Assembly (NCBI GenBank): GCA_016935665.1
Contig: JAFGQN010000144.1
Span: 1-35,633, forward strand
Direction of reading: 5' to 3'
DNA: 35,633 bases
Origin: Deltaproteobacteria bacterium
GTDB taxonomy: Bacteria; Myxococcota_A; Polyangia; JAAYKL01
Part shown: positions 1 to 35,633 of the stretch, piece after piece
How positions within the stretch are numbered: position 1 is the stretch's first letter
Layout of the letters: every line of letters begins with the position of its first letter
The notes under the pieces: generated by a model
Told to the model about the DNA's origin: nothing
The model's input: the letters and a program-made list of their open reading frames with translations, nothing else
Database searches by the model: none
Translations under genes and position numbers: made by a program

Positions 1-1013
1 GGAATATCTTTCGCGCAGCGAAATCCTGCCATGATGAGACGCCAGCTTTCGGGGTGGTGTACCCGGTTGGAGGCCCGCAATCCCCAGGCGAAGTAATTGA
101 AGGCGCCCCCCCGCAATACGTGGTCGCACTCCTCTGGAATAGGATTGGTGCCCGTGAACCCCTGTTTGCCCTGTTTGCGCAGCTCGTCCTGCGTTTGTTT
201 GATGGTGTCGCAGTCGGCGGGAACGCCCGTGTTGGCGGTGGGGCGGGTGTAGGCGTACGGATCGTACAGGTCGGCGGTCCATTCCCACACGTTCCCCGCC
301 AAATCCAGATGTCCATAGGGGCCGACGCCTTTGGGGCAACTGCCCACATCCTTGGTGACTTTACCGGCGTATACCGCCAAATCCGCTTTGGGTGAGGCAT
401 TGCCCCAGGCGTACATTCGGCCGTCGTCGCCCCGGGCGGCCCGTTCGAATTCGGCCTCGGTGGGCAGCCGTTTGCCCATCCACTCGCAATAGGTGATGGC
501 GTCGTGCCGGGAGACCCCGGTCACCGGACGCTGTGGGGTGCGAAACAGGCGCAAGGGTTCAAACCCGCTTTTTTGGGTGTCGATGTCCCGGGGAGGTCGG
601 CATATATTGGCGTCCACACACGTTTGGTACGCCTGGTTGGTAACCTCGGTGGTATCCAGATAAAACGATTTTACGGTTACTTCATGCTCTGCCATCTCGT
701 CGGCAATGGCGCGGGGATGGTCGAGGCCCATGGTAAAGGCGCCCCCGTTGACCAGCCGCATGCCCTCGGGGGGCGGTGGCGCTTTGTCTGCGGTGGTTTC
801 ACTGTCAACGGGAGTATTGGATTTGGGCGCAGCATCCGCCGCAGGCACAGGTGCTGTGGGACCGGCGCCCGTATTCGGCGCATCGCTTGTTTTTTGAGGC
901 GAATCGTCTTTACTCCTCCCGCAGGCGCCGGCACACGTCAGGGCGATGAATAGGAAAAAGGTAAACAATAACCGGTGGTTCTTTAGCATGTGCGGATGAG
1001 TCGGTCGTTTCAT
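1..1013 (-). CDS. SUMF1/FGE-sulfatase-domain lipoprotein, 3' end cut by window edge
   Basis: An open frame on the minus strand runs from ATG at 1013 off the left edge (337 codons visible). The start has AAGGTG seven bases upstream. The N-terminus is a hydrophobic signal ending in an AGAC lipobox (Cys31; an alternative Cys lies at 27), followed by a Pro/Ala/Thr-rich linker. From about residue 82 it has SUMF1-type features: EGMRLVNGGAFTMG, RLPTEAEFERAARG, AGNVWEW near 240, RGGAF near 301 and GFRCA near 330. In true formylglycine-generating enzymes the two catalytic Cys lie just after the GGS/GGA motif. Here that segment (GGAFNYFAWGLRASNR) has no Cys, so sulfatase activation is unlikely. Such domains occur in many envelope and nonheme-iron-like proteins; the role here is unknown. 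It is divergent from the sulfatase-like gene at 1116 (102-bp gap). Family is confident, function is not. Confidence 0.85.
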   Translation of the reverse strand, partial: MKRPTHPHMLKNHRLLFTFFLFIALTCAGACGRSKDDSPQKTSDAPNTGAGPTAPVPAADAAPKSNTPVDSETTADKAPPPPEGMRLVNGGAFTMGLDHPRAIADEMAEHEVTVKSFYLDTTEVTNQAYQTCVDANICRPPRDIDTQKSGFEPLRLFRTPQRPVTGVSRHDAITYCEWMGKRLPTEAEFERAARGDDGRMYAWGNASPKADLAVYAGKVTKDVGSCPKGVGPYGHLDLAGNVWEWTADLYDPYAYTRPTANTGVPADCDTIKQTQDELRKQGKQGFTGTNPIPEECDHVLRGGAFNYFAWGLRASNRVHHPESWRLIMAGFRCAKDI

Positions 1014-1115
1014 GAGGGCACCTTACCACAACCGATTCCCATAAAAAAGGGGTGTGTGCAGGCGCGGCTTTTGATACAAAGGGCGCGGTATGCTGGATTG
1101 GCGTGAAGGAAAGTC

Positions 1116-2708
1116 ATGAACTGTTACAACCCAAAATTGGTAGTCGGCACCCAGGGCAGGCGACTGTTGTGGATATCTTTGATGGTGTGGTTGGCCACTG
1201 TCCTGGCGTGCGGCAGCTGCTGTCGCGACGTCCCATCGACCGAACCCCGGACGAAGAAAACATCAGACAAAGAAAAATCAAAGGTGCGATCATTGGGGGT
1301 GCCGCCGGAGCAGCTTTTTGCGGCGGCGGCGGCGTTTCGGGATCAGCCGTCTCCTCCCGCCGGAATGAATGTGGTGATGATTGTGGTGGATACTTTGCGA
1401 GCGGACCGGCTGGGCGCCTATGGGTATGGCAGGGACACATCCCCCAATATCGATGCCATTGCCCGGGAAGGGACGCTGTTTCAAAGGTTTTATGCGGCGT
1501 CTCCCTGGACGGCGCCGGCCTTTGGCACGCTGTTTAGTGGCATGTCGCCAGCGTTGCACATGGGCGGCCGCATTCTGGACAACAGGGATAATCCGGCGCT
1601 CAAGGAAACGGCGTTATCTCGGGTGGGCATTTCTCTTTACCCATTGCGAACGGACATCAAATTGCTGGCGGAGGCCATGTCGTGCTGTGTGGATACGTCG
1701 GCGGCGTTTGTGAGCAATCCATTTTTACACCCGTCTTTGGGGTTTGACCGCGGGTTTGCGCTTTACGACTACAGGCAGAAAAATCGCGCGGGCGGCGAAA
1801 TCGCCGATAGAGCCATTGCCTGGCTGAAGGACAATGCGCAAAAGCAGTTTTTTTCGCTCATCCATTTTATGGACACGCATCAGCCGTACAATCCCGACGA
1901 GAAATACCGCAGACGGTTTTTCCCCATGGATAGCGGTCGGCTGACAAAATCCGTGACGCAGAAGGTGTCGGAATTAAAAGAAATGCACCTGACAGATACG
2001 GAGCTGGCCTTTCTTAAAGGGATATACGATGCGCAGATACGCGAGGTGGACGCCCAGATAGGGCGCATTGTGGACGCCATGGCTGCGCTGGGACTGAGCG
2101 ACAACACCTGGCTCATTGTAACCGCGGACCACGGTGAGGAACACTTTGATCACGGCTCGGTATTTCATGCCATGCAGTACACCGACGAAGTGATTCGCGT
2201 CCCCCTGATTATCCGGGCGCCCGGCGGCAAATGGGGCGCAGGCAATCAGGTGGTGTACAGCGCCTGTCAGCAGGATGTGATGCCCACCATTTTAAATCTG
2301 TACGATGCGGAAATCCCACTGGGCATAGAAGGCCAAAGCCTGTTGCCGATGATGACGGGAAAATCGAAAACGGACCGGCAGTGTTACATGGAAAATTCTC
2401 TGGTCAGGGATGTGCATCAGTCGTCGCTGGAAGATCAGTTTCGCAAACACGCCTGGTTTGATGGTCGGTACAAAGTCATTCAAACACTCAACGGCAACGA
2501 AACGCGGATTTACGACATGGACAACGACGCCCTGGAGCGCCACCCGCTAAGGGCGAAACATCCCGCGTCTGTGAAAACGGTACGCTCCATGTTTCAGTAT
2601 ATGAAGGACCGAAAGCCCCTCCTGGAGCAAATAACCTTGCCCAACGCGCCCACAAGGCTCCCGGACGACGTCAACAAATCCCTTGAAAACCTGGGTTACA
2701 TGCAGTGA
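1116..2708 (+). CDS. Sulfatase-family (alkaline phosphatase superfamily) lipoprotein without the CxPxR motif
   Basis: 530 residues, ATG preceded by AAGGA. The N-terminal signal ends in VLAC (lipobox, Cys32), so it is probably a lipoprotein. The catalytic domain opens with VVDTLRADRLGAYGYG (metal-ligand Asp near 91) and contains TADHGEEHFDHGS (Asp-His pair near 338), both typical of sulfatases and phospho-transferases of the alkaline phosphatase superfamily. At the nucleophile position the canonical Cys/Ser-x-Pro-x-Arg is replaced by TAPAF within SPWTAPAFGTLFSG. Formylglycine formation is therefore impossible, and Thr would have to act as nucleophile if it is an enzyme. It could be a phosphoglycerol- or phosphoethanolamine-transferase-like protein or an inactive relative. 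The gene stands alone, with a hairpin just after its stop, and faces away from a SUMF1-domain gene that also lacks its cysteines. Confidence 0.85.
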   Translation: MNCYNPKLVVGTQGRRLLWISLMVWLATVLACGSCCRDVPSTEPRTKKTSDKEKSKVRSLGVPPEQLFAAAAAFRDQPSPPAGMNVVMIVVDTLRADRLGAYGYGRDTSPNIDAIAREGTLFQRFYAASPWTAPAFGTLFSGMSPALHMGGRILDNRDNPALKETALSRVGISLYPLRTDIKLLAEAMSCCVDTSAAFVSNPFLHPSLGFDRGFALYDYRQKNRAGGEIADRAIAWLKDNAQKQFFSLIHFMDTHQPYNPDEKYRRRFFPMDSGRLTKSVTQKVSELKEMHLTDTELAFLKGIYDAQIREVDAQIGRIVDAMAALGLSDNTWLIVTADHGEEHFDHGSVFHAMQYTDEVIRVPLIIRAPGGKWGAGNQVVYSACQQDVMPTILNLYDAEIPLGIEGQSLLPMMTGKSKTDRQCYMENSLVRDVHQSSLEDQFRKHAWFDGRYKVIQTLNGNETRIYDMDNDALERHPLRAKHPASVKTVRSMFQYMKDRKPLLEQITLPNAPTRLPDDVNKSLENLGYMQ

Positions 2709-2714
2709 TTTCAC

Positions 2715-2738
2715 GGCCCCTTGTGAGCGGGAAGGGCC
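2715..2738 (+). terminator. Hairpin after the sulfatase-like gene
   Basis: GGCCC at 2715-2719 pairs with GGGCC at 2734-2738, with a further TT/AA pair beyond a one-base bulge. It starts six bases after the stop. No T-tract follows, so it may be an RNA-stabilising hairpin rather than an intrinsic terminator. Confidence 0.35.
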
Positions 2739-2797
2739 AATACAGGGCGAATTCTTTACGAATTTAAACGCGCGATGCTCAATCTCCCATTGTTTAC

Positions 2798-2826
2798 TTG
2801 TACCATTTTTTAAGTCGTTTTATAAA
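2798..2826 (+). promoter_or_regulatory. Probable sigma70-type promoter of leuS
   Basis: TTGTAC at 2798-2803 and TATAAA at 2821-2826 are separated by exactly 17 bp in an A/T-rich stretch. The -10 box ends 55 bp before the chosen leuS start. This is the best promoter match seen in the window. Confidence 0.6.
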
Positions 2827-2881
2827 GGCCCCCCAGTAACGACGGCATCTGGTGAATGGCCGGTTTAAATGGAGTATGTAT

Positions 2882-5503
2882 ATGGCAGCGAAGTATCAAC
2901 CGAATGAAATTGAGGGGAAATGGCAGCAGTTTTGGGAGAATGAGCGGACGTTCTACACTAATGAGGCATCTTTGGCGCCCAAATTTTATATGCTGGAGAT
3001 GTTTCCCTATCCCTCTGGCCGATTGCATATGGGTCATGTGCGCAACTATTCCATTGGCGATGTGGTGGCCCGTTACAAGGTGAAATGTGGTTTTAACGTG
3101 ATGCATCCATTTGGCTGGGATGCCTTTGGGTTGCCGGCGGAAAACGCGGCCATTGAGCGTGGCGTGCATCCGGCGGGCTGGACCTATGCCAATATTAAGG
3201 ATATGCGCGGCCAGCTGCAAAAGCTAGGTCTGGGGTACGACTGGGACCGGGAAATCGCCACGTGTCACCCGGACTACTACAAGTGGGAGCAGCTGATTTT
3301 TCTGCGTGCGTACGAAAAAGGGCTGGTGTACCGCAAAAAGGCGCTGGTGAACTGGTCGGAGAAAATGCAAACGGTGCTGGCCAATGAGCAGGTGATTGAC
3401 GGAGTGGACTATCGCTACGGGCTGCCGGTGATTCAAAAAGAGCTGACCCAGTGGTTTTTTAAGACCACCGCCTACGCCGAAGAGTTGCTGGACGGCATTG
3501 ACAATGTGCTGGAAGAGAACTGGCCCCGTCGCGTTTTGCTGGAACAGCGCTCGCGCATCGGTAAAAGCCACGGCGCCCGGGTGGAATTTCGGTTGGAGGA
3601 AGCCATTGAAGGCGAGACCACATTGCCGGTATTTACCACGCGTCCCGACACGTTGTGGGGCGTGACTTTTATGAGTCTGGCGGCGGAGCATCCCATGGCG
3701 CTGAAATTGGCGGAGGGCACCGACAAAGAAGCCGATGTGAATGCGTTTATCCAAAAGACGCTGTCCGAAGACAAACGCAAGCGCGGTTCGGAAGATTACG
3801 AGAAGCAGGGGGTATTTACCGGTAAATACTGCACTAATCCGGTAAATGGCACCAAAGTGCCCGTGTACATTGCCAACTTTGTGCTGATGGATTACGGCAC
3901 CGGTGCGGTGATGGCGGTGCCGGCCCATGATCAGCGGGACTTTGAGTTTGCCCAAAAGTACGGTTTGCCCATCAAAGTGGTCATTCATCCCGATGAAAAC
4001 ACATCGCTGGACGCGGCCGCAATGACCGAAGCGTATGTGGAAGACGGCGTCATGGTGAATTCCGAAATGTTTAACGGTAAAAACAATCGCGAATCCATTG
4101 AACAAATTGCCGATTATCTGGAAGAAAAAGGCTGGGGCGGCAAAACCATCAACTATCGGCTTCGGGACTGGTGTGTGTCTCGTCAACGATACTGGGGCGC
4201 GCCCATTCCGGTCATTTACTGCGACAAATGCGATGTGGTGCCTGTTGCCGAAGACCAGTTGCCGGTGATGTTGCCCGAAGATGTGAAATTTGAAGCCGAA
4301 GGCGGCTCTCCATTGGCGAAATGCGAGTCGTTTGTGCATACCACGTGCCCCAAATGCGGCGGCGCGGCCCGTAGAGAAACAGACACATTTGATACATTCA
4401 TGGAATCCTCGTGGTATCAGTTGCGATACGCCTCCCCCAGGTTCGAAAAGGGGCCGGTGGATCCCGCGGCCATTGAAAAATGGTTGCCGGTGGATCAGTA
4501 TATTGGCGGCATTGAGCATGCGGTGGGCCATTTGATGTACAGTCGGTTTTACCATCGATTGATGCAGGATTTGGGTTTTTTCCCAAAATCAGTATCGCCG
4601 GAGCCGTTTCACAAACTACTGACCCAGGGCATGGTGTGCAAGGAAACCCGATTCACCAAAGATGAAAATGGCAATCCGGTGTGGCATACCGATGACGACA
4701 TCGATGAAAACGGCATGAGCAAAAAGAATGGTCAAAAGGTGCTTACCGGTCGTGTGGAAAAAATGTCCAAATCCAAGTACAACGGCGTGGACCCCGAAGC
4801 CATCATGGCCCGATACGGCGTGGATTCCGCCCGCATGTTTGTGTTGTTCGCCTCGCCCCCCGAAAACGATTTGGTGTGGAAAGACGAAGGCGTTGAAGGG
4901 GTGCATCGCTTTTTGTCCAGGGTGTGGAATATGGTGCAGCAGCGTCTCGATGATCTGAAAGTCGCCGCTGCCTTTGATGGCAATACCGCTGGATTGAGCA
5001 GTGACGGAAAAGAACTGCACAAGCTGACCCATCAGACCATAAAAGGGGTGACCGAGGATGTGCATGAGCGGTTTCATTTCAATACGGCCATTGCCAAAAG
5101 TATGGAGTTTATGAACGCCATCTCCAAATTCAGAGGCGAAGCGGGCAATGCACAGGATGCGTCGGTGCAGCGGGATGCCGTGCTGGTGCTGGTTAATCTA
5201 TTGTCGGTATTTGCGCCTCATATTTGCGAAGAACTGTGGCAGTTGCTGGGGCAGACAGGCAGCATCTCCACCGTGGCATGGCCCACGTATGATGAAGATG
5301 CGGTCAAAGAGAGCACCATCACCATTGCCATTCAGGTGATGGGCAAAATGCGCGGCACTGTGGAGGCGCCCGCCGGCTGTTCAAAAGGCGAAATGGAAAA
5401 ATTGGCGCTTGCCCACGAAAACATTCAGAAGCATATAGAAGGGAAGACCGTTCGAAAGGTCATTGTTGTGCCTGGAAAACTGGTAAATATTGTAGCGAAC
5501 TAG
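2882..5503 (+). CDS. leuS: Leucyl-tRNA synthetase
   Basis: Class I aminoacyl-tRNA synthetase that charges tRNA-Leu with leucine in the cytoplasm. With ATG at 2882 it has 873 residues, the usual bacterial LeuRS length. This start has GGAG seven bases upstream and gives the family-like N-terminus MAAKYQPNEIEGKWQ; upstream in-frame ATGs at 2852 and 2876 are less likely. Seen: HMGH (the HIGH signature) at 49-52 after FPYPSGR, the CP1 editing domain with TTRPDTLWGVTF near 252 and the GTGAVMAVPAHDQRD block, the WCVSRQRYWG segment, paired Cys in CDKCD and CPKCGG suggesting a small zinc knob, and KMSKS near 627. The C-terminal anticodon-binding and tRNA-interacting parts are complete. No anomaly seen; map follows after 127 bp. 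Confidence 0.98.
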   Translation: MAAKYQPNEIEGKWQQFWENERTFYTNEASLAPKFYMLEMFPYPSGRLHMGHVRNYSIGDVVARYKVKCGFNVMHPFGWDAFGLPAENAAIERGVHPAGWTYANIKDMRGQLQKLGLGYDWDREIATCHPDYYKWEQLIFLRAYEKGLVYRKKALVNWSEKMQTVLANEQVIDGVDYRYGLPVIQKELTQWFFKTTAYAEELLDGIDNVLEENWPRRVLLEQRSRIGKSHGARVEFRLEEAIEGETTLPVFTTRPDTLWGVTFMSLAAEHPMALKLAEGTDKEADVNAFIQKTLSEDKRKRGSEDYEKQGVFTGKYCTNPVNGTKVPVYIANFVLMDYGTGAVMAVPAHDQRDFEFAQKYGLPIKVVIHPDENTSLDAAAMTEAYVEDGVMVNSEMFNGKNNRESIEQIADYLEEKGWGGKTINYRLRDWCVSRQRYWGAPIPVIYCDKCDVVPVAEDQLPVMLPEDVKFEAEGGSPLAKCESFVHTTCPKCGGAARRETDTFDTFMESSWYQLRYASPRFEKGPVDPAAIEKWLPVDQYIGGIEHAVGHLMYSRFYHRLMQDLGFFPKSVSPEPFHKLLTQGMVCKETRFTKDENGNPVWHTDDDIDENGMSKKNGQKVLTGRVEKMSKSKYNGVDPEAIMARYGVDSARMFVLFASPPENDLVWKDEGVEGVHRFLSRVWNMVQQRLDDLKVAAAFDGNTAGLSSDGKELHKLTHQTIKGVTEDVHERFHFNTAIAKSMEFMNAISKFRGEAGNAQDASVQRDAVLVLVNLLSVFAPHICEELWQLLGQTGSISTVAWPTYDEDAVKESTITIAIQVMGKMRGTVEAPAGCSKGEMEKLALAHENIQKHIEGKTVRKVIVVPGKLVNIVAN

Positions 5504-5514
5504 CTGCCCACAGC

Positions 5515-5538
5515 AGCGAATTCACTTGCTGATTCGCT
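5515..5538 (+). terminator. Hairpin in the leuS-map gap
   Basis: AGCGAAT at 5515-5521 is perfectly inverted as ATTCGCT at 5532-5538 with a 10-base loop, 12 bases after the leuS stop. No long T-run follows. It could attenuate, protect the leuS 3' end, or be part of a folded map leader; a GAGAC/GTCTC inverted pair lies further downstream. Confidence 0.35.
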
Positions 5539-5630
5539 TTCGGGCGCCGTGCACCGACTGAGACGGTTGGCCTGTCTCCACAGGAATGCGGCTCGTATTT
5601 CGCATGCTGAATAAAAAACAGGGAGAAGTG

Positions 5631-6416
5631 ATGGGAAACATCTTTATTAAAAGCGACGCCGATTTGGCGGAGATGCGCGAAGCCTGCAAGCTGGCGGCCC
5701 GCACACTGATCGAGGCAGCCAAATTGATTGAACCCGGCGTGACCACCGATACGATTAATCGTTTTGTTCACGACTATACTATTAAGCGAAACGCCAAACC
5801 GGCGCCGCTGGGATACCGCGGGTACCCCAAAAGTGTATGTACATCCATTAATGAAGTGATTTGCCATGGGATTCCCAGCGATCGCAGGTTGTTGGAAGGC
5901 GATATTATTAATGTGGATGTGACCTCCATTTTAAACGGCTGGCACGGGGACGTCTCGGCCACGTTTTTTGTGGGAGAGGTGAGCGATGCGGCGAAGGCGC
6001 TGGTAACGGTGACGAGGGAGTGTCTCAATCTGGCCATCGACAAAGTGAAGCCCCGGACGCGTTTGGGAGATATTGGTGCGGTTATTCAGCACCATGCGGA
6101 ATCCCACGGGTATTCTGTTGTGCGGGATTTCGTGGGCCACGGCATCGGACGCCATTTTCACGAGGCGCCCCAGGTGCTCCATTTTGGCAAGTCCGGACGC
6201 GGACAACGTCTGCTCAAAGGCATGACGTTTACCATTGAGCCCATGATTAATCAGGGGGATTTTCGCTCTCGCATCCTGGATGACGACTGGACAGCCGTTA
6301 CCATCGACGGCATGCTATCCGCCCAGTTCGAACACACTATCGCCGTGACCGACGACGGCGTCGAAGTCCTTACCGCCTTCGACGAACCACTGCTCAACTG
6401 CGATATTTTCAAGTAG
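5631..6416 (+). CDS. map: Type I methionine aminopeptidase
   Basis: 261 residues, metalloprotease that removes the initiator Met from new proteins in the cytoplasm. ATG at 5631 follows AGGGAGAAGTG; upstream in-frame codons from 5586 lack a ribosome site and would add an unneeded extension. The five metal ligands of the family are present: Asp96 (NVDVT), Asp107 (HGDVSATF), His170 (VGHGIGRHFHEAP), Glu203 (TIEPM) and Glu234 (FEHTI). The CHGIPS segment holding the substrate-site His is also intact. The fold is complete with no SH3-like zinc extension at the N-terminus. It lies 127 bp behind leuS on the same strand and may be partly co-transcribed. It converges on the glycosyltransferase gene, with 16 bp between stops. 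Confidence 0.96.
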   Translation: MGNIFIKSDADLAEMREACKLAARTLIEAAKLIEPGVTTDTINRFVHDYTIKRNAKPAPLGYRGYPKSVCTSINEVICHGIPSDRRLLEGDIINVDVTSILNGWHGDVSATFFVGEVSDAAKALVTVTRECLNLAIDKVKPRTRLGDIGAVIQHHAESHGYSVVRDFVGHGIGRHFHEAPQVLHFGKSGRGQRLLKGMTFTIEPMINQGDFRSRILDDDWTAVTIDGMLSAQFEHTIAVTDDGVEVLTAFDEPLLNCDIFK

Positions 6417-6432
6417 GAAAACGCCCCGTCGT

Positions 6433-7596
6433 TCATCCTCTAAAACGGGCAATCACGTCATCGTAAATGTTTTCGAGTTGTTGGACCCGTTCCACGATGT
6501 TGTATTCGCGCTCCATTTTCTGGCGGGCGGCGACCCCCATTTCTTCGCGCAGGGATTGGTTGTTCAAGAGGGCGATGAGGTGTTTGCCAATGGAAGCCGC
6601 ATCCCGTTCGGGCACCAGAAATCCGGTTTTGCCGTGGTCGATAATATCGGGAATGCCACCGTGCTGAGTACCAATGCCGGGCACGCCGGAGGCCGCTGCC
6701 TCTTTGAGCACAATAATACCCGACTCCCGGTCCAGATTTTTGGCCACCACACTGGGCGCCATCACAACGAACGCCTGACTCATGAGGGATTTGATTTCGG
6801 AATGGGGCAGGGCGCCGGTGAAGCGCACGTGGTCTTTCAGGCGCAACTCCTCCACCAACTGCTCGCAGGAGGCGCGCAGTTGTCCATCGCCTGCCAGCAC
6901 CAGCTCAAACTGGCACCCCGCGTCTCTGGCCATGGCCGCTGCCCGAATGCCGTATACGTGTCCTTTTTTTTCCACAAATCGACCCACCATTAAAATAACG
7001 GGTTTGTCGCTGGTGGACTGGCGTTGATGGGGGTGAAACATATTGAGGTCGATACCCAGTGTATTGACCACCAGTTTTTCCGGAGGGCAACCAATCTGTT
7101 CCATCAGGGATTTCAGCTCGGTGGACGCCGCCAGAAACAGATCGGCTTCTTTGATTAATCTGCGATAGCCCAGCAGATATTTCCAGTATCCGGGGTGGAA
7201 CCGATCGTTTCCCAGCAATATGGTGACATCCCGACCGTGGAGCGACACCACCAGGGGCAGATTCATCGCTTTGGCGTAGGGCAGCGCGTACAATCCGTTG
7301 TGACCGAAATGGGCGTGGAGGATGTCAAAATTCCCGTTGCGAATGGTTTGCAAAAAGCGCTTGCTGCGTCCGGTCAGCCCATACCATGCGGACGCCAGCG
7401 GGTGGCGTTCATTGGGCAGTTTTTCCACGTACTGCACATCGTGCCCAGGAAACTGTTCATCGTTTTTCCATTGACGAGTGAAAACCGTGGCATCATATCG
7501 CTGGTGATGCCGCAATTCGTCGTGAATGAACGTTTCGGAGTAATGCAAAAACACATTGCGAAAGAGTCCAACGCGTCGTTTGTGGTTTTGGGACAA
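6433..7596 (-). CDS. Glycosyltransferase family 4 protein (WcaL/colanic-type)
   Basis: 387 residues if translation starts at TTG 7596, which has AAAGGAG eight bases upstream. An ATG at 7677 would add 27 residues without a comparable ribosome site. The N-terminus has NVFLHYSETFIHDEL, matching the SETF(I/V) block seen in WcaL-like colanic acid glycosyltransferases. The HAHFGHNG motif follows. The second Rossmann domain shows VGRFVEKKGH and the donor-binding EX7E region ESGIIVLKEAAASGVPGIGT followed by HGGIPDIIDHGKTGFLVPE. It is a retaining GT-B enzyme using a nucleotide sugar, probably cytoplasmic and acting on an exopolysaccharide or glycolipid acceptor. No other polysaccharide gene is adjacent, so the acceptor cannot be told. 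Confidence 0.9.
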   Translation of the reverse strand: MSQNHKRRVGLFRNVFLHYSETFIHDELRHHQRYDATVFTRQWKNDEQFPGHDVQYVEKLPNERHPLASAWYGLTGRSKRFLQTIRNGNFDILHAHFGHNGLYALPYAKAMNLPLVVSLHGRDVTILLGNDRFHPGYWKYLLGYRRLIKEADLFLAASTELKSLMEQIGCPPEKLVVNTLGIDLNMFHPHQRQSTSDKPVILMVGRFVEKKGHVYGIRAAAMARDAGCQFELVLAGDGQLRASCEQLVEELRLKDHVRFTGALPHSEIKSLMSQAFVVMAPSVVAKNLDRESGIIVLKEAAASGVPGIGTQHGGIPDIIDHGKTGFLVPERDAASIGKHLIALLNNQSLREEMGVAARQKMEREYNIVERVQQLENIYDDVIARFRG

Positions 7597-7803
7597 GATA
7601 ACTGCTCCTTTAGTGGATGGTGTCGCGTTCCATCCAGGCTTGCGTCCTAACACATGTAAGTAAAAAGAGCAGCACAATTTGGCCCGTTATTTGAAAAGTA
7701 AGCAGCGCACGCAACCGACATTCCACACGTGTCCATTCGGGAGGAGACTTGCATAAGTTCAAATATGTTGAAAAGTAATACAGAACTATTGGAGAAGGCG
7801 CAT

Positions 7804-8250
7804 ATGAAAAATGCAGAAAAATTAACGGTGCTGATTGTTGATGCGGATGCTGAGGAGCGCGAACTGGTCAAAAACATGCTGCTTCGAAATCATTTTCGAG
7901 TGTTTGAGGCGTACAACGCCATTCGCGCCATGGAACTGGCCGAGGCCCATCGTCCGGAAATCGTTCTGATGTCGGTGCAGTTGCCCGATATGGACGGCTA
8001 TGAATGCTGCCGACGAATCAAGAGCTTCATTTCGTTAAAAAATGTTCGCGTGATTATGATTGCCGAAAAAGGGGGCTTTGAAATCAGTGAACAGGCCTAC
8101 CAGCACGGCGCCGGTGATTTTGTCACCAAGCCGGTGGACGAAGACGAACTTCTCCAGAAAATTGAACGCATGGCCCGTTTTATTAAAATATCAAATACCA
8201 CCAAATCCACAATGAAACGCATGTCCAATGGTTCCGATACCGGTAGATAA
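7804..8250 (+). CDS. Stand-alone receiver-domain protein lacking the phosphoacceptor Asp
   Basis: 148 residues, almost entirely a CheY-like receiver. ATG at 7804 follows GGAG nine bases upstream and begins directly before the first strand (KLTVLIVDADAEE). The third strand, normally VLLD, reads VLMS in EIVLMSVQLPDMDGYECC, so position 57 is Ser. The switch Thr/Ser after strand 4 is also replaced (VIMIAEKGG), while the strand-5 Lys109 in TKPVDEDEL is kept. It is therefore a pseudo-receiver that should not take aspartyl phosphate in the normal way. It may act as a constitutive interaction module, or may itself be modified on Ser57. A short basic Ser/Thr-rich tail follows. It is monocistronic, ending in a clear terminator. 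Confidence 0.9.
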   Translation: MKNAEKLTVLIVDADAEERELVKNMLLRNHFRVFEAYNAIRAMELAEAHRPEIVLMSVQLPDMDGYECCRRIKSFISLKNVRVIMIAEKGGFEISEQAYQHGAGDFVTKPVDEDELLQKIERMARFIKISNTTKSTMKRMSNGSDTGR

Positions 8251-8251
8251 C

Positions 8252-8278
8252 GCATCCTTTCAATAGGGTGCTTTTTTT
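8252..8278 (+). terminator. Intrinsic terminator of the pseudo-receiver gene
   Basis: GCATCC at 8252-8257 pairs with GGGTGC at 8266-8271 (one G-T pair), loop of eight, followed directly by seven T at 8272-8278. It begins two bases after the stop and its T-tract overlaps the end of the convergent hydrolase gene. Confidence 0.75.
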
Positions 8279-9410
8279 AACGCTCCGCCGCTGCAATCCG
8301 GTCGCCCGCGTGCTGCCATACCTGTCGAAACTGGGTTTCGTCGAATGGGGCGCCAGAGACCAGCCAGTCGGTGAAACGTTCATTTCCCGCGCCGGTAAAC
8401 TGACCCACAATATCCAGATGGTCGGCCGCAGCGGCGTACAGCACGTCGCCGTGTATCTGGCTGAACAGGGGCGAGATGCCGTCGTTGCTTTTGGGGGAAA
8501 TGGGAAACGACAGCATTCGCTCGATGGATGCCCGGGTATCGTCGTTCATGGTGGGATAGCGGTAGCTGACGTGCTCCCGGGCGGTGACGGTGTGGAGAAA
8601 TGCAAACAGCGAGATGGAGAACGCTGCCGCAGGGGATCGGGTTTCTCTGGCCGCGGTTTTAATGGTGGGCGGTGGCGCCGCATTGACGATGCAGCTGTAG
8701 TCAATGCTGACCCGGTCGATAACGGCTGCATTGTACAGGTGCATGGATTCAGGGGTGAGTTGCAATATGGCGCCCTGGTCGCGTTTCATGGTCTCCAGAA
8801 ACGTCCAGATGGGATCATCGGCTTCCAGGGTGACGTGGTTGAGGAGCCTTCTGACCAGGTGATCGAGAAAGGTTTGATCCCGGCCGGTCCAGTCATCAAG
8901 GCGCGCCGCCAGTGCAATCAGCTTTGAGATAAGGAAGATGGAGCGTCGCCCGGCTTTGTGATGGGCGAGGGTGGTGATGAGCTGCAGGATGTGGCGTCCC
9001 TGCATGGTGGTGAAAAAACCCGCCAGCGGCGTGCCATAGTGGGGGGTGGAGATGCTGATGGCCGATTTGGTTTTTGAGGCAATGACATCCTCATCGCCGG
9101 TGCCGGTGAGTTGCACCCCGGGGCTCAGCAGAAGGCGCATGTCCAGCCCACCGGTGGAGTGACCAATGAAATGAATGCTGTCCGCCGTCATTCCGCCGCG
9201 CTGTTTTACTTCTTCGAGCAATACCTGCGCGCGTCGGTGAATGGACGATGTCGCCTGGGTGGCACAGCGCACCAGTTCAACGTCCAGCTGATGTTTCTCC
9301 TTGAGGTACTGCGTAAGGGTTTCGCCCACTCTGAAAAAATAACTGTACGTCCCGAGGGATGTAAACCCAAAGAACCCCGGGACCAGATAAACCTGAATTT
9401 GTTTACTCAT
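8277..9410 (-). CDS. Alpha/beta-hydrolase, lipase/PGAP1-like
   Basis: 377 residues from ATG 9410. The start overlaps the stop of the upstream ABC1-kinase gene by eight bases (TATGAGTAA), which suggests coupled translation; upstream in-frame codons lie inside that gene. Seen: an N-terminal strand with oxyanion-hole-like VYLVPGFFGF, the nucleophile elbow GHSTGG (Ser catalytic), STPHYGTPLAG, then NDGISP and a late ADHLDIVGQF that fit the acid and His part of the triad in bacterial lipases. There is no signal peptide, so it is probably cytoplasmic or membrane-peripheral. The substrate may be an acylglycerol or other ester. Its pairing with a UbiB-family kinase suggests a lipid role, as inference. 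Confidence 0.8.
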   Translation of the reverse strand: MSKQIQVYLVPGFFGFTSLGTYSYFFRVGETLTQYLKEKHQLDVELVRCATQATSSIHRRAQVLLEEVKQRGGMTADSIHFIGHSTGGLDMRLLLSPGVQLTGTGDEDVIASKTKSAISISTPHYGTPLAGFFTTMQGRHILQLITTLAHHKAGRRSIFLISKLIALAARLDDWTGRDQTFLDHLVRRLLNHVTLEADDPIWTFLETMKRDQGAILQLTPESMHLYNAAVIDRVSIDYSCIVNAAPPPTIKTAARETRSPAAAFSISLFAFLHTVTAREHVSYRYPTMNDDTRASIERMLSFPISPKSNDGISPLFSQIHGDVLYAAAADHLDIVGQFTGAGNERFTDWLVSGAPFDETQFRQVWQHAGDRIAAAER

Positions 9411-10773
9411 ATCCGTCTCTATCCATTTGTATCCGCCCCATCCCATCGGTGGAATCCGGCGAAGGAGGTGTAGCCGCAGCAGGCGGTCTGTCGATGGCGT
9501 TTTGGATGATGTTGCGAACAAAGATTTTCGCTTTCAGTTTGCGCAGGTTGCCGTAGCTGCCCACATTGACCCGCTGCAACAGAATCAGCTGGGCCGGGAT
9601 GATGAATTGCTTTCGATATTGTCGCAGCTGGGGCATGCGACTCAACACCTCAAGGTGCATGTTGGATTTGGCCATATCGAATGGTTCGGTCGGATGCAAC
9701 GGTTTCGCCATGAGTTGACCAACCAGATTGAAAAATTTATCGTCCGGAGCAGGGGCGTCCGCCGGCAACGCGCCTATTTCTCTTAAACCCTCGGTGAGGG
9801 TGTCATTATCGTTCAACAAAAAGCCCCTGAGCAGTTTGCGGATGGCGCGGATCTCTTCGGGGGCAAACAGTTTGATGCATCCAAAATCGTAGAGCAGAAT
9901 GTTCCCCTCTGGTGTAAAGGCATAATTGGCGGGATTTGGGTCGCCGTGAAGCATGTGGGCGCCGAATACCTGATCGTAAAGAATTGTGAGCAGGCGTTCG
10001 CCTAACAAATCGCGAACTTTCGGTGCATATCCGGCGGCTACCTCCAGACTGTCGCCCAGATGCAGCACTGATGTGAGCACCCGTTTGGTGCAGAGTTCGG
10101 GAACGATGCCCGGTATGATAACAAACGGGTGGTGCATGGCATGGAACTGTTGCAACAGCTGCTGATGACGTGCTTCCAGAGTGTAGTCGAGCTCGTTGTT
10201 CAGATTATTTCGAAACTCCGTTGCCACGCGCTTCAGGGCATCTTTCTGGCCGCTGGCAATTCCCATCGCTTTGAGGGCCATGGTTAGGGACGATACATCC
10301 GCGTCCACAAATTCTTCCATATTCGGGTACTGCACTTTCACTGCAACAACCTGTCCGTCCAGCGTTCGTGCCCGGTGGACCTGTCCCACCGATGCCGCAG
10401 CAAATGGCATTTGTTCGATTTCTTTAAACAAGGATTCCACAGGCGCGTTCAACTCGGTTTCGATTTGCGCCTGTATCACCGAAAACGGCTCCGGAGTGGC
10501 GTTTTGACGGAGCGCGGCCAAAGGCGCGGTAAATTCCCCGGGCAGAAACCCGGACTGGATGGACGCCATTTGGCCGAATTTCATGAGCGGGCCCTTCAGT
10601 ACGCTTAACGTTTGCGCCATGCTTTCTCCTGACTTTTGCCAGCTCTCTTTTATTTTTTGTTTGCGCACTTCTTCGCGACGCAACGCCCCGGATAGTTTGA
10701 CACCCAGATGGCGACCGGCCATCCCTGTGGTCAATGCACTCATTTTAAGGAATCTGGAAAGCTTCTTTGACAT
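9403..10773 (-). CDS. ABC1/ADCK/UbiB-family atypical kinase
   Basis: 456 residues from ATG 10773; an upstream TTG at 10833 is possible but less natural, and neither has a strong ribosome site. Family hallmarks in order: the KxGQ motif in LMKFGQMASIQSGFLP, the Ala-rich loop FAAASVGQVHRA that replaces the Gly loop of ordinary kinases, VAVKVQYP with the ATP-binding Lys, the catalytic HGDPNPANYAF, and LLYDFGC as the metal-binding DFG. UbiB/COQ8 proteins support isoprenoid-lipid (quinone) synthesis, probably as ATPases acting on membrane isoprenoid intermediates. C-terminal membrane helices as in UbiB are not evident, so it resembles the soluble AarF/ADCK-like branch. It is divergent from the ABC/UbiA operon across an 88-bp gap. 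Confidence 0.9.
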   Translation of the reverse strand: MSKKLSRFLKMSALTTGMAGRHLGVKLSGALRREEVRKQKIKESWQKSGESMAQTLSVLKGPLMKFGQMASIQSGFLPGEFTAPLAALRQNATPEPFSVIQAQIETELNAPVESLFKEIEQMPFAAASVGQVHRARTLDGQVVAVKVQYPNMEEFVDADVSSLTMALKAMGIASGQKDALKRVATEFRNNLNNELDYTLEARHQQLLQQFHAMHHPFVIIPGIVPELCTKRVLTSVLHLGDSLEVAAGYAPKVRDLLGERLLTILYDQVFGAHMLHGDPNPANYAFTPEGNILLYDFGCIKLFAPEEIRAIRKLLRGFLLNDNDTLTEGLREIGALPADAPAPDDKFFNLVGQLMAKPLHPTEPFDMAKSNMHLEVLSRMPQLRQYRKQFIIPAQLILLQRVNVGSYGNLRKLKAKIFVRNIIQNAIDRPPAAATPPSPDSTDGMGRIQMDRDGYE

Positions 10774-10835
10774 ATTGGCAGTGTAGCAACACCTCAAAGA
10801 AAAGGAAGTGGCAACATTTTTAAAATATTCCAAAA

Positions 10836-10861
10836 AAGGAGCGCTGTGATATAGCGCGTGT
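10836..10861 (+). promoter_or_regulatory. Hairpin between ribosome site and start of the ABC ATPase gene
   Basis: AAAGGA(G) at 10836-10841 lies 20 bases before ATG 10862, too far for direct use. GCGCT at 10841-10845 is perfectly inverted as AGCGC at 10853-10857. Folding would bring the ribosome site closer to the ATG. The hairpin is seen; its role is inference. Confidence 0.4.
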
Positions 10862-11845
10862 ATGCCTGTAAATGTTCAAATCAGTAACAACCAGACGCCC
10901 GCGCCCATGACGGTTGCAGCGTTATCAAAATCATTTGGAGATGTCAATGCCGTAAAATCGGTATCCCTGGCGCTTCTTACAGGAGAACTGTTGGCCTTGC
11001 TTGGGCCCAATGGCGCCGGTAAAACCACATTGATGCGTATGCTCACCGGCATCCTTGAGCCGGATAGCGGCGAGGTTGTTCTCTATGGACATCAAAACCC
11101 GGGCAGGGCACTTATCAGTCGACATATCGGTTACTGTCCGCAACGCATCATTGTGTGGCGGGATTTAACGTGTTTTGAGCAACTGATGCTGATGGCCGAT
11201 ATGCACCGGCTACCCCGCCAACGCGCCGAGGCGCGCGCCACCGAACTATTGGGGATATTGAATCTGGAGGGCAAGCGGCATGCGCTGGCCAGAACCCTTT
11301 CGGGAGGGATGCAGCGCCGACTCAGTATCGCTCTGGCCATGGTGCACAGCCCTGGCATTCTGATTCTCGATGAACCCGAAGCGGGACTCGATCCCCAAAG
11401 CCGGGTGCTTGTACGGGATACATTGAACCAGCTGCGTGTGGATACCCATACGTCCATTATTGTATCTACCCACGACATGGCTGAGGCGGAGTTGATTTCC
11501 ACGCGGGTGGCCATTGTCAATCGCGGTGAACTGCTGGCGCTGGATACCGCTCCACAGTTGATTCTGGACGCGGGGAAGTCTCATTTGGTGGAGCTGCGGC
11601 TGGAGAGCGCATCAGCCAAAGAGCGCGATCGTCTGGCTGCCTCATTGAAAAAGCTCAATGTGCCAATGCGGGTATCTGAACAGACCATTGCTTTGGACAG
11701 CGACGCCCATGGGGCCATCGTTCGTCCTTTACGCACCATTGCGGCGACTGAAAATATTCGCATTGCGGAGCTTCGCCATCGCAAACGATCGCTGGAAGAT
11801 GTGTTTTTGACGCTCACCAGTCCTACGAAAGCGGGTGTCGCATGA
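10862..11845 (+). CDS. ABC-2-type transporter ATPase subunit
   Basis: 327 residues. ATP-binding cassette with Walker A GPNGAGKTT, Q-loop YCPQ, signature LSGGMQRRLSIALA, Walker B ILILDEPEAGLD and H-loop STHD. A C-terminal extension of about 90 residues after the cassette is typical of DrrA/CcmA-like exporter ATPases. The next gene starts inside its stop (ATGA overlap at 11842), so ATPase and permease form one exporter, with two copies of each expected. As the first gene of the five-gene operon it probably moves a lipid or hydrophobic product linked to the UbiA and cyclase-domain proteins, which is inference from gene order. ATG 10862 is the only good early start; in-frame stop TGA lies at 10847. 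Confidence 0.93.
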   Translation: MPVNVQISNNQTPAPMTVAALSKSFGDVNAVKSVSLALLTGELLALLGPNGAGKTTLMRMLTGILEPDSGEVVLYGHQNPGRALISRHIGYCPQRIIVWRDLTCFEQLMLMADMHRLPRQRAEARATELLGILNLEGKRHALARTLSGGMQRRLSIALAMVHSPGILILDEPEAGLDPQSRVLVRDTLNQLRVDTHTSIIVSTHDMAEAELISTRVAIVNRGELLALDTAPQLILDAGKSHLVELRLESASAKERDRLAASLKKLNVPMRVSEQTIALDSDAHGAIVRPLRTIAATENIRIAELRHRKRSLEDVFLTLTSPTKAGVA

Positions 11846-13008
11846 CGCGTTTTGCGGCCATTGTACGCCTCTCTACCAAACAAAAAATGCGCGATTTGTT
11901 TGCGCTCTCTTTGTCGATGTTGACCGCGCCCCTGTTCGTATTGTTTTACTGGGTGCTGTTCCACGACAGCCATCGCAATTATCAAATCCTGTTACTGGAT
12001 GAATCTGCAGATGCTGTAGTGAATGCGCCGCATCTGGCGCCCATTCGCCAGGCATTTTTGAACATGGCCCAAAAACAGGGCGGTTATACGTTTTCGTTCG
12101 AAACGGCGCAGCGGTTGGCGGATGTGGAAAACGCCCTTAAACGAAGAGAAGCGGATTTGGCCATGGTGTTTGCCACGCCTCTTGTGAACGCGACGAAAAG
12201 CACGGGCGCCGCTGCGCGTGTTGAATTGGTGGGGGATGTCTCGTCCGTGGGATTTCAGTTTTGCGCCAATGCGGCCGAAAAAATTGTATCCGGTTATGTG
12301 GCGAAGCAGTTGCGGCAATACCCGCCTTTGACATTCGATACCCGGGCGCTGGGAATTTCGGCCAATAAGACGCCATTTGAAGCGTATGTCCCCGGGCTGC
12401 TGGTATTCGCAGTGATTATGCTCATTTTTTCAAGCGCCATGTCGGTGGTAAAGGAAATTGAAGGGGGCACATTTGCCCGACTGCGGATGACGCCGGTGCA
12501 CATTGCCGAAATGGTGGGCGGATTCAGCCTGGTGCAGCTGGTGGTGGGAATACTCTCTGTGGTGATTACCTTTGGCGCCGCGTATGCGCTGGGATTTAAA
12601 AGCGAAGGCGCTCTGTGGCTGGCCATGCTGACGGCCGCCGTGGCGTGTATGGCCAGCGTGGGAATCGGTATGGTGGTGGCCGCGCTTTCCAAAACGCAGG
12701 GCCGGGCGTTTTTGCTGGCCAGTATTGTTATGTTTTTGCTGGTGCTTTTTTCGGGAATCATTTTTCCACGGCCCACATTGGAGCTGTTTACCGTTGGCGC
12801 CACCGCCGTGGATTTATTTGATGTACTGCCCACTACGCATATGGGCAGCGCGCTGGACAAAATTCTCACCCTGGGGGCCTCGTTTGCAGATGTTCAATTT
12901 GAGCTGGGAATTTTAACGTTGATTGGTATCATCAATTTTATCGTTGGCAGTCTGCTTTTTGTTCGTTCGGGAAAACCCGCCGCCACCACCTGGGAGGGAA
13001 TGCTGTGA
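11842..13008 (+). CDS. ABC-2-type transporter permease
   Basis: 388 residues, ATG overlapping the ATPase stop. Membrane layout: one helix near 20-40, a large extracytoplasmic domain (about 45-175), then about five closely spaced helices from 180 to 380, the pattern of ABC2_membrane_3/YhgE-like exporters. The segment VVKEIEGGTFARLRMTPV between helices is the usual coupling region of ABC-2 permeases. Its stop overlaps the GTG start of the UbiA gene. The substrate cannot be read from the sequence. Large extracytoplasmic domains of this kind are found in exporters of drugs, lipids and antibiotic-like compounds. Confidence 0.9.
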   Translation: MTRFAAIVRLSTKQKMRDLFALSLSMLTAPLFVLFYWVLFHDSHRNYQILLLDESADAVVNAPHLAPIRQAFLNMAQKQGGYTFSFETAQRLADVENALKRREADLAMVFATPLVNATKSTGAAARVELVGDVSSVGFQFCANAAEKIVSGYVAKQLRQYPPLTFDTRALGISANKTPFEAYVPGLLVFAVIMLIFSSAMSVVKEIEGGTFARLRMTPVHIAEMVGGFSLVQLVVGILSVVITFGAAYALGFKSEGALWLAMLTAAVACMASVGIGMVVAALSKTQGRAFLLASIVMFLLVLFSGIIFPRPTLELFTVGATAVDLFDVLPTTHMGSALDKILTLGASFADVQFELGILTLIGIINFIVGSLLFVRSGKPAATTWEGML

Positions 13009-13910
13009 GTCTGTTGAAAGCCTGGATAAAGGCGTCGCGATTTGCATCGCAATCATACATATTTATTCCCCTGTTTGTGGGCGAGATGTTTTACGTGATG
13101 ACGGGCGGTCATATCAATTGGACCGTGTTTGCCATTGTGCATCTGTATGGATTGTTTATGCAGCTGTACATCATTTACGCCAACGATTATGCCGATGCAA
13201 AAACCGATGAACTTAACGAGACATTCACTATCTTTTCGGGGGGATCGAGGGTTTTGGTGGATGGAGATTTGTCGCGCCGGGCGCTGGGGATAGCCGCCAT
13301 TGCAATGGCCGTATTGTGTGTCCTTGCGGGTGTCTGGCTTGCGGTACAGTTTAACCGCATCTATGCACCACTACTGATTGCATTGGGGATACTGCTGTTG
13401 TGGATGTATAGCTTTGGTCCGGTAAAACTCTCCTATCGGGGAGGTGGCGAATTTTTACAAATGCTCGGCATCGGGATAATTCTGCCATTGGTGGGCTTTT
13501 ATGCCCAGGGGGGGGCGCCGTCACAGTTTCCCATGGAAACCCTGGCGGTGATACTTCCGACGCAACTGGCATGCGCCATGGCCACGTCGATTCCTGACTT
13601 TTCGTCCGATAAACAGAGCCATAAACGCACATTTTCGGTGCTGCTTGGACGAACCCGTGTCCGCATGTTGATCATTGGTCTGAACCTGCTTGCCATTGGG
13701 GCGTTTTTCGCCATTCGCTGGGCATCGTTTGAAGAACTGAAAATGGCGCTGCCGCTCTTTGTGCTTTTGGGCGTGGCGGTTTCACTGTTTTCGCTGGTAA
13801 AAAAAATTCATGGGAAGTGGGCCATATTTCTGTTTGTAATGTTTTCCATCGTGCTGACTCTGGGACTTATGGGGCAACTGGCCTATGTGGCGTCGAATAT
13901 GCATTCCTGA
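13005..13910 (+). CDS. UbiA-superfamily prenyltransferase
   Basis: 301 residues from GTG 13005, which has GGGAGGGAA four bases upstream and overlaps the permease stop (GTGA). It is an integral membrane protein with about eight or nine helices. The two Asp-rich, Mg-diphosphate-binding motifs are present: NDYADAKTD near 63 (NDxxDxxxD) and DFSSDKQSHKRT near 195. The FSGGSRVL segment after the first motif is usual in MenA-like members. The superfamily moves a prenyl chain from a diphosphate to an aromatic or isoprenoid acceptor: menaquinone (MenA), ubiquinone, haem O, or lycopene elongation (CrtEb/LyeJ). Because a lycopene-cyclase-domain protein follows directly, a lycopene-elongase-like or other isoprenoid-coupling role is attractive; a MenA-type role is the main alternative. 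Confidence 0.88.
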   Translation: MSLLKAWIKASRFASQSYIFIPLFVGEMFYVMTGGHINWTVFAIVHLYGLFMQLYIIYANDYADAKTDELNETFTIFSGGSRVLVDGDLSRRALGIAAIAMAVLCVLAGVWLAVQFNRIYAPLLIALGILLLWMYSFGPVKLSYRGGGEFLQMLGIGIILPLVGFYAQGGAPSQFPMETLAVILPTQLACAMATSIPDFSSDKQSHKRTFSVLLGRTRVRMLIIGLNLLAIGAFFAIRWASFEELKMALPLFVLLGVAVSLFSLVKKIHGKWAIFLFVMFSIVLTLGLMGQLAYVASNMHS

Positions 13911-13931
13911 GTGCAAAAAGGGGCAATGGCC

Positions 13932-14675
13932 GTGAGTGATATGCAACATCCGGTGGCGTATCCTTTTTTGCTGCTGTGTGGTTTGCTGATGATTCCCGCT
14001 GCGGTAATTTTTGTTGTTCGCAGTGATTTGCGAAAGCCCATGGGCGTGATGGCCGGTCTGTCGATTCCCTTTGCGTTTACGGAGTTCCTTTTTTACCCCA
14101 GTTACTGGGAGCCGAAATTTTTATTTGACCTCGCCAACCGGATTGGCTTTGGCATCGAAGACTTTCTTTTTGTTATTGGCCTGGGCGCATTTACCTCAAC
14201 CGTGTATCCGGCGGTGTTTTTTAAAAAGCGGGTTCCTCTTTCGGTTTCCACCCCGTCGCTCCGGTCTGTTGCGGGCAAAAAGCGACTGACGAAACTTATT
14301 GTGCCAATAGGCGTGGCCTTTTTGCTGACCGCAATTATGGCGGCGCTTTCCATTCCCATGATCTGGGGGTGCGTGCCCATCATGATATTGATTGCGTTGT
14401 CCATTGTAGTGATTCGTCGGGATTTGCGTTCGGCTGCGGCGTGGGGTGGGGTACTGAGTGCGATAGCGTACTTTTTAATTTGCCAGGCTCTCGGCGTGCT
14501 GGTTCCCAATGTATTTGAGCTCAACTGGCATGCGGAAAAGTTTTTTGGGGTGTATATTCTGGGCGTTCCGTTGGAAGAAATCACTTATGCCTTTGCCGCC
14601 GGCACAGTGGCATCCGTGGTTTATCCGTTTGCATTTAACGAGGCGTTTTGCCCGTTTCGCACAAAGGAGGCGTGA
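13932..14675 (+). CDS. Lycopene-cyclase-domain membrane protein (fused CrtYc/CrtYd type)
   Basis: 247 residues from GTG 13932, which has AAGGGG eight bases upstream; GTG 13911 and ATG 13926 are in-frame alternatives. Seven or so membrane helices in two related halves. Each half has the acidic hallmark of the CrtYc/CrtYd/CarR family: GFGIEDFLF in the first and GVPLEEITYAF in the second, each preceded by a Trp/Phe-rich helix. In actinobacteria and archaea these halves are separate subunits or fused and cyclise lycopene or C50 carotenoids. Here the fusion follows a UbiA-family gene, as crtYe/crtYf sit with crtEb in corynebacterial C50 carotenoid loci (known biology). No phytoene synthase or desaturase gene is visible, so the substrate could be a different polyprenyl compound. 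Confidence 0.75.
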   Translation: MSDMQHPVAYPFLLLCGLLMIPAAVIFVVRSDLRKPMGVMAGLSIPFAFTEFLFYPSYWEPKFLFDLANRIGFGIEDFLFVIGLGAFTSTVYPAVFFKKRVPLSVSTPSLRSVAGKKRLTKLIVPIGVAFLLTAIMAALSIPMIWGCVPIMILIALSIVVIRRDLRSAAAWGGVLSAIAYFLICQALGVLVPNVFELNWHAEKFFGVYILGVPLEEITYAFAAGTVASVVYPFAFNEAFCPFRTKEA

Positions 14676-14681
14676 AACCAT

Positions 14682-15485
14682 ATGCCGTTTTCGTATTCCA
14701 TCAGTACACAAAGCGAGTTGGTGGAGATATCCGGGACGGGCAGTGCGGACTTTGAGTCATTGGCCAAACTGATGACGCAATTGATTTCCCATCCCGAGTT
14801 TAAAAGTCATTTTTCAATTCTGGCCGATTTTTCGGGACTTTCGTACATTCCCACATTTAAGGAAATTCGCCAGTTTGGCGCATTGTTCCAGACGGTGAGC
14901 AAGGCGTTTTTGGGCAAAGTGGCTTTTGTTGTCAGCCATCCGGCGCAACTGAATGCCGGGCGATTTGCATCGGTGATTGCGCGCGCCATTCGTTTTCAGA
15001 TGAACGTGTTTGCCGGCAGAGCCGAGGCTCTGGCCTGGATTGCTCCCAACAAGGAGGTTCAAGTGGAAGATATTCGACAGAAAATAGCTGGTGTGATTGA
15101 GCCGTTTCAGCTGGCCGCACTGGCCACCGTCCGCGCCGATGGAACTCCGTGGGTGCGCTATGTGACCGTTCGCGGGGATGACCACCTGGTGGTTCGTTTC
15201 GCCACGCCCATGCGGTCCAGAAAAGTGGCCGAAATTCGCGCCAACCCCAATGTTCATTTGACGTGCGGCTGCGGTGAACTGGCCAGTGCCAAAGAATGGG
15301 TTCAGATTGTGGGCAGGGCCAGAGTCACCTCCGACGATGAGATTCGCAAGTCGTTCTGGGAGGATTTTTTATCGGCCTGGTTTAACGGCCCCGATGACAG
15401 TGAATACGCGGTGGTGGAGGTCATCCCCTCGCGCATTGAATATCTCACCATGGATTCCCTGATTCCGCGGGTGCTTGAACTGTGA
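14682..15485 (+). CDS. STAS-like domain fused to PNPOx-like split-barrel protein
   Basis: 267 residues. ATG 14682 has AAAGGAGG 11 bases upstream, inside the end of the preceding gene. Residues 1-125 resemble SpoIIAA/STAS-SEC14-like proteins (alternating strands and helices, ILADFSGLSYIPTFKEIRQFG). Residues about 130-267 match the pyridoxamine-phosphate-oxidase-like/general stress protein 26 fold: IEPFQLAALATVRADGTPWVRYVTVR, RSRKVAEIRANPNVHLT, WVQIVGRARVT and a C-terminal strand ending in PSRIEYL. Such split barrels bind FMN, F420 or haem. A true PNPOx would end in a conserved Arg/Pro motif not seen here. As last gene of the operon it may supply a redox step on the product made by the UbiA/cyclase pair. 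That is inference. Confidence 0.8.
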   Translation: MPFSYSISTQSELVEISGTGSADFESLAKLMTQLISHPEFKSHFSILADFSGLSYIPTFKEIRQFGALFQTVSKAFLGKVAFVVSHPAQLNAGRFASVIARAIRFQMNVFAGRAEALAWIAPNKEVQVEDIRQKIAGVIEPFQLAALATVRADGTPWVRYVTVRGDDHLVVRFATPMRSRKVAEIRANPNVHLTCGCGELASAKEWVQIVGRARVTSDDEIRKSFWEDFLSAWFNGPDDSEYAVVEVIPSRIEYLTMDSLIPRVLEL

Positions 15486-15522
15486 GTGCTCCAGTATTTA
15501 GCGATGGAGTTGCATTGCGACG

Positions 15523-16488
15523 TCAGCGTGTGAATGGAAGGTCGAAGGAGATGCCAATTTGGCCGTAGATGGGAATGCGCTTCGTGAAGCTGCTGTAGAA
15601 ATGCCAGGTGATGTTGATGAGTTCTTTAGTGCCGATGAGAAAGCCGCCCCCCAGTCCATAGGTCATTGCCTTTTGATCGGGGAATTTAATCCGAACGTAT
15701 TGGTTGCTTTCGTAGTATATGTTGTCCAGTTCTAAAAGAACCTCATTTTTTCTGGGATACATCGCCCGGAAGTTTGCAATCGGACCGAAGTAAAAATGCT
15801 CAAACGGCCCAAAGTAGGGCATCAACTCCATATCGTATCCCACAACTTCCGTACTGTTGTCCGCATCCCACGCGCGTTCGGATTCGGAAACGGTGGTGTC
15901 TTCCCATAAGCCCGCAATGAGGTTGGTTCGAAACATGAGACCAAATTTGTCTGTGATGTTTTTACGAACCCCCAATCCCAGGTGGATGCTCGCTTCGGAA
16001 ATATCCATATCCCGTAACGCTCCCAAAGCAACGTCTGATGCAAACATCAGTCGAATTCGCCGGCGGTAATCCATCTGTGTCCTTTTTTTCTCCTCTGCCG
16101 TTCGCCGCTGTCGTTGCGGTTTTGGGATGTCTGTGGGCATTGGGCGGGTTTGTGGCGGGGGTGGCGTCACCTGGACACATTGCGCAGCGGCAGTGCACGC
16201 GAATCCGTCGGCGCAGGGGGGATTACACGCGGATATACAGAGCCCTTTGTGGCACAGGTATCCGTCTCTGCATTTGGGAAAGCAGGTTTCGCTGGCGGAA
16301 GGCGTCCCCTCTGCGGGAGTGGTGGCATCTGCCCCTGACGCTGGTCCACTCGTGTTTTCGGATGCTTCGGATGGCGCCGCGACATTTGATATCGATGCAT
16401 TGGTGCCGGTGTTTTGCGCAAAAACGGCGGATGGCCAGACAAACGATGCGGTTATCAGAATTACCCACAGGAAAATTTTTGTTTTCAT
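15523..16488 (-). CDS. Secreted Cys-rich motif plus outer-membrane barrel-like protein
   Basis: 321 residues. A signal peptide (cut near AVFA-QN) is followed by a Ser/Ala/Thr/Pro-rich linker. Then comes a compact Cys-rich unit of about 36 residues (CFPKCRDGYLCHKGLC, CNPPCADGFAC, ending in CV), a motif often found in myxobacterial envelope proteins. After a Pro/Arg-rich spacer, residues about 135-321 alternate polar and hydrophobic residues in strands and end with IGISFDLPFTR, which fits an eight-to-ten-stranded outer-membrane barrel. ATG 16488 has a modest AAGGG upstream. It is monocistronic and divergent from the Pal-like gene. The Cys-rich part probably lies in the periplasm, perhaps binding the cell wall or a partner; the function is unknown. 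Confidence 0.8.
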   Translation of the reverse strand: MKTKIFLWVILITASFVWPSAVFAQNTGTNASISNVAAPSEASENTSGPASGADATTPAEGTPSASETCFPKCRDGYLCHKGLCISACNPPCADGFACTAAAQCVQVTPPPPQTRPMPTDIPKPQRQRRTAEEKKRTQMDYRRRIRLMFASDVALGALRDMDISEASIHLGLGVRKNITDKFGLMFRTNLIAGLWEDTTVSESERAWDADNSTEVVGYDMELMPYFGPFEHFYFGPIANFRAMYPRKNEVLLELDNIYYESNQYVRIKFPDQKAMTYGLGGGFLIGTKELINITWHFYSSFTKRIPIYGQIGISFDLPFTR

Positions 16489-16645
16489 AGCGAATTTACC
16501 CTTTTTAGATTTTTGTGGTTATCTTACCACGGTTATATGAATGATGGATAGATTTTCATAAGAAGTTATGGCCTAATGCTGCTTACGGATTGGGTGCTGA
16601 TTGTGCTCAAAATTTAAATAAAAAATCCAAAAATAAAAATATTTG

Positions 16646-16704
16646 GGGAATAATTCCCATGGACAGGAACTTGAACTGCTGTCGAAATACGGGATAATAT
16701 TCCC
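16646..16704. promoter_or_regulatory. Two similar inverted repeats in the pal-like gene's promoter region
   Basis: GGGAATAATTCCC at 16646-16658 is a perfect 6+1+6 inverted repeat. GGGATAATATTCCC at 16691-16704 is an imperfect relative. Centres are about 45 bp apart, and the second covers the proposed -10 box. They look like paired operator sites. Confidence 0.4.
16671..16698 (+). promoter_or_regulatory. Candidate sigma70 promoter of the Pal-like gene
   Basis: TTGAAC at 16671-16676 and GATAAT at 16693-16698 are 16 bp apart, 34 bp before ATG 16733. The -10 box lies inside an inverted repeat. The rest of 16489-16645 is A/T-rich with no gene-like frame. Confidence 0.45.
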
Positions 16705-16732
16705 TTCGAACAAATTTACGAGGGAGGCAGAC

Positions 16733-17410
16733 ATGAAAAGAGTATTGTTTGTAGTGTTGTGTACGTTGGTTGCAGCGGCTGGGTGCAATAAGAATCAGCC
16801 GCAGGTGGTGACCGCTGATGATGCCATTACGGTGGATCCCAATGATGGAAAAGACAAAGGTGATGGCAATGTGGAAACCAAACCACAGGTAAAAGCGGCA
16901 GAAGGCGAGATGAAGGAATTGTTGCTGGTACTTCAGCGGGTCCATTTCCCCATGGACACATCCACGCTCACCGAACCCGCGCGTCTGGCATTGATGGAAG
17001 CATCGGAAAAACTCAAGGCGATGCCGGAAATTTCGTTGGCGGTGGAAGGGCATACTGATGCCCGCGGCACCAACGAATACAATATGTCGCTTGCCGAGCG
17101 AAGAGCTCAGACAGTGGTGAAGTATCTGTCCAGTCTCGGAGTTGAAAAGGAGCGTTTGGATATCGCCGCTTATGGCGAAGAGAAATTGCTGGCGTCCGGC
17201 GGTGGAGAAGTGGTCAATGCCCAAAATCGTCGCGTGGACTTTCGGCTCAAGCAGGGCAATATCGAGTTTGTGCTGCAGGAAGGACCTCTGGTGGACGATC
17301 ACGGCAAAGTGATTGCCGATGCTCCCCCCGCGCCGTCAGATGAGAACGCCATTGAAGAAATCGCCCCCCAGACCGCAGGCGCCGCTGCTGAGGCAGCCAG
17401 CCAGGAATAA
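16733..17410 (+). CDS. Pal-like OmpA-domain lipoprotein
   Basis: 225 residues. ATG 16733 follows GGGAGG five bases upstream. A lipoprotein signal ends in AAAGC (Cys near 20). A short acidic linker is followed by an OmpA/Pal peptidoglycan-binding domain (about residues 60-170). It has VHFPMDTSTLT, the EGHTDARGTNEYNMSLAERRA signature with the Asp and Arg that hold diaminopimelate, and NRRVDFRL at the end. It should anchor the outer membrane to the cell wall. A 50-residue acidic, Ala/Pro/Glu-rich tail after the domain is longer than in ordinary Pal. No tolB or tolQRA genes are adjacent, so it may be a paralogue and not the Tol-Pal subunit. Confidence 0.92.
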   Translation: MKRVLFVVLCTLVAAAGCNKNQPQVVTADDAITVDPNDGKDKGDGNVETKPQVKAAEGEMKELLLVLQRVHFPMDTSTLTEPARLALMEASEKLKAMPEISLAVEGHTDARGTNEYNMSLAERRAQTVVKYLSSLGVEKERLDIAAYGEEKLLASGGGEVVNAQNRRVDFRLKQGNIEFVLQEGPLVDDHGKVIADAPPAPSDENAIEEIAPQTAGAAAEAASQE

Positions 17411-17445
17411 CGCCCGCCCGTCTTTACCCCTGTTATAAAAAAAAT

Positions 17446-17521
17446 CGTAGGAGCAGATCCTTGTGTCTGCCCTTGCCAGTGTTCAACGCCAGGGCACACA
17501 CGCGAGTGCGCCCTTACAGGG
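17446..17521. repeat. Palindromic dispersed-repeat-like element
   Basis: Two arms face each other: one begins GTAGGAGCAGATCC and contains TGTGTCTGCCC (from 17447). The other, read on the minus strand from 17517, begins GTAAGGGCGCAC and contains GTGTGTGCCC. The arms agree at most positions and could form a large hairpin. A related element is found at 35506-35567. It fills the gap between two convergent genes and may also act as terminator. Confidence 0.5.
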
Positions 17522-17530
17522 AATTCGGAT

Positions 17531-17968
17531 TCACACGTTACTGTCTTTGGGGCTTTCGGCTTCTTCGCCGCAATCGGCGTCGGCAGAGGCTTCGTCGTCG
17601 GGTTTGTCTTTGTGACTGGTCATTTTTATTTTGATGCGTTTTTTCTTGCCGTCCGGGTTGGGTACAAATCGAATGTTGGTGGTGATTTCAAATGAAACGC
17701 TGGTGAGCACCTTGGTTGCCTCTTCGGCGAGATCGGTTTTTTCCAGTAGCTCACGCACTTCCCGGGCGATTATTTTCACCGCGGCATGTTTGGTCTCATC
17801 CACCTGCTTGAAAATGTAGTTCAGCGCCTCTTTGGGCATTTTCAAGTCGCTCACCACTGCCTTGACGCGGCCGGCGATACTCTCTTTTTTGAGGACCTTC
17901 TCAAAAATGGAATCCTCACCTGGATTTTTGGACGTTCTTTCTTCTTTGGTGTTGTTATCGTCGCTCAT
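17531..17968 (-). CDS. Conserved hypothetical, amphipathic helical protein
   Basis: 145 residues, last gene of the leftward HIT cluster; ATG 17968 lies 12 bp after the preceding gene's stop, with AGAGAG upstream. There is no signal peptide. A charged N-terminal 25 residues is followed by a helical core (VSDLKMPKEALNYIFKQVDE, AREVRELLEK, ATKVLTSVSFEITTNIRFVPN), then a basic stretch (KKKRIKIKM) and an acidic tail. The core resembles small uncharacterised proteins I associate with Myxococcota; I cannot name a function. The amphipathic helix pattern would allow oligomerisation or membrane contact. Confidence 0.75.
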   Translation of the reverse strand: MSDDNNTKEERTSKNPGEDSIFEKVLKKESIAGRVKAVVSDLKMPKEALNYIFKQVDETKHAAVKIIAREVRELLEKTDLAEEATKVLTSVSFEITTNIRFVPNPDGKKKRIKIKMTSHKDKPDDEASADADCGEEAESPKDSNV

Positions 17969-17980
17969 GTTGCGCTCTCT

Positions 17981-18655
17981 TTAAGGCGTTGTAATGGGTT
18001 GCAGCATTGGGGCTTTGGGTTTGGTTTTTTGTTTCTCCCTTTGGGCCGGGGCTGCGCCAGGGCTGGACAATCCTTTCGGGGGCAACTTCGATTCTGCGTC
18101 ATCGGTAGTGACGGCTGGAGCGCCACTGGCGCGATCCGTGTCCAGTGGCACTGCCGTGGCAGCCGGGGCCGTCGTGGGTTCTGACAAAGTGGGTTGTGCT
18201 TTGGGCTCGGGAGCTGTCAACCCTGGCTCCACCGATGGTTTGCCCGCCGGTTGCAGTCCCTGTTTTGTTTTTTTGGGTTGGGATTTCTCGGCTTTTAGGG
18301 CCGGGAGTTCGAAATACCGTATACCGCTTTTAATCTGTCGTCGCAGTTCATCCGCATGCGCCTTTAATGCCTCTGGATTGCAATTGAATACACTGACGCC
18401 CAGACCTGTACCACCTGTACCGCCGCCGCTTTCCCCCCACGTGTAGGATGAATGCAATACACAGCGTTGCAGGGCGTGATCAAAATACACAGTATACAAG
18501 GCCGTCTGGTGGATGGGTTCCATCATGGGATCGTTTGCCACCGCGCTGGCAAAATATTTTTGAGATTGCAGCGGCGTATTGCATCCGGAGACGGCCACTG
18601 TGAGTAAACTCAAAAGGATGACTTGAAAGGTGAAACTCTTGACAACGGTAAGCAT
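17981..18655 (-). CDS. Small lipoprotein with Pro/Ala-rich tail
   Basis: 224 residues. ATG 18655 has AGGAA six bases upstream and lies two bases after the stop of the LapA-like gene. The signal ends in VSGC (lipobox, Cys25). Residues about 30-115 form a small domain with two Cys (QRCVLHSSYTW and VFNCNPEAL) that could pair and a Gly-rich GGGTGGTGLG loop. The remaining 105 residues are low-complexity Pro/Ala/Thr/Lys, a likely extended spacer that could reach through the cell wall. No family recognised. Confidence 0.75.
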   Translation of the reverse strand: MLTVVKSFTFQVILLSLLTVAVSGCNTPLQSQKYFASAVANDPMMEPIHQTALYTVYFDHALQRCVLHSSYTWGESGGGTGGTGLGVSVFNCNPEALKAHADELRRQIKSGIRYFELPALKAEKSQPKKTKQGLQPAGKPSVEPGLTAPEPKAQPTLSEPTTAPAATAVPLDTDRASGAPAVTTDDAESKLPPKGLSSPGAAPAQREKQKTKPKAPMLQPITTP

Positions 18656-18657
18656 GA

Positions 18658-19053
18658 TTATTCCTGTTCCTTTGATTCATTTGACGACTCGGCATCCGGT
18701 TGAGTGGACGAGATAAGTCGTTGCGTTTTTTCCAGTGTTTTTTCCAGAGTGGAAACCTGCTGACGAAGAGTGCCCTCTTTTTTTTGGGATTGCCGATACA
18801 CAGTCCGCCATATGACGAAAGTGACGGTGCAGCCCAAAAGAAAGGCTGCGCCGAGCGCCACCATGAATGGCGTCTCAAATGCGAACAGCACCGCGTCCGA
18901 TTTCCATGGCAGGTTGGGGATATAGACTGGTACCCAATGGACATTTGAGATGACCAGCAGAATGGCGAATATGCATCCGATGACCGACAGCACAAACGAT
19001 AGACCTATGGTGTGTCGATGGCGTTGCATGGCTTTGGATGATTTTGGGGTCAT
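18658..19053 (-). CDS. LapA-like (DUF1049-type) two-helix membrane protein with coiled coil
   Basis: 131 residues. Two membrane helices (about 17-39 and 60-83) enclose a short loop with WVPVYIPNLPW. A Lys/Glu/Gln-rich coiled coil (QKKEGTLRQQVSTLEKTLEKTQR) and an acidic tail follow. This is the layout of LapA/YciS-type proteins, which in E. coli work with LapB in lipopolysaccharide assembly and FtsH control (family knowledge). No LapB-like TPR gene is next to it. ATG 19053 overlaps the HIT gene's stop (ATGA), so translation is probably coupled. Confidence 0.7.
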   Translation of the reverse strand: MTPKSSKAMQRHRHTIGLSFVLSVIGCIFAILLVISNVHWVPVYIPNLPWKSDAVLFAFETPFMVALGAAFLLGCTVTFVIWRTVYRQSQKKEGTLRQQVSTLEKTLEKTQRLISSTQPDAESSNESKEQE

Positions 19054-19550
19054 GACTCAAGCTTACGGAATTCAGGAAGCAATTCGTTAAGGAGGTCATC
19101 CAGATGTCCAGGCATCATGTGACAATCCGCTACAACAGGCATAAAATTTGTATCTCCAATCCATCTGGGGACAATGTGAATATGCAGGTGCGCCTCAATG
19201 CCTGCGCCGGCTTCCTTGCCAAGGTTGATTCCCCAGTTCAATCCATGGGGATGTATCGCCTGTTTCAGGGCTACCTGGGCGTCAATGGCCATACGGAAAA
19301 GACTTTGCTGTTCGTCTTCGGACAAATCCTCGATACACGAAACGTGCCGCCGGGGGCATATGAGAATGTGTCCGAAAACATATGGATACTTGTTAATCAG
19401 GACATATTCGTTTGGACGCATGGCCAGAACGCGCATTATTTTTCGATTCGCGTCGGTGGTTGCTGCGGCGGCATCGCAAAAAACGCATGTCGATGTGTCT
19501 TGTTCCTTAATGTATTCCATGCGCCACGGCGCCCAAAGCTGTTTACTCAT
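19050..19550 (-). CDS. HIT-family nucleotide hydrolase/phosphorylase
   Basis: 166 residues from ATG 19550; a tandem ATG at 19553 directly abuts the AGGAG ribosome site and is less likely. The histidine triad is HLHIHIVPRW near 135, preceded by the family's YVLINKYPYVFGHILICPRRHV strand-loop. The opening WAPWRMEYI is typical of bacterial Ap4A-phosphorylase-like/Fhit-like HIT proteins, and CVFC near 23 may bind zinc with later His residues. It should cleave dinucleoside polyphosphates or aminoacyl-/sugar-nucleotides through a His-AMP intermediate in the cytoplasm. First gene of the four-gene leftward cluster. Confidence 0.9.
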   Translation of the reverse strand: MSKQLWAPWRMEYIKEQDTSTCVFCDAAAATTDANRKIMRVLAMRPNEYVLINKYPYVFGHILICPRRHVSCIEDLSEDEQQSLFRMAIDAQVALKQAIHPHGLNWGINLGKEAGAGIEAHLHIHIVPRWIGDTNFMPVVADCHMMPGHLDDLLNELLPEFRKLES

Positions 19551-19574
19551 CATCTCCTCACTTCGTGAAATGTG

Positions 19575-19603
19575 ATTATACTGAAAAGCAATTCAGAGTG
19601 AAA
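19575..19603 (-). promoter_or_regulatory. Candidate promoter of the HIT gene cluster
   Basis: On the minus strand a perfect TATAAT (19580-19575) lies 25 bases before ATG 19550. The -35 position 17 bp further up is TTTCAC, a poor match. A CTGAA/TTCAG inverted pair sits in the spacer (19581-19596), so an activator or repressor is possible. Confidence 0.45.
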
Positions 19604-19642
19604 CCGATAAATTTAAAGTGAATTACTGAATTGTTGGGGGCG

Positions 19643-19667
19643 CGCCTGGAATGGGCTGAATCAGGCG
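19643..19667 (-). terminator. Hairpin after the Ig-like lipoprotein gene
   Basis: CGCCTG at 19643-19648 is perfectly inverted as CAGGCG at 19662-19667, directly after the stop at 19668. No T-tract follows on the minus strand, so termination is uncertain. Confidence 0.35.
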
Positions 19668-20357
19668 TTATTCTTCTTCTTTTTCTTTTTCTTCAGCTGG
19701 TTTTTTTCGGCGACCAGAAAGATCGAGTTCTTCGTCTTCCCGGTATACGCGCACGACGATTTCCTTCTCCATATCCTGAAAGGTTGCTTTAATGGTGGTA
19801 TCACCGGATTTCATACCGTGCATTTCCACATAGCTGCGTTGCATTTTTCCTTTAGAGGGATCGGGAATGTCCTTTACGGTTACAATGGAGGGATCTGCGG
19901 AAACCCAGGTGGGGGTGTACCCTTCGATATACGCTCCCTTTTCGCTTACCACCCATGCGGCCACATTTTTCTTTTCCTGACCCACCCAGAGGCTCAGTTT
20001 TTCGTGCGTGACTTCAATATCCGAGGGAATTTTAACGCGAATGCCCACTGTGGCTTTAATGTCGTGGCCAACCACTTCGACTTCCACTTTATCTTCACCA
20101 GAGGCCACTGCCTTGATTTTGCCGTCGTTGGAGACCTGGACAATGTCTCGGCTTTCGCAAAAAAATGTCAGGTCCGGTCCGTTTTCTATTTTTTTTCCAT
20201 CTGCGTCCACGGTGAATGCCACGATTTGCCCCTCTGCACCCGAACCTTCGAGAGTATAGACATCCTGTTCAAATCTGATGGCCACCGGAGTGGGAGAGCA
20301 CGCCGTTATTGTTGAGAAAACAAGGATTCCAAGACCCCAAATAGTCGCTCTTTTCAT
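19668..20357 (-). CDS. Lipoprotein with bacterial Ig-like (BIG2-type) domains
   Basis: 229 residues from ATG 20357, which begins a lipoprotein signal MKRATIWGLGILVFSTITAC (Cys20). Upstream in-frame codons would bury that signal. Two beta-sandwich units follow. Unit one (about 25-105) has DLTFFCESRDIVQVSNDGKI and VEVEVVGHDIKATVGIRVK. Unit two (about 110-200) has PTWVSADPSIVTVKD and SGDTTIKATFQDMEKEIVVRV. The phrase pattern 'threshold of belief' W/F-x-S-x-(D/N)-x-x-(I/V)-V matches BIG2 domains. A short highly charged Lys/Glu/Arg tail ends it. Probably an outer-membrane surface or periplasmic protein; partner unknown. Confidence 0.82.
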   Translation of the reverse strand: MKRATIWGLGILVFSTITACSPTPVAIRFEQDVYTLEGSGAEGQIVAFTVDADGKKIENGPDLTFFCESRDIVQVSNDGKIKAVASGEDKVEVEVVGHDIKATVGIRVKIPSDIEVTHEKLSLWVGQEKKNVAAWVVSEKGAYIEGYTPTWVSADPSIVTVKDIPDPSKGKMQRSYVEMHGMKSGDTTIKATFQDMEKEIVVRVYREDEELDLSGRRKKPAEEKEKEEE

Positions 20358-20436
20358 TTCCAACGTATCCTTTCTAAATTGGGTATGATTTGGGACGAAC
20401 AGTACTGAATTTTCAGCACATCGTCCAGATGGAAGT

Positions 20437-21624
20437 TTATTCTCTTGTGGCGTTGAGTGCACTGATCGATGGCGGAGTGGTTGAATCGGAGGTAAACCAG
20501 CTTTTTATTTCGGCCGCCGCCGGTTTTTCTCGCGGGGTGTATTCTCGGTCGTTTTCCCCTTCCCAGTCAAACCAGTTCCAAAAGTAGGCGCCGGCGACCG
20601 TGTCAGAGTTGTCGACCACCCGGATGAACGCTTCGTAGCAGCGGCGTTGGATTTCCAAATCCACGGTTTCGTTGGCGCCTTCTGCCCATGGTGCAGCGGC
20701 CGCGCCTTTCTGGCTGAGATATCCCACTTCCGTAAAAATCAGTGGCTTATCGAACTTGTGCTGCCATCGCATCAATCTGAAATACACTTCGCGCCAACTG
20801 TGAACCAGCATTTCCAAAGGAGGATTGTTTTCGATGGGCAGCCGCTTGTCGGCGAGCTGGAAGTAGCCGGTCACCCCCAGAAAATCCAGATCATCAAAAA
20901 ATTCAACTTTGTCGTAGTGATCCCAGTTGGCAGAGTAGGTGATTTTGCCCGGATACACGGCGCGGACTGCGCGAATGATGGCGCGCCATTTATCGGTATG
21001 GACATCCATAGTACTCAATTCTGAGCCGATGCTGAAAAGAGTTACGTTGTGTTTGGCGGCCACCTCTGCATATCTCAGGACATATTGGGTGTAATTCTCG
21101 AAAAATGCATCTGAATCAGATGGCTTTAATGTGCCTCGCCAGCCGCCGTTGGATTTGTCCTCCACACGGAGAATTGGAAACAGAAATACCTCCATGCCCG
21201 CTTTTTTTACCTGTGCGATGGTTTTCTCCACGGTTTTCATGGGGGTGGTATACCCTTTGAGGTCGTATATTTCATGGTGCTCGCTGGTTTTCATGTAGTT
21301 GGAAACCACTATCGCCACATGGGATGCGCCCAGTTGTTTGATTTCAAGAACAAAATCGTTGTAGTTCCAATTGGGCTCCTGCCTGAAGAGACCAAGGGCC
21401 ACACCTTTTTGCACCGGTGGCTGTTTGTATTTCGGTTCGTTTTTTTTGGGCGTCGCTTCCTGGGAGGTCTTTTGCGATTTTGTGTCGGTGGAAGTGACGC
21501 TGGCTGCCGGATTAACCCCATACGATGGACGCGGCAGGGACAGCAGTAGCAGATAAAAGACCACTGTCGAATAACCGGTTGCAAGCCGATGCGAAAAACG
21601 CCGGATGTCAGATGTCGTAAACAT
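20437..21624 (-). CDS. Secreted TIM-barrel glycoside hydrolase, GH113-like
   Basis: 395 residues from ATG 21624, five bases after the upstream gene's stop. In-frame ATGs at 21663 and 21678 would overlap that gene and lengthen the signal's n-region. The signal peptide (cut near PSYG) is followed by a Lys/Thr/Pro-rich linker. A barrel of about 310 residues then shows GVALGLFRQEPNWNY, SHVAIVVSNYMKT, LFPILRVED, the acid/base Glu in SIGSELSTMD and the nucleophile Glu in FTEVGYLSQKG, ending with YFWNWFDWEGEND. These fit GH113-type beta-mannanase-like enzymes; the substrate could be a mannan or other beta-glycan. No sugar-uptake genes are adjacent. Confidence 0.75.
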   Translation of the reverse strand: MFTTSDIRRFSHRLATGYSTVVFYLLLLSLPRPSYGVNPAASVTSTDTKSQKTSQEATPKKNEPKYKQPPVQKGVALGLFRQEPNWNYNDFVLEIKQLGASHVAIVVSNYMKTSEHHEIYDLKGYTTPMKTVEKTIAQVKKAGMEVFLFPILRVEDKSNGGWRGTLKPSDSDAFFENYTQYVLRYAEVAAKHNVTLFSIGSELSTMDVHTDKWRAIIRAVRAVYPGKITYSANWDHYDKVEFFDDLDFLGVTGYFQLADKRLPIENNPPLEMLVHSWREVYFRLMRWQHKFDKPLIFTEVGYLSQKGAAAAPWAEGANETVDLEIQRRCYEAFIRVVDNSDTVAGAYFWNWFDWEGENDREYTPREKPAAAEIKSWFTSDSTTPPSISALNATRE

Positions 21625-21628
21625 TGGT

Positions 21629-22270
21629 TTAAAAGACGACTTCTGTCGGGTATTTGTATACATGCCTGATTTTAACATTTGAGTAACGATCCAGTTTCAG
21701 TTTCACTTTATCCAGATAATATACGGTTTTCGTGACAGGGAGATGTTCCCGTCTGGCGCGATCCAGTATTTCGAAGAGGGCTTCATGGGCGTCTACCGGG
21801 TGAAGTACGGCGCCGCGTCCCACTTCGATTTCATCCCCCACCAGGATGAGGCGGGAGTTGAAAATATCATCGGTCTTGAGGCCCACAGATGGCAATACCC
21901 AGCGGCATTTCCACTGTCCACCGAGTATCAGATCTTCTAAAAGAAGCTGGTCGCCCTTTATTTTTTGAATCTGGAAGCTGGAACGCAGCGTGACGTTCAA
22001 TCGTTGGAAAATGCGTAAATCCTCATCGTTCAGTTCAAATTCATGCTGTGCCAGATATTTTTCAATGGGGGTTTTTCCGCCGGGTCCCTTTCTATCGAGG
22101 AGGTACCAGTCCATGAACATGGTCATTCGCGTTTCAAACCAGGGTTCTCCCTCTTCAAATTCACCGGTGAGTTTGTGAAATTCTTCCCGCGCCAGTCGAA
22201 AGTCGGCCAGACCTGCTTTCGACGCGTCCCGCTCCAGGAGTTCCATATAGGATTCAATGCGACTTTGCAT
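21629..22270 (-). CDS. Hypothetical cytoplasmic protein, family not recognised
   Basis: 213 residues from ATG 22270; ribosome site weak. No signal or membrane helix. The N-terminal 90 residues are helical and hold FETRMTMFMDWYLLDRKGPGGKTPIEKYL, a block reminiscent of helical regions near SEC-C-type proteins. Residues about 90-213 look like alternating strands (LRSSFQIQKIKGDQLLLEDLILGG, RLILVGDEIEVGRGAVLHPVDA). One Cys only. It ends five bases before the GH113-like start, so the two are probably co-transcribed. Function cannot be assigned. Confidence 0.75.
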   Translation of the reverse strand: MQSRIESYMELLERDASKAGLADFRLAREEFHKLTGEFEEGEPWFETRMTMFMDWYLLDRKGPGGKTPIEKYLAQHEFELNDEDLRIFQRLNVTLRSSFQIQKIKGDQLLLEDLILGGQWKCRWVLPSVGLKTDDIFNSRLILVGDEIEVGRGAVLHPVDAHEALFEILDRARREHLPVTKTVYYLDKVKLKLDRYSNVKIRHVYKYPTEVVF

Positions 22271-22334
22271 GGCTCTAGATAAACATACACATATGTAACG
22301 TCAAGCATAACCTCAGGAATCGGTTGCTCGGTCG

Positions 22335-23366
22335 CTAAAGGAGCCATAGCTGGAGGCCGACGAATCCGCTCACAAATGGACGCCCCCAGGTGGTGGGCTC
22401 GGCATTGGGGACTTCAATTTCAATATCGCGAATCAGAAATCCGCTGGCAAAATCGAATCGCAGCCGGGTGCGGGGGCCCGTCTCCAGTGAAAATCCCGCG
22501 CTCAACTGCGTGGACGGCGATACCACGACTCTCTTGTGTTCCGAATCGGAGGACTCAAATTCGACTTTGGTCCTCATGAATGCCACACCGAATCCCGCGC
22601 CCAGGTGAATGGCCCAATTGGTTTTTGGGGTCCACACTTTTTCGAGCTGACATACCGACATTGCAACCGACAGGTATGTTTCGCCTGCTCTGTTGTCCAG
22701 GTGCATCCCCATAAACGGCAGTTGAAAATAGATTGACATCTGCACTCCTGTCGAAATGCGCACGATACCGCCCAAAACACCTTGAAACGCAGGGGGCATG
22801 CTGCCGAATCCATAAACAATTCCGGGTTGCAGCAGAACCGCAAGTGTGGAAGAGGGGACATCCGCAGGTGAGGCGTCTGGCGCCTGGTTCTCCGAAACGG
22901 GGCTCGTTTCACCGGAAAGTGATTTGGATGGCGCAGGCAATACGTGTTTCAGAAGATCCACCGCCCTGAATGCCAGCAACGCCTGCGTGTTGTCGTCCAA
23001 CGCGGTTGCGTTCACTTCCGGCCGCAGCGCATCGTCCACCAAAAGAATGCGTACACTGTTGCCTTTTTTGGATATTTCCATGATGGCGATGGCGTTGTGG
23101 AGCTTAAATAGCTGCTGTGCTGCGTCCGCAGAGAGACTGCTCGTGGCGGTGGATTCCGATTTATTTTCATCTGATTCAATTATGATCGGATTAAATCCCT
23201 GTAAACGTAATTCGGAAGACAGGCGACTGCCGAGTTCCAGATGGTTGCCTGGATGAACCAGCACCTGACGGGGCTCGACGGAATTGGAATAGGACGTGCT
23301 CTGCTGCGCCACACTGGGCCATGGTATCAGGAGTATGACAAAAATAAATAGTTGAGCGCGATTCAT
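22335..23366 (-). CDS. Probable outer-membrane barrel protein with N-terminal periplasmic domain
   Basis: 343 residues. The signal peptide (cut near SVAQ-QS) is followed by an alpha/beta domain of about 110 residues (QVLVHPGNHLELGSRLSSEL, AIAIMEISKKGNSVRILLVDD). This has the look of the small N-terminal domains common in myxobacterial membrane proteins. A Ser/Pro/Ala linker leads to about 190 residues of alternating strands (GIVYGFGSMPP, MSIYFQLPFMGMHLD, WAIHLGAGFGVAFMR, RLRFDFASGF) ending in LQLWLL. This suggests an eight-to-ten-stranded barrel. It starts 18 bp after the MarR gene's stop, so the regulator and barrel are probably one unit. Confidence 0.75.
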   Translation of the reverse strand: MNRAQLFIFVILLIPWPSVAQQSTSYSNSVEPRQVLVHPGNHLELGSRLSSELRLQGFNPIIIESDENKSESTATSSLSADAAQQLFKLHNAIAIMEISKKGNSVRILLVDDALRPEVNATALDDNTQALLAFRAVDLLKHVLPAPSKSLSGETSPVSENQAPDASPADVPSSTLAVLLQPGIVYGFGSMPPAFQGVLGGIVRISTGVQMSIYFQLPFMGMHLDNRAGETYLSVAMSVCQLEKVWTPKTNWAIHLGAGFGVAFMRTKVEFESSDSEHKRVVVSPSTQLSAGFSLETGPRTRLRFDFASGFLIRDIEIEVPNAEPTTWGRPFVSGFVGLQLWLL

Positions 23367-23384
23367 ATCTGCAGGAGGGCCATT

Positions 23385-23921
23385 TCAGGCCGGTTTGCCC
23401 GGGCCGTCCAAAATAGAGCCCGCTTGAAGAACAGGAGCGGCATCGAGCTTTTCGGCTTCCATCATGGTCACCACCTGTCCGAGAATGGTGTCAATGACCG
23501 CCTGATTCTCCTCCGGCAGCTCAGCCAGCTTCCTGGCAAATCGCTCCTGAAGGGGCGATGGCGCGCTCTCCACGATTCGCATGCCTTCTTCGGACATTTC
23601 CACAATAACCTTGCGTCTATCGGATTTGCTGCGCGTGCGCTCAACCAGTTTTCGGGCTTCAAGTCTGTCGAGTATCCCGGTAATGGTCGCCTGGCTCAGA
23701 TGCATTTCCTTTGCAATTTCCCCAGGAGACCTGGCGCCGCTCTTTAACAGATAACGCAGGCAGCCGATTTGTGGGGCCGTGAGATTGTATGCCCTGGACA
23801 GTTGGTGGCTGTAGAGGTCGATGGCGCGAGTGATTTTCCTAAGCGATGTGAGAATGCTTTCTTCGTGATTTGTGATCATAGAGATTTGCTTCAAAAGTTC
23901 AATGAAAACAGGCATTCCCAT
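23385..23921 (-). CDS. MarR-family transcriptional regulator
   Basis: 178 residues from ATG 23921 (GGGG eight bases upstream); ATG 23879 is a shorter alternative beginning at MITNHEESIL. Core winged helix: LTAPQIGCLRYLLKSGARSPGEIAKEM, recognition helix LSQATITGILDRLEARKLVER, wing TRSKSDRRKVIVEMSEEG, flanked by dimerising helices, as in MarR proteins. The SKSDRRK wing is canonical. The C-terminal 35 residues after the last helix are longer than usual. It precedes the barrel-protein gene by 18 bp and may regulate that unit, perhaps in response to a small hydrophobic ligand. Confidence 0.9.
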   Translation of the reverse strand: MGMPVFIELLKQISMITNHEESILTSLRKITRAIDLYSHQLSRAYNLTAPQIGCLRYLLKSGARSPGEIAKEMHLSQATITGILDRLEARKLVERTRSKSDRRKVIVEMSEEGMRIVESAPSPLQERFARKLAELPEENQAVIDTILGQVVTMMEAEKLDAAPVLQAGSILDGPGKPA

Positions 23922-24058
23922 TTGGAAACCCCAGTGGACGACCTAAAATATCAGATGCGCGTGAAAAAACAATCAGTAAAAAACAATACAGATGCTGTTG
24001 ACCCTCTATTGCGGGCATCCTTAAAACATTTGATTCGGCTTCCACAGTCCGGCGTCGT

Positions 24059-25018
24059 TCATGGCGCGGAGTTCACTGTTTTGCACCAGCAGTTCATGTC
24101 TTCGAAGTCGCCACTGATATGGCAGTTTTGAATCAGTGTTCCAGTGTACGTGTATCCCGCCTTGCCGAATATTCGATTGATGGAAGGGGAACTGGCCCTT
24201 GCCAGTGTGTAAAGATGATGGATATGTCTTTGAGCCATTTCTTTTTCAAGGGCGTTGAGGAGAAGCGCGCCAAGTCCGTTGCCTCTGAATCGGTGCAGGG
24301 TGGCGAAATCGGTCATCTCCGCGTTGCCCAATGAGGGGACAGTTTCTGCGGATGCCACCGCGGCGATTGTGCCTTCCATCTCGGCCACCATATAAACAAC
24401 GTCGTTTTTCATGCACGAATGAACATATGCCGCATCAAATACCGGAAACGGATACGAGGCGAAATTGGCCCGGAATAAAGCCGCCAGCATTTGTGCATCT
24501 TCTTCTGTGGCGATGCGAATGTACACACCATTGGCTTGTGAGAGCCGCGCTTTGCCGGCAGTGGGGGGCTGTTGCGCACGACAAACAATTGCCTCGCGTT
24601 TCGACAGTGGCACAGTTGGCTGTTGGCGCTGCGTATCCAGGAACACCGACATCACCACTGCACTGCGACCGTTAAAGTAGCCGGATATCGTCGCTTCTTT
24701 TGAGAATCCCAGCTCGCAAAGGAGCGGCCTGTCATTAATTGGTGCTTTAATGAAGATTTTCCCAGCGTTTTGCTGCAACGCATGGGTCTTCAGGCTGTGC
24801 ATCATGCGTTCATAATGCATTGCGTTGTAGCCTGTTACGCGAATCCGCCTGTTGCGCAGACTGAAAAACGCCTCGTACTCATATCCATTGCCCGCGATTC
24901 GCAGCGTTTGACCATACCCCGGCAGCGCATCCAGCTGTGCCACACGCTCATTGGGGATTGGCGTTTCCGGTGAACCGTCGTTTTTAGGGACGGAAATATT
25001 TACCTCAGCGGACTTCAT
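24059..25018 (-). CDS. ablB: Beta-lysine N6-acetyltransferase (AblB)
   Basis: 319 residues from ATG 25018, which overlaps the ablA stop by 14 bases. Acetylates the epsilon-amino group of beta-lysine to N-epsilon-acetyl-beta-lysine, a compatible solute. The N-terminal part ([66 protein letters not shown]) matches the AblB/YodP pattern. The C-terminal GNAT domain has [51 protein letters not shown] (acetyl-CoA loop) and [18 protein letters not shown] linker of about 30 residues between the halves is somewhat long. Order and overlap with ablA give the strongest support. Confidence 0.93.
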
Positions 25019-26333
25019 CGTCAATATTCGTCGCGCTGTCTTCCCGTCGCTGTGCCCGTTCCAGATTTTCGGGAACGATGGCAATCACGTCATTTGAGTC
25101 GTCGAACAGCTTGCCCACGCCCACATCGGGCGCCCATCTTGATTCGGGCACCTTGTGCTTCGATTCTCCCGGGGTCAATTTGTCGCAATACTCGCAATCC
25201 GGCGGACAGGTCACCTCTTTGTGGGGCGGCTCACTGTACAGACAGATGACGCCCTCGTAGTTCCGCAGCACTACTTTGCGCGTTCCCATGGAAATCAGAT
25301 ACTGCGGGGTCAGTGGAATTTTTCCGCCGCCGCCGGGGGCATCCACCACATATGTGGGAACAGCGAAACCACTGGTATGGCCGATGAGCATCTCCATTAT
25401 TTCGATGCCTTTGGAAACAGATGTTCGGAAGTGCTCGATGCCTCTGGATAAGTCACACTGGTACATGTAATACGGTCGCACGCGATTCTGTACCAGACGG
25501 TGCACCAGATTCTGCATGATGAGTGGGCAATCGTTCACGTCTCTAAGCAATACACTCTGATTCCCCAGAGGGATGCCGGCATCGGCCAGTTTCCGTAGCG
25601 CCGCTTTGCTTTGCGGTGTGATTTCCCGCGGATGATTGAAATGGGTATTGACCCACACGGGATGATGCTTTTTGAGCATATCCACCAGTTCGTCATCGAT
25701 GCGTTGCGGCAGCACTACGGGTGTACGGGTTCCAATACGAACGACTTCCACATGTTCGATGGCGTGCAGTTCGGTCAGAATCCAATCCAGCCGTTTGGTG
25801 GAAAGCAAAAAAGGATCGCCTCCGGAAATCAATACATCGCGAACCTGGGGCGACTCTCTGATGTACTGGATGGCATTTTTGAGCATTTCTTTGGAAGGCG
25901 AGTGATCGTCGTCTCCCACCGAACGCTTCCGGGTGCAATGGCGACAAAACATGGCGCACATCTGAGATACCAGTAACAAAACGCGATCCGGATACCTGTG
26001 GGTGATTCCGGGGACTGGGCTGTCGTGGTCTTCGGCGAGTGGGTCTTCAATATCGGCACTGCCAATTTGTGTTTCCTGTATCGTTGGCACCGCCTGGGCG
26101 CGAATGGGGCATCGGACATCGTTGGGGTCAATTAACGATGCGTAATACGGTGTGATTGCCATAGGAAACAGTTTTGATGCACGACGGATTTCATGAACCT
26201 GTTTTTCGGTTAAATACAGAAATGACTGCAATTGCTCAGGTGTGGTGATTAGGTGCTTCAGCTGTGTTTTCCAGTCTGCGTTGGCTAAAAATTTAAATTC
26301 GTCATTTTCGGTTGTGGTCTCGTTCGAGAGCAT
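25005..26333 (-). CDS. ablA: L-lysine 2,3-aminomutase (AblA/KamA type)
   Basis: 442 residues from ATG 26333, with AAGGAGG four bases upstream. Radical-SAM, PLP-dependent enzyme turning alpha-lysine into beta-lysine. Seen: the CxxxCxxC cluster site in [41 protein letters not shown], the PLP-Lys region [12 protein letters not shown] and a C-terminal zinc-type set CPPDCEYC. The length and motifs fit KamA. Its pairing with ablB points to osmolyte synthesis instead of lysine fermentation; no kamDE or other fermentation genes are present. Probably induced by salt. The promoter was not found with confidence in the A/T-rich region upstream. Confidence 0.95.
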
Positions 26334-26489
26334 TCATCCTCCTTCGTTAGAGTAAATTTGATACGTTTTTATTTGGATGCAAATTTTTAGTATGCAAAAA
26401 TTTATAATGCTGCATATTTCATAAATCCGCTCGTTTGTCCAGGGTTTTTGAGACACTGTGAGACATGTGATTTGCACGCAGGAATGAAT

Positions 26490-26504
26490 GACAACTCTGT
26501 TTTC
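26490..26504. promoter_or_regulatory. Palindromic site, copy 1
   Basis: GACAACTCTGTTTTC. It differs at one of 15 positions from the reverse complement of copy 2 at 26604-26618. Centres are 114 bp apart, about eleven helical turns, so two dimers could lie on one DNA face and loop. Confidence 0.5.
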
Positions 26505-26603
26505 ATTGGATTTCCAGACAGATACCGGATTTGACAGAGATTTCAGAAAGTATTGGAGCCGCAATATATTTTTGGGGTATCATCCATCTTACCCGGTAAA
26601 ATT

Positions 26604-26618
26604 GACAACAGAGTTGTC
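26604..26618. promoter_or_regulatory. Palindromic site, copy 2
   Basis: GACAAC-AGA-GTTGTC, a perfect inverted repeat, 14 bp before the GGAG of the kinase gene; one T-G and one T-A pair extend it to eight pairs. It could be an operator or, if transcribed, a leader hairpin. Confidence 0.55.
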
Positions 26619-26642
26619 GAATGCATTTTGCAGGAGAAAGAG

Positions 26643-29600
26643 ATGTTCACAGTAAATCACAGGTACAAAGCCCTGCGTCGGCTGGGCACCGGGACTCAGG
26701 GGGCAGTGTACGAGGTGTTTGATTTGCTGGAATCCCAAAAACGGGCATTGAAGATATGTTCGCCGGCCACTTCGTGCGCTCTGGAAACCGAATACTTTCA
26801 TCTGCTGGAGCTGCATCATCCCAATCTGGCAAAAGTATTCGATTTTCAGCGGGTTCATCATGTTGAACCACAAGGGACGATGGAAACAGGGCTTGTCTTT
26901 TTTACCGAAGAGTTTCTCGAGGGCGTGCGCGCAGATGAGTTTATCGCGTCTTTGCCCGAGGCTGAGCGACTGGCGGCGGTGGCTCAGGCGGGAGTGGGGG
27001 TGGCCCGCGCTCTGCGAATGCTGCACTCCAGGGGGATGCTTCACCTGGATGTGAAACCATCGAATATTATTATTGAAGATAACGGAAATCCCCGTCTCAT
27101 CGATTTGGGTCTGGCTCGGTTTAGAGACGCTTCGGTGGGCACAACTGCTGGAACGCTGGGGTACATGGCGGCTGAAGTGTTTGAAGGAATCGCCGACGAG
27201 GGAACGGATATTTTCGCATTGGGGCAGGTATTGATTCAGCTGTTGAGTGGCATTGCGCCAAAGCCGCAAGTCAATGTGGTTTCAAAGATTCCCGCTTTTA
27301 TTCCCGACGCATTTGCGGAGGTGCTGCGCCGCATGACCCATCCAATGCTGGAGAAGCGATACTCCGCCAGAGAGACGATTCTGGCGATTTTAAAAAGCGG
27401 TGTACTGGATTTGGCGATGTTGGACAACCACCTGGATGATACCAGTGAGGCGGATGATTCATCAACGCGAATCGCTGCAGCGCGTTCCACTCGATTTATC
27501 GGGCGGACAGAGCAGTTGAATGCGCTGCAGAGCCTGTTGCTTGGCGCAGTGAAAGCCAGCGAAATTCGGGGCTGTGTGGTGCATGGCCCGGTGGGAATTG
27601 GCAAAACGCGGCTGGTTCGCAAAGTCGTCACCGCCCTGCAGGTGCACCAGGCACAGCTGGCGCAACAGTCATTGACTTTTTTATCGGGCACGCCTGACCG
27701 GGTGATACAAATGCTGGTCAATGCGTCGCCTTATCGGGATTTGACGCTGCTGAGAAATTGGCTTGAAGATGATACCGCTGAAGTGTCAACAGGCATCTCT
27801 GGTCGGCGACAATATGTCAGTGAAGCGTTGATTGTTCAGTTGCTCGAAGAATTATCGCGATTTCACGGGCCAACGGTTGTTTTGTTTGAAGAAGCGAGTG
27901 TTTCTCAAATCGCGATGGTGAACGATATATTGAGTGAGCACGTATTTCAAAATGAATCCGCATTGATTCTCATTTTCGAAAATGCAGACGTGGATTTGTC
28001 GCTGGACGATTTGTCTCCCACTGCCGTGATTCAGTTGTCACCGCTGTCTTTGACGGAAGAGCGGCAAATGGTATCCGGTATCGTGGCTGGGGAATTGACA
28101 GAGAGACAACTGGCGCAGTTTCACCGTGTCACAGCGGGCAATCCCCGGTTTGTCGAGGCGATGGTGGAACAGTTTTTTTCTGCCGATTCATCTCATCCGC
28201 TGGGCCATCTGCCGGCCGAAATTGCATTTTCAGGGGACCCGCACCAGTTGGTATCCAACCGATTGCTGAACGAGTTTCGTCACTGGCGGCGGGATGTGTT
28301 GCAATTGCTTTCCATTGCCAAAGCGCCACTGCATACCGAGGAGTTGCAACGAATGGTCGACTGTCAAAGATGCGGCACCCCCACCGTATTGGAGCTGAAT
28401 GCCTTTTTAAATCAGCTCAGACTTGCTGGATATTTGCATCACGATGCGGGGCGAGTGTCGTTGGTGCAATACCTGGTGCAGGGCATCTTCGAGCGAACAA
28501 CACCAGAGGACCAACAGCGTCTTCACCGTCGATTGTATGAAAATTTGAATCACGATCGGGGCTTTGAACATCGTGCTGTTCACGCCTTTTTGGCAGGATT
28601 GTTCGTAGAGGCGGCGCCACTGTTGAACGACGCCGCACAACGGGCCATTGCGAAAGGAAATACGACCGGTGCAGTCGGTTTTCTGGAGATGCTCCTCGCC
28701 TGTTCAAAGGAGAATCTCACCGATAAGCGCCTTGCACTGGTTATTTGTTATCGCAAATCGGGGCGCTACAGTGATGCCCTCAACCTGGTTGCGCAGATTT
28801 TGCAAAAAGGTCACGATGAGCGAGCGATATTGGAGAAAGCCGCGTCATTGCGTATGATGGGGCAAACCAAAGATGCGGCATCCATCCTTGAATCGCTTTC
28901 GGCATCAACGAATAATTTCATCGCAGCGTCAGCCACAGCGTTGCTGGCGCGCATGAAACTGGACAGTGGGCGTATTAACGACGGCCTTCGCATGGTGGAA
29001 GGTGTGGTGTTGCCCGACGATATCGCTCATGAAAGCGGTATGCTGAATATTCAGGGGCTGCTGCTGTTGACCGTTGGCGATACGCATCGGGCGGGCCAGA
29101 TATTCGAAAAGGGCTTATCTGTGGTGAAGGGGACCAGTTCCATTGAGGAAGGGCGGTACAATTCGTATCTGGGCATGGTGGCGCATGCGGAAAAAAGATG
29201 GGATGAAGCGGTCGCCCGTTATGAAGCGGCGTTCAGACTGGCTGACGATGCCGGAGACAGCCATGGCGCTGCCACATATGTGGTGAACTGGGCAGCGGCG
29301 TTGACAGAGCAGGGGGATTATACCAATGCGTTGAAACGCTACCGAAATGGGTTGACGCGTTTGCGTATGGTGGGTCGGCCGGCGGAGCTGATTCAAACCG
29401 AAGCCAATTATGCGCAGTTGTTGCTCCGGTTGGGCGACGCCACCGGAGCGTTAACGGTGTCGGAAAAGGCGCTGCGGGATACCGATGAACACAGCGCGCC
29501 CCTGGTAAGAGGATATGCATTGTCTGTGATGGGAGAGTCCCTGGTGGCAACGGGGCGATTTGATGAGGCGGTGCGCATTCTGGAGCAGGCGCAGCTTGCC

Positions 29601-31634
29601 TACGGGAATTCGGGGCAACGCGATCGACTGGATTATTGCCGGTTGCATCAGGCGGACGCCCTGGTTCATCAAAAAAGGCACGAAGATGCAGCCCGTTGCA
29701 TTTCGCTGATTACGGATTCGGTGGTTTTGGGCTCCTATCTTTACGCACTCACCCGGGTGCTGCTGGCGTTGCAGGATGGCGAATCTTTACGTCCGGTGTT
29801 ACAGGCGCTGGAATCTCGATTGCAGCAAAAACCGTCTGCATTAAATCTTGAATACTACCGGGCATTGGCGGTGGCAGCCATTGCGCTTATCAAGGAGGGG
29901 GCCTTTGAAAAAAGTCGATTGTATGTGGAAGGAGCGTTGGCGCAGTTGAGTGAATTTCGAAAGCAGACACCCGCGCTTCATCAGCCACCGGTATACCCCT
30001 ACGAAATTCAACTCAATCAGATGCGGACACAGTCCGATTTTTCCAGCAGCATTGATGGCGCAGAAAACAGGGACGGCAGTATGAAGCAAATGTGGATGGA
30101 ACGCCTTTTCCGCATAGCGGCAAGATTGAATTCAGAACTGAAAATCAATGCACAGCTGGATATTATCATGGATACCGCTATTGATGTGACCAACGCCGAA
30201 CGCGGGTTTCTGTTATTGCAGGAGGAAGACGGCCGGTTTGCCATCCGGTCTGCCCGAAATATGGACAGCGAAGCGTTGATAAAAGAAGAACGCAATTACT
30301 CAGGTACTATCGCCAGACGCGCATTTTTGCTTGGTGAACCTATATTTACAACCAATGCGCAGGAGGACGAGCGGTATCGCGACTATCGCAGCATTGCGTC
30401 GTTGAACCTCATGTACATCATCGCGGTCCCCCTGCTGGTAAAAGGGAAAGCGCAGGGAACCATTTATCTCGATAGTACGATGCGTGGCAAGTTTGACGGG
30501 GAACGGGTTGATTTGCTTAAAATGCTTGCAAACCAGGCCGCCATTGCTCTGACCAATGCGCGGCTGGTCACCCACGTTCAGCGGAGCAGAGAACAGATTG
30601 AATCACTCAATCGCAAGCTCGAAAGTCGATTGGCAACCGCCGAGCGTGAACTGGCGCAGACGCGCCAGGATTTGCGGGAGATGAATGATACCATGGCCGC
30701 CAAGTACAGCTATTTTGGGATGATTGGCAGTTCTCAACCCATGCGGGATATGTTTCGCGTGCTCGATCGCATTGCGGCCACTGATATTCCCGTGGTCATC
30801 AGTGGTGAATCCGGTACCGGAAAAGAACTGGTGGCCAGAGCGATTCATCAGGCCGGATCGCGCAGTGAGAAACCGTTTGTCGCAGAGAACTGTGCCGCCA
30901 TTCCATCACAATTACTCGAGAGCATTTTGTTTGGTCACGTGCGTGGCGCATTTACCGGTGCTGTAAAAAATCGCAGCGGGTTATTTGTGGAAGCCCATGG
31001 CGGAACACTGTTTCTGGATGAAATTGCTGAATTGCCTATTGAAATGCAATCCAAGCTTTTACGGGCATTGCAGGAAGGCGAAGTTCGACCGGTGGGGCAG
31101 AATCATTCGGTGAAGGTGGATGTTCGCATTCTGGTGGCATCCAACGCGGATTTAAAAAAGCGGGTGGCTGAAGGACGGTTTCGCGAAGATTTATACTATC
31201 GGCTTCATGTAATGGAAGTGCGGTTGCCTCCGCTCCGTGACAGAGGCGAAGATGTACTGCTGTTGGCCAACCATTTCATTTTAAAACACGCGGCTCAGGG
31301 GCGAATCACCATGACTCCGGAAACCATGGAACAGCTAATGAGTTATCGCTGGCCAGGAAACGTGCGCCAGCTGGAAAACGAAATTGTACGTGCATCTGTA
31401 ATGTGCACAGACACCATGGAGATTCAGCATTTCAGCGATACCATCCGGGAATTTTCTGTTACGGGCCGAGATGAATGGACAGATTTGAATATCGACAACC
31501 ACGTGAATCGGCTTAAAACACAGCTCATTCGCTCTGCACTGAAAAAAAGCGGCGGTAACCGCAGCAAGGCCGCAGATCTGCTGGGTATATCAAGGTATGG
31601 CCTTCAAAAAATGATGGCGCGTTTGAATTTGTAA
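26643..31634 (+). CDS. Ser/Thr kinase - ATPase - TPR - GAF - sigma54 activator - Fis multidomain regulator
   Basis: 1663 residues from ATG 26643, which has GGAG six bases upstream; a TTG 90 bases further up has no support. Domains: Ser/Thr kinase 8-270 with LGTGTQGAVY, ALKIC, catalytic HLDVKPSN near 135, DLGLARF and GTLGYMAAEV, apparently active. An STAND/AAA-like ATPase follows with Walker A GPVGIGKTR near 315. A long TPR-like helical region runs about 640-1140, then GAF 1150-1315 and a coiled coil. The sigma54-interacting AAA+ domain is 1356-1590 with GESGTGKE near 1387, GAFTGA near 1434 and GTLFLDEIAELP. A Fis-type helix-turn-helix lies near 1635-1663 (GGNRSKAADLLGIS). It should sense a signal through GAF/TPR and switch on sigma54 promoters. 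All motifs look intact. Chimeras of this type are known mainly from Myxococcota. Confidence 0.95.
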   Translation: MFTVNHRYKALRRLGTGTQGAVYEVFDLLESQKRALKICSPATSCALETEYFHLLELHHPNLAKVFDFQRVHHVEPQGTMETGLVFFTEEFLEGVRADEFIASLPEAERLAAVAQAGVGVARALRMLHSRGMLHLDVKPSNIIIEDNGNPRLIDLGLARFRDASVGTTAGTLGYMAAEVFEGIADEGTDIFALGQVLIQLLSGIAPKPQVNVVSKIPAFIPDAFAEVLRRMTHPMLEKRYSARETILAILKSGVLDLAMLDNHLDDTSEADDSSTRIAAARSTRFIGRTEQLNALQSLLLGAVKASEIRGCVVHGPVGIGKTRLVRKVVTALQVHQAQLAQQSLTFLSGTPDRVIQMLVNASPYRDLTLLRNWLEDDTAEVSTGISGRRQYVSEALIVQLLEELSRFHGPTVVLFEEASVSQIAMVNDILSEHVFQNESALILIFENADVDLSLDDLSPTAVIQLSPLSLTEERQMVSGIVAGELTERQLAQFHRVTAGNPRFVEAMVEQFFSADSSHPLGHLPAEIAFSGDPHQLVSNRLLNEFRHWRRDVLQLLSIAKAPLHTEELQRMVDCQRCGTPTVLELNAFLNQLRLAGYLHHDAGRVSLVQYLVQGIFERTTPEDQQRLHRRLYENLNHDRGFEHRAVHAFLAGLFVEAAPLLNDAAQRAIAKGNTTGAVGFLEMLLACSKENLTDKRLALVICYRKSGRYSDALNLVAQILQKGHDERAILEKAASLRMMGQTKDAASILESLSASTNNFIAASATALLARMKLDSGRINDGLRMVEGVVLPDDIAHESGMLNIQGLLLLTVGDTHRAGQIFEKGLSVVKGTSSIEEGRYNSYLGMVAHAEKRWDEAVARYEAAFRLADDAGDSHGAATYVVNWAAALTEQGDYTNALKRYRNGLTRLRMVGRPAELIQTEANYAQLLLRLGDATGALTVSEKALRDTDEHSAPLVRGYALSVMGESLVATGRFDEAVRILEQAQLAYGNSGQRDRLDYCRLHQADALVHQKRHEDAARCISLITDSVVLGSYLYALTRVLLALQDGESLRPVLQALESRLQQKPSALNLEYYRALAVAAIALIKEGAFEKSRLYVEGALAQLSEFRKQTPALHQPPVYPYEIQLNQMRTQSDFSSSIDGAENRDGSMKQMWMERLFRIAARLNSELKINAQLDIIMDTAIDVTNAERGFLLLQEEDGRFAIRSARNMDSEALIKEERNYSGTIARRAFLLGEPIFTTNAQEDERYRDYRSIASLNLMYIIAVPLLVKGKAQGTIYLDSTMRGKFDGERVDLLKMLANQAAIALTNARLVTHVQRSREQIESLNRKLESRLATAERELAQTRQDLREMNDTMAAKYSYFGMIGSSQPMRDMFRVLDRIAATDIPVVISGESGTGKELVARAIHQAGSRSEKPFVAENCAAIPSQLLESILFGHVRGAFTGAVKNRSGLFVEAHGGTLFLDEIAELPIEMQSKLLRALQEGEVRPVGQNHSVKVDVRILVASNADLKKRVAEGRFREDLYYRLHVMEVRLPPLRDRGEDVLLLANHFILKHAAQGRITMTPETMEQLMSYRWPGNVRQLENEIVRASVMCTDTMEIQHFSDTIREFSVTGRDEWTDLNIDNHVNRLKTQLIRSALKKSGGNRSKAADLLGISRYGLQKMMARLNL

Positions 31635-31728
31635 TAGTTTTTGCCTGAACCGAAATGTGATCAGTCGTCGGTGTTCTTCGAAAAAAAAAGTTGATTGAAA
31701 AAAAGAAGGAAAAGGGAGATGGCCTTGC

Positions 31729-32454
31729 TTATTCTGCTGCTTCGGCGGCGGGGGCAGCCGCTGGTGCAGGGGCCGGATCCGGTGCTGCCGCTGCGGGTTT
31801 TTCTTCCGCGGGCGCCGGCGCTGCTGCTGCTTTTTCTTCCGCTGCGTCAACCGGTGCTGCCGCCGGGCGTTTTTTTGCAACTGGCTTTGCCTTCGGTTTG
31901 GCGACGGCGGGTGCGGGTGTCGCCGCAGCTTCTTCCTCAGTGGGGGCTTCTACAGCTTCTTCAGGCGCATTCTGTTCGGCTTCAGGTTCTGCTGCTTCTG
32001 CGTCTTCGGCACTGTCGTTAGCATCTGCACTGTCATTGCCTTCTTCTTCTGCCGTTGAGTCCGCATCCTCTTCAGCTGCTGAATCCTCTTCAACCGCTTT
32101 ATTATCAGCAGCGTCATCTGCGACATCTTCTTTTGATTCGGATTTACCAAACTCTTTAGCGATGTCCACTTTCTCACCATTGTTTTCCATCTCCATCAGG
32201 CTCGCTTTTTTCTCCAGCCCCGAAGACTTGGAAGAAGACGAATACGCCAGAACGATGGAAGAAAACATAAACAGGAATGCAACCACTCCGGTCAGTTTTC
32301 CGATGAACGAACCGGCGCCTCTGGGACCAAATACGCTGGAACCACTACCGCCGAAGGCCACTCCCATTCCGCCACCTTTGCCGGTCTGCAAAAGGATGAC
32401 CAGAATCAGAAACAAACAGAAAATGATGTGTAAAGTTGTGAGTAAATAAATCAT
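31729..32454 (-). CDS. secG: SecG preprotein translocase subunit with long low-complexity tail
   Basis: 241 residues; ordinary SecG has about 75-110. Residues 1-72 are SecG-like: a first membrane helix ([20 protein letters not shown]), the conserved [21 protein letters not shown] loop, and a second helix ending in [10 protein letters not shown]. Residues about 75-241 are a disordered tail, first acidic (Asp/Glu/Ala/Ser), then Ala/Pro/Lys/Glu repeats such as [12 protein letters not shown]. No frameshift is needed to read through. SecG aids SecYEG protein export. Its place behind pgk-tpiA is conserved in many bacteria. ATG 32454 has only a weak ribosome site. Confidence 0.9.
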
Positions 32455-32496
32455 GACGGGTCTTCTACATCTCTATAAATATCATTGTCAAGAAGT

Positions 32497-32549
32497 AGTT
32501 GCATAAATGTGCAACTTCCATTCATGGAAGAAATGAATCCGATTCGGAT
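32497..32549. promoter_or_regulatory. Three adjacent hairpins between tpiA and secG
   Basis: AGTTGCA/TGCAACT (32497-32516, loop 6), CTTCCAT/ATGGAAG (32515-32530, loop 2) and ATCCG/CGGAT (32537-32549, loop 3). The first two share two bases, so they cannot both fully form. No T-tract follows on the minus strand. Confidence 0.4.
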
Positions 32550-32560
32550 GGCGGATTAAA

Positions 32561-33313
32561 TTATGCGCCAGCGATAATTCCCAGGAAAGAGTCGGCTTTC
32601 AGAGCAGCGCCACCAACCAGTGCACCATCCACATCGGGCTGTGCCAGCAGGTCTTTTGCATTGTCGGGTTTAACGCTGCCACCGTACTGAATTCTCACTT
32701 TGTCCGCAGTTTCCTGATCGAACAATTTTGCAACCAGCTCGCGGATGAATTTGTGAGCGGACTGGGCCTGTTCCGTGGTGGCCACTTTGCCTGTACCGAT
32801 AGCCCATACAGGTTCGTAGGCGATGGTCACTTTTTCCAGTTGCTCTTTGGTGAGTCCCTTGATTCCGGCGACGGTCTGCTCTTCTAGAACTTTCTCGGTT
32901 TCGTTGGCTTCGCGCTCTTCCAGTTTTTCGCCAACGCAAAGAATTACTTCGAGTCCTTCCGCCAGCAACGCATCTGTTTTCTTACGAATGATTTCATCTG
33001 TTTCGCCGATAACGTGGCGGCGCTCAGAGTGACCAACCAGTGCGAATTCCACTCCAGCGTCTTTAAGCATGGCTGTGGAGATTTCGCCGGTAAACGCGCC
33101 GTTTTTCTCAAAATAGACATCCTGTGCGCCAAGGCGAACCGGAGTGCCGACAACTACTTCTTTCACCGCACCGATGGCCAGAAATTGAGGAATCACTGCC
33201 ACATCGGCATTGGCATCCGCAGGAAGATGGGCGACAACGGCTTTGGCCAATTCCACTGCTTCTGCGATTGTACAATTCATTTTCCAGTTTCCTGCTACGA
33301 AGGCTTTACGCAT
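32561..33313 (-). CDS. tpiA: Triosephosphate isomerase
   Basis: 250 residues from ATG 33313, with GAGG nine bases upstream; a TTG two codons earlier is less likely. Interconverts dihydroxyacetone phosphate and glyceraldehyde 3-phosphate. All catalytic features are intact: NWKMN (Asn and Lys), GHSERR (His electrophile), the YEPVWAIGTGK segment (Glu base and flexible loop 6), IQYGGSVKPDN and DGALVGGAAL phosphate loops. Normal length, no anomaly. It sits between a degenerate phosphoglycerate-kinase-like gene and secG, the classical pgk-tpiA-secG order. Confidence 0.97.
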   Translation of the reverse strand: MRKAFVAGNWKMNCTIAEAVELAKAVVAHLPADANADVAVIPQFLAIGAVKEVVVGTPVRLGAQDVYFEKNGAFTGEISTAMLKDAGVEFALVGHSERRHVIGETDEIIRKKTDALLAEGLEVILCVGEKLEEREANETEKVLEEQTVAGIKGLTKEQLEKVTIAYEPVWAIGTGKVATTEQAQSAHKFIRELVAKLFDQETADKVRIQYGGSVKPDNAKDLLAQPDVDGALVGGAALKADSFLGIIAGA

Positions 33314-33336
33314 AATCAATACCTCATTTGTGAAAG

Positions 33337-33370
33337 TCCCTTTGGCTTCAGTTCAATTTTGCAAAAGGGA
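33337..33370 (-). promoter_or_regulatory. Hairpin in the pgk-like/tpiA gap
   Basis: TCCCTTT at 33337-33343 is perfectly inverted as AAAGGGA at 33364-33370 with a 20-base loop, just upstream of tpiA. It may set relative expression of the two genes. Confidence 0.3.
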
Positions 33371-33416
33371 GCTGGAGTTTTTTTTGAATCTGTATTTTCG
33401 AATCTCTACATATCCG

Positions 33417-34634
33417 TTATTTCATCGTCTGCGCATTTCCCATTGCGAGAACGGTGGGCAGCGTTTTTCCCTCGACCATCCGAATGGTGGCATCACCGCC
33501 GTCCGAAACATGATCAAATCCTTTTTCCAATCCCAGCGTTCTGATGATTTCGGCGCTTTCTTCGCCAAGCGACAGGGAGTAAGCTGCGGCGCCGGCGATT
33601 GCGCGTGCAACTGTATAAGTGCCGCTGTCAGCGCGGGCAGCCATGCCCAGGTGTCCTTTCCAGACGATGGTTCCCGCTTTGCGAATCAACTGTTTCCAAA
33701 ACTCTTCGGTATGGCTGCCAATATCGAATATATTTGCCGATTCGGGAACTTCACCTGCCGCATATTCCGTCACCGCATCCGCGGTAATCCCGGCACGCAC
33801 ATCCGAAGGAAGAATCAATTTAATGTTTTTACGTGCCGTACGATCCAGCAGATCTCGAGCCAGCGGCAGTCGTTTCTCTTCCACGACCGCTTTTCCGGTG
33901 CTGCCGCCGGTTGCCGCAGTAAATGTGTTGGTCATTTGTCCGCCCAGAACCAGTGAATCGATTCTGCCCAAAAGGCTTTCCAGAAGCTCCAGGTTGTCGG
34001 CGATGCGATCTCCTCCCAGTATCGCCATCACGGGACGCTCGGGTTTGCCAAGAAATTTACGCAACGCTTTAAGCTCTTTGGCGTATTGCAGGCCAGTGAC
34101 CTTGATTCGCGCATGCTTCAAAATACCATTGGTGGACGCCAGCACCTGTTCACTCAGCGAAAACGCCTCGTTTACATATATGTCGCAATAGGATGCCAGT
34201 TGGCGGGATAACTTTTCGTCGTTTTTTATTTCGCCGGCATGAAAGCCCAGGTTTTCCAGCACACAGACCTGTCCTTCGCGCAACCCGGCAATCACACTTT
34301 TGGCGGCGTCACCCACGCAGGAATCCGTAAGATAGACCTCTCCAATATGTTGACGCGCCGCAAACCAGGCGGCAATGGGTTCGAGGGACAGTTCTGGAAC
34401 CACTTTTCCACCGGCGTCGCCCATATGCCCGCACAGCACCACGCGTGCGCCGTTCTCGATGAGGTAATCAATAGTGGGCATGGCCGTTTTTAAAAGGTTA
34501 TCATTAAGAATCTTCTGGTTTTCCAGTGGGACGTCCATATTGATGCGCACGAGTACGCGTCTGGACTCCACTTCCAGATCCTTTAATGAAAGGGCTTGGT
34601 TTGGATATATTGATGTTCTGGCAGTTTCTTTCAT
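33417..34634 (-). CDS. Phosphoglycerate-kinase-like protein with lost active site
   Basis: 405 residues from ATG 34634 (GTG 34646 possible). It is alignable with PGK from end to end, so the fold is surely PGK. Family residues that hold 3-phosphoglycerate are changed. RxDxNVP is RINMDVP (Asp to Asn, Asn to Asp). DxRIRAxxPTI is DNLLKTAMPTI (Arg to Leu). SHLGRP is GHMGDA (Arg to Asp). LEN(V/L)RFH is LENLGFH (Arg to Gly). DAFGTAHRA is EAFSLSEQV (His-Arg to Glu-Gln). Nucleotide and catalytic sites are changed too: GGAKVxDK is GGDRIADN, GGGDT is SLGEES, WNGPxG is WKGHLG and STGGG is SDGGD. Known PGK chemistry looks impossible. It may be a structural or regulatory pseudoenzyme, or act on another substrate. 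It occupies the usual pgk position before tpiA-secG. Confidence 0.9.
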   Translation of the reverse strand: MKETARTSIYPNQALSLKDLEVESRRVLVRINMDVPLENQKILNDNLLKTAMPTIDYLIENGARVVLCGHMGDAGGKVVPELSLEPIAAWFAARQHIGEVYLTDSCVGDAAKSVIAGLREGQVCVLENLGFHAGEIKNDEKLSRQLASYCDIYVNEAFSLSEQVLASTNGILKHARIKVTGLQYAKELKALRKFLGKPERPVMAILGGDRIADNLELLESLLGRIDSLVLGGQMTNTFTAATGGSTGKAVVEEKRLPLARDLLDRTARKNIKLILPSDVRAGITADAVTEYAAGEVPESANIFDIGSHTEEFWKQLIRKAGTIVWKGHLGMAARADSGTYTVARAIAGAAAYSLSLGEESAEIIRTLGLEKGFDHVSDGGDATIRMVEGKTLPTVLAMGNAQTMK

Positions 34635-34817
34635 CTTAAGATTCACATTGTATAAAGAGCGTCATTTTCGCGGGAACCTTATGCCGGGATTTGCCTGTTC
34701 GTCAAGTAAAGAAAACATAAATGCTTGATTCCGATCAGTCCCTGGCATATGTACCTGATTTATTGAGCAACAATTGGCGCCACAAACGTAAAAATGCATT
34801 TGTTAGAGAGGTGATTT

Positions 34818-35462
34818 GTGTTTGAAAAAAAAATGGTTGTCATACTGGCAGTCGCTGTCATCGCAGGTGTTGCAATCGGGTACTTCGCGTTTGTGAGGAG
34901 GCCGCACTGGCAAACCAATGCCGATGAGGCCGCCACAGGTGTGGACGAAAAGGGGCACCCCTGGTTTGGGGCAAAGAATCCGAAAGTGATCATTCATGAA
35001 TATCTGGATTATGAATGCCCGCACTGTACCAGCGCCCATCGGGTATTGCGCAGCGTCATCGCCAGAGATTTGGATGAGGTCCGCATTGTGCGGCACGACT
35101 ACGCCCGCACCCCATGTGTCCAGAAAGTGGGTGATGAAACGACAATGTTGTGCCCCATGGTTCGCGCGGCGTCGTGCGCTGCGAAACATATTTCGTACTG
35201 GAAGTGGAATGATATGCTGATGGCACAACCACGTCATGAAACAGATAAGGGGATCGATGTATATCTGGCAGATATGGTGACAAAGCTGAAACTGCCGGAA
35301 GCCGAATTTCAGAAGTGCTTCGATTCGGTGGAAAACGCGGAGAAGGCACAGAAATTATATCTGGAGACGCGAGACGCTAAGGTGAGCGCAACGCCCACCT
35401 ACATCGTTAATGACAAGGTTTACACACCCAGCGAACTGTTCGAAATGCTGGAAACGCTATAA
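34818..35462 (+). CDS. Membrane-anchored DsbA-like thioredoxin-fold protein
   Basis: 214 residues from GTG 34818, with GAGAGG six bases upstream. An N-terminal helix (MVVILAVAVIAGVAIGYFAF) anchors it with the rest in the periplasm. The thioredoxin_4/DsbA-type domain has YLDYECPHC with CPHC as redox pair, a helical insert, and the cis-Pro loop SATPTYIVNDKVY. Three further Cys (TPC, MLCP, ASC) in the insert and one near FQKCFD could form a structural disulfide or relay. It should oxidise or isomerise disulfides. It is divergent from the PGK-like gene over 183 bp; no DsbB- or VKOR-like partner is next to it. Confidence 0.88.
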   Translation: MFEKKMVVILAVAVIAGVAIGYFAFVRRPHWQTNADEAATGVDEKGHPWFGAKNPKVIIHEYLDYECPHCTSAHRVLRSVIARDLDEVRIVRHDYARTPCVQKVGDETTMLCPMVRAASCAAKHISYWKWNDMLMAQPRHETDKGIDVYLADMVTKLKLPEAEFQKCFDSVENAEKAQKLYLETRDAKVSATPTYIVNDKVYTPSELFEMLETL

Positions 35463-35482
35463 CCCGGGGCTATCACAAGAAC

Positions 35483-35497
35483 CGGATAAATTATCCG
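35483..35497 (+). other. Small perfect hairpin after the DsbA-like gene
   Basis: CGGATA-AAT-TATCCG, 20 bases after the stop; followed by A-rich sequence, so not a typical intrinsic terminator on the plus strand. Confidence 0.35.
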
Positions 35498-35505
35498 AAA
35501 AATGC

Positions 35506-35567
35506 AGGGTCCGGGCTTTATGCCCGGCCGCTGTCAGGGCAAGGTGGCAGACAAACTACCACCCTAC
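35506..35567. repeat. Second palindromic element related to the one at 17446
   Basis: The left arm contains the perfect hairpin CCGGGC-TTTAT-GCCCGG (35511-35527). The right arm, read on the minus strand from 35567, begins GTAGGGTGG and continues TTTGTCTGCCACCTTGCC, close to the left arm of the 17446 element (TTGTGTCTGCCCTTGCC). The similarity is partial and needs a genome search. Confidence 0.4.
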
Positions 35568-35577
35568 TTTATTTTTT
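35543..35577 (+). terminator. Probable terminator of the DsbA-like gene
   Basis: GGTGG at 35543-35547 pairs with CCACC at 35559-35563, followed by CTACTTTATTTTTT ending at 35577. The stem is short, but the T-rich tract supports termination. It overlaps the right arm of the repeat. The rest to 35633 shows nothing recognisable. Confidence 0.45.
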
Positions 35578-35633
35578 CCAATCAATCATGATTCTGCAAT
35601 CAGGGCAATCGCAAGAATGAAATGTTTTCTAAA

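Follow-up and report, generated by a model that had tools for sequence, protein, structure and literature searches.

Gene organization of the locus

The window analysed here (the whole stretch of DNA, 35,633 nucleotides long) carries a pseudo-phosphoglycerate kinase gene (pseudo-pgk; 33417..34646), the triosephosphate isomerase gene tpiA (32561..33319; PF00121, 323 bits) and secG (31729..32454; PF03840, 72.6 bits; TIGR00810, 76.3 bits), which follow one another in this order on the minus strand. An earlier note on this DNA had assigned the gene to the canonical pgk-tpiA-secG position, in agreement with the finding that tpiA and secG follow on the same strand. The extent that it gave, 33417-34634, starts from an alternative ATG four codons inside an open reading frame that begins with GTG at 34646, encodes 409 amino acids and contains no internal stop. 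The tpiA gene lies downstream of pseudo-pgk at a spacing of 97 nt in the window genus, and its product is 96% identical in the nearest species (G001). SecG (31729-32454, minus strand) displays a long low-complexity Ala/Glu/Pro tail past its conserved 70-residue domain.

A divergent DsbA/thioredoxin-like gene (34818..35462, plus strand; PF13462, 60.5 bits) takes the place of gap beside pgk in the window lineage, and the same neighbour is present in genomes G001, G002, G008 and G010. The window also contains a very long gene (26553-31634, plus strand) whose product resembles, by eye, a Ser/Thr protein kinase at its N-terminus and a sigma-54 activator at its C-terminus. This product shows only ~54% identity between species of the genus, compared with 82% for the adjoining KamA and 96% for TpiA.

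A phosphoglycerate kinase fold with a lost active site

The window protein matches the phosphoglycerate kinase (PGK) profile PF00162 with 334.9 bits (cut-off 27) over profile positions 1-379 of 379, and PGK is the only domain detected. Its best match among solved structures is 1php (E 1e-77, 36% identity). Predicted alone by AlphaFold, the protein adopts a confident two-domain PGK fold (pLDDT 90.1; TM 0.89/0.92 against 1php), so that sequence and fold (AlphaFold, Foldseek) both place it in the PF00162 family over the full domain. The likeness to phosphoglycerate kinase (EC 2.7.2.3) thus comprises the full-length two-domain fold and the operon position. The difference resides in the active site, where 15 of 18 substrate, nucleotide and catalytic positions are replaced and only three retained, whereas canonical PGKs retain 17-18 of 18, and where the net charge of the 18 sites is -5 instead of ~+2.

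Aligned with canonical PGKs and given in the numbering of the window open reading frame, the replacements affect both halves of the catalytic machinery. The three phosphate-binding arginines (R65, R122 and R170) are changed to D77, G134 and Q167: the first lies in SHLGRP, which reads GHMGDA, the second is the arginine preceding FH, and the third belongs to AHR, which reads SEQ and in which the histidine is also changed, to E166. RVDFNVP has become RINMDVP (D23 to N36 and N25 to D38), and R38 is replaced by L51. Among the residues with known roles at the 3-phosphoglycerate site (R65, R122, R170, H62, Asp23 and Asn25; PMC7729029), only the histidine remains, as H74. The elements of the nucleotide and transition-state site are lost as well: GGAK reads GGDR, with R214 for its lysine, N218 stands at the second lysine, K330 and A337 have taken the places of the nucleotide-site residues N334 and E341, and the nucleotide loops GGGDS and STGGG have become LGEES and SDGGD. 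Every replacement listed in the earlier note is present in the open reading frame, with the single reservation that in GHMGDA the arginine is lost but the histidine is not; the changes to N36, D38, L51, K330 and A337 had escaped it. The reading of the protein as a pseudoenzyme, with three of 18 catalytic positions left, thus holds at the level of sequence, on which basis the window protein would almost certainly lack PGK activity.

A second PGK and the replacement of gap and pgk

The genome to which the window belongs (G000; 8.16 Mb, 249 contigs) encodes one other PGK (G000:C21:5596-6843; 507.7 bits), which retains 18 of 18 residues. A true pgk is therefore present elsewhere, as the earlier note had wondered, and the possibility that this genome has no other pgk is ruled out. 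The C21 protein shares only 37% identity with the window protein, and its gene adjoins neither gap nor tpiA.

Among 14 sampled genomes of the window family, six carry a pseudo-PGK at the tpiA locus (G000, G001, G002, G005, G008 and G010), the orthologues being 76, 70, 54 and ~45% identical to the window protein. Their occurrence in five separate assemblies rules out a single odd gene, chance, and sequencing or assembly error. All six genomes encode a second, canonical PGK. The remaining eight possess a single PGK, canonical and located at the locus, where its gene adjoins gap and tpiA wherever the contig reaches, except in G006, in which gap is found on another contig. The gap gene is absent from the locus in all six pseudo-PGK genomes. 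Their GAPDHs (including G000:C36; L169, L265, L161-L166) are 78-96% identical among themselves, whereas their identity to the resident type found in seven other family genomes is only 44-51%; G006 has a third GAPDH type. Because the GAPDHs of the six genomes belong to another lineage than the resident type and gap has left the locus, both gap and pgk have been replaced in the window family: the old gap is gone from the locus and the old pgk is retained.

Degenerate PGKs across Myxococcota

The search was extended to 318 genomes of the class and 284 of the phylum (Myxococcota); all matches were listed for genomes with at least two PGKs, and the second copies were then scored at the 18 positions. 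Two-copy genomes were chosen by detection, and the survey counts are accordingly not absolute frequencies. Residue scores are bimodal, 213 PGKs retaining 17-18 of 18 positions and 48 degenerate PGKs retaining 2-15. In 43 of the 48, the degenerate copy is directly upstream of tpiA and a canonical pgk of a different lineage resides elsewhere in the genome; often a mere few bases separate the stop of the degenerate pgk from the next frame. In three genomes (G226, G277 and G039) it is the copy not linked to tpiA that is degenerate, and in two others (G295 and G296) the degenerate copy still follows gap but tpiA has moved away. Divergence is greatest in copies parted from tpiA (P 5e-4, in a post hoc test whose P value ignores kinship). 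Apart from copies at contig edges, all degenerate PGKs are full-length, with no truncation or internal deletion, and no frameshift or stop was found in the tpiA-linked ones. The canonical partner has a gap gene upstream in family f24 and in G241. Some genomes contain two canonical PGKs (for example G024, G053, G054, G045, G131 and G184), as expected for an early stage.

Several individual cases deserve mention. In G298, a genome assembled as one 14.8 Mb contig, a second PGK match extends over two frames (G298:C1:8848887-8850058) and is perhaps a truly broken copy. The only PGK detected in G486 (L364, G486:C71) retains 13 of 18 residues; this assembly is 89% complete, and the canonical PGK is probably missing from it. 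G466 and G447 are no more than candidates for having only the foreign PGK after loss of the resident one, since both assemblies are gapped at tpiA.

As a control, 50 genomes outside the phylum were searched: 46 are single-copy and four (G564, G586, G555 and G575; L381, L382, L383 and L384) have a second match that belongs to another, fixed variant type and in no case reaches the degeneracy of most of the degenerate copies of Myxococcota. These Clostridia-type second PGKs share one set of changes (R65 to D, K217 to A, G394 to A or S, the rest retained) and represent a conserved PGK variant of another type.

Separate origins of the degenerate copies

In phylogenetic trees, the pseudo-PGKs of a family group with its canonical locus PGKs (families f1, f4, f24 and f11 in the class, f41 and f37 beyond it), and a copy retaining 12 of 18 residues (G044) lies beside one retaining 17 (G045) within one genus; the placement of the long-branched copies of f28, f55 and G206 is less sure. 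Orthologues with lost residues in other genomes do form a clade with the window protein, a question that the earlier note had left to a phylogeny. State changes number at least seven on the class tree and at least ten on the phylum tree, and are taken as losses because a full active site could hardly be regained. Forcing all pseudo-PGKs of the class tree into one clade is rejected (p-AU 8e-84), so that the class-level tree and the AU test rule out one ancient pseudo-PGK family inherited phylum-wide. The canonical partner copies form several clades of their own, apart from the locus copies, which points to a second PGK gained from elsewhere and gives no support to duplication within the genome as its source. 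Taken together, the sequences suggest about ten separate replacements across Myxococcota. The case of the window is one of a repeated, phylum-wide process, not one odd gene, and this goes beyond what the earlier note had in view.

Constraint on the pseudo-PGKs

Comparison of the window pseudo-PGK with that of G001 gives pN 0.16, pS 0.70 and dN/dS 0.09; in the same pair, tpiA gives 0.023 and the active PGK 0.041. Synonymous sites are near saturation in this pair, and other lineages therefore carry more weight. Values of dN/dS are 0.14-0.25 among five species of g34, 0.12-0.29 in g73, 0.11 for G269/G274 and 0.14 for G240/G241, with one divergent pair (G265/G266) at 0.41; pairwise values thus fall within 0.09-0.29 in five of the six groups compared, and within 0.11-0.29 where synonymous sites are unsaturated. 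In g34 and g73 most losses are common to the members, which indicates that the constraint acts after loss. The dN/dS of pseudo-PGKs is two to four times that of the active copy, and constraint on them is weaker than on the active enzyme. The window gene combines lost catalytic residues with conserved orthologues and purifying selection, the features of a pseudoenzyme, and is not the unique decaying copy that the earlier note had set as the alternative to selection keeping the protein. A selected protein-level function of the pseudo-PGK is likely.

Residues lost and residues kept

Catalytic columns have been lost preferentially: across 14 lineages their retention is 0.51, as against 0.77 for other columns that are just as invariant (permutation P 6e-4). 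The GGAK lysine persists in only three of 48 degenerate copies, whereas the structural residues E174, P188, G219, P263, D265 and G296 (1php numbering) are retained almost everywhere, and confident fold predictions were obtained for pseudo-PGKs of two separate lineages. The net charge of the 18 sites shifts from ~+2 in canonical PGKs to a mean of ~-1.7 in degenerate copies. Conservation in the window clade is lower in the former active-site columns than in the remainder of the protein (0.31 versus 0.52, P 0.002), and in other clades the site residues are no more conserved than the rest; position 25 apart, they vary between lineages. The earlier suggestion that the protein uses a new substrate fits poorly with these columns, which are the less conserved ones and differ between lineages.

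Position 25 stands out. Of 41 replacements of Asn25, 40 are to Asp, a residue that none of the 213 canonical PGKs has there, with 11 changes between Asp and not-Asp on the tree. Single-base changes lead from Asn to seven other amino acids, and random decay would therefore be expected to yield a mix at this position. An ionised Asp is unable to donate a hydrogen bond as Asn25 does. In active PGK this bond is donated to the substrate (PMC7729029); N25D may prevent substrate binding, or may stabilise a non-working protein.

Discussion

The distribution of pseudo-PGKs suggests, somewhat more probably than otherwise, that catalysis has passed to an incoming PGK and that the resident copy has been kept for a non-catalytic, tpiA-linked role. 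Gain of a second, unrelated and functional PGK would have freed the resident pgk of the gap-pgk-tpiA locus from catalysis, and this copy would then have lost its active site. It would not be junk but a folded two-domain protein still under selection, the most likely reason being that the PGK linked to tpiA in Myxococcota was already performing a second, non-catalytic role, one that depends on the fold but not on the active site and for which the incoming PGK was no substitute. The recurrence of this outcome favours a role that existed before the replacement, although whether the non-catalytic function predates active-site loss is an evenly balanced question. As a best guess, this role would be to act as a partner of TpiA or of some other enzyme encoded in the operon, a form that is possible but somewhat doubtful. 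The change of Asn25 to Asp and of a net positive to a net negative site would block 3-phosphoglycerate binding, and the pseudo-PGK would thereby be kept as a substrate-free scaffold. The whole sequence of events, in which an old separable non-catalytic function is preserved and at each foreign takeover N25D and loss of the basic patch yield a substrate-free partner of the triose-phosphate operon, is put forward tentatively, with more reserve than conviction. In favour of the main reading, in which the resident copy is kept for a non-catalytic role, all six pseudo-PGK genomes of the window family are two-copy, and in all eight single-copy genomes the locus PGK is canonical. Against that reading stand the genomes in which the degenerate copy lies elsewhere (G226, G277 and G039) or tpiA has moved (G295 and G296), as well as a constraint weaker than that on an enzyme. 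Linkage to tpiA is inherited and, taken alone, does not show contact.

The main rival to a partner role, rather doubtful in our view, holds that the reading frame is kept for expression of tpiA, through translational coupling or a shared transcript, and that the protein has no job of its own and need only fold without aggregating. Degenerate copies do lie directly upstream of tpiA, often with a few bases between the stop and the next frame, and selection on a highly expressed by-product to fold would also yield dN/dS below 1; pgk and tpiA may be co-translated in many of these genomes, and retention may be owed in part to tpiA expression. However, a short reading frame would serve this purpose, yet no truncated or internally deleted copies occur except at contig ends; 97 nt separate the genes in the window genus; and coupling alone leaves the parallel N25D change unexplained, although that change could be stabilising. 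Slow decay of a pseudogene after replacement, caught before disruption of the frame, would account for the graded series from 15 down to 2 of 18 retained residues and for evolution faster than that of the active copy and tpiA. Decay should however have produced far more non-synonymous change than a pN of 0.16 at a pS of 0.70 in G000/G001, dN/dS is well below 1 in pairs whose ancestor was already without the site (g34 and g73), and neither frameshift nor stop interrupts any tpiA-linked copy, all of which makes this account very improbable.

Two further explanations assign the protein a job outside the operon or a new ligand. Purified native, but not denatured, PGK and GAPDH of Myxococcus xanthus are reported to slow the growth of Escherichia coli (PMC10141889), and a moonlighting role that myxobacterial PGK plays beyond glycolysis, such as this growth inhibition, might have been left with the resident copy. 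This precedent would account for a fold kept across the phylum, but no N-terminal secretion signal is apparent by eye, and the gene for GAPDH, which has the same activity in that study, has been deleted from the locus here; such a function seems unlikely. An enzyme or sensor for another ligand in the same cleft is slightly harder still to credit. The non-random N25D and acidic replacements would be compatible with a metal or cation in the old site, but the variability of the other site residues between lineages, the low conservation of the site in the window clade (0.31 versus 0.52, P 0.002) and its unexceptional conservation in other clades argue against such a use of the cleft.

Among known systems, the Thermotoga PGK-TIM fusion (NCBIfam PRK13962) also has PGK next to TpiA, and the pseudo-PGK and TpiA of the window match the two halves of that model. 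The PGK half of the Thermotoga protein is active and fused, whereas in the window the genes are separate and the PGK appears dead. The kinetoplastid PGKL proteins of Trypanosoma brucei and Bodo saltans are PGK homologues thought to be inactive (PMC4106842 and PMC7729029) and, like the window protein, have lost substrate and nucleotide residues, with pocket residues not conserved between species. They are eukaryotic, flagellar, multidomain proteins (PGK, cyclic-nucleotide-binding domain and membrane segments) that have been lost in Leishmania. The window protein is without the cyclic-nucleotide-binding and membrane domains and does not belong with them; in contrast to PGKL, the Myxococcota proteins are single-domain, occupy the ancestral operon position, are accompanied by a replacement enzyme and have many separate origins. 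A search of the open-access literature turned up no account of bacterial PGK pseudoenzymes.

For annotation and metabolic modelling these proteins are a warning, as Pfam calls them PGK with hundreds of bits at the position where the real enzyme is expected; the parallel change of Asn25 to Asp offers a simple diagnostic. At least ten apparent replacements, with the predecessor kept full-length, inactive and at the same operon site, amount to a natural experiment, and the availability of canonical, transitional and dead copies within a single phylum makes the old question of selected non-catalytic roles of core glycolytic enzymes directly testable in bacteria.
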